DNA from: a virus
Direction: 5' to 3' (one strand)
DNA length: 35,686 nt
Virus record (IMG/VR): IMGVR_UViG_3300036782_000028
Location: 1 to 35,686 of that record
The notes beneath the pieces are model-generated. The model had not been told where the DNA came from. It worked only from the letters and a program-made list of their open reading frames with translations, and searched no databases. Position numbers and translations under genes: made by a program. Shown piece by piece: positions 1-35,686 of the stretch (positions are counted from its first letter, which is position 1; the number at the start of each line of letters is the position of its first letter).

Positions 1-3
1 CGA

Positions 4-89
4 GCCCGGGTGGTGAAATCGGTAGACACAAGGGATTTAAAATCCCTCGGCTTATGGCTGTGCGGGTTCAAGTCCCGCCCCGGGTACCA
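4..89 (+). tRNA. leuZ: tRNA-Leu (anticodon UAA), phage integration site
   Basis: The acceptor stem GCCCGGG at 4-10 pairs with CCCGGGT before the discriminator A86 and the encoded CCA (87-89), with one G-U pair. The anticodon stem 31-35/43-47 encloses a seven-base loop with TAA at 38-40. A long variable arm (about 48-61) marks a class II tRNA, and the T-arm GGTTCAAGTCC is present. The 5' part is host DNA, while the sequence from about base 36 onward was probably supplied by the phage on integration and restores a functional tRNA. A terminator follows at 135-157. The symbol leuZ is given by likeness to the E. coli UAA tRNA. Confidence 0.96.
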
Positions 90-150
90 GGAAAATAACT
101 TCAAGAATAACAAGCAATAAGCAGTAATGTCGTGACCGCCGGAAGGCGGT
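36..150 (+). repeat. attL: duplicated tRNA 3' half plus terminator
   Basis: Bases 36-98 are identical to 35571-35633, starting in the anticodon loop and ending nine bases after the CCA. Beyond that the two copies stay alike to the end of the terminator hairpin (99-150 against 35634-35686), with two substitutions and one inserted A. Crossover must have taken place inside the identical 63 bp. The left copy is therefore expected to be the phage-borne one, which replaced the host tRNA end. Confidence 0.93.
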
Positions 151-157
151 TTTTTTG
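135..157 (+). terminator. Rho-independent terminator of the tRNA gene
   Basis: ACCGCC (135-140) pairs with GGCGGT (145-150) across a GGAA tetraloop, followed by a run of T to 157. The same hairpin ends the window at attR, so phage and host both carry it. Confidence 0.9.
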
Positions 158-175
158 TGCCTGAAAAATGCCAAG

Positions 176-205
176 TGGCAGCAAAATGGCAGCATGATGG
201 CAGCA
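176..205 (+). promoter_or_regulatory. Three 11-bp-phased TGGCAGCA repeats, candidate integrase arm sites
   Basis: TGGCAGCA occurs at 176-183, 187-194 and 198-205, a constant period of 11 bp or about one helical turn. One further copy lies at 35471-35478 at the end of the integrase gene. Short direct repeats flanking the crossover core on both arms are what tyrosine integrases use as arm-type sites. No protein-binding evidence is visible in sequence, so the assignment is an inference from position and phasing. Confidence 0.55.
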
Positions 206-240
206 AAGATTTTCATCCCTTCCCGATTAAACATCTAACC

Positions 241-300
241 ATACGCCATTGACTTACACCGCTCCAGTGGTAATATGTGCTTACGGTATACGCCACTGAC
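241..300 (+). promoter_or_regulatory. Promoter and likely operator of the toxin-antitoxin pair
   Basis: A -35 box TTGACT (249-254) and a -10 box TAATAT (271-276) are separated by 16 bp. The promoter is flanked by near-identical 13-mers, ATACGCCATTGAC at 241-253 and ATACGCCACTGAC at 288-300, differing at one base. Type II antitoxins with a DNA-binding domain usually repress their own promoter, so these repeats are the natural candidate operators. The position of the -10 box excludes the GTG at 277 as a start for the toxin. Confidence 0.65.
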
Positions 301-309
301 GCATATAAG

Positions 310-621
310 ATGATATTTATAGAAACCCCGATTTTTACAGAGGATGTTCTGACGCTACTCAATGATGAAGAGTATCGAGCGTTTCAGCTTCATCTTGCCG
401 AGAACCCAACCGCAGGTGATGTGATCAAAGAAACTGGCGGATTACGTAAGGTTCGTTGGGCTAGCGGCGGTAAAGGTAAGCGTGGTGGTGTGCGGGTCAT
501 TTATTATTATAAGTTGTCCGAATCTCAGATCCGACTGTTGGTGATCTACAAAAAGGGCATCAAAGATGATTTGTCTGCGGATGAAAAACGCGCCCTTCGC
601 GCATTGAATGAGAGGTGGTAA
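310..621 (+). CDS. higB: Type II toxin of the RelE/HigB family
   Basis: This 103-residue protein matches HigB-2-type toxins. The pattern GGLRKVRWASGGKGKRGG followed by VRVIYYY and LLVIYKKG is typical of that family, whose members cleave mRNA at the ribosome and are neutralised by the partner antitoxin. The basic stretch at residues 55-70 carries the lysines and arginines expected of the RNA-binding surface. I chose ATG 310 because an in-frame GTG at 277 overlaps the -10 box and because HigB proteins begin with this MIFIETPIF-like strand. The antitoxin gene follows after two bases, so the order is toxin first, as in hig and unlike relBE. The pair lies between attL and ogr, outside the essential phage genes, and probably acts as stabilising or defensive cargo. 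Confidence 0.88.
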   Translation: MIFIETPIFTEDVLTLLNDEEYRAFQLHLAENPTAGDVIKETGGLRKVRWASGGKGKRGGVRVIYYYKLSESQIRLLVIYKKGIKDDLSADEKRALRALNERW

Positions 622-623
622 TA

Positions 624-917
624 ATGGACGCTAAACTGTTCGGTCGTTTGAAAGAAAGCATGACACAAATGAATGAAATTATTGACGGGGAGCGTGCGCC
701 TTCCCGTGAGTTTCAGGTCAGCGCGGTGCAGGTTAAGCATATTCGCCAGGCTACCGGGTTGTCGCAACCGGTGTTTGCGGCTCTGATTTCCGTCAGCGTT
801 GGTACGCTTAAAAATTGGGAGCAGGGTAGACGTGAACCTACCGGCCCGGCCAAAGCGTTGCTGCGTGCGATTGAGCGAGATCCGCAGCATGTCCTGCCTG
901 CGCTATCTATTAAGTGA
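624..917 (+). CDS. higA: HigA-type antitoxin with XRE helix-turn-helix
   Basis: This 97-residue protein has a C-terminal helix-turn-helix of the Xre/Cro type at about residues 36-72 (VKHIRQATGLSQ, then VGTLKNWEQGRREPTGPAKALL). This is the usual architecture of antitoxins partnered with HigB-2-like toxins: an N-terminal toxin-binding segment followed by a DNA-binding domain. It starts two bases after the toxin stop behind AGAGGTGG, so translation is coupled. It probably binds the repeats that flank the promoter at 241-300. A strong terminator follows immediately, making a compact two-gene operon. Confidence 0.9.
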   Translation: MDAKLFGRLKESMTQMNEIIDGERAPSREFQVSAVQVKHIRQATGLSQPVFAALISVSVGTLKNWEQGRREPTGPAKALLRAIERDPQHVLPALSIK

Positions 918-936
918 CTTTATTGATTACGAATTA

Positions 937-961
937 ACGCCCGCATATGCGGGCGTTTTTG
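937..961. terminator. Terminator between higA and ogr, possibly bidirectional
   Basis: ACGCCCGC (937-944) and GCGGGCGT (949-956) form a perfect 8-bp stem with an ATAT loop, followed by TTTTTG on the plus strand. It ends the higBA transcript. On the minus strand the hairpin lies just past the ogr stop and is followed by TAATTC, a weaker T-tract, so it may also stop the late transcript coming from D and ogr. Confidence 0.88.
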
Positions 962-970
962 TTTGTGTAT

Positions 971-1192
971 TTAACCAAATACCAGCGCGGCTTGTCCGCC
1001 GCTTTGCGGGTGAGGTGGGACGGGATCAACGTTATGTGGTTTTGAAATGACGCGGGTAAATGTCTCATGGCTAACGAACGTGCAACCGCAATTGATGTTG
1101 GTACATTGGTTGTAACGTTCTTTAGTTGTAGTGGTGATATAGCTTGATGATCTGGTGTGTGCGGCCTGGCCGCAAAGCGGGCAATGCATCAT
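971..1192 (-). CDS. ogr: Ogr/Delta-type zinc-finger activator of late genes
   Basis: This 73-residue protein is the phage late transcription activator, which binds upstream of late promoters and contacts the RNA polymerase alpha subunit. The family signature is visible: MMHCPLCGQAAHTRSS at the start, cysteines 4, 7, 30 and 35 (CX2C-X22-CX4C) for the zinc site, and TTKERYNQC between them. Its length equals that of P2 Ogr (72). I chose ATG 1192, behind GGAG, rather than upstream in-frame starts, because all Ogr proteins begin at this point. It follows gene D, as in P2, and a 73-bp gap separates the two. Its likely targets in this prophage are the TTGT-N12-ACAA dyads at 8075, 14460 and 20152. 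Confidence 0.95.
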   Translation of the reverse strand: MMHCPLCGQAAHTRSSSYITTTTKERYNQCTNINCGCTFVSHETFTRVISKPHNVDPVPPHPQSGGQAALVFG

Positions 1193-1265
1193 GGCGGGGT
1201 ACTCCGTCATGCCCTGACTATGGTCAGTACTGCTAATAATTATGCACAATTATTCCTGTTTTGCA

Positions 1266-2357
1266 TCATTCCATTTCCAGATCGTCAATCTTGACCTCTA
1301 AATCGAGGGCGGTAGTAAAACCGCTGTTATTCAACGAATGAGTCACCTTAACCAACGTCCAATTGGCCTCATCAATTTCTTTTTTGAAACCTGAAACAGT
1401 GACCGGCGCTTCCGGGTAAATGTCTGCGCGCCCATGCGCGAGTTGAATAGAAAAAGTGGCAACACCACGCTGAATGCGTTCCCAATTCGCCTTTGCTGCT
1501 CGCTGTGCATTATATTTTGATGCGTAGGTATGGCGCAGAACTAACACATTTTCATCACTGCCAATCAGGTATTCTCCCTGTTTTTCATCGACTGGTGCGG
1601 GTTTCTTAACCCTGCGGCGTTTAACCTTAACCTGTTCGCTTTTTGCAGTGCGGGTATTCAGCCAGTTGGCCACAACGCCGGTATAGGCTCCCCGATCGGT
1701 TAGCGTGAATTGATGGTTGTCACCCGACTGGCGATTAATGATGATTGCCGGAATCGACTTTCCTCCGGCGGTCATATTCTGTCCCTGCTTGAAAAACAAC
1801 AGATTGCCATTTTTTATTGCGGCTACCGCACCATTCTCTTTTGCCAGGCGTGTGATAAAACTCCCGTCCGACTCGGTGGTTTGGTCGATATGTCCGATCT
1901 GAATGTCTGCCACATTCTTATTGATGACTGCGGCCAACTTATTACGGCTGGCAATGGTTTTGACAATATCCCCTATGGTTTTTTTATGGTAAGAGGCATC
2001 GCGTTGTACATTCAATGTTTGCCGAAAATCAGCACTTCGGGCTGTTATGGTCAATACGTCAGGCGTGCCAGCATGCCCAATTTCATCAACGACAAACGTT
2101 CCTTTATCGATCACCCCGGTATCTTTCCAGCCGAGTGCAACAGCCAGGCTTACGCCACGGCGGGGCAGCTTTAAATTGCCTTCGCTATCGTCCAGTTCAA
2201 TATTGATCTGGTCAGCTTCAAAACCTCGGTTATCCGTTAGCGTCAGGCTGATTAATTTCTCTCTCACCTTTCCGGTGATGTCGATACCCTCAATTGTAAG
2301 CGAGTAAGCCGGGGTATTATCGCCACCGAGTTTGTCCAACGTATCGATCAGGCTCAT
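1266..2357 (-). CDS. D: Tail protein gpD (baseplate hub)
   Basis: This 363-residue protein is the P2 gpD homologue, the hub at the tail tip that binds the spike gpV and is structurally related to the T4 gp27/VgrG hub. Recognisable segments are the N-terminal YSLTIEGIDITGKVREKLISLTLTDNRG, the D-rich INIELDD strand, and the central SDGSFITRLAKENGAVAAIKNGNLLFFKQG that is strongly conserved in phage late control D proteins. P2 gpD is 387 residues, so the length is normal. The ATG overlaps the gpU stop (ATGA), showing translational coupling at the end of the FETUD operon. Confidence 0.95.
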   Translation of the reverse strand: MSLIDTLDKLGGDNTPAYSLTIEGIDITGKVREKLISLTLTDNRGFEADQINIELDDSEGNLKLPRRGVSLAVALGWKDTGVIDKGTFVVDEIGHAGTPDVLTITARSADFRQTLNVQRDASYHKKTIGDIVKTIASRNKLAAVINKNVADIQIGHIDQTTESDGSFITRLAKENGAVAAIKNGNLLFFKQGQNMTAGGKSIPAIIINRQSGDNHQFTLTDRGAYTGVVANWLNTRTAKSEQVKVKRRRVKKPAPVDEKQGEYLIGSDENVLVLRHTYASKYNAQRAAKANWERIQRGVATFSIQLAHGRADIYPEAPVTVSGFKKEIDEANWTLVKVTHSLNNSGFTTALDLEVKIDDLEME

Positions 2358-2818
2358 GACAGGAATCCGCCGACGGTATCGGAAACTTGCTCGGCCAGGT
2401 CTTCAAATTGCTGAGACAAATCGCCGAACATGTCTTTTAACCCTTCATCCGTGCGCTTGAGCGTGATAGTGAACTCAATACGACGGGCGGAGCCATCCGC
2501 AAAGAATACAGTTTTGGTGCGGCTCAGGCTTTCGATCACGAACATGCCATGTATTGCGCCGCTCCCCTCAATCAATGACCAGGCCTTGCCAGTTTCCGCC
2601 ATTAATTGGATAGCCATCAGGGAAACTCTACCCCCGGTTAATGCCGGCAGCAAAACGCCGCTCAGTGTGATGGTTTCATCATCCGGCCCCAGGAACTGGC
2701 TTTGTGGGCGAAGCCCGACGCGGCTATTGGTCGGATGACGCCACGCCATCTGGTGTTGAAACTCCTGGTATGGAACGGTTTGCAACATGAATACAAACAT
2801 GCCTAGTGCCATCATCAT
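2354..2818 (-). CDS. U: Tail protein gpU (tail completion/terminator)
   Basis: This 154-residue protein is the P2 gpU homologue. It shares the opening MMALGMFVFMLQTVPYQ, the internal SQFLGPDDETITLSGVLLPALTGG, and the FFADGSARRIEFTITLKRTDE segment of the family. It is needed for tail assembly and completion. ATG 2818 is preferred because AGGA lies eight bases upstream; two further ATG codons follow directly, so the start could be one or two codons later. It begins just after the tape-measure stop and overlaps D by four bases. Confidence 0.94.
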   Translation of the reverse strand: MMMALGMFVFMLQTVPYQEFQHQMAWRHPTNSRVGLRPQSQFLGPDDETITLSGVLLPALTGGRVSLMAIQLMAETGKAWSLIEGSGAIHGMFVIESLSRTKTVFFADGSARRIEFTITLKRTDEGLKDMFGDLSQQFEDLAEQVSDTVGGFLS

Positions 2819-2829
2819 AATGATCGTCC

Positions 2830-5751
2830 TCACTCGATATCGTTAAAACTGCTGTTCGCCCTGGATCTTGCTTGCCGTTCCCGTGCATCCAGTTGTCGCG
2901 CGACTTCCCGCGCAATGTCCTGGGGGTTGTGGTGGGCCTGAGCGATAATCTGAATAGGGGCGTGAATGTCGATGTAAGTAGCGCCGCCCTGGTGATGTGA
3001 TGAAGTGACTCCGCGCGGGTACTGACTCCCTGGCAGGGTGTAGGGATGCAAGGGGGCGTCCGCGGCGGTAGCAGGGCCACCCATAAATAACGCGGCTACT
3101 GCCGCCATGGCGGCGGTATTCTTACGACTGGTGACATTAGCCGGCCCGTTGACAATTTCCGGGCCATACTCGCCCACTACGCCAAATTTCCCCAAGGGGA
3201 TCCTGCCGCCGCTGTCGTGTTCACCGGTGTAACGACGGCGTATGGCATCAGCAGAATTACCCTGCGGTGCCGGTGTCATTGTTACGCCAGCGCGGCGGGC
3301 CGCATCGGCAACGGCGGGGTTCGTCTGCGCTAAGATGCGCGTTTTTTCTGACTTGGTTTTAACTTCATCCAGTTTACCCAGCACCCACTTAATTGATTCT
3401 ATGAGTAATTTCAGCGGGGTAAGGGCTAATTCAATTCCGGCCGCCAGAAACTCACCGAATTTTTTCCCCGCTGATGCCGCGCTATCCAAGTCTTTTTTGG
3501 TCGACTTTACCGGTGTTAGCAGGTCGGTAAACCAGCCCCACAAGGCCTTAACCTTGTCCCCAATCCAGGTGAATACTGGCATCAGCGGCGCAAAGGCGTC
3601 TTTAATGGGGGCCGCCGCAGTTTTGAAACCGTCAACCACGCCGCCCAGGAATGCTTTGATGGGCTTCCAGTATTTATAAATCAACAGGCCCGCGCCGACG
3701 ACGGCAGCAGCAATTAACCCAAGTGGGCTAACCAAAATACCGAACATGCTCCCCAGACCGCCCAGGGCAAAACGCAGGAACCGCAACGGGGACGTAGCCA
3801 GCCAGGTAAAGACGCGTCCAATGCCCTTAATTCCTTTAGTTGCCGTCTGTAGCGGCGATGATGCAAAAGACACGACAGCGCGGCCAGCGCCGCCAAGAAG
3901 CTGTTTGGAAAAGGTCAGCGCATTTTTACCCGCATCCAGAAGTTTTTGGCTAAAGCCTACAACCTGTTTTTTTGTGAGCGGAGTGGTGCTGGCAAATTTC
4001 AGCATGCTGAGTGACAGATTGGGCAGCAGACGGATCCCGAGCATGCGCGTACTGAATCGGAGCAGAGCGAACGGCCCTAACAGACCGACAACGGCAATGG
4101 CCAGCGTACCGAAAACGGTGGTTGAAATGGCAGCGGCTGCGCCAATCTTGACGATAGCGGCGCTGACTTTCGGATGTTCTTTCAGGAACTCCGCGACACC
4201 GTGTAAAAAGTTGCTGATGCCTTTTGCTGTTTTGCGCAGCCAGGCGTCGTTTTTCTCAAATAACTCAACGCTGATATTTTCCAGAGCGGCATGTAACATC
4301 GTCATGTCGCCTTTCATGTTATCCAGCATGGTATTGGAAACCCGCTTAGCCTCACCGTCATACTCACCCGGCGCACCGCGCATTTGTTGCAGTTTACCGT
4401 CCGCCACTGCCCGCATCAGTTCACCAAATCCGGTGACTGCATACATGCCGGCAATGTCTTTAAAAATCTTACCGCGATCGACGTTCCCCATTTTTGACGT
4501 TTTTTTGTCGATGTCTTTTAGGATATCGACCAGATCACGCATGTTGCCGTCTTTATCTTTGGTGGTTACACCCAGCTTTTTAACCGTGGCGCTGTTACCG
4601 ATACGGCTCAGAATAGCACGCATCGCCGTACCCGCCTGGCTCCCCTGAATACCGGCATTACCCATGATGGCTGTGGCAGCGGATACGGTTTCCAGACTTT
4701 GCCCGTATTCACGCCCCACACCAGCGGAATATTTCAGCGATTCACCCAGCATGGGGATATCCACGTTATTCCGGGTAAACAGGGCGGTTAGCACGTCGGC
4801 TACCCTGTCCATTTTTTCCGCAGGGATCCCCATGGCCGTTTGGATGTTTGACGCAATATCGGCAGTGGTGCCAAGGTCAATGTCACCGGCAGCGGCCAGA
4901 TTCAACATCCCTGGCATCGCTTTTAAAACCTGCTGGGGTGAATAGCCGGTTCTGCCAAGGAAATATTGCCCCTCGGCCACCTGGAGATCGGTGAATTTTG
5001 ACGATAGCGGCAAGGTTCGCGCCTGGTGCCGTAATGACTGCATTTGCGGATCGGCTTTGGTTGGGATGCGGGTCACTGCCTGGGTTTTACTCATCATCGC
5101 ATCGAAGTCATAGCCCACATGCAGGGCATCCACCAATCCACGGCCCATGGCGCGCCCGGTGGCCATTGACGTATAGCCCACACCGGCGGCCATTACTTTA
5201 CGCTGATTGCTTTCATCAAACTGGTGACGCGCGGCATTAAGCCGCTTTTGCTGCTGGGCCTGTTGGTCTAGCCGTTTTTGCTGTGCAGCTAATGCGCCCG
5301 TTACCCCGGTGATGTTTGACCGCAGAGAGCGCTGAGCCTCACCCAATCGATTTGTTGCCACGCCGCTATTTTGCAGGGCGGTACGCTGGTTTTGCAGTGA
5401 AAGCCGTAAATCAGCGAATTTCTGTTGAAGTTTGGCCGCTTCTTCCCTGGCTTTTTGAAATTGGCGGGCCTGCTTGGCGGTCGGGCCGTCTGTGGATTTC
5501 AATGCTACAGCCAGATCGCGCGCTTTTTCGCGTGCCATGCTTAGTGCTTGTGCGGCGGCGGCTACCTGGGTCTTTGTCTTGCGGAAACCGTCAATTTTCC
5601 CGGCTTGAGTATCAAGCTGTTTTAACTGGTCTTTTGTGGCTTTAACAGATGCGGCCAACGCTTTGTTGCTGGCCTGCATGGATTTGAACGGGCGGGTGAT
5701 TTTATCGACCGCACTCAGTAAAACCTGCAATCGGAGATTTTTGTCACTCAT
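2830..5751 (-). CDS. T: Tail tape measure protein gpT
   Basis: This 973-residue protein sets tail length and is threaded through the tail tube. The N-terminus MSDKNLRLQVLLSAVDKITRPF is typical of P2 gpT. Residues 30-190 are lysine-, alanine- and glutamine-rich and predicted to be coiled coil. The conserved tape-measure domain follows at about 210-460. Two hydrophobic segments lie near residues 537-563 and 666-692. The C-terminal part has the familiar GKFGVVGEYGPEIVNGPANVTSR motif. I chose ATG 5751, which overlaps the stop of the frameshifted E' product; an in-frame GTG at 5763 lacks support. It is longer than P2 gpT (815), implying a longer tail if the length relation holds. Confidence 0.95.
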   Translation of the reverse strand: MSDKNLRLQVLLSAVDKITRPFKSMQASNKALAASVKATKDQLKQLDTQAGKIDGFRKTKTQVAAAAQALSMAREKARDLAVALKSTDGPTAKQARQFQKAREEAAKLQQKFADLRLSLQNQRTALQNSGVATNRLGEAQRSLRSNITGVTGALAAQQKRLDQQAQQQKRLNAARHQFDESNQRKVMAAGVGYTSMATGRAMGRGLVDALHVGYDFDAMMSKTQAVTRIPTKADPQMQSLRHQARTLPLSSKFTDLQVAEGQYFLGRTGYSPQQVLKAMPGMLNLAAAGDIDLGTTADIASNIQTAMGIPAEKMDRVADVLTALFTRNNVDIPMLGESLKYSAGVGREYGQSLETVSAATAIMGNAGIQGSQAGTAMRAILSRIGNSATVKKLGVTTKDKDGNMRDLVDILKDIDKKTSKMGNVDRGKIFKDIAGMYAVTGFGELMRAVADGKLQQMRGAPGEYDGEAKRVSNTMLDNMKGDMTMLHAALENISVELFEKNDAWLRKTAKGISNFLHGVAEFLKEHPKVSAAIVKIGAAAAISTTVFGTLAIAVVGLLGPFALLRFSTRMLGIRLLPNLSLSMLKFASTTPLTKKQVVGFSQKLLDAGKNALTFSKQLLGGAGRAVVSFASSPLQTATKGIKGIGRVFTWLATSPLRFLRFALGGLGSMFGILVSPLGLIAAAVVGAGLLIYKYWKPIKAFLGGVVDGFKTAAAPIKDAFAPLMPVFTWIGDKVKALWGWFTDLLTPVKSTKKDLDSAASAGKKFGEFLAAGIELALTPLKLLIESIKWVLGKLDEVKTKSEKTRILAQTNPAVADAARRAGVTMTPAPQGNSADAIRRRYTGEHDSGGRIPLGKFGVVGEYGPEIVNGPANVTSRKNTAAMAAVAALFMGGPATAADAPLHPYTLPGSQYPRGVTSSHHQGGATYIDIHAPIQIIAQAHHNPQDIAREVARQLDARERQARSRANSSFNDIE

Positions 5752-6231
5752 CACTTGCCCCACTGCGGATAATGGCTTTGTGCCGCCATTCCAACAGTTC
5801 GGCCAGCGGCATCAGATCGGTTACGGTTGGTGGCCAATGGAAGACGGCGGCAATGTCCGCCGTCAGGTCTTCAATGGTTAGCTGTTCAGGAAATCGGATC
5901 TGACCGAATTCGGTAAGAAAAAAAGCGCCAGCGCTTGAGACAACTGATACAGGTCTGCCGGATCCAGGTTGGAGACTTCGTTAGCCGTCAGGGCCGGGGA
6001 AGTGATACGCGGCAACACGGTGATCAGTGAATTGACGTCAGTTTCAATCAGCGCCTGCAAACGGGTGCCACGCAATGCACCGGCGCTTGGTTTGTTGACG
6101 GTCACTTCGGTGATCTGTGTGGTGCCGCGCTGGACAGGAACGTCCAGGATCACCGGCTTGTTCAGCAGATCAGTAACTGCATCGCCCTGGCCATCATTGA
6201 TTTCAACACTTACTGATTTATCGTTTTTCAT
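5744..6231 (-). CDS. E+E': Tail chaperone E+E' made by -1 frameshift
   Basis: P2-type phages extend gpE by a programmed -1 ribosomal frameshift, like lambda G/GT, to make a chaperone of the tape measure. The minus strand has the slippery heptamer T-TTT-TTC at 5923-5917, in the correct register, inside the codons for ALFF. Slipping back one base opens a frame of 57 further codons, beginning LTEFGQIRFPEQLTIEDL and ending IIRSGASDE. This reads through to TGA 5746-5744, overlapping the start of T. The continuous second frame and its likeness to the known E' tail make the call firm. The product would be 162 residues. A small palindrome, ACCGAATTCGGT, follows the slip site by two bases. Confidence 0.93.
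5878..6231 (-). CDS. E: Tail assembly protein gpE (unshifted product)
   Basis: The unshifted product has 117 residues and ends SVRSDFLNS. It belongs to the P2 gpE family, which acts with the shifted form E+E' during tail-tube assembly around the tape measure. The C-terminal DPADLYQLSQALALFFL region precedes the slip site. It is somewhat longer than P2 gpE (91) because of an extended N-terminus. It lies between the tube gene FII and the tape measure T, the standard position. Confidence 0.92.
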   Translation of the reverse strand: MKNDKSVSVEINDGQGDAVTDLLNKPVILDVPVQRGTTQITEVTVNKPSAGALRGTRLQALIETDVNSLITVLPRITSPALTANEVSNLDPADLYQLSQALALFFLPNSVRSDFLNS

Positions 6232-6306
6232 TGTTTAACCTTCATTTTGTCTGGTTTACTGGCCCCACCGGGGCCATGGCAACATCTGTGCAAGCAGGTG
6301 GGGCGG

Positions 6307-6822
6307 TTACAAGCCGATAGCGCGGCGGTGTTCTGCCAGGCGGTCGACGCCATCCACGATTTCGATCATGTTCACCACGTCGATTTCAAGCAGGACAGCG
6401 CCGTCCATCGTCAGCTTGTAATAGGTATTTTTGGCGCTGAGTTTGGTTTGCGTGTTGTCGCCCTGTTTGTAGTTGCCGAAGTCAAACTCTGAAAAACGAC
6501 CACGCATGACCACTTCCACAGCGACAATCTCGCCGGTGTCATCGCGCTGGAAAGAGCCGACAAAACGCAGCAGTACGCCATCAACCTTGGCGATCCCCCA
6601 CTGCTTATAAAGCTGGGCCTCAATACCGCCGAGGGTGATTTCTGCGTCCAGCGCACTATCATCGATCCCCAGATCAACGCCGGCGCTGCCGTTCATGCCA
6701 CCGCCGCGATACTGTTCAAGCTTTCGCGTCAGCTTCGGCAAGGTGATTTCTTCAACGACGCCCTGATAGTTGTTGGCGTCGTTGAACAAGTTCAGGAATT
6801 TCAGTTTGCGTGGTAAGGCCAT
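6307..6822 (-). CDS. FII: Major tail tube protein gpFII
   Basis: This 171-residue protein is the tail tube subunit (P2 FII is 172). It opens MALPRKLKFLNLFNDANNYQGVVEEITLPKLTRKLEQYRGGGM, a strongly conserved start, and continues with the ALDAEITLGG, VLLRFVGSFQRDDTGE and VEVVMRGRFSEFDFGNYKQGD segments of the family. Tubes of contractile tails are rings of this protein inside the sheath. It follows the sheath gene FI after ten bases and shares its transcript. Confidence 0.96.
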   Translation of the reverse strand: MALPRKLKFLNLFNDANNYQGVVEEITLPKLTRKLEQYRGGGMNGSAGVDLGIDDSALDAEITLGGIEAQLYKQWGIAKVDGVLLRFVGSFQRDDTGEIVAVEVVMRGRFSEFDFGNYKQGDNTQTKLSAKNTYYKLTMDGAVLLEIDVVNMIEIVDGVDRLAEHRRAIGL

Positions 6823-6832
6823 CGCGTCCCCC

Positions 6833-8005
6833 TTAGCTGTTCACGTTCTGAGTAAAATTCATCAGATATTGGTCGGTGATACGTTGGCGCAGCAGCAGAT
6901 TTTCAAGCGGCGGCACGGGCGTGTAGTTGTAGTCCAGGATCAGCTTGCCCGCTTTCAGCGTGTCTTTATCGTTGGCGGCATCATCCATCCAGCAATCGCC
7001 ATCAATAATGTAGCCGCCGGATTTCAGCTCACGGAATTTGGCCTTAATGCCTTCGATAATGTCTTTGGCAAGGGAAGGGTGCATCGGCTGATCAACGGCC
7101 CACATTTGCGCTTCGGCCATTGTGTCAGCCAATACCTGCGCGGTGCGGGTGTAGTTCTCAAACTGGAACAGCGGATCATCTGAGCAGGTGCGGGAACCCC
7201 AGAATCGGAATCCATCTTTGCGGATCAGGGTGGTGACGTCGTTCTGGTTCAGCAGATTGGCGTCGGTGGCCGTATCCTGCAAATCCCAATATACGTCGGC
7301 GCTGATGCCGGTCACGCCATTGACGCCGACGTTTGACAGGGTTTTGTGCCAGCCGGTCTGCTCATCAATCTTGGCGCGTAAACCCAACGCGCGGGCCGTG
7401 GCGTAGGCTGTTGCCGATGCGTTGGTCACGCTATCCCAACTCAGGAAGTCTGGCCAGATCAGCATGGCTTCACGCTGGCTGAAATTTTTACGGTAATCGA
7501 TGGCTTCTGTAACGGTTTTACAGCCGTAGGCGCTCAGGTACGCGAAGCCGCGAAGGCTTTGCGCGATAGCCAGTAATTCGGAGGCTACAGCCTCATTATC
7601 ATGACCAGGTACACCCAGAATGCGGGGCTTTACGCCAAGCTGGCTTTGTGCAGCCAACAGGGCTTTCATGCCGGTTTTTTTACCCTCGGTGGTCACGCCG
7701 CCGATGATGTTGGTGGTTGTTTCTGCTTCGGTGTCGCCCTGAGCAACACGCACAACCACGGTAACGGGCTTTGTCTGGTCGCCGATAGCGTCCAGTGAGC
7801 GGGCCAAGGTGCCTGACTCGCCGGCTTTACCGCTTGCGGTCAATACGTCGGTGAGCAATATGGGCGTGTTTAACGGGAAGGTTTTCGCGTCGGCGTCATC
7901 ACCGGTACAGACCAGCCCAACAATAGCCGTGCTGACGGTGGTGATAGTGCGGGTGCCTTCGTTGATTTCCTGCACGCGCACGCCGTGGTGGTAGTCTTGA
8001 GCCAT
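6833..8005 (-). CDS. FI: Major tail sheath protein gpFI
   Basis: This 390-residue protein is the contractile sheath subunit (P2 FI is 396). It begins [21 protein letters not shown], and the C-terminal half has the conserved [31 protein letters not shown] stretch. I chose ATG 8005 because AGGAGA lies just upstream; the frame stays open for 29 codons before it but includes the leader of the PF promoter. It is the first gene of the FI-FII-E-T-U-D-ogr operon, driven by the Ogr dyad at 8075-8094. Confidence 0.97.
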
Positions 8006-8032
8006 TAGGTGGATCTCCTGTAACGGTGTTCC

Positions 8033-8094
8033 CCTATGGTGTCTGCGGCGGGCGGTTAATGCATGTGGTGGGCTTTGTGTGATGGGTGGCACAA
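8033..8094 (-). promoter_or_regulatory. Late promoter PF with Ogr-binding dyad
   Basis: The dyad TTGT-N12-ACAA spans 8075-8094, with inner bases GTGATGGGTGGC. P2 late promoters need a TGT-N12-ACA element centred near -55. A -10-like hexamer CATAGG lies at 8038-8033 on the minus strand, starting 46.5 bp from the dyad centre. The O promoter has CATAAG at the same distance. Transcription would start near 8029, about 25 bases before the FI start codon. Confidence 0.8.
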
Positions 8095-8175
8095 GGTGGG
8101 CGGTAGGGATTAGATAGCCGATTGGCGGTGTTCACCAGCAAAAGGCTACCTTTGATAACAATGACCGCGTTTACT

Positions 8176-8202
8176 GAAAAATGAAAGCCCCGATCGGGGC
8201 TT
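8176..8202 (-). terminator. Terminator after the fibre gene
   Basis: The palindrome AAGCCCCGATCGGGGCTT (8185-8202) is followed on the minus strand by TCATTTTTC. It overlaps the fibre stop codon, so it ends the V-to-fibre late transcript before the independent PF promoter. Confidence 0.85.
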
Positions 8203-9376
8203 ATGCCACACGATGCCATAGCATTTGCATCTTATGCCGCTCAACGATGCTGACCGCCTGGCCTTGGCCCAGAACGTCAGTTTTACCAGAGACATTATGG
8301 CCATGCGGGCCTAGCGCCATTTCGTGATCGTGTTCGCCGGCTTCATCTGTATCACCTTCTGCGTATGGGTCGAAGAACACACGGTTATTACCACCTAACT
8401 CATATTTACTATTACGTTGCGGCACTCCGTGGTGAACGTGCTTACCACCAAGGGTAGTGCGTTTAGTCCCAAGGTCGGTATCTTGTGCTGTTCCTGAAAT
8501 GTTGATTTCTTCCGCCGGCAGATTGGCACGCGCAATTGTTACCGTATCGCTGCCACCCAGGGTGCTAACATCGGAGCCGTCCTGTTTCGCCGTTCTGATT
8601 GTCAGGTGCTCGCCGGCATATTCCCACCGTGACCACGGCCAACGTTCGTTGGGGTTCAGGTTTTGGTTGAACAGACGAGAAGTTCCAACTGGGTTGTCCA
8701 GCTCCCATGCCTGTCTCACCGCTGCTTCGATTGCTTCTTTGATTGCAGCTTTGATAGCTGCCGGCGTGGCGGCCAGTTCTTCGCTATCGCTGTCCGTGGC
8801 ACTGCTTAACTGAGTAAACCCCTTTTCTGTCAGGGTAGCGTCAGGGTGTTGGCGCGATTGCTCATGCTCGGAAATCTGCTCATCGGCATAGTCTTTGGCT
8901 GCATCCTCTGCGGCCTTTACCGTTTCTGCCGTTGCGAGCACAACGGATGGGTCAACAAGCATATTCACATCTTCGGTACTACTGACCTGTAGCTGCATTC
9001 TGATGATCTGAAAACGCCCGGAACCTTCGGCAAGCAATGGCTTATAGGTGTCAGGCATGTTACCCAACGCAATCAATTCCCCTTCATCGTCAAGTAACGC
9101 CACCTCGCGCAACCAAAATCCGCCAATTTGCGGCGGCATTATCATTTCAGCTTCGATGACGTTGGCGGCCTGATCTGAAATTGACAGGCGATTTAATGGT
9201 GCCCGAAACTGTTCGTTGTTCAGTTCCGTTTGTTCCGGGGAAGGCCGTGATTGCTGACCGTTCCCATCACCTACAGCCATCATGGTAATGTTGACTGGCG
9301 TACCGGATACGGCGGCCGCAGCCAGCTTACTGTTGCCAAGGTGGGTTGTTACTACAATAAATTTTCTGCTATCCAC
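8201..9376 (-). CDS. H: Tail fibre protein, gpH-like N-terminus
   Basis: The N-terminal 150 residues match the P2 gpH attachment domain: FIVVTTHLGNSKLAAAAVSG, AVGDGNG, GGFWLREVALLDDEGELIALGNMPDTYKP, then the NMLVDPSVVLAT segment. A short coiled linker and a compact collar-type C-terminus follow. The end is histidine-rich (GKHVHHG, GEHDHEM, GPHGHN), like the HxH motifs that bind iron in short tail fibres. At 391 residues it is much shorter than P2 gpH (669). I chose GTG 9376, which has GAGG six bases before it and aligns with the family start. No gpG-like fibre chaperone gene follows. In P2 this gene lies next to I, but here two other genes come between. Confidence 0.85.
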   Translation of the reverse strand: MDSRKFIVVTTHLGNSKLAAAAVSGTPVNITMMAVGDGNGQQSRPSPEQTELNNEQFRAPLNRLSISDQAANVIEAEMIMPPQIGGFWLREVALLDDEGELIALGNMPDTYKPLLAEGSGRFQIIRMQLQVSSTEDVNMLVDPSVVLATAETVKAAEDAAKDYADEQISEHEQSRQHPDATLTEKGFTQLSSATDSDSEELAATPAAIKAAIKEAIEAAVRQAWELDNPVGTSRLFNQNLNPNERWPWSRWEYAGEHLTIRTAKQDGSDVSTLGGSDTVTIARANLPAEEINISGTAQDTDLGTKRTTLGGKHVHHGVPQRNSKYELGGNNRVFFDPYAEGDTDEAGEHDHEMALGPHGHNVSGKTDVLGQGQAVSIVERHKMQMLWHRVA

Positions 9377-9421
9377 GCCGTACCTCACAATGCTGTTTCA
9401 TGTTCGCTATTCCCGCCTAGC

Positions 9422-10192
9422 TCAGGACAAGATCACGCCGGCACCTGGGCACCATTTCAGACGCAGATAATCAGCATTTTGTTTTATCTCATCGTCTGAT
9501 AACACTTTAAAAAATACTGCCACAAGAGAAATTCGGCGAAGTCCCGTGAGAATACCAGGGCGATAATGCCCGCCAATTTTCAGTGTGCGCGCTGGCGAAA
9601 CAACGCGGGTACGATCCGTCATATCAACGAACGCAGATGTTATTTCACCTGTCACCGCATTGATTTTTTTATAGGCCGGATGGTCATTAAATACACTGGC
9701 ATAGACCTGGAATTGTGTTTCAGCGGGATATGATACGTTCACCGATTTCACAGAAAGGTCATTGCCATTTTTAACGTTCGCATACAACGTTATGTTCGAG
9801 CCGGTGTTGTTCGCCCCAACGCTATCCCCGGATAATATTTCCCCGTCGTTACCATAGTTTGAGAGATCAAGACCGCCATCGGTTGTTTTGTTATTACCGA
9901 TGGAAGAAATAACAATTGCTGTCCAGTCTTTAGGAATAATTAGCCCTGTATCATAGTGATTAGCCAGATTTGCCCATGAGAAATTAATAGCAGTATTTGG
10001 ACTACCAATCATTTTTAATGGCTTGGTATTGTCCGCATAGTTTTTTAGTTTATTTGGCCCGTCATGAAGGTAATAAAGCCCGGCCAACTGATCTACTATA
10101 GGCAATTCTGGTGTTTGGTCGATAAAGCTTCCCATTTTTGGAAAACCATATTGTGCCTGTGAAGGCCCGACTAATTTAAGTGTAGAAAACAT
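9422..10192 (-). CDS. Unknown fibre-module protein, possible jelly-roll domain
   Basis: I do not recognise this 256-residue protein with certainty. The body is rich in beta-type segments, N, D, T and S (TGLIIPKDWTAIVISSIGNN, NITLYANVKNGNDLSV), and it ends with LRRISLVAVFFKVLSDDEIKQNADYLRLKW. That last pattern, a strand followed by 'LSDDEI' and a short helix, is how concanavalin-A/LamG-like jelly rolls often end, so a sugar-binding role is a reasonable guess. It follows the esterase spike by ten bases, behind AGGGGA, and precedes the gpH-like fibre, so it is probably a receptor-binding subunit. Its base composition is more AT-rich than its neighbours, a sign of recent exchange. Confidence 0.6.
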   Translation of the reverse strand: MFSTLKLVGPSQAQYGFPKMGSFIDQTPELPIVDQLAGLYYLHDGPNKLKNYADNTKPLKMIGSPNTAINFSWANLANHYDTGLIIPKDWTAIVISSIGNNKTTDGGLDLSNYGNDGEILSGDSVGANNTGSNITLYANVKNGNDLSVKSVNVSYPAETQFQVYASVFNDHPAYKKINAVTGEITSAFVDMTDRTRVVSPARTLKIGGHYRPGILTGLRRISLVAVFFKVLSDDEIKQNADYLRLKWCPGAGVILS

Positions 10193-10202
10193 CAGTGTCC
10201 CC

Positions 10203-11930
10203 TTAGAGCAGTTTGTCTTTAACGATGTTAAATAAGAATTGTGCGCCAGCGGTGCTCATATGTAATGAGTCTTCCCACATCCCAAGTTCACGCCCAACAG
10301 ACCATTTCGGCATCATCGTGTGCAAATCAATAAACTCGACGCCGTTTTGCACGGCAAATTTGCGCGCAGCGGTGATAAACGCTGTTAGCGGGGCACTTAC
10401 CTGATAACCGTCAGTGTCTGCCGGTGCAACCAAAATAATCCCCACATCAGCATGCGCGGCCCTATAGGCATTAATGATCGAAGCAATCCCATCGATATAG
10501 TTTGCCGTATTGCTGTTTGCATACCGGTAGTCATTCGTCCCCAGAATTATCACCACAACATCCGGATCCAGGTCGGTGGCATAGGGTTTAATATATGGGC
10601 TAACCTGATATATGTAGTGGAGACCTCGCGCACCAGCATGCCCAATCTTCAACACCTCAACTCCCTTTTTCGACGGGCTGTGGGGGCGAAATGCATAGAA
10701 CGCTACTTCTGACGTATTACCCAAAGTGTCAATATCGAGGGTGTGTTTACCGTCAGAAAGTCCGGCGATCGCCGTTTTAACCGTTGCTGGCGTTTCATTG
10801 GTTGTTACCACGTTCCATGCGCCGCCATCGACGCGATAACGAAATGTGCCCGAATCGCGGTGGTAAATATCAATTTGCGTACCTTCCGCACCGCTCAACG
10901 TGGCTGAACAGGTCGACAGATTTGTATGCATACAGTAGCCGTCAGGGCCGCCACCGAACGGAGGCGGTGTCGTTTCTGGGCTTCCAATCCCCCAATTTAC
11001 CCACCCCGCGCTGCGGGTTAGCCCCATGCCGTTCATGTACATTTTCCGCTGGGCATTATTGCCTGCAACGCTGGCCCAGCCGTCGGATGACTTGCCATAT
11101 TTGGCATACAATGCGTTGGCAAATTGTTGGGGGATGGTACTGAAATCTGTCCAGCTATCACCGGTAAAGGCTATTTTCGCCGTCACATTCCCGCCATTTT
11201 CCAACACTGCGCATTTGGCTTTCCAGCGAAAAAGTGAAGCACCGCTGCTGTAGGTTGGCAAAAATGTTTTCGTGGTCTGCGGGCTTAATGCGTCAGGGCC
11301 TTCCAATTGCAGATCCATTGTGCAAAAACGTCCATTTTCCAGCCAGGCTATAACATCGTCGCCAACCTGGATTAAAGGTATTCTCCCATCATCAGCCAGG
11401 TTAAAATCTTCATTGATAACTAGTGTCCGCGGCCCAAGACTACTAATTAAATTATCACCGAGGAATAATGACTCCAGCCTGCCATCAACAAGCCACAGCA
11501 CAACTTCATCATTTATGGCGATTAAAGGAATACGGCCAGCAAGCTGTGCGTCCACTTTAGGAATTCTTTTTTCAATATCTTCAACATAAGCCATGTTGGG
11601 CATTCGCTCCCCTGTCGGTGTTGCTACACCATTGATATTTTCAAAACGTTCAGCCCATGCCATGCCGACGCCTTTAACCGGGAAATAACGCCTTTTTTCC
11701 GCTCCGGCTTCGATGGCGTTTTGTGCTTGTTCTTTTGAGTCATAAACGCGCATTTCAGCCATAACCATTGACTGAGTTACATCAACTTCCTGCCGAAGAT
11801 ATGAGGTGCGATTAGCCAACTGCAACGGTTGTATATTTGCAATGCCGTCACGGCCTCCAGACACTTCATCATCACGCTTGATTTGATAAACCTCATCTTC
11901 CCAGCGAGCGTATTCACTAAGTCTCGTCAT
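10203..11930 (-). CDS. Tail spike with SGNH/GDSL esterase domain
   Basis: This 575-residue protein has three parts. Residues 1-120 begin MTRLSEYARWEDEVYQI, a virion-attachment type N-terminus placed directly after baseplate gene I. Residues 130-205 hold two copies of a GRIPLI(x)5(V/I)xxW(L)xxGR unit (132-152, 182-202). Residues about 245-575 form an SGNH hydrolase: FTGDSWTDF with the catalytic Ser259, ILGTNDY with Asn466, and EDSLHMS with Asp554 and His557. Phage spikes of this class remove acetyl groups from surface polysaccharide. I chose ATG 11930, with GGGGA upstream, just after the gpI stop. The likely substrate is O-antigen or capsule; specificity cannot be read from sequence. Confidence 0.85.
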   Translation of the reverse strand: MTRLSEYARWEDEVYQIKRDDEVSGGRDGIANIQPLQLANRTSYLRQEVDVTQSMVMAEMRVYDSKEQAQNAIEAGAEKRRYFPVKGVGMAWAERFENINGVATPTGERMPNMAYVEDIEKRIPKVDAQLAGRIPLIAINDEVVLWLVDGRLESLFLGDNLISSLGPRTLVINEDFNLADDGRIPLIQVGDDVIAWLENGRFCTMDLQLEGPDALSPQTTKTFLPTYSSGASLFRWKAKCAVLENGGNVTAKIAFTGDSWTDFSTIPQQFANALYAKYGKSSDGWASVAGNNAQRKMYMNGMGLTRSAGWVNWGIGSPETTPPPFGGGPDGYCMHTNLSTCSATLSGAEGTQIDIYHRDSGTFRYRVDGGAWNVVTTNETPATVKTAIAGLSDGKHTLDIDTLGNTSEVAFYAFRPHSPSKKGVEVLKIGHAGARGLHYIYQVSPYIKPYATDLDPDVVVIILGTNDYRYANSNTANYIDGIASIINAYRAAHADVGIILVAPADTDGYQVSAPLTAFITAARKFAVQNGVEFIDLHTMMPKWSVGRELGMWEDSLHMSTAGAQFLFNIVKDKLL

Positions 11931-11931
11931 G

Positions 11932-12531
11932 TTATTCCCCAGCATAGCGATAACGTCCGCCATAACTTGGCAGACCATTGTATTTAATATTTAATCGTGG
12001 CTCATACCCTGTGGGGTAAACCGTAATAATGTCGCCATCATGGCTGTTAAACGCTGAATAAATAAAGCCGCTGACCTTCGTCGCGATACTCAGTTGTGCA
12101 ATGTGTCGGCTAACGGGTCTGGCATCTCCTATCAACCGTTCAAGCTCACGGACAATTTCCTCCGTGATCCCGACCTCGTTCACGTCGATAGTGAGACGGA
12201 ACGTGCCGCGCGGGTCGGCGACTTGCCACCATTCCGCGATTGACATTGAATAGCCCATCGCCTCAATCACGCGCCGGATGGCGGCGATTGTTCCCTTGCG
12301 GCGATGTATATAAAAGGCGTCTTTGACCGCTTTGCGCTTTTCCGCCGGCGTCCATTTCTCATCCCAGCGATCGACCGAAAATGCCCAGGCCAGATAGGGC
12401 AGAAACTTGACCGGGCAACGGTCAGGGTTCCACAGGTCACGCAGTGGGGTATTTAGATCGCTGATGCCGGCGCAGGCTTCTGCCGCGCGTCGTTCAAGCG
12501 GGGTCGAACCGGACGGCAACAGGCTATTCAT
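11932..12531 (-). CDS. I: Baseplate protein gpI
   Basis: This 199-residue protein is the P2 gpI homologue, a baseplate wedge component that connects the fibres. It has the family start LLPSGSTPLERRAAEACAGIS and the conserved DLWNPDRCPVKFLPYLAWAFSVDRWDEKW, followed by RKGTIAAIRRVIEAMGY. Its start overlaps the end of J by eight bases, and its stop lies one base before the spike start. Confidence 0.95.
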   Translation of the reverse strand: MNSLLPSGSTPLERRAAEACAGISDLNTPLRDLWNPDRCPVKFLPYLAWAFSVDRWDEKWTPAEKRKAVKDAFYIHRRKGTIAAIRRVIEAMGYSMSIAEWWQVADPRGTFRLTIDVNEVGITEEIVRELERLIGDARPVSRHIAQLSIATKVSGFIYSAFNSHDGDIITVYPTGYEPRLNIKYNGLPSYGGRYRYAGE

Positions 12532-13432
12532 CGGAACCGCCGATCCGGATGCGGTAATCGGTACAGTTGGCCGCCTGGGTGCGGTCTAACACCACGTCAG
12601 CCAAGGGGGCCGCCAGTTCAACGCGTTGCACGCCCTGGGTATGCAGCGCCGCATAGATGGCCGACAGGCGAATATCGCGGCCTAGCCGGCGTTGCTCGTT
12701 GATGTAGTTTTTAAGGCGCAGTTCAGCATCTGCCATAATGGGTTCGATTGCCGGGCCGGGGTAAACGTACAGCGTGGCATCGATCTGGTAATTGACGATC
12801 TGGGCGGATTGTACGGTCAGCCGATCGGCTACCGGGCGGACTGCCTCGTCATTCAAGGCGGCGCTGACGGTAGCCAGCAGTTCCGGTGATGCGGTGCCGT
12901 CCCCATCGCGAGACAATACGCTGATTGTGACTTCTGCCGGGGCTGGGCTGATTGCCGAGGCATCCGCAACTTTGCCGTCAGCGCTTTGTGCATGAAACTC
13001 ATACGCCCCAGTCGGGCCAGCGACGCTCATCCCTTCAAAGGCCGCCGGGATGCGCTGGCGGTAATCGGCGTCTGACTCCTTCACTTCCTCAACTGGCGGG
13101 ATAGCTTCGTCATCTGCCGGGACGATCGTTAATCGTGGCGTGTTGTTGTTTGCACCAAGCTGTTCAAGGTCAGAGCCAATAGCGTAGGCCACCATGACCG
13201 CCTGTGCGGCTTCGTTGACACGCTGGCGCAGCAACACTTCCCGATAGGCAGATTCTTGCAGGACTTTTACGATCGGCTCTGATTCAAAACTCAATGTACG
13301 GCGTACCGCCTCCCGTTCTTCTTCGGGATACAGGCTGATTAACCGCTCTTTTCGTTCGGAAAATAGCGTCTCAAAATCCAATGCTTCAATGACATTGGGG
13401 CGGGGGAGTTGGCTCAGATCAATGGTGGCCAT
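12524..13432 (-). CDS. J: Baseplate assembly protein gpJ
   Basis: This 302-residue protein (P2 gpJ has 302) belongs to the baseplate J family, wedge proteins equivalent to T4 gp6. The start MATIDLSQLPRPNVIEALDFETLF and the segments VNEAAQAVMVAYAIGSDLEQLGANNN and SADGKVADASAISPAPAEVTISVLS are typical. Its ATG overlaps the stop of W (TAATG), so translation is coupled. Confidence 0.96.
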   Translation of the reverse strand: MATIDLSQLPRPNVIEALDFETLFSERKERLISLYPEEEREAVRRTLSFESEPIVKVLQESAYREVLLRQRVNEAAQAVMVAYAIGSDLEQLGANNNTPRLTIVPADDEAIPPVEEVKESDADYRQRIPAAFEGMSVAGPTGAYEFHAQSADGKVADASAISPAPAEVTISVLSRDGDGTASPELLATVSAALNDEAVRPVADRLTVQSAQIVNYQIDATLYVYPGPAIEPIMADAELRLKNYINEQRRLGRDIRLSAIYAALHTQGVQRVELAAPLADVVLDRTQAANCTDYRIRIGGSDE

Positions 13433-13779
13433 TATTGCCCCCTGACAGGTAATGAGAACTGGATACGCCCGGCGGTGTCCGTCCGGTTGCCGACCAAATC
13501 AACCACCATTTCCCCGTCAACGCTGGAAGCGAGATTGATTGCAGTGAGGGAAATGCGGGTTTCCCAGCGCAGAACCGCGCCATAAATGGCGGCCATCATC
13601 TGGAGTTTCAACGCGGGGTTTTGAGGCTGGTCAATCAGGGTCGATAGCTGCGAACCGTATTCACGACGCATGACACGACTACCGACAGGTGTGATCAAAA
13701 TATCGCTGACCGACTGGCGGATGTGTTCGATCTCGCTGATAGCCTGGCCATCGTTACGGTTCATGCCGAGATACATCAT
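13432..13779 (-). CDS. W: Baseplate protein gpW (gp25-like wedge)
   Basis: This 115-residue protein matches P2 gpW, the T4 gp25-like wedge subunit that initiates the sheath. The family core EHIRQSVSDILITPVGSRVMRREYGSQLSTLID is present, followed by RWETRI(S)L near the end. It overlaps V by four bases and J by three. Confidence 0.96.
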   Translation of the reverse strand: MMYLGMNRNDGQAISEIEHIRQSVSDILITPVGSRVMRREYGSQLSTLIDQPQNPALKLQMMAAIYGAVLRWETRISLTAINLASSVDGEMVVDLVGNRTDTAGRIQFSLPVRGQ

Positions 13780-14414
13780 GATGCTGGCCCCCCGGTGTTA
13801 CCGCCACCGTTCTGCACGTTGCCGTGATAATGGATGTGGATGATCACGCCGTTGGAATTAAAGCTGCCGCCGGTGTGGGTGATATTTCCGTACATTTCGC
13901 CGCCGTATTTGAGCAACAGGGAACCGGCAATCAACTTATTGGTGCATTCCACTACGGGCGCATCCAGGGTGATCATCTTGCTGGCCGTCACCATCACGAC
14001 GTTGGCGGTGGCGCTAATTTTTTCAGATGCCTGAATATCGGCGTACTTCATGCCCTTTGCCGTCAGCGTGCCGTTTTCAGGCTCGTACTCAATAACCGCG
14101 CCGTCAGGGAAATCCAGACGAACAGCATCGGGGGATGATGAGGCGCCAGGGTACTGATCCGAAAATATGCCCGGCAGAACAAAACCTGTGGTCAGTTCAC
14201 CGAAGATGCTCAGCACGATCACCTGTTCGCCAACCGACGGTGCAGACCAAAAGCGCACCCGCCCGGCGCGTAGCGTCAACCAGTTTAGCCAGTCGGTCTC
14301 ATTTTTCCCGATCTTCACTCGGCATAAGCCTTTGGCCGTATCCACTTCGGAGACGGTGCCAATGCGCACAATGTTAGCCAGGAGGCGTTTTAGTTCGGCG
14401 ATGGATGCTTTCAT
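13776..14414 (-). CDS. V: Baseplate spike protein gpV
   Basis: This 212-residue protein (P2 gpV 211) is the membrane-piercing spike. The N-terminal OB-fold region contains GTVSEVDTAKGLCRVKIGKNETDWLNWLTLRAG and APSVGEQVIVLSIFGELTTGFVLPGIFSDQYP. The C-terminus has the beta-helix repeats, then NSNGVIIHIHYHGN, whose HxH residues hold the iron ion at the P2 spike tip. I chose ATG 14414 because it aligns with the P2 start. No clear ribosome-binding site precedes it, and the late promoter dyad at 14460-14479 puts the predicted transcript start almost at the ATG. Confidence 0.94.
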   Translation of the reverse strand: MKASIAELKRLLANIVRIGTVSEVDTAKGLCRVKIGKNETDWLNWLTLRAGRVRFWSAPSVGEQVIVLSIFGELTTGFVLPGIFSDQYPGASSSPDAVRLDFPDGAVIEYEPENGTLTAKGMKYADIQASEKISATANVVMVTASKMITLDAPVVECTNKLIAGSLLLKYGGEMYGNITHTGGSFNSNGVIIHIHYHGNVQNGGGNTGGPAS

Positions 14415-14417
14415 GCT

Positions 14418-14479
14418 GCCAGTGTGCCGCGTGCGGGCGCGTGGGGCATTTTGTGTGCTTTGTGCCAGCGATGGCACAA
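14418..14479 (-). promoter_or_regulatory. Late promoter PV with Ogr-binding dyad
   Basis: TTGTGCCAGCGATGGCACAA (14460-14479) is an almost perfect palindrome with the TGT-N12-ACA form of Ogr sites. P2 also has a late promoter upstream of V. At the spacing used by the other two sites, the -10 position would fall at 14423-14418 (ACTGGC), a poor match. Confidence 0.75.
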
Positions 14480-14509
14480 GGCGGTGGTGTGGTCAGTAAG
14501 GCGGGGCAA

Positions 14510-14965
14510 CTACCTGGCGATGTGTGTCAGTGCCAGATCCTTAATCCATTCAAGGTCGGCATCGGTGAAGCCCAACAACTGTCGGCGTGCATAACGCACT
14601 GTGGGGCCGTCTGGGCTGACTTTATCCCGCAGGCCATAATGGTGCACGACGGATAAATTAGTCACACCGGCGGCAAACGTCACAGCGGCTTCATCGGTGT
14701 TGGATTCGGTTTTCATAAAACGTGCTGTGCGCAGTCGGGTAAACATCTTGCGGCGGATGCGTCCGTGCTTATCTTGCCGCTTGTTTTTGCGCGGTATGTA
14801 CGGCGAACCGTCCGGGTTCTTCTGTTCCTGGATGTGTTTTTGCTGGCGCTGGCGCAGCTCTTTGGCCACCTGGCGGGTAAATACCTGGCGCGATTGCGGG
14901 GAAAGCTGCTGGAGCAATACGGATAGCGTTTCGTCCAGTGCCTGAAAGTCGTTTAAGCTGCCCAT
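14510..14965 (-). CDS. S: Tail completion protein gpS
   Basis: This 151-residue protein (P2 gpS 150) is needed to finish tails before they join heads. The family pattern LQQLSPQSRQVFTRQVAKELRQRQQKHIQEQKNPDGSPYIPRK is clear, with a basic segment and a C-terminal GLRDKVSPDGPTVRYARRQLLGF. It overlaps R by 13 bases. The stop is followed by the PV promoter region. Confidence 0.94.
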   Translation of the reverse strand: MGSLNDFQALDETLSVLLQQLSPQSRQVFTRQVAKELRQRQQKHIQEQKNPDGSPYIPRKNKRQDKHGRIRRKMFTRLRTARFMKTESNTDEAAVTFAAGVTNLSVVHHYGLRDKVSPDGPTVRYARRQLLGFTDADLEWIKDLALTHIAR

Positions 14966-15420
14966 TCTGCCACCTTGCGGCCTTCCATCCAGACCTCATA
15001 ACTACTGAGATCGCTCGGCGGCGGTGGTGGTTCATCCACATGCCTGACGTTCAGCTTACCGTTGTCCTCGCTGACGATCACGCGTTCGGTCAATTTCAGA
15101 TCAATGCTGATATCCCGCGCGGCATTATTCAGAAAATCGGCTTCAAAGGTGAACCCATCGCCGCGTTTATCCGGGTTGGCCATGATGTCGGGCTGATGGG
15201 TACGCAACCAATGCAGGATAGGCACGATCAACAGATTGGCGTCATCGGCATAGCTGGTCACGATAAGGTTCAGCGCGTACTGATATTCGAAAGACAGCGA
15301 CGGGGCCAGGGTGGAATAAATCACCCCTTTATCGATAAAAATGTGCAGGCAATCGGGGTTTTGCTTCACATACTTTACGGAACCGCTCAGGGCCGCGCGA
15401 AGTGAGTCCGGTTTTAACAT
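14953..15420 (-). CDS. R: Tail completion protein gpR
   Basis: This 155-residue protein has exactly the P2 gpR length. It begins MLKPDSLRAALSGSVKYVKQNPDCLHIFIDKGVI and includes SLSFEYQYALNLIVTSYADDANLLIVPILHWLRTHQPD, both typical. It acts with S in tail completion. It starts eight bases after the lysB stop. Confidence 0.94.
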   Translation of the reverse strand: MLKPDSLRAALSGSVKYVKQNPDCLHIFIDKGVIYSTLAPSLSFEYQYALNLIVTSYADDANLLIVPILHWLRTHQPDIMANPDKRGDGFTFEADFLNNAARDISIDLKLTERVIVSEDNGKLNVRHVDEPPPPPSDLSSYEVWMEGRKVAEWAA

Positions 15421-15428
15421 GATCCCTC

Positions 15429-15866
15429 CTACTGTTGTGTCAGGCAGACGCTGCGGATGTAGTCTTGCAGGCCGGTTATTTGGCTGTGGGCGGTTTCGAT
15501 TCGCTTTCTGAGGGTGTAATAATCCCGTTGAGCGGCGTCAGTAAGTCGGGGGCCGCCTGCATCAGCCAGGCTGGCGGCGGCGGTGGTTGGGCATGTGGCG
15601 CTGAGCCGCAACCGGCGACGGCCATCGTCAACATCACGCTGCAAATCATCAATTTTACTTTTCGCATCGGTTAATTCCCGGCTTCGGTTTTCGTCAATGG
15701 CAGCAACAGCGCGCTGCGTCTTGTTTTGCCAATCAATCTGGCGGGTCAGCTTACCGTTGGCATCCTGCAATGTGTCGCGCACCTGGCGCAGCCCCTGATT
15801 GCTGTAGAACAGAAAGGCCAGCAGGCAGAACAGGATCAGGACGATGACAGCAATCAGACGGGTCAT
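15429..15866 (-). CDS. lysB: LysB, Rz-like inner-membrane spanin
   Basis: This 145-residue protein (P2 LysB 141) has an N-terminal membrane anchor (LIAVIVLILFCLLAFLFY) followed by a long coiled coil, the layout of i-spanins. Together with the lipoprotein encoded inside its own gene in another frame it would fuse inner and outer membranes at lysis. The ATG overlaps the endolysin stop (ATGA). Confidence 0.93.
   Translation of the reverse strand: MTRLIAVIVLILFCLLAFLFYSNQGLRQVRDTLQDANGKLTRQIDWQNKTQRAVAAIDENRSRELTDAKSKIDDLQRDVDDGRRRLRLSATCPTTAAASLADAGGPRLTDAAQRDYYTLRKRIETAHSQITGLQDYIRSVCLTQQ
15476..15667 (-). CDS. lysC: LysC, Rz1-like outer-membrane lipoprotein nested in lysB
   Basis: This 63-residue frame lies entirely within lysB in a different reading frame. 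It has a lipoprotein signal, MRKVKLMICSVMLTMAVAGC, with a lipobox VAGC at residues 17-20, followed by the proline-rich stretch PPPPPAW seen in o-spanins. It would be the outer-membrane partner of LysB. Nested Rz/Rz1 pairs are a known arrangement; here the smaller gene is fully embedded. Confidence 0.9.
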   Translation of the reverse strand: MRKVKLMICSVMLTMAVAGCGSAPHAQPPPPPAWLMQAAPDLLTPLNGIITPSESESKPPTAK

Positions 15867-16348
15867 TTTTGCCCCCAGGTACAGACTTCATGCTCTATAT
15901 CGCGGCGGTTCATCAGGCCTTTCCACGGTTTGCCGCCGGCGTAAATCCACTGGCGAAGGCCAGCACACGCGCCGGCTGCGTCGCCTGCGTTCAGCTTGCG
16001 CAGCAATGAAGAATGCTCAAAAGCGTAAACGCCCACGTTGTAGCTGAAACTGATCAGCGCGGCTTTTTGGTACTCCGTCGCCGGAACCTTTACCGACCGC
16101 TCAACCGAACGGGAAAAGGGGATCAGGTCTTTATCCAGCATGGCTTTGCATTGCGCAAGGCTGTAGCGTTTGCCGGGGATAATATCGGCCCCGGTGTGAC
16201 CGTAGCAGACCGTCAACACGCCCGCGACGTCGCGATAGGGTTCAAGCCTGACGCCTTCCAGTTCGGGGATCATTAACGTGGCGATGGCCAGCGCGCCGGT
16301 ACCGGCAGCGCCAAGCAAACTTTTGCGCAAGGTGGATGACATCGCCAT
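15863..16348 (-). CDS. K: Endolysin K, SAR-type lysozyme
   Basis: This 161-residue lysozyme of the lambda-P21 R / P1 Lyz family hydrolyses peptidoglycan. The catalytic triad is visible as E31-X8-D40-X5-T46 (EGVRLEPYRDVAGVLT). The N-terminus (SLLGAAGTGALAIATLMIP) is a weak hydrophobic, Ala/Gly-rich helix, typical of a signal-arrest-release anchor. The protein would therefore be exported by Sec and held inactive until the holin depolarises the membrane. The ATG overlaps the holin stop, with GGAGG seven bases upstream. Confidence 0.93.
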   Translation of the reverse strand: MAMSSTLRKSLLGAAGTGALAIATLMIPELEGVRLEPYRDVAGVLTVCYGHTGADIIPGKRYSLAQCKAMLDKDLIPFSRSVERSVKVPATEYQKAALISFSYNVGVYAFEHSSLLRKLNAGDAAGACAGLRQWIYAGGKPWKGLMNRRDIEHEVCTWGQK

Positions 16349-16614
16349 TATTCGGCCTCCTTACGGAAAAGGCGGCGTTTTACCGGCGGCTCGGTGATGA
16401 TCCCGGCGCTAACCCCTTTTTCATAGGCTTTGGTACGCCGCCAGTCGAAATAGGTCTGCGTGAGATAAGTGATCAGGCCCAGGATAAAACCGCCGATCAC
16501 CGCAACCTGATTCCAGTCCACATGGCGGAACCAGTCGACCAGACCGCCGGTGCAGAGTCCGCCGGCAATGCAGTAGTTAATACCGGCGGCAAGTTTTTCC
16601 GTCATAATTTTCAT
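16348..16614 (-). CDS. Y: Holin (class II/pinholin-like)
   Basis: This 88-residue protein has two membrane segments: a small, Gly/Ala-rich first one (residues about 8-24, AAGINYCIAGGLCTGGLV) and a stronger second one (VAVIGGFILGLITYLTQTYF). It ends with a basic tail (PVKRRLFRKEAE). This is the layout of P21-type pinholins and fits the SAR endolysin downstream. It sits at the P2 gene Y position but does not resemble P2 gpY closely. Either ATG 16614 or ATG 16605 could be the start; GGAGG supports the first. A dual start that tunes lysis timing is possible, as in other holins. Confidence 0.88.
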   Translation of the reverse strand: MKIMTEKLAAGINYCIAGGLCTGGLVDWFRHVDWNQVAVIGGFILGLITYLTQTYFDWRRTKAYEKGVSAGIITEPPVKRRLFRKEAE

Positions 16615-16638
16615 TCTCCACCTCCCGCCCGCAGGGGG

Positions 16639-16842
16639 TTAATCCCATAATTGAAGGGTTTGCACCGATGCGGCCTGAATGATATCCGGCATGTCTACCG
16701 GGCAACCGTGGGGCAGAATTGGCCCCCGATCGGCCAGGCCCGGATTGCTCAGCAATACCTGCTCGGTAACACCCTGTGTTTTGCCGTAATAGCGCTGGCA
16801 CAGTGCATCAACGGTGTCGCCCTGGTGCGCATAGACTTTCAT
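16639..16842 (-). CDS. X: Tail protein gpX (LysM-like)
   Basis: This 67-residue protein has the exact length of P2 gpX. The sequence MKVYAHQGDTVDALCQRYYGKTQGVTEQVLLSNPGLADRG has the LysM-like spacing of the family, and the ending AASVQTLQLWD is typical. It is a small tail component. Its ATG overlaps the stop of L (TGATG). Confidence 0.95.
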   Translation of the reverse strand: MKVYAHQGDTVDALCQRYYGKTQGVTEQVLLSNPGLADRGPILPHGCPVDMPDIIQAASVQTLQLWD

Positions 16843-17363
16843 CAGATCAACTCAACCGTCATGCGCGGCAGCGACTGGCAATCATTAATGGCCCAATCCG
16901 CATCGCGGCGCAGGTCGTCAACGGTTGGCTCCAAAGATTCGGCCCGTTTGTTGCCTGAATGGGTGGCGTCAAAACTGCGAAAGCGCTCGGTAAGACTGGC
17001 CTGCGTCAGACAAAACACCGCACGGCGGTAAAGCTGTACGCGGGTGCTCTCATCATCCAGACGGTCGGCAGGAACCTGATCCAGCGCGCTATAACCCGCG
17101 CTTTGCTGCTGTTTTCGCCAGTTGGCCAGGCGATCGTTAACTTCATTGATGGCATTGCGGGCGGCTTCCAGCAGGCGTGGCTGTGTGATCGTCCCGTCCT
17201 GGCGCATATCTTCCCGGTATTGTTTCAGGTCGATATCCGGCCAAAAATCCGTGTTTTTGATCACCGTGCTGACAGGAGGCGCGGGGGTAGGCGTTACATC
17301 AATTTCCAAATTGTTGCCGGGTTTCTGGTCGCCCGGTGCGGGTTCAATCGCTATGCTGACCAT
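16842..17363 (-). CDS. L: Head completion protein gpL
   Basis: This 173-residue protein (P2 gpL 169) closes the head after DNA filling and forms the connector with the portal. The segments DFWPDIDLKQYREDMRQDGTITQPRLLEAARNAINEVNDRLANWR and RLYRRAVFCLTQASLTERFRSFDAT are typical. A 93-bp gap with a hairpin separates it from M. The ribosome-binding site is weak (GAGAAAA). Confidence 0.95.
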   Translation of the reverse strand: MVSIAIEPAPGDQKPGNNLEIDVTPTPAPPVSTVIKNTDFWPDIDLKQYREDMRQDGTITQPRLLEAARNAINEVNDRLANWRKQQQSAGYSALDQVPADRLDDESTRVQLYRRAVFCLTQASLTERFRSFDATHSGNKRAESLEPTVDDLRRDADWAINDCQSLPRMTVELI

Positions 17364-17382
17364 GGTTTTTTCTCTGTGAGTC

Positions 17383-17439
17383 GGGCGGTGGACGGGAGCG
17401 TTGATGCGGTTAAAACCTGTCGCGGCTCCCGTGCCGCCC
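17383..17439 (-). other. Intergenic hairpin between M and L
   Basis: GGGCGGTGGACGGGAGCG (17383-17400) pairs imperfectly with CGCGGCTCCCGTGCCGCCC (17421-17439) around a 20-base loop. No T-tract follows on either strand, so it is not a standard terminator. It may protect or process the late mRNA. Confidence 0.55.
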
Positions 17440-17456
17440 TCGCCGGGGGCGATTCG

Positions 17457-18113
17457 TTAACTAACTGCTTTGATTTGTTTTTCCAGTTGCTTAATGTCAG
17501 ATTTAACACCGGAATTTTCATCTTTCAGCAGGGCTTTTTTCAGCGTGTCCAGGGCAAGTACGTTGTCACCGTCTTGACGCAGGGCATACCCGGCAAATTT
17601 ATACAACCGGGCTTTGACCTTGTCCGGCATATCCTGTCCTGTGAGCAACTGCTGAGCGCGGAGTAACTGCGCGGTATCCAGCGGCTTATTGGCCGTCATG
17701 CTGCGTTGTGCGGCGGCGGCCAACTCTTCGGCAATCAGGCAACCGGTAGAACGCTCGAAACCGTCCGGGGCGACCAAATCATGCTTGAGAGCGTATTCGC
17801 CGATATTCAGCGCGGTTTCCATGTCGCCCACGTCCAGCAACCAGACCAGCACGCGCATCAGAATGGCATCCTGCCTGCCAGCATCACTTTGCAGCACACC
17901 GGCCACCCACGGCATGTACGTGGGGATCATGTTGCGTTTCAGTTCCGCCTTGGTGTCGTGGGACTCAACACCGCTCAGCCTGGCCAAGTCCTGCTGCATC
18001 TTGAACAGCAGCAGGTCATAGTTGCCCAAGTGGCTCAGGCTGGCCGCCTCACTGAGTGAGGTGGACTGTTGTGCGGCAACGAATTGCTTATGTCTGCGTG
18101 CCGGACTGGTCAT
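17457..18113 (-). CDS. M: Terminase endonuclease subunit gpM
   Basis: This 218-residue protein is the P2 gpM homologue (247), the subunit that cuts cos. It begins MTSPARRHKQFVAAQQ and contains LLLFKMQQDLARLSGVES, MPWVAGVLQSDAGRQDAILMRVLVWLLDVGD and NIGEYALKHDLVAPDGFERSTGCLIAEELA, all family hallmarks. It works with the ATPase gpP. Three bases separate it from N. Confidence 0.95.
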   Translation of the reverse strand: MTSPARRHKQFVAAQQSTSLSEAASLSHLGNYDLLLFKMQQDLARLSGVESHDTKAELKRNMIPTYMPWVAGVLQSDAGRQDAILMRVLVWLLDVGDMETALNIGEYALKHDLVAPDGFERSTGCLIAEELAAAAQRSMTANKPLDTAQLLRAQQLLTGQDMPDKVKARLYKFAGYALRQDGDNVLALDTLKKALLKDENSGVKSDIKQLEKQIKAVS

Positions 18114-18116
18114 GGA

Positions 18117-19199
18117 TTATCCCTCCGGGTTCGCGGGTTCTTGCTGAGATGCGGGCGGTACAGCCTCAGGTTTCAGCATTTCGATGTTTTCGATCAGTGC
18201 GGCGCATTGGTAATCTTCCACCACATACGCTTCATTGACTGATTCGAAGTTTTCCACCCTGTCGCGTTTCGGGTTGTCGATAATAGCGCGGCGGCGGGTG
18301 CCGTCTTGCCAGTAAATCGACAGGTTATCCAGGCGGGTGATAAAGATGGTGTTATCAGGGAAGTACGGCACACGAACCGCAGGCAGTCCGCCGATACGCT
18401 TTTGGCTGATGATGATATCAGCGGCCAGCATTTCGCTGTTTTCCTGCTCTTTGTTGACGATCGGGAAGTATTTGTCAGCCAGGAGGGAGCGCCCGCAGAT
18501 GGCGACCAACTCGGTATCATCCTGGAACCATGGCGCGATCATCTCGTTGACGGCATCCATCACCAGCGCATCCAGATTGTGATAAGCGCCAGCCTTGCCA
18601 ATCGTGATAGTTGCGGAAGTTACAGCCCCGGTTTCATCCACGATTTTGCTCATCACCTGGTCTGGGGCATCCTGACGGACTTTCTCAAGAAAGCCGATGT
18701 TCACGTCTTCCAGAAGCTTATTGGTTACGGGGTCTGATGTTTTGGCGCGAGAGGTACCGTTCCACCCGATCATGATGCGATCCAGTGCCTGGCGTTTCAC
18801 AATGTGATTACGGATGCGTACCTGAAAATCCTTGAACTTGGCCCACATATCCATTTTTGGATAAGACAAGGCGGTGTCAAAGTTGGTTTGGGTGCAGCTA
18901 TAACCCACACCGTCCAAGCTGGTTGGATCGGTTGGCACGCGCTCTTTTTCATTGGTATTCGTGGTGCTGGCGATTGGACGATCAATGCCTAGGCCGATTT
19001 TTTCGCCGTTTTGCTCATCAACTGGAACGATGTTGATTTTTTGCAGGAAACCGCTGTTTTCCTGGATTTTGTCTTCCAGTTTCTGGCTGACAGATGGCTC
19101 GACGGTAAATTTTGCCGCTACGTCAGCGGATTCTACGCCGTTTAGCGTTGCGACCTGCGCAACGTACTGTTTGTATTGCTTGCGGGTGGTAGTTTTCAT
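18117..19199 (-). CDS. N: Major capsid protein precursor gpN
   Basis: This 360-residue protein (P2 gpN 357) is the HK97-fold capsid subunit. Conserved segments are MKTTTRKQYKQYVAQVATLNGV, KINIVPVDEQNGEKIGLGIDRPIAST, RIRNHIVKRQALDRIMIGWNGT and LPAVRVPYFPDNTIFITRLDNLSIYWQDGTRRR. Processing near residue 31 by the gpO protease is expected by analogy. GAAGGA upstream serves as ribosome-binding site. It follows the scaffold gene O after a 60-bp gap. Confidence 0.97.
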   Translation of the reverse strand: MKTTTRKQYKQYVAQVATLNGVESADVAAKFTVEPSVSQKLEDKIQENSGFLQKINIVPVDEQNGEKIGLGIDRPIASTTNTNEKERVPTDPTSLDGVGYSCTQTNFDTALSYPKMDMWAKFKDFQVRIRNHIVKRQALDRIMIGWNGTSRAKTSDPVTNKLLEDVNIGFLEKVRQDAPDQVMSKIVDETGAVTSATITIGKAGAYHNLDALVMDAVNEMIAPWFQDDTELVAICGRSLLADKYFPIVNKEQENSEMLAADIIISQKRIGGLPAVRVPYFPDNTIFITRLDNLSIYWQDGTRRRAIIDNPKRDRVENFESVNEAYVVEDYQCAALIENIEMLKPEAVPPASQQEPANPEG

Positions 19200-19259
19200 C
19201 TTGTCTTTTTTCCTTCTTCGGTCGGCTAAACGGTGCTTTCACCGCCTGTAATCGGTTAA

Positions 19260-20057
19260 TTAGCAGTCGGTGAGTACGGCGCTTTCGCCACCCGTTGACA
19301 GTTCGCGGCGCTTGTCGCTGCGGTCGGTAGTGCTGAGTTGGGTTTCCAGGCCAGAAAATGCTGTTTCGTTGGCGGCCAGTCGATCTGTCAGTTTTTGAAT
19401 GGTGTCTTTCATGTCATCCAGACCGGCAAGCTTTTCCTCGGCCTGCTGCTGCCTTTCGGCGACCAACTCCACAGCCTGGTGAACATCGATAAAGCGAGCA
19501 TCATCAGAGGCCTGTCGTTTGCTGAACATGGCTTTAATACTGGCAAGCAGGTTCGGTTTTTCGGTTTCCGGCGTTTCGAATTCGAGGGTGGTTTCTTCGG
19601 CGGCAGAGAAAAACAGGCCTTTCTGTGCCAGATGATTTGAGCTGAATTTCATCGCCTCACTGCCGAGTGACGCAGGGTTATCCGTGAACGCGAGGCCGGT
19701 CAGATAGGCTTTGTTGGTATCAGCGAATTTTTCGTAATACTCAATGCTGGTGAAAATCTTCTGGCGCTTGTTGTTCAACTGCACCAAGCCATCCGTCGCA
19801 TCAACCTGAGCGTAGAGCGCCATTTTGCCTTTTAGCGGGCCATCGCTGATTTCGTCGGCACTCAGGGATAACACATCACCATAAGCACAGAAGGCGCTGT
19901 CAGGAAAAATGCTCAGGTAATGCTCAAGGTTGACGCGCGCCGGTTTGAATTGCTGGTTATAGGTTTCGGCCATCTCTTTGATGTGCTGGCGCTGGATCTG
20001 ACGGCCATCACTGGTTGCCCCCTCGACGGCGACACGGAAAGATTTTGAAATTGGCAT
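19260..20057 (-). CDS. O: Capsid scaffold and maturation protease gpO
   Basis: This 265-residue protein (P2 gpO 284) combines an N-terminal serine protease with a C-terminal scaffold. Catalytic candidates that match the P2 triad in spacing are Asp17 (TSDGRQ), His46 (NLEHYLS) and Ser104 (FTSIEYY). The C-terminal part (DVHQAVELVAERQQQAEEKLAGLDDMKDTIQKL) is a coiled coil. I chose ATG 20057 (MPISKSFRVAVEGATSDGR) because it aligns with the family; the frame extends further upstream into the promoter region. It is the first gene of the O-N-M-L transcript. Confidence 0.95.
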   Translation of the reverse strand: MPISKSFRVAVEGATSDGRQIQRQHIKEMAETYNQQFKPARVNLEHYLSIFPDSAFCAYGDVLSLSADEISDGPLKGKMALYAQVDATDGLVQLNNKRQKIFTSIEYYEKFADTNKAYLTGLAFTDNPASLGSEAMKFSSNHLAQKGLFFSAAEETTLEFETPETEKPNLLASIKAMFSKRQASDDARFIDVHQAVELVAERQQQAEEKLAGLDDMKDTIQKLTDRLAANETAFSGLETQLSTTDRSDKRRELSTGGESAVLTDC

Positions 20058-20109
20058 TGGATAAGCCCCGATCATGTAAGCGAATGTGGCCGGTGTTGGC
20101 CGTGTTTGG

Positions 20110-20206
20110 CTTATGTTGGCGGGGGGCTGGAATGGGGACAACGCGGCGGCCTTGTGTGGTCAATGGCACAAGGTGCATTAAGGGTGTTGGTGGTAGCGGG
20201 TAGGTA
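20110..20206. promoter_or_regulatory. Divergent late promoters PO and PP sharing one Ogr dyad
   Basis: TTGTGTGGTCAATGGCACAA (20152-20171) is the only TGT-N12-ACA dyad I find between O and P. On the minus strand CATAAG (20115-20110) lies 46.5 bp from its centre, the same distance as in PF. On the plus side TAGGTA (20201-20206) lies about 40-45 bp away. Because the site is symmetric, one activator could serve both genes: the dyad centre is 104 bp from the O start codon and 87 bp from the P start codon. Confidence 0.7.
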
Positions 20207-20247
20207 GCCTTCCGGCATTGAAACGTTGAAATTCAGGCTGATTACGC

Positions 20248-22017
20248 ATGAGTGCTATTACTATCAGTGCCGATTTGGATCCCCGTCGTCAAGCGATGTA
20301 TCTCTATTGGCAGGGGCTGCGAGTGACCCGCATCGCCGAGATGATCGGGGAGAAGTCCGTCACGGTACACAGTTGGAAACGCCGCGACAAGTGGGACGAT
20401 TACGGCCCGCTCGATCAGATGCAAATCACGACCGCCGCCCGCTACTGTCAGTTAATCCTAAAGCCGGAGAAAGAAGGGCGCGACCTTAAAGAGATTGACC
20501 TGTTGGCCCGCCAGGCAGAGCGGCACGCCCGCATAGGGAAATACAACGACGGCGGGAATGAGACGGTTCTTAACCCCAATATTGCCGCCCGTAACGCCGG
20601 CCCGCGCAAACGTACGCAGAAAAATGCCTTTACGGATGAGCAACACGCCCGACTGAAAGAAATCTTTCTTGAACAGATGTTTGAATATCAACGCAGTTGG
20701 TACCGGGCCGGGCTGTCGAAAGAGTTCCGTATCCGCAACATTCTGAAAAGTCGCCAGATCGGCGCAACCTACTATTTTGCCCGTGAAGCCCTGATCGATG
20801 CCCTGGACACGGGCCGTAATCAGATGTTTGTTTCTGCGTCGAAAGCACAGGCGCACCAGTTCAAAAACTACATCATGGCTTTTGCGCAGGAGGTTGATGT
20901 TGAGCTGCGCGGGGAAACGATCATCCTGCCGAACGCGGCGGAAATGCACTTCCTGGGCACCAATTCCAACACCGCCCAGGGGCGACCGGGCAACCTGTAT
21001 CTGGATGAGTATTTCTGGATCCCCGGCTTTAAGAAGCTGCGCCGGGCCGCATCGGGCATGGCATCGCAAACGCGCTACCGTTCCACCTACTTTTCCACCC
21101 CATCCAGCATGACTCATGAAGCCTATTCATTCTGGAATGGCACGCTGTTTAACAAGGGTAAATCGAAGGACAGACGCCGGGAAATTGACGTTAGCTATAA
21201 ACGTCTGGCCAGCGGCCTGCTCTGTGAAGATAAACAGTTTCGCCAGATCGTCACCATTGAGGATGCGTTACGCGGGGGCTGTGACCTGTTTGACCTCGAT
21301 GAGCTGCGCGAGGAAAACAGTGATGAAGATTTTGAAAACCTGTTCATGTGCAACTTCATTGATGATACCGCGTCGGTGTTCCCCATGGGGGAAATGCAGC
21401 GCTGCATGGTCGACAGTTGGGAACATTGGACGGACGTTAAACCCTTCGCATTGCGCCCGGTGGCGGCGCGGGAAGTCTGGATCGGTTATGACCCGGCCAG
21501 TTCTGAAAACGGCGACAGCGCCGGCTGTGCGGTTATCCTGCCGCCGTTGATTGCCGGCGGTAAGTTCCGGGTGCTGGAGCGCCATCAGTGGCGCGGCATG
21601 GATTTTTCCGCCCAGGCCAAAAATATTAAAGCGCTGACCGAGCGCTACAACGTGACCTATATCGGCATCGATAACACCGGCCTTGGCCGCGCGGTGTCGC
21701 AACTGGTGCGCCAATTCTTCCCGGCGGTTAACGCCATCAACTACAGCCTGGAAATGAAAACCGATCTGGTACTGAAAGCCCGCGACGTGATCCGCTCCGG
21801 CCGTCTGGAGTTCGACGCCGGCGCGCTGGATATCGCCCAGGCGTTTATGTCCATCCGCAAACAGATGACCGCAACGGGCCGCCGGGCAACCTACGTCACC
21901 AGTCGCGCCGAAGGTGTCAGCCACGGCGATGTGGCTTGGGCGGTCATGCACGCCTTATTCAATGAACCGCTCGAAGGGGCAACCGGTAGCAATACAGGTT
22001 TTATGGAGATTTATTAA
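20248..22017 (+). CDS. P: Terminase ATPase subunit gpP
   Basis: This 589-residue protein (P2 gpP 590) is the packaging motor. The N-terminus has a helix-turn-helix (YWQGLRVTRIAEMIGEKSVTVHSWKRRDKW, residues 20-49). A Walker A-like SRQIGATY lies at 168-175 and Walker B NLYLDEYF at 249-256. The nuclease-like C-terminal domain carries Asp415 (WIGYDP) and Asp475 (YIGIDN). It starts behind a weak CAGG and leads directly into Q, which begins at the next base after the stop. Confidence 0.97.
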   Translation: MSAITISADLDPRRQAMYLYWQGLRVTRIAEMIGEKSVTVHSWKRRDKWDDYGPLDQMQITTAARYCQLILKPEKEGRDLKEIDLLARQAERHARIGKYNDGGNETVLNPNIAARNAGPRKRTQKNAFTDEQHARLKEIFLEQMFEYQRSWYRAGLSKEFRIRNILKSRQIGATYYFAREALIDALDTGRNQMFVSASKAQAHQFKNYIMAFAQEVDVELRGETIILPNAAEMHFLGTNSNTAQGRPGNLYLDEYFWIPGFKKLRRAASGMASQTRYRSTYFSTPSSMTHEAYSFWNGTLFNKGKSKDRRREIDVSYKRLASGLLCEDKQFRQIVTIEDALRGGCDLFDLDELREENSDEDFENLFMCNFIDDTASVFPMGEMQRCMVDSWEHWTDVKPFALRPVAAREVWIGYDPASSENGDSAGCAVILPPLIAGGKFRVLERHQWRGMDFSAQAKNIKALTERYNVTYIGIDNTGLGRAVSQLVRQFFPAVNAINYSLEMKTDLVLKARDVIRSGRLEFDAGALDIAQAFMSIRKQMTATGRRATYVTSRAEGVSHGDVAWAVMHALFNEPLEGATGSNTGFMEIY

Positions 22018-23055
22018 ATGAGCAAACGCAACCGGGGCCACAAAAACACCCAACCGATCACGCAGAAACAAAGCGGGGCGCAGCATGTGGAGGCGTTCAC
22101 TTTCGGCGACCCGATCCCGATGCTGGATCGGCGTGAAATCCTGGATTATCTGGAATGCAGCATTGTTGACCGTTGGTACGAGCCGCCGATCTCATTCAGC
22201 GGCCTGGCGAAAACGTTCCGCGCGGCGGTGCATCACAGTTCGCCGATCACCATGAAGCGAAATATCTTAGTGAGTATGTTTAAGCCGCACCGGCTGTTGT
22301 CAAAGCAGGATTTTAGCCGTTATGCGCAGGATTTTATGGTGTTCGGCAACAGCTTTATTGAGGGGCGCTTTAACCGGCTGGGTGGTCTGATGAAGCTGGC
22401 CCCCAGCCTGGCGAAATACACCCGCCGTGGCGTAGAAACTGATTCTTACTGGTTCGTGCAATCGTGGATGGAGCCGCATCAGTTTGCGGAGGGTTCTATT
22501 TTCCACCTGTTGGACCCTGATATTAACCAGGAGATTTACGGCGTTCCTGAATACCTTTCCTCGCTTAACTCCATCTGGTTGAACGAGGCGGCGACGCTGT
22601 TTCGCCGGAAATACTACCTTAACGGCAGTCATGCCGGATTTATCCTGTACATGAACGATGCAGCGCACAAGCAGGAGGATATCGACAACCTGCGCAAAGC
22701 GCTGAAAGAGTCAAAAGGGCCGGGTAACTTTCGCAATCTGTTTATGTATGCGCCTGGCGGTAAACCGGACGGGTTACAACTGATCCCGCTGGCCGAAGTC
22801 GCGGCAAAAGATGAGTTTTTGAACATCAAAAACGTGACGCGTGATGATCAGCTTGCTGCCCAGCGTACGCCACCGCAACTTATGGGGATTTTACCGAACA
22901 ATACCGGCGGTTTTGGGGATGTTGAGAAGGCTGCGCGGGTGTTTGCGATTAACGAGCTGGCTCCGCTGCAAGAGCGGCTGTGTGAGCTAAACGAGTGGGC
23001 AGGGGAAGAGGTGATCAGCTTCAAACCCTATGAATTGCTGAAACCTGGTGCATGA
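22018..23055 (+). CDS. Q: Portal protein gpQ
   Basis: This 345-residue protein (P2 gpQ 344) forms the dodecameric portal through which DNA enters the head. Conserved parts are AFTFGDPIPMLDRREILDYLECSIVDRWYEPPISFSGLAKTFRA, the central IYGVPEYLSSLNSIWLNEAATLFRRKYYLNGSHAGFILYMNDAA, and the end IKNVTRDDQLAAQRTPPQLMGILPNNTGGFGDVEKAARVFA. It shares a transcript with P and is followed by a terminator. Confidence 0.97.
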   Translation: MSKRNRGHKNTQPITQKQSGAQHVEAFTFGDPIPMLDRREILDYLECSIVDRWYEPPISFSGLAKTFRAAVHHSSPITMKRNILVSMFKPHRLLSKQDFSRYAQDFMVFGNSFIEGRFNRLGGLMKLAPSLAKYTRRGVETDSYWFVQSWMEPHQFAEGSIFHLLDPDINQEIYGVPEYLSSLNSIWLNEAATLFRRKYYLNGSHAGFILYMNDAAHKQEDIDNLRKALKESKGPGNFRNLFMYAPGGKPDGLQLIPLAEVAAKDEFLNIKNVTRDDQLAAQRTPPQLMGILPNNTGGFGDVEKAARVFAINELAPLQERLCELNEWAGEEVISFKPYELLKPGA

Positions 23056-23098
23056 TTTATTGGCTTAATAAGCTAGTAGGCTGTTATGTTGCCACTTT

Positions 23099-23127
23099 AG
23101 CCGCCGAAAGGCGGTTTTTTGTTTTTT
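23099..23127 (+). terminator. Terminator after Q
   Basis: CCGCC (23101-23105) pairs with GGCGG (23110-23114) over a GAAA loop and is followed by TTTTTTGTTTTTTT. It ends the P-Q transcript. Confidence 0.88.
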
Positions 23128-23169
23128 TATGCAAAATCTTTCACATCTTTTTTCCGAATTTACGATAAG

Positions 23170-23249
23170 TGTGACATGTCACAGGTATTTTATTTGGATT
23201 GAAATGACATGTCACAAGGCCGTTGAAATTAAAACTGTGACGTGGCACG
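23170..23249. repeat. Three palindromic iterons with 33-bp period
   Basis: Site 1, TGTGACATGTCACA (23170-23183), is a perfect 14-bp palindrome. Site 2, AATGACATGTCACA (23203-23216), and site 3, TGTGACGTGGCACG (23236-23249), are variants. The starts are exactly 33 bp apart twice, about three helical turns, while the bases between do not match. Such phasing implies a dimeric protein bound three times on nearly one face of the DNA. The spacing within each half-site pair (TGTGA-N4-TCACA) does not fit CRP (N6). Lying about 220 bp from cos, they could be terminase-binding sites or an operator. Confidence 0.75.
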
Positions 23250-23468
23250 ATAACTTTAGGTCGCCCAGCACGCCCAGTGCTGGTACTTCTTTTTATAACG
23301 TGTTTTTTATCGAGATCGACCCAGATTTTAATTAAAAAAACACTGCATATCTTAAGTGCAACAATCCGCATACTTTCCTGCATACCTAATCACCCTCTCA
23401 AGCCGCAGCCAGCAAAGCTTTGACGTGTTTTTCCTACTGCATAAAAAGTGAATTCTTAAGTATGCAGC

Positions 23469-23490
23469 GCGGGGGCGGGGGGGACGGCAC
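23469..23490 (+). other. Candidate cos site
   Basis: A G-rich block, GCGGGGGCGGGG at 23469-23480 continuing through a further G run to ACGGCAC at 23484-23490, resembles the P2 cohesive end as I remember it (GGCGAGGCGGGGAAAGCAC), with the same start and the same GCAC end but a few extra bases. It lies between Q and the right-end genes, where cos is found in P2. The exact nicks cannot be placed from sequence. Confidence 0.65.
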
Positions 23491-23609
23491 GGATTAGGGG
23501 ATCGATAGGGATCGTTTCGCTTGTCTCGCACCTCACAATATCGCCCCTGTTGCATTGCCAGAGTTCTGCGAGGCGATCAGATTCATAGTGCGAATTGATG
23601 TCGTAAATA

Positions 23610-23644
23610 AAAAGCGCCTCACTACGTGGCGTAGAGGCGCTTTT
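23610..23644. terminator. Bidirectional terminator
   Basis: AAAAGCGCCT (23610-23619) pairs with AGGCGCTTTT (23635-23644). An inner stem CTACG/CGTAG (23622-23626, 23630-23634) caps it, with a two-base bulge. T-tracts on both strands mean it can stop the SOS-gene transcript from the right and any read-through from the left. Confidence 0.85.
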
Positions 23645-23768
23645 GTGATGGGATGTATTTGGCGTTGTTTGGCGTGGGTGTGTTGTTTTATTCACTTTAA
23701 TGAATGGATATGCATTTATATTGATTTATTTAATCGTCAATGCAATGCACATCTGCCAGGCATTCTTA

Positions 23769-24011
23769 TTAGGTCAGTGTGATACCGTGGGCAAACTTCA
23801 TGTAAATGTGTTGTCCATATTCTCCTTCGTCCTTTATCCTCCAGGCCGCTTGATACATTCGAATATAGTTAACCGCCTGATTTGGCGACCAATCATGCCC
23901 TAACTCTCGAAGTTCTCGCAGAAAATCTACAACCGCGACAGTTTGCGCACCTTTCGGCGTTCTTTTGATCGCTTTGATAAAAGCATGCTGTACATCAGCC
24001 CTGCGTGGCAT
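23769..24011 (-). CDS. Small SOS-regulated protein of unknown function
   Basis: I do not recognise this 80-residue protein. It is basic at the N-terminus (MPRRADVQHAFIKAIKRTPKG) and continues with VVDFLRELRELGHDWSPNQAVNYIRMYQ, a helical segment, then ends IYMKFAHGITLT. No enzyme motif, membrane segment or cysteine is present. What makes it stand out is its promoter: a LexA box overlaps it eight bases before the ATG. In phage 186 the last gene before cos, tum, is LexA-controlled and encodes an antirepressor; this gene sits in the same position. An antirepressor role is an inference from place and regulation only. A terminator lies downstream at 23610-23644. Confidence 0.75.
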   Translation of the reverse strand: MPRRADVQHAFIKAIKRTPKGAQTVAVVDFLRELRELGHDWSPNQAVNYIRMYQAAWRIKDEGEYGQHIYMKFAHGITLT

Positions 24012-24018
24012 AGTGTCA

Positions 24019-24077
24019 CCTCAATAATTACTGTATATAATCACAGTAATTATTGAGGGCATAGCATTGGATGTCAA
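24019..24077 (-). promoter_or_regulatory. LexA-box promoter of the 80-aa gene
   Basis: TACTGTATATAATCACAGTA (24030-24049) fits the enterobacterial SOS box (CTGT-N8-ACAG with an AT-rich centre). It is nested in a larger perfect inverted repeat with 16-bp arms, 24019-24034 and 24043-24058. On the minus strand TTGACA (24077-24072) and AATAAT (24054-24049) form a promoter with a 17-bp spacer, and the box covers its start point. Bound LexA would therefore block transcription until DNA damage. Confidence 0.88.
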
Positions 24078-24132
24078 TGATGATGGGGGGCGAAGAACTT
24101 TCGATGTGGCTATGTAATTAAAAAGAAATAGA

Positions 24133-24477
24133 TTATAACGTCGACAGCATCAGCTTTTTATAGCCTGACGTTTGCCAGCAAGTAGCATCCCCCTGCATAC
24201 AGCAGCCACCCGGATCACCTGGTAGCGTGTCGCCACACTTCCCGCAACTGCTTTTGCGCAGCTCTACCAACTGTTTATGCAGTAATTTATTGTCTTGGCG
24301 GATGAGGCCGAGCAAGTATTCCGTTACCTCATAAGGCTCCCTGGCTATTCTGCGCTGTTCACAGCCCTCTAAAATCATGGCCATTTCTTGGCTATCAACG
24401 CGCAAAGTGATCGTCGTAATGCCTTGCTCTTTATCGCGCTGGCGCTGGATGCGTTTACGTTCTGCTGATGTGGTCAT
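24133..24477 (-). CDS. Unknown protein with C-terminal cysteine cluster
   Basis: This 114-residue protein follows gene A directly. The N-terminal third is basic (SAERKRIQRQRDKEQG), followed by ITTITLRVDSQEMAMILEGCEQRR, which resembles the strand-helix start of ribbon-helix-helix proteins. The C-terminal part has cysteines at 78, 81, 92, 93 and 100 (CGKCGDTLPGDPGGCC), which could bind zinc. It is in the position of P2 orf91, but I cannot claim homology. It is probably a small DNA-binding early protein. Confidence 0.7.
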   Translation of the reverse strand: MTTSAERKRIQRQRDKEQGITTITLRVDSQEMAMILEGCEQRRIAREPYEVTEYLLGLIRQDNKLLHKQLVELRKSSCGKCGDTLPGDPGGCCMQGDATCWQTSGYKKLMLSTL

Positions 24478-24478
24478 G

Positions 24479-27001
24479 CTATTCCTCCGATTTCTGTTTT
24501 ATTGCTTCTTTTCTCAGGTGTTCGCCAACAAGGCGTGTTTGTTCTGGTATCTGCTGATGCCATAGCGCGGTGATCCGGGTCAGTGCGGTGGTTGTTGCCG
24601 GCATGGTTTGCCGATAGAGACAACCGTCGGCCCGTGCCCGGTAGCGCTGCCCGTCGATAGTGACCGTTGCACCCCTGGCTACCGATTTCAAAATGCAGGC
24701 ATCCAGACTGAAACCGATGGACTCGGCGAAGTTGCCGATCTGGCGTTCCAGCTTGCTGAGTGGTCGCTTGATTGTGTTAATGCCAGCACTGGCCGTGGAT
24801 GGCCGGTGATTTTCACCCTCCTGGCCATCATCCAAACTGAAATAAGCCAGGGCACGTTGCTCTTGTTCGTGGCGCACCTGTTCCCGCCACCGCTTATTGC
24901 TGGCCGGATCTGGCAGTACCGACCTTATTGGTGGCAGATTTAGCCCCTCGTCTGGCAATGCGAAGCCCTCGGCGACAGCCATAAATGGATTTTTTATAGG
25001 TTCAGGCGGTGCGCTGCGAATTCTCCGGAGCATCAACCGCCGTTCCTTGTCGGTTAGTCGCTCAAAATCGAGGTTTTCAGGCGGTGGGGGTGACTCCTTA
25101 ACCTGTTTGGTTTTTAACCTTTCAGTCGACACCGTACAGTTATTGACAGAACTCCGAGAGGGCGCAGGCGCGCCCTTAAGGTCAACAGCCAGGTCAACGG
25201 CACGGGCCGGAACAAACTTCCATTCCTTCGTGCGGGTGATGATCGGCGTGTCGATACCGACCGGCGGGGAAAAGACTCCCCGAATTCGGATCACATCTTC
25301 GCCATAGTCGTTGGTGGTTTCTGCCGGCTCATAATAGGTGCGGACAATCAGATCATCACGGCGGACGAACGGGCCGCCCTGGGCGTTGACGTATTCAGCC
25401 CAGCGGCCATAGTCGGCAGCATCATGCACGGCGGCAAAGTCGACGCTAAGGCCAACGGCAGTTTCATGATCTGACATCTTGCGCAATTCACGGAAAACCG
25501 TCACCGGTGCGCCGCCAATAAACTGAAACTGACGAATGCGCCAGCGGGCTGCCCAAGCGGATACCGCTGGGGCGACCTCTTTCAACTCTTTTCCGCTGTC
25601 GTCGTCCAGTTCGCCATCAAGCGCGTATCCGTCGATGTTCTTTGATATGTATTTAGCGATGTAACCGGTGGCACTGCCTTTTTCTGGATCAATGGCCTCG
25701 GCGTGAAAACGGGCTTTTCTTGACCGCTCGCTATACAGTTCGTCGGTATCTTCCGCGATGGCATAGGCGCGCAGGATGTCGCGCACCTTGCTGACTTCTT
25801 CCGGGCGCATAAATAACAGCATGTGCCAATGCGGTGTGCCATCGCCATGCGGCTCGGCTACCCGGATCCCGAAAATGCGGATTTTTTTGCGATGCAGTTT
25901 GGCGCGAGCGCGCTCCCATACATTGCGCAGATATCGCTGAGTTTCGTCCGGGCTGGCCCCACACCATTTGCGATTGCGGTGGCCATGTCTATTGGTGGCA
26001 TGGAAACGGGAAGGGGCCGTGATGGTGTAAAACTCACCAACGAACCCCATTTCATTACAAATATCCTCAAAACCACGAATGCGGTTCATCAATTCGCAAC
26101 GACGAATGGCCGGATTTGCGACGCTGTGATCGTACTTGTCGATCAGAGAAAAGCGGTTGCCTTCTTCGTCTTCCAGCTCCATCGATTTTAAAAACTCACG
26201 GGTGCGGCGCTTCTGCTCCCGCCAGTCGCTGACGGTTGGCCGACTGGCGTAGGGGGTGGCTTTTTTGCTGACGTGACCAATGGCAATATGCAAGTGCTCT
26301 TTCCAGCGGTCGGCATGACGTCGCAAACGGCGCAGCCACCAACCCTCTGACATCATGCGCATGACTGCCGGTGCAGTATTTTCAACGGTCATGTTCCAGG
26401 GGGCTACCTGATAGGTTTCCCACAGTGGCGGCGTTTGCTTAAACCGGCGGGTGAGTGCGGCGGCCCCTTTATATAGCGCCATGACGTTCAATAATTCAGA
26501 AGGCCGGCCAATCTCTTCATCGACTACGCTCAATTCTTGCTTGATGACATCGGCGATATCTTTCGCCAGCAGTTCAATATCAGATCGCCCTGCGTCCGGT
26601 AGACGATTAAATCGGTGGCATAGGGCGGCATCGCTATTGTTATCGGAAACGCGGTATTTCTCACTGACGAGATCAAGCCGTGGCAATACACGCTCAACAA
26701 AGTTTTTGGTTAAGTATGTATTGCCCCGGCGGATGCCCTGGGATTCTTCCAGCTTATTGATGTGGTAACGCACATCGCGTTGGATAAGCTGCGGCTGTTG
26801 TTCTAACAGATGATGAGCGCGCAGGGTAGCGGCGATCTGTTCTTCGCTCTGGCTATCTATTTCGGATGGGCGGTTGAGCGATGGGTCGATCTCCGGGCGT
26901 GGCGCATTCCAAGAGTATGCCCATTCAAAAGCAGGTGCGCCGCTGCCAGGATATGGCGGCGGCGGGGTTGGTGCGTGGCGTCCGCTAGGCTTTGTTGTCA
27001 C
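24479..27001 (-). CDS. A: Rolling-circle replication initiator gpA
   Basis: This 840-residue protein is the P2 gpA homologue (761), the endonuclease that nicks the origin in cis to start rolling-circle replication. The HUH motif is HWH at 391-393 (GDGTPHWHMLLFM). The active tyrosines are Tyr447 and Tyr451 in GYIAKYISKNIDG, matching the P2 pair 450 and 454. The N-terminal 60 residues are proline-rich and extra relative to P2, and the C-terminal 230 residues are variable. The candidate nick site lies within its own coding sequence at 25143-25163. Its start overlaps the stop of the preceding gene by four bases. Confidence 0.96.
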   Translation of the reverse strand: MTTKPSGRHAPTPPPPYPGSGAPAFEWAYSWNAPRPEIDPSLNRPSEIDSQSEEQIAATLRAHHLLEQQPQLIQRDVRYHINKLEESQGIRRGNTYLTKNFVERVLPRLDLVSEKYRVSDNNSDAALCHRFNRLPDAGRSDIELLAKDIADVIKQELSVVDEEIGRPSELLNVMALYKGAAALTRRFKQTPPLWETYQVAPWNMTVENTAPAVMRMMSEGWWLRRLRRHADRWKEHLHIAIGHVSKKATPYASRPTVSDWREQKRRTREFLKSMELEDEEGNRFSLIDKYDHSVANPAIRRCELMNRIRGFEDICNEMGFVGEFYTITAPSRFHATNRHGHRNRKWCGASPDETQRYLRNVWERARAKLHRKKIRIFGIRVAEPHGDGTPHWHMLLFMRPEEVSKVRDILRAYAIAEDTDELYSERSRKARFHAEAIDPEKGSATGYIAKYISKNIDGYALDGELDDDSGKELKEVAPAVSAWAARWRIRQFQFIGGAPVTVFRELRKMSDHETAVGLSVDFAAVHDAADYGRWAEYVNAQGGPFVRRDDLIVRTYYEPAETTNDYGEDVIRIRGVFSPPVGIDTPIITRTKEWKFVPARAVDLAVDLKGAPAPSRSSVNNCTVSTERLKTKQVKESPPPPENLDFERLTDKERRLMLRRIRSAPPEPIKNPFMAVAEGFALPDEGLNLPPIRSVLPDPASNKRWREQVRHEQEQRALAYFSLDDGQEGENHRPSTASAGINTIKRPLSKLERQIGNFAESIGFSLDACILKSVARGATVTIDGQRYRARADGCLYRQTMPATTTALTRITALWHQQIPEQTRLVGEHLRKEAIKQKSEE
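25143..25163 (-). other. Candidate replication origin (nick site) inside A
   Basis: Reading the minus strand, CCCTCTCGGAGTTCTGTCAA resembles the P2 origin as I recall it (CGCCTCGGAGTCCTGTCAA), and it lies in the 3' third of A as in P2. A GC-rich palindromic stretch, GGGCGCAGGCGCGCCC (25160-25175), is adjacent. The nick position itself is not visible. Confidence 0.65.
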
Positions 27002-27516
27002 TCTGCCTTACCTGGCGGTAATTTCTGTATCCAGCCAGCGTTAACATCCTGATTTCGCGGAGGCGTCGCCGCACATTCAGTTCGGGCGGATTTACGATCT
27101 ATTCTGTCGATTTCCGCAATAATCATTGCAGCAGCACGCACAAGGTCAGAGCGACGATTCACATTTCCTGCCGGATTGAATGTTTCTAGCGGGAATGGCC
27201 AAAGGTTTTTAGCGCGCCGGCGGTAAGAGCCAACACAATTAAATCCCGCTCCAGATATTGCATATGCGGCACCGCCGAGCGCCAGAACGCCATCAATGTA
27301 GCCATCATCATGAGCATCATCCCGGCCTTGATCACGCTGGCGCTGGCGCTCTGAAATAACATCTCTGATGGCTTGGGTGCGCAGGCTCTCATTATCTTTG
27401 CCTGCCTTAAATGCGGCTTTTAAGTCGATACGTAGGCGGTCTGATGGTTCTCTGTTTTCTGATTCAAGCCATTGATCGAATGTTAAAGGCTGGCTCAGTT
27501 TTTTTGGGTTGCTCAT
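26998..27516 (-). CDS. Phage protein of a widespread unknown family
   Basis: This 172-residue protein has the pattern AIRDVISERQRQRDQGRDDAHDDGYIDGVLALGGAAYA, then LWPFPLETFNP and RRSDLVRAAAMIIAEIDRIDRK. That arrangement (an acidic GxL...AAxYA helix, a WP segment and a LVxAxAxIxAEIxRxDR helix) recurs in many tailed-phage early genes without a known role. It precedes A and overlaps it by four bases, and also overlaps the preceding gene by four, so it is co-translated in the early operon. Confidence 0.75.
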   Translation of the reverse strand: MSNPKKLSQPLTFDQWLESENREPSDRLRIDLKAAFKAGKDNESLRTQAIRDVISERQRQRDQGRDDAHDDGYIDGVLALGGAAYAISGAGFNCVGSYRRRAKNLWPFPLETFNPAGNVNRRSDLVRAAAMIIAEIDRIDRKSARTECAATPPRNQDVNAGWIQKLPPGKAE

Positions 27517-27866
27517 GGTTGAGGTTCCCCTTGGATCATCAGGAAAACGATCATCGCCGCACGCAGGGGCCGGTCAGCACAACTCGTAAACTCATGTCCA
27601 GTTGGTGCTTGTGCTCGGCACCATTCTTTGGTTGCGCTGCTTTCGAACGTGATATCAATTTTGTGCTTAACGACGATCTCCCAGGAATACGCTGGATTTT
27701 TGCAATACTCAGGCAGAATTGAGCGATAACTGTCCTTAGACTTGGCGATAAAGTTGTAAATGCCGTCGTATCCGTCAGCATATCCAACGCCTTGAAATTC
27801 GTATCCCTGCGCACGAGCAACAAGCTTATTGATTTCTAAATCACTGAACTGGTTATAGTCTGTCAT
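27513..27866 (-). CDS. NinX-like protein (DUF2591 type)
   Basis: This 117-residue protein resembles NinX/DUF2591 proteins of lambdoid phages: MTDYNQFSDLEINKLVARAQG at the start, PEYCKNPAYSWEIVVKHKIDI in the middle and RPLRAAMIVFLMIQGE at the end. Their function is not known. The ATG overlaps the stop of the previous gene. Confidence 0.8.
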   Translation of the reverse strand: MTDYNQFSDLEINKLVARAQGYEFQGVGYADGYDGIYNFIAKSKDSYRSILPEYCKNPAYSWEIVVKHKIDITFESSATKEWCRAQAPTGHEFTSCADRPLRAAMIVFLMIQGEPQP

Positions 27867-28258
27867 TACTCATCCCCCTCTACGGTGAAGCCCTGTTTTT
27901 TCAGCAGTGCGGCTTGTTCAATACGGTTGGCATTCCAGCCCTTTACATGGCCGGTGTCATAATCATCTTCCCCCGCCCATAGTGTCCGCTCATCGGTCAA
28001 CCGCACCGGCGTAGCCAGCCGCTTTTCTGCCCTGTCGATGCGTTCTCCTGCCATTTGCAGTGCCTGAACTGATTTATCGAGCAACGCCTGAAGGCGTTCG
28101 GCCCGCGCTTGTGATGCTTCCATGTCGGCAAGTAGGGTGGTGAGCAGCTTCTTCTCTGTCCATGCAAGATATTGCTGAACAGGCTCTAAATCGGCGGCGC
28201 CACAATCGACCAGCTCCTCTACGATTTCCCGCGCCAGTTTGTTCAGTTTCTTATTCAC
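27866..28258 (-). CDS. Coiled-coil Ead/Ea22-like phage protein
   Basis: This 130-residue protein has a heptad-rich middle (DMEASQARAERLQALLDKSVQALQMAGERIDRAEKRL) and ends VKGWNANRIEQAALLKKQGFTVEGDE, the ending of many Ea22-like phage early proteins. I chose GTG 28258, which overlaps the methyltransferase stop (GTGA) and has GGAG eight bases upstream. An ATG at 28333 would extend it deep into the methyltransferase gene. Function unknown. Confidence 0.75.
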   Translation of the reverse strand: MNKKLNKLAREIVEELVDCGAADLEPVQQYLAWTEKKLLTTLLADMEASQARAERLQALLDKSVQALQMAGERIDRAEKRLATPVRLTDERTLWAGEDDYDTGHVKGWNANRIEQAALLKKQGFTVEGDE

Positions 28259-29172
28259 GCTTGAGTCTCCAGAGCGGTGATAATTTCGTACATAGCTTTT
28301 GGCGGTACGGCGTTGCCAGCCATGTGAACGCAAAGCCTGTGCGATGGCGGTTTGATGTAGTCGTCAGGGAATGACATCGCGAGCATGTTTTCGTCTTTGT
28401 TCAACATGCGCATGCGATAACCGTCGACTATCGCCCACCGATCGCGGGTAGTGATTGTGCCGATGGGGCGGGAAAGAGAACGTCCGGTTTTGGTGTTGCC
28501 GTAATAGCTGAAAAGGAACCTTTCGCCGAACTCTGCGCGCCCATTCTTAACCCGCTCAAGTGTTGCAGCAGCACGGCCCGGCTTTTCGACGGGTTGCCAG
28601 GTGTTGGCGTCGAAGTCGATAATGGTGCTGGCTGGCACATGTGGCATTTTGGGGAGTTTCAGAAACAGCGGTTTTTTGCTGCGAGTGGCGATGATGAACA
28701 GCCGCACGCGGTTTTGAGGAACGCCGAGATCAGCACAATCAACGATGTGCGGAGCGAGAGAATACCCCAACGCCTGCATTGCCGCTTCCCATGCGGGGTA
28801 AAGCTCCCATCGAAGGAACTCCGGCACGTTCTCGACGATGATTTTCGGCATTTTGTGGTATTCCGCAGCGGAAACCACCGCCCATGCAGTGGATCGGCTG
28901 GCGTCATGCTGTGCATTTCCCGCTTTCTTTCCGCGCGCCTTGCTATGGCCTTGGCAGCATGGTGAGGCCATCATCAGATCATGCTTAGGCATTAGCGACC
29001 AATCTGCCTGGTGTAAGTCCTGGCAAACGTGGATAGCGCCGGGGTGATTCTTTTCATGGGCTTCGACAGCGGCTGGCCAATGATTGCCAGCCCAAACCAC
29101 GTCTGCACCCGCCATTTTTGCACCAGTGGATGAACCGCCCAAACCGGCAAAGAGGTCGCTCACTTTCAGCAT
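28255..29172 (-). CDS. Orphan C5-cytosine DNA methyltransferase
   Basis: This 305-residue enzyme has motif I (DLFAGLGGSS, 6-15), motif IV ASPCCQGHS with the probable catalytic Cys73, motif VI ENVPEFL (114-120), motif VIII QNRVRLFIIA (153-162) and motif X GNAVPP near the end. The canonical PPCQ is here PCCQ. The target-recognition region is short. No restriction endonuclease gene is adjacent, so it probably protects phage DNA against host restriction. It overlaps the genes on either side by four and seven bases. Confidence 0.93.
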   Translation of the reverse strand: MLKVSDLFAGLGGSSTGAKMAGADVVWAGNHWPAAVEAHEKNHPGAIHVCQDLHQADWSLMPKHDLMMASPCCQGHSKARGKKAGNAQHDASRSTAWAVVSAAEYHKMPKIIVENVPEFLRWELYPAWEAAMQALGYSLAPHIVDCADLGVPQNRVRLFIIATRSKKPLFLKLPKMPHVPASTIIDFDANTWQPVEKPGRAAATLERVKNGRAEFGERFLFSYYGNTKTGRSLSRPIGTITTRDRWAIVDGYRMRMLNKDENMLAMSFPDDYIKPPSHRLCVHMAGNAVPPKAMYEIITALETQA

Positions 29173-29435
29173 TTGAATGGCCCTTGCTCAATGCTTAACA
29201 TGACGTAACCCGGTTTCCACGGATACATGTCGGTGATATGGGTGATACGAACCCAAACATGCTGACCAGAAAAACCCTCCAGCCCGTCGCAGTCTTTCAA
29301 CCAGCCGTGTTCGTATAAGCACAACAGATCGCCTACTGCGTATTCCCTATCGTTGATACGGAACTCTGCCTTCTTTTCGCCACTAACTACCGCCGCGAAG
29401 TATTCAGGCAGGATCTTGAGGTCATGCTTATTCAT
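29166..29435 (-). CDS. DUF3850 (ASCH/PUA-like) protein
   Basis: This 89-residue protein starts MNKHDLKILPEYFAAVVSGEKKAEFRINDREYAVGDLLCLYEH, the signature of DUF3850, a small ASCH-like fold proposed to bind RNA or modified nucleotides. It ends PGYVMLSIEQGPFKC. I chose ATG 29435, which overlaps the preceding stop and aligns with the family. Being next to two methyltransferases, a link to modified bases is conceivable but unproven. Confidence 0.85.
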   Translation of the reverse strand: MNKHDLKILPEYFAAVVSGEKKAEFRINDREYAVGDLLCLYEHGWLKDCDGLEGFSGQHVWVRITHITDMYPWKPGYVMLSIEQGPFKC

Positions 29436-29752
29436 GCGATTACACCCATGATGAATTTGCCGTGCAGTTGGTTCAGGCAGCGCATAGTGCGAAAACGTGG
29501 GCGATATTGCAGACGTTTGGGGACGCATTGACCATTCACTTCATACAAATGGCCGTAGCTGTACCAGCGATTGCTAACCCATACGTCGTAGCCCTGTCCA
29601 TGCAGGGAAAAAGTTACGCAATGTCGACTTGCTGAAATCACCTTCCCTTCATCCATAAGCTTGATCAGCTGTGCGTCCCAATCAGCGTTAAATGGCTCTT
29701 GGTACATGGAAAACAGGGTGTTACCGATATGCCTCAAATAATCATTAAACAT
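29432..29752 (-). CDS. Hypothetical early protein (106 aa)
   Basis: I do not recognise this protein. It begins MFNDYLRHIGNTLFSMYQEPFNADWDAQLIKLMDEGKVIS and has many aromatic residues (YDVWVSNRWYSYGHLYEVNG) and a basic segment (PKRLQYRPRFRTMR). ATG 29752 overlaps the end of dam and has GGGGCGG upstream. No catalytic motif is visible. It lies between dam and the DUF3850 gene in an unbroken run of overlapping genes. Confidence 0.7.
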   Translation of the reverse strand: MFNDYLRHIGNTLFSMYQEPFNADWDAQLIKLMDEGKVISASRHCVTFSLHGQGYDVWVSNRWYSYGHLYEVNGQCVPKRLQYRPRFRTMRCLNQLHGKFIMGVIA

Positions 29753-30566
29753 TTGCCGCCCCCATAGTTGCGATGATCTCACCGGCGCGCGTGCGGCCAG
29801 CGGCATTGGCGCTGACTGATCGGCGGGCGGTGGTGGTGGTGATATTGAAATCGGAGTAAAGCGCCAGCGCGGCGGCTGTTTCGCTATTTGATGCCACAAC
29901 GTGGCGACCACGACGGGCGGCGATACGCAGCATACGGGCCAGCTTTCGCTGTTGCTCGCTGGTAAAACCGTCGGTGTGGTAACTTGTGAAATTGGCGGAT
30001 TTGGATGCAGGGATGTACGGCGGATCGCAGTAAATCACATCGCCAGCCTGCGCCATCCGGATCGATTCCTGGAATGTGCAGCACAGGAAAATAGCCTTTT
30101 TGGCCTGTGCTTTCTCAGCAAATGAATGGATCTCGTCTTCGGGAAAATATGGTGCTTTTCGATGACCGAACGGCACATTGAAATCGCCGCTGAGGTTATA
30201 GCGGCAAACGCCGTTATAACCGTGACGATTCAAGTAAAGGAACTGCGCCGCGCGATACAGAAAGTTGCTGTCACAACGCAGGTTAAAATCAGCACGGACT
30301 GCGTAATAACCAACTTCGTCGGCCTGTTGTTTAAACAGATTGCGAGCCTCCCTAATCAGTGCGGCAGGCTGGTTTTTAGCGACGTTATGGAAGTTGATCA
30401 GATCGCTGTTGATGTCACACAGCAGATAGCTGTCGTAATCGGTATTGAGGAATACCGCACCGGAGCCGACGAACGGCTCAACCAGGCGCTTACCCTCCGG
30501 CAGATGCTGCCGCAGTGTGTCGATGATGCTGGCTTTGCTGCCGAGCCATTTCAGCGCGGGCCTCAT
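29745..30566 (-). CDS. dam: DNA adenine methyltransferase (Dam-like)
   Basis: This 273-residue enzyme transfers methyl groups to adenine N6. Family motifs are KWLGSK at 6-11, the SAM-binding PFVGSGAVF (31-39) with CDINSDLINFH, the conserved LNRHGYNGVCRYN, and the catalytic DPPY at 181-184. These are the features of the GATC-specific Dam family. It overlaps the exonuclease gene by four bases. A phage Dam can mark its own DNA against host restriction or alter the timing of methylation-sensitive promoters. Confidence 0.95.
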   Translation of the reverse strand: MRPALKWLGSKASIIDTLRQHLPEGKRLVEPFVGSGAVFLNTDYDSYLLCDINSDLINFHNVAKNQPAALIREARNLFKQQADEVGYYAVRADFNLRCDSNFLYRAAQFLYLNRHGYNGVCRYNLSGDFNVPFGHRKAPYFPEDEIHSFAEKAQAKKAIFLCCTFQESIRMAQAGDVIYCDPPYIPASKSANFTSYHTDGFTSEQQRKLARMLRIAARRGRHVVASNSETAAALALYSDFNITTTTARRSVSANAAGRTRAGEIIATMGAANV

Positions 30567-31420
30567 GCGTCACCTGCTTTCGATGAAATGTCAGCAACGG
30601 TGAAACCTGCCAGCTCCTTACCTTCGTACACTGCCGCAATGACATCAGGGAAAATCAAGGCATTAATGATTCCGATCAGGCCGACGATATAAGCGCCATT
30701 TGGGCGCTGGCCAACGGTAGCCGTAGTTTTCCCGGCGAATAACTCAGAGCATTCAACGCGATGATCGACCAGCGCGGTGATGGCGTCGGCGTCGGCCTTA
30801 AATAATTGTTGAAGAGTATCGACAGCTTTCTGTGCACTCAGATCTTGCGGTGCAAATTTTCTGCCGCCAGTAACCATTGAGACAAGCACGCCGAGAGTGG
30901 TCAAACAATCTGAAAGGGCGCGGTGCGGCGTTCCTTCGATAATTACGCCTTGCTGTTCAGCGGCGGCTGTCAGCTTTTGCCACTTGTATCCGACGCGCTC
31001 GCTCTTCTGGCCGTAGAATTTTGCGTAGACCAACATGGCGCATTCAAATGTTGGGCCGACCTTAATGCTGCTATCGGTTTTTACATTCCAGACAGCATCC
31101 GTCTGCTTAAGCAGGCGCTTATCGTACCAGGCGTTATAAGTGACTACTGTTTTGTCATCAGTTACCTGATCTACCAATTTTTGCACCTCCGGCCATGTTG
31201 GCGCTTGCTCCACCATGTCATTCGTGATGCCGTGTATTGCAGTCGCTTCGGCTGGGATAGAAATTGATGGTTTCACCAGTGTGTTGATCAGTGGCTTGCC
31301 AGTGGTATCAATGATGGTGATTTCCACGATCTCGGCGTCTTCGCCAAGTCCGGTGGTTTCGGTGTCCAGAATCAAACAGTCATTATCCAACCACTGCTGT
31401 ACTTGTTGTTGTGGTGTCAT
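30563..31420 (-). CDS. DnaQ-like 3'-5' exonuclease (DEDDh)
   Basis: This 285-residue protein has the three exonuclease motifs of the proofreading family: LDTETTG with Asp19 and Glu21, YNAWYDKRLL with Asp100, and HRALSDC with His166 and Asp171. The His in motif III makes it DEDDh. The C-terminal 90 residues have no recognised domain. It may process phage or host DNA or RNA during replication. It lies in the early operon between the DksA-like gene and dam. Confidence 0.92.
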   Translation of the reverse strand: MTPQQQVQQWLDNDCLILDTETTGLGEDAEIVEITIIDTTGKPLINTLVKPSISIPAEATAIHGITNDMVEQAPTWPEVQKLVDQVTDDKTVVTYNAWYDKRLLKQTDAVWNVKTDSSIKVGPTFECAMLVYAKFYGQKSERVGYKWQKLTAAAEQQGVIIEGTPHRALSDCLTTLGVLVSMVTGGRKFAPQDLSAQKAVDTLQQLFKADADAITALVDHRVECSELFAGKTTATVGQRPNGAYIVGLIGIINALIFPDVIAAVYEGKELAGFTVADISSKAGDA

Positions 31421-31423
31421 GGT

Positions 31424-31642
31424 TTACCCCTTCATGTGTCGTGATTTGGCTTCGCGATGTTCCTGGCAGTGCACGCAGGTAGTTACGCCATGTATCAGGC
31501 GGCGGCGCTGATCGGGGATGGAGGTACCGCATTCTTCGCAGTGGAATGCAGAAGGCCCGCAAGGCTGCGGGCGGGCGTTTTTGATTTGGGCGTCAAGGAT
31601 CAGCTGATGCCGTTCCTGTGCCATGTCGATTTGATCGGCCAT
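31424..31642 (-). CDS. TraR/DksA-type zinc-finger protein
   Basis: This 72-residue protein has the C4 zinc finger C35-X2-C38-X17-C56-X2-C59 (HCEECGTSIPDQRRRLIHGVTTCVHCQ) and a short N-terminal helix (MADQIDMAQERHQLILDAQ). It matches P2 Orf82 and F-plasmid TraR, which enter the RNA polymerase secondary channel and mimic DksA plus ppGpp. It probably shifts host transcription during the lytic cycle. Confidence 0.93.
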   Translation of the reverse strand: MADQIDMAQERHQLILDAQIKNARPQPCGPSAFHCEECGTSIPDQRRRLIHGVTTCVHCQEHREAKSRHMKG

Positions 31643-31651
31643 CTGGCGTCC

Positions 31652-31801
31652 TTAGTCGTAATTGCGTTCTTCTGGCTGCAAAAACTGCCGATTAAAAGCC
31701 CGGCAGAACTTGAAGTAACGGTATGCAAACAGACCGACCAGCCCGAAAGCTATGACGGCCCATACAGTGGCTAGGGCAAGTGCAACGGATAAACCCGTCA
31801 T
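31652..31801 (-). CDS. Small single-span membrane protein
   Basis: This 49-residue protein starts MTGLSVALALATVWAVIAFGLVGLFAYRYFKF, one clear membrane helix, followed by a basic and polar tail (CRAFNRQFLQPEERNYD). ATG 31801 overlaps the stop of the preceding gene, which fixes the start. Positive charges just after the helix predict an outside N-terminus and a cytoplasmic tail. Function unknown; a role in exclusion or lysis control is only a guess. Confidence 0.7.
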   Translation of the reverse strand: MTGLSVALALATVWAVIAFGLVGLFAYRYFKFCRAFNRQFLQPEERNYD

Positions 31802-32019
31802 TTTCGGTACTCCACGTTGTATGTTTCGTGAGTCATTAACCGCCAATCCTTACCGCCGTTTTTACTCAGCAAGCGCCAGCGATAGCCAATATCTATTTTC
31901 AGGTAGCCGTGTGGCTTAATACGGCGAAATACCCGATTGCCTCGGCGAAACTGAGTTAATAAAGAAATGGCTTTACGGTAGACGTCTGGCTTGGCAGCGG
32001 TGCCAGCAAGCGTTATCAC
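31798..32019 (-). CDS. Small basic early protein (73 aa)
   Basis: This protein reads MITLAGTAAKPDVYRKAISLLTQFRRGNRV, then KIDIGYRWRLLSKNGGKDWRLMTHETYNVEYRK. It is strongly basic. The second half, with a strand-turn-strand pattern and WRLLS...WRLMTHE, recurs in P2-like and lambdoid early regions; I recall no function. It overlaps both neighbours by four bases. Confidence 0.7.
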   Translation of the reverse strand: MITLAGTAAKPDVYRKAISLLTQFRRGNRVFRRIKPHGYLKIDIGYRWRLLSKNGGKDWRLMTHETYNVEYRK

Positions 32020-32216
32020 TGTGCAACCCCCTGAGAATTAGTGGCCCCAACATTTTGACGGGCACTTATCCAGCTTTTCAGCATGGAAATAATTTGCTCG
32101 CGGGTAGCGTTGTCGGCTTCTAAATGTTCAACTCGCGCGCTTAACAACTCCAGAAGTTGCAACCGCGAGGAGCGGCGGGCTTCCGTCAGTAATTCCATTA
32201 ATTCAACATCATTCAT
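32016..32216 (-). CDS. Small helical early protein (66 aa)
   Basis: This protein begins MNDVELMELLTEARRSSRLQLLELLSARVEHLEADNATREQIISMLKSW, almost entirely helical with leucine heptads, so a short coiled-coil dimer is likely. ATG 32216 has GGGGG seven bases upstream. I do not recognise the family. The stop overlaps the next start. Confidence 0.65.
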   Translation of the reverse strand: MNDVELMELLTEARRSSRLQLLELLSARVEHLEADNATREQIISMLKSWISARQNVGATNSQGVAQ

Positions 32217-32298
32217 AAAACCCCCTGAATTCAGGATGTGAGAAACCCGCCACCGTAAAGGCAGCATTGATTTCTATTCAGTAATTAGGCGTGGTTAT

Positions 32299-32607
32299 TT
32301 AGTCGCAATCGCCCAGATGCATTAATGTGGGAATGGTAATACTTAATTTCTGTAATGCTTTAATACCGCGATAAATTGCCCGACGTTCAGCGATGCTCAT
32401 ATCTTCAAATTTCATATTTATGTGCTGCGCTGTTAGCTCTACACGGCTATTAGTATTTGCCAATGTACAAATGGCCATCTTTTCGGCCTTCATTAACTTG
32501 TCATAAAAACAGGCTGTATGATTTTTATTCCTTGCGTTAGCAAGTAATTGCTTGGCGTTATCAACGAACTTTCCAGCCGATTTAACCTGTTCTGCCGTCA
32601 TGCTCAT
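32299..32607 (-). CDS. Hypothetical early protein (102 aa)
   Basis: I do not recognise this protein. It is predicted to be mostly helical, MSMTAEQVKSAGKFVDNAKQLLANARNK, with a later MSIAERRAIYRGIKALQKL segment, and ends LMHLGDCD. Its base composition is more AT-rich than the neighbours. It is the first gene after the hairpin-rich gap at 32608-32716 and is followed by 82 bases without a gene. It is not recognisably P2 gpB, which is larger and lies in this region in P2. Confidence 0.6.
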   Translation of the reverse strand: MSMTAEQVKSAGKFVDNAKQLLANARNKNHTACFYDKLMKAEKMAICTLANTNSRVELTAQHINMKFEDMSIAERRAIYRGIKALQKLSITIPTLMHLGDCD

Positions 32608-32630
32608 AAAAATACCTCATACTTTATTGC

Positions 32631-32714
32631 CTATTTGGTAGCGCGCCCTATGACGCCAATCACCCACCAGTTAATGGAAAGGTGCGCTACCAGATAGGGC
32701 CGGGCTTTCCCGGC
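32631..32714 (-). other. Two hairpins in an early-operon gap
   Basis: A long stem pairs 32631-32644 (CTATTTGGTAGCGC) with 32684-32697 (GCGCTACCAGATAG), 14 bp with one G-U, around a 39-base loop. A second stem directly follows on the plus strand, GCCGGG-CTTT-CCCGGC (32699-32714). No T-tract follows, so neither is a plain terminator. The gap interrupts an otherwise overlapping gene run, so a regulatory or processing role in the transcript is possible. Confidence 0.6.
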
Positions 32715-32716
32715 TA

Positions 32717-32989
32717 TCAGATGAAATTCGCGATTTCGCGCGGGAATGGGATATCACCGTTATTGCAACGTGACACCAAGCCATCAATAACGGCAGCGGC
32801 TACGCCATCGCCTGCGGCTTCTGCGGCGCTCAATAATCCGGTGAGTCCAATACTTAGACGGAATGCATGGTCATTCAATGAGACGGCGCGGACTGCTGGC
32901 GCTATTGCACTGGCCGCATTAATATTTTGTGCCTTGCCGTGATATTGCGTAAGCAGGTCGTTAACCAAAATGATGTATGCCTGTTTCAT
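32717..32989 (-). CDS. Hypothetical early protein (90 aa)
   Basis: The protein reads MKQAYIILVNDLLTQYHGKAQNINAASAIAPAVRAVSLNDHAFRLSIGLTGLLSAAEAAGDGVAAAV, rich in alanine and helical. No motif is recognised. It overlaps the preceding gene by four bases (ATGA) and lies third from the early promoter, upstream of the hairpin gap. Confidence 0.65.
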   Translation of the reverse strand: MKQAYIILVNDLLTQYHGKAQNINAASAIAPAVRAVSLNDHAFRLSIGLTGLLSAAEAAGDGVAAAVIDGLVSRCNNGDIPFPREIANFI

Positions 32990-33198
32990 GCTGCCACCTG
33001 GTGCTGTGCGTAAAGTTGGTCGATATAGCCGGTTGCCTGCGCTTGCGCATCGAACAAGCCGTAAGACTGATCACCCTGGCTGACTTCATACCTGGCAGAC
33101 GGTGTTACAGCCTTGCGCGGGCGGTAAGTAATGACAAAGCCGCGATAGCGTGATGAATTGCGGCTTATTTTGGTGATAGCGTGTTCAATTGGCTGCAT
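32986..33198 (-). CDS. Hypothetical early protein (70 aa)
   Basis: This basic protein reads MQPIEHAITKISRNSSRYRGFVITYRPRKAVTPSARYEVSQGDQSYGLFDAQAQATGYIDQLYAQHQ. A beta-rich middle is followed by a helix. I recognise no family. It starts nine bases after the Cox-like gene. Confidence 0.65.
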   Translation of the reverse strand: MQPIEHAITKISRNSSRYRGFVITYRPRKAVTPSARYEVSQGDQSYGLFDAQAQATGYIDQLYAQHQVAA

Positions 33199-33207
33199 AT
33201 TCCCGTC

Positions 33208-33411
33208 TCAACTATTGGCTATTGCGTCTTTCAGCATGGCGACGAGGTTCACTTCGATCTTGTCCTTCGGATTCACCTTCGGACGAATGATGATCCGGCC
33301 ATCCCTAACCATTCGCCGACAAGTGCCGATCGGTAACCGCGTCATTTCCGCATAGGCATCAAGGGAAACGTAGCCGGTAGGAACGGTGATGTTTATCGTG
33401 GTGTTCCCCAT
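33208..33411 (-). CDS. cox: Cox-like regulator/excisionase
   Basis: This 67-residue protein has the winged-helix pattern of phage Cox and excisionase proteins: YVSLDAYAEMTRLPIGTCRRMVRDGRIIIRPKVNPKDKIEVNL. In P2, Cox represses the lysogeny promoter and directs integrase to excision. Its place near the start of the early operon, divergent from the repressor, supports the call. It is shorter than P2 Cox (91) and is the second gene here, not the first. Confidence 0.8.
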   Translation of the reverse strand: MGNTTINITVPTGYVSLDAYAEMTRLPIGTCRRMVRDGRIIIRPKVNPKDKIEVNLVAMLKDAIANS

Positions 33412-33422
33412 GAATGACCCCG

Positions 33423-33614
33423 TTACTCAGCCTGAAAAGATTCAATACCGCGCAGGTACAAAAGGCGCGCCATGCTTGAAACAGAACGGCTTTGTGTGGC
33501 CGCTATTGCCTCCAATTCCGATATTTCTTGGTTTGACAAGCTCATCGGAATTCTTTTTTTTCCAGCGACTCCGCGCGGTAATCGCGAGCGCTGATCATGA
33601 TTGGCTTGTTTCAT
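33423..33614 (-). CDS. Ribbon-helix-helix-like early protein
   Basis: This 63-residue protein has a basic N-terminus (MKQANHDQRSRLPRGVAGKKRI) followed by RIPMSLSNQEISELEAIAATQSRSVSSMARLLYLRGIESF. The strand, helix and helix order with that spacing is the Arc/MetJ-type fold. An in-frame ATG at 33545 falls within the expected strand, so ATG 33614 is preferred although it lacks a visible ribosome-binding site. It is the first gene of the early operon, ahead of Cox. It may bind the lysis-lysogeny switch. Confidence 0.7.
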   Translation of the reverse strand: MKQANHDQRSRLPRGVAGKKRIPMSLSNQEISELEAIAATQSRSVSSMARLLYLRGIESFQAE

Positions 33615-33674
33615 AGTGTTATATTGTGATCCACTAAGTTCCTGTACAACACAATCTAAGGAAGAAATGTTCCT
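33615..33674. promoter_or_regulatory. Lysis-lysogeny switch region with divergent promoters
   Basis: This 60-bp gap lies between the early operon and the repressor. For the early promoter, TTGTAC (33649-33644) and AATATA (33625-33620) on the minus strand fit, with an 18-bp spacer, putting the start close to the first ATG. ATTGTG (33624-33629) and CACAAT (33650-33655) form an inverted pair and are candidate repressor half-sites. A promoter for the repressor is not clear by eye. Confidence 0.55.
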
Positions 33675-34043
33675 ATGTCAATCGGAAATGAGGAATTATT
33701 GTTCCTGATAGGCTCCCGCTTGCGCGAAGAAAGGGAAAAATCAGGTCACAGCCAAGAATCCATGGCTTCAAATTTTGGGATATCAACCCGCACTTGGGGT
33801 AAGTATGAGCGTGGGGAAACTATGCCCGATGCTGCGACACTTGCGATGTTAAATAGCCATTACGGTGTAGACGTTGCTTATGTGCTAACTGGCGTAAAAA
33901 CTCCGCAATCAAGCATTTCTGTAGAGGAGCAACGATTAGTGGATAATTACCGAGCAATGGACGACTCGGCACGGTTAAATATACAGGCGGTTGGCGATTC
34001 GTTCGCGCATTCAAAACCAATTAAAAAGGTAGGTGAGAAATGA
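33675..34043 (+). CDS. C: Phage repressor C (XRE family)
   Basis: This 122-residue protein has an N-terminal helix-turn-helix, LIGSRLREEREKSGHSQESMASNFGISTRTWGKYERGETMPDAATLAML (residues about 11-59), and a short C-terminal part for dimerisation (SVEEQRLVDNYRAMDDSARLNIQAVGDSF). It lacks a LexA-type self-cleavage domain, so induction by DNA damage needs another protein, as for 186 with Tum. It is divergent from the early operon, where P2 C lies. AAGGA is 12 bases before the ATG, long for a start, and fits better with a small overlapping frame at 33667. Confidence 0.9.
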   Translation: MSIGNEELLFLIGSRLREEREKSGHSQESMASNFGISTRTWGKYERGETMPDAATLAMLNSHYGVDVAYVLTGVKTPQSSISVEEQRLVDNYRAMDDSARLNIQAVGDSFAHSKPIKKVGEK

Positions 34044-34453
34044 AAGGATTTAATACTCAATTATCGTATTTTTTAAAAAGCATATTTATATTATTTTTCG
34101 CAATTCTGGCTTTAAGCACAAATAGTGCCTTTGCCAAGGATTGGTATCAAGGCGGAACGCTCCACGAAGCCAATGCGCTCACATGGCAAAAGGCTACTCA
34201 GCAAAACAAGCTTGCCACCTGCGCTGATTTCATTGCTGGGTTGTATAGCAAGGATTTATTGGCACCGGAAATAAGCGAAAAAATGAAATCAGTTGAGGAT
34301 TTCAAACCTTATGCTTCTGAATTAGTAAAACAACTTGATGCAGCTTTTGCACCAGAATCAGACCCGGCTCAGAATAAGAAAATGTTTACTAACCAAACTG
34401 TCAAATCAACAGCAATGATGCTCATGATCATGATGAAGTGGGTACAAAATTAA
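34040..34453 (+). CDS. Exported protein in the lysogeny operon
   Basis: This 137-residue protein has a clear signal peptide: MKGFNTQLSYFLKS, then a hydrophobic core FILFFAILAL and a cleavage site after Ala32 (AFA-KD). The mature part begins KDWYQGGTLHEANALTWQKATQQNKLATCADFIAGLY, is helical and has one cysteine. No lipobox or catalytic motif is seen. The start overlaps the repressor stop and the stop overlaps the integrase start, so it is transcribed in the lysogen. It is AT-rich compared with its neighbours. Similar exported proteins occur next to integrase genes of other elements, with no assigned role as far as I recall. A periplasmic exclusion or fitness role is conceivable. Confidence 0.8.
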   Translation: MKGFNTQLSYFLKSIFILFFAILALSTNSAFAKDWYQGGTLHEANALTWQKATQQNKLATCADFIAGLYSKDLLAPEISEKMKSVEDFKPYASELVKQLDAAFAPESDPAQNKKMFTNQTVKSTAMMLMIMMKWVQN

Positions 34454-35499
34454 TGGCTGTCAGCAAACTTCCGTCGGGAAAATGGTTGTGCCAGTGCTTC
34501 CCGTACGGGCGTGACGGGAAGCGTGTTCGAAAGCAGTTCGCCACGAAAGGAGAGGCGCTTTCTCATGAGCGCCGCCTCATGGCAAATAAAAAAGCCGTCG
34601 AAGTCGGAAACGGTGCGGTTAAATTGGCCGACCTGATCCAACGTTGGTATGACATGCACGGCAAAACGCTGACATCCGGGGAATCGCGACTTTCAAAACT
34701 TCAAGCCATTTGCGAACGATTAGGCGACCCTATGGCGCATGAGGTCGATAAAAATATGTTTGCCGTTTACCGTGAGCGCCGGCTGGCTGGTGAATGGCTG
34801 GCTAAGGGCCGTAAAACGATAAAAGAGGCCACGGTTAACCGTGAGCAATCATATCTACATGCCGTGTATTCTGAACTGAAACGACTGGGAGAATGGGAAG
34901 GCAATAATCCACTTGATGGCATTCGCCAGTTTAAAGAGGGTGATCAGGAGTTGTCATTCCTTTACCCCGATGAAATTAAGCGGCTATTGGCGGCCTGCGA
35001 TGATTCGGATAATAAAAGCCTCGGCATTATAGTTCGCCTTTGCTTGGCTACCGGCGCAAGGTGGGGGGAGGCTGAGTCAATGCGACAATCTCAGGTATTG
35101 CCTGGGCGCGTATCGTTTATTAACACCAAGAGCAACAAGAACAGAACGGTTCCCATATCAAAACGGTTACAGGCTTTGCTGCCCAAAACACGCGGTGCGC
35201 TTTTTACCTCGTCATATGATGCGTTCAAGCATGCGCTTAAACGGGCTGGTATTGAATTGCCAACGGGGCAACGCACACACGTTTTGCGGCACACATTCGC
35301 TAGTCATTTCATGATGGGTGGTGGCAATATTTTGGTGCTTCAACAAATACTAGGCCACAGTACAATCATGATGACAATGCGCTATGCGCACTTTGCCCCT
35401 GATCACCTGGAGGCGGCCTTAACGCTGAATCCATTTGATAAAATTCTGGATGAGAACAGTCCCGGAAAAGTGGCAGCAGAAACGCATATTGCGCTATAG
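34453..35499 (+). CDS. int: Tyrosine integrase
   Basis: This 348-residue recombinase integrates and excises the prophage. An arm-binding N-terminal domain (MAVSKLPSGKWLCQCFPYGRDGKRVRKQFATKGEA) is followed by a SAM-like domain and the catalytic domain. The active residues are Arg203 (TGARWGE), Lys226 (NTKSNKN), His276 and Arg279 (HVLRHTFASHF), His302 (LGHSTI) and nucleophile Tyr311 (MRYAHF). The length is near P2 Int (337). ATG 34453 overlaps the previous stop (TAATG). It lies 71 bp from attR. Confidence 0.97.
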   Translation: MAVSKLPSGKWLCQCFPYGRDGKRVRKQFATKGEALSHERRLMANKKAVEVGNGAVKLADLIQRWYDMHGKTLTSGESRLSKLQAICERLGDPMAHEVDKNMFAVYRERRLAGEWLAKGRKTIKEATVNREQSYLHAVYSELKRLGEWEGNNPLDGIRQFKEGDQELSFLYPDEIKRLLAACDDSDNKSLGIIVRLCLATGARWGEAESMRQSQVLPGRVSFINTKSNKNRTVPISKRLQALLPKTRGALFTSSYDAFKHALKRAGIELPTGQRTHVLRHTFASHFMMGGGNILVLQQILGHSTIMMTMRYAHFAPDHLEAALTLNPFDKILDENSPGKVAAETHIAL

Positions 35500-35570
35500 C
35501 GGTCTACGATGAGCAATTGCAAGAGGCTGATTATACATAACTTATTGAAATGAAAAGCATGTTGAAGCTT

Positions 35571-35686
35571 TTTAAAATCCCTCGGCTTATGGCTGTGCGG
35601 GTTCAAGTCCCGCCCCGGGTACCAGGAAAATAAATTCAAGAATAACAAAGCAATAAGTAGTAATGTCGTGACCGCCGGAAGGCGGT
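35571..35686 (+). repeat. attR: tRNA 3' half and terminator copy
   Basis: Bases 35571-35633 are identical to 36-98. The similarity then runs to the end of the window with three differences and includes the terminator hairpin (35671-35686). The copy lacks the 5' part of the tRNA, so it is not a gene. It should be the original host 3' end, displaced by integration. Bases 35500-35570, between the int stop and this repeat, show no gene or terminator. Confidence 0.94.

Follow-up and report, generated by a model that had tools for sequence, protein, structure and literature searches.

A divergent, stand-alone member of the predicted SOS-controlled phage family PHROG 3893 at the place of tum in a P2/186-like phage

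On the basis of its sequence and of its upstream site, an 80-amino-acid gene (orf80) that a P2/186-like phage carries at the tum position is a new, divergent and stand-alone member of the SOS-controlled phage family PHROG 3893, a family for which our literature search found no name, no function and no paper that mentions it. The phage is represented by what we call the window, that is, the whole stretch of DNA analysed here (35,686 nucleotides; positions 1 to 35,686 of IMG/VR record IMGVR_UViG_3300036782_000028). We consider it probable that orf80 is best explained as an SOS effector of a phage DNA-damage module, with no part in the removal of the phage repressor.

The gene content of the window is that of a P2/186-like phage, with a replication gene A, a portal gene, an integrase and an immunity region that includes an Arc-like regulator (Table 1). 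Located on the strand of gene A, between that gene and the cos/portal side, orf80 occupies the position of tum in phage 186, as a first-pass annotation made from the sequence had recognized; the same annotation was right that the repressor carries no self-cleavage domain. Profile comparison across the window open reading frames (ORFs) found no homologue of TumA, GftA, DinI or UmuD′/HumD, and no other strong LexA box emerged from a matrix scan of the window; besides orf80, no SOS-controlled candidate was found in this phage.

Table 1. Coordinates of the features of the window that bear on orf80
Feature	Position	Strand	Remarks
Terminator-like hairpin (intrinsic type) with T-rich tail, after orf80	23606..23644	(-)	From sequence and folding
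orf80, 80-amino-acid protein, divergent PHROG 3893 member	23769..24011	(-)	PHROG 3893 E=2.6e-14; L064 homologue; lambdoid relatives
Perfect palindrome enclosing the LexA box	24019..24058	.	Arms 24019-24034 and 24043-24058 (16 bp), 8-bp gap
LexA box TACTGTATATAATCACAGTA	24029..24048	.	17/20 consensus positions matched
Sigma-70-like promoter TTGACA-17-AATAAT	24049..24077	(-)	11/12; TTGACA 24077-24072, AATAAT 24054-24049
Portal gene	22018..23055	(+)	Other side of the cos region
Replication gene A (Phage_GPA)	24479..27001	(-)	Fixes the P2/186 layout
Arc-like early regulator (PHROG 3431)	33423..33614	(-)	Divergent from the repressor at 33675
Short HTH repressor, RstR/phage-Xre type, 122 amino acids	33675..34043	(+)	HTH only, without S24 domain

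The LexA box is the single site in the window with three or fewer mismatches to the 20-bp LexA consensus (0.00 in 100 shuffles), and it reaches 22 bits with a matrix derived from related loci, compared with a best of 14 bits across 20 random sequences matched in base composition. Its CTGT-N8-ACAG core, read from the window sequence, lies at 24031-24046. By itself, this core has two copies in the window (0.27 expected); the other one, at 21222, is within the terminase gene, matches 13 of the 20 positions and is regarded as chance. The palindrome around the box has longer arms than the site of any relative (next longest 9 bp, commonest 6 bp, among 122 distinct site entries), and there may be a second operator within 24019-24058, perhaps one for the orf80 product itself. 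The box abuts the promoter immediately downstream of the −10 element, so that a LexA-type operator, as defines the LexA regulon, overlaps the orf80 promoter. Core, inverted repeat and overlap with the promoter had all been described in the first-pass annotation, and each was recovered here. LexA would be expected to bind at 24029-24048 and orf80 to be induced in the SOS response; with the family-wide conservation of the box described below, the sequence supports SOS control of orf80 well enough for us to regard it as almost certain.

That orf80 is a real gene is indicated by a good ribosome site (GAGGTG) before its ATG and by homologues elsewhere; the ATG lies 17 nt from the end of the LexA box. 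Given the terminator-like hairpin behind the gene (at about 23644-23606; −19.2 kcal/mol for the 70 nt folded around it), the transcription unit looks monocistronic. Three minus-strand ORFs further on (23695-23456, 23555-23352 and 23383-23141) were considered as additional SOS genes and rejected, as they either extend into the terminator or are located past it, and gave no profile match. Searches of the orf80 protein against Pfam and NCBIfam, DinI-like domains included, returned no match, in agreement with the earlier remark that it carries no recognizable motif. By contrast, residues 1-59 aligned with the PHROG 3893 profile (79 positions), and a profile of 59 relatives, orf80 among them, matched orf80 alone in the window (E=3e-30).

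Relatives of orf80 were found by tblastn in lambdoid phages of enterobacteria, mostly annotated as hypothetical or as ‘DNA polymerase V’ and located near int. Those of HK225, mEp390, phiES15 and Erwinia phage vB_EhrS_59 are homologous to orf80 over most of their length (28-40% identity), are similar to it in size and, like it, have a LexA box close upstream; they differ in location, as the lambdoid genes adjoin int, usually just before a UmuD′-like gene, whereas orf80 stands alone between A and cos. The family is present at no fewer than 502 IMG/VR loci (viral contigs; a lower bound), at 48 loci of a bacterial species collection, every one of them in an Enterobacterales genus, and in 1,001 plasmid records. 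Counting sites with at least 15 of 20 matches within 85 nt upstream of the gene, a LexA box precedes 120 of 123 non-redundant PHROG 3893 loci and only 1 of 1212 control ORFs, and this near-universal occurrence independently supports the box of orf80 and bears out the SOS control proposed in the first-pass annotation. The start of a UmuD′-like (HumD) ORF lies directly downstream in 82 of 111 loci, a trait of most relatives that does not define the family; neither orf80 nor its homologue in the P2-like phage L064 is followed by such a gene.

Among the plasmid copies, one on IncY retains both the LexA box and the UmuD′ gene. The single IncX3 record read (L184 6001-6599; CP028705, with blaNDM-5) also has a PHROG 3893 gene and a UmuD′-like gene, with the LexA box gone, ISKox3 on the promoter side and IS26 against the 3′ side of the UmuD′ gene. 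IncX3 copies were considered as proof that the gene needs no phage repressor; being probably hitchhiking relics, they carry little weight.

The closest relative of orf80 is the homologue in L064 (42% identity), which has a LexA box of its own. About 580 bp past this box, a second LexA box precedes a homologue of TumA (PHROG 1993, like TumA of PSP3); the two adjoining LexA-boxed units span 9942-10740 of L064. The repressor of L064 is a CI of the 186 type, and no match to the 33675 repressor of the window was found in that phage. As a side observation, the CI-type HTH domain is matched by two stretches of the L064 CI-like protein. Conversely, the repressor of Escherichia phage 520873, also P2-like, is 46% identical to that of the window over 68% of its length, and no LexA box, orf80 or TumA/GftA was found in 520873. 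In the family tree, orf80 (P0001) and its L064 homologue form a clade with support of 100/99 apart from the mostly UmuD′-paired members, although both branches are long and the alignment columns few; a search with this P2-like branch alone matched L064 only. The two proteins diverge from the family in their C-terminal third, and the role of the P2-like members may differ from that of the family. The conservation of this distinctive C terminus in two divergent P2-like phages suggests selection.

AlphaFold models predict a winged-helix-like fold for orf80 (H-E-E-H-H-E-E; mean pLDDT 75, and 83 for the relative L016). Winged-helix proteins, including the DNA-binding domains of Fur, BlaI/MecI and PadR, were among many weak Foldseek matches, none of which was significant in the PDB (lowest E about 0.04-0.05; TM about 0.5), and a sequence search of solved structures gave nothing useful. 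Although the N-terminal third of orf80 is basic, the median net charge of PHROG 3893 proteins is +1, which together with the weakness of the structural matches makes DNA binding doubtful and contacts with proteins as likely as contacts with DNA.

On the explanation that we favour, orf80 would be a single-gene SOS unit and a stand-alone effector of the phage DNA-damage module. In the lysogen, LexA bound to the box over the −10/start region would keep orf80 off; after DNA damage, cleavage of LexA would release a short transcript that ends at the terminator and yields the 80-amino-acid, predicted winged-helix-like protein. Given the habit of the family of forming operons with UmuD′-like (HumD) genes, PHROG 3893 may be an accessory to the DNA-damage module that phages of enterobacteria carry, and orf80 would most likely act on the processing of damaged DNA or on the SOS/Pol V machinery of the host rather than by removing the phage repressor. 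As the window phage has no UmuD′ of its own, orf80 would use that of the host. A role beside UmuD′/Pol V, drawn from operon habit, is the most likely one and at the same time the weakest step of the proposal. Its extension to the whole family is tentative and, to us, somewhat doubtful: PHROG 3893 proteins might be winged-helix-like SOS effectors that are made with UmuD′-like proteins and modulate damage tolerance or Pol V, with a UmuD′-independent P2-like branch.

The first-pass annotation had instead suggested a new type of antirepressor, which would bind the non-cleavable 122-residue repressor after LexA cleavage and induce the prophage, as do Tum and GfoA/GftA. Its observations do not lead to this conclusion, because PHROG 3893 genes coexist with S24-type repressors, with GftA-type genes and with TumA. 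An S24-domain CI is present in six of seven annotated carrier phages, and an open frame of at least 216 amino acids with a match to S24 was found in 38 of 50 IMG/VR carrier records (picked by length, not independent and possibly incomplete); with such a repressor of the self-cleaving type, an antirepressor would be unneeded. Of the carriers that lack S24, the majority show a second LexA box at another place, and in the seven such stretches that were read (L169-L174 and L176) this box precedes a GTG-start gene of 64-82 amino acids, itself followed by a conserved gene of about 200 amino acids. The small genes of four tested representatives belong to PHROG 4847 or 340; PHROG 4847 also includes the proven antirepressor GftA (Gifsy-2; PMC3121763), which is 66% identical to the small gene of L172, gftA being taken as L179:11464-11685 from its published description (between dinI and irsA, GUG start; PMC3121763). 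The GTG-start small genes of these stretches are probably antirepressors of the GftA kind.

Small LexA-controlled antirepressors are an established kind (Gifsy GfoA/GftA, 186 Tum and N15 AntC; PMC3121763), and the tum position, the LexA box and the lack of S24 in the repressor would all suit one here, as would the negative searches of the window, which leave nothing else under SOS control to inactivate the short repressor. However, the gene does not travel with a repressor type, as it accompanies a 186-type CI in L064 and is missing from 520873 with its window-type repressor, and profile comparison showed no similarity of orf80 to TumA or GftA. As judged from these comparisons, the PHROG 3893 gene follows neither repressor type nor induction need; the family is probably not one of antirepressors in general, and the family-wide comparison leaves that function unlikely for orf80 as well. 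P2 itself is not SOS-inducible, and a missing antirepressor in the window phage would therefore not be strange. Nor did phiES15 provide a second case of a short repressor accompanied by no SOS gene other than a PHROG 3893 member, as an unannotated PHROG 340 ORF is present in it. This GfoA/GftA-like ORF (L151 10173-10475) lies past the replication genes, a position of the Gifsy type, and has no LexA box; phiES15 is recorded as UV-induced and has a 134-amino-acid repressor without S24.

The predicted fold, with its weak Fur, BlaI/MecI and PadR matches, raises the alternative of an SOS-timed transcription regulator, under which orf80 would bind to DNA (perhaps to the palindrome before its own gene) and tune genes of the phage or the host. 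The basic N-terminal third and the 16-bp palindrome arms, unique to the orf80 site, would fit such a protein, yet the insignificance of the structural matches, the modest charge of the family and a usual UmuD′-like neighbour that indicates repair over regulation make this quite improbable. It is also conceivable that orf80 is a passenger SOS gene from a lambdoid phage, without a role in induction, and that the prophage, like P2, is not SOS-inducible. PHROG 3893 is mobile among lambdoid phages, P2-like phages and plasmids, and 520873 combines the same repressor type with the lack of a LexA box; but gene, box and promoter are intact in the window, and the distinctive C terminus has been kept in both P2-like phages, and we regard a mere passenger as very unlikely.

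Tum of 186 is a LexA-controlled antirepressor, one half of which is DinI-like. With Tum and TumA of PSP3, orf80 shares its genome position, a LexA box over the promoter and small size; it has no DinI-like partner, and there was no BLASTP match between them (profile comparison probability 0.4%). For the DinI family, in keeping with the negative Pfam and NCBIfam searches, the corresponding probability was 0.3%. GfoA and GftA of the Gifsy phages resemble orf80 as small LexA-controlled proteins of phages whose repressor lacks S24 (PMC3121763), but form another family (PHROG 4847/340) to which orf80 has no match (profile comparison probability 7%) and whose GftA-type genes occur alongside PHROG 3893 genes in the same phages. 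HumD/UmuD′-like proteins (PHROG 3469), the SOS-operon partners of most relatives, are unrelated to orf80 in sequence. Together, BLASTP, Pfam, NCBIfam and profile comparison rule out homology of orf80 to Tum, TumA, GftA, DinI and UmuD′. The comparison also yields two inexpensive questions to ask before a small LexA-boxed phage gene is named an antirepressor: does the family need a non-cleavable repressor, and is a dedicated antirepressor encoded elsewhere? The function of PHROG 3893, once known, would add an SOS effector that is spread by both phages and plasmids.

Other genes of the window may be mentioned in passing. Between gene A and orf80, 24133-24477 encodes a 114-amino-acid protein of PHROG 536 (transcription regulator); it matches NF008671, the model for a ‘LexA regulated protein’, only weakly (E=3e-4, short of the cut-off of that model). 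Two DNA methyltransferase-like genes (28255-29172 and 29745-30566) lie in the early region, and a probable cargo gene between the repressor and the integrase (34040-34453; 137 amino acids, PHROG 23065) encodes a protein with a signal-peptide-like N terminus.
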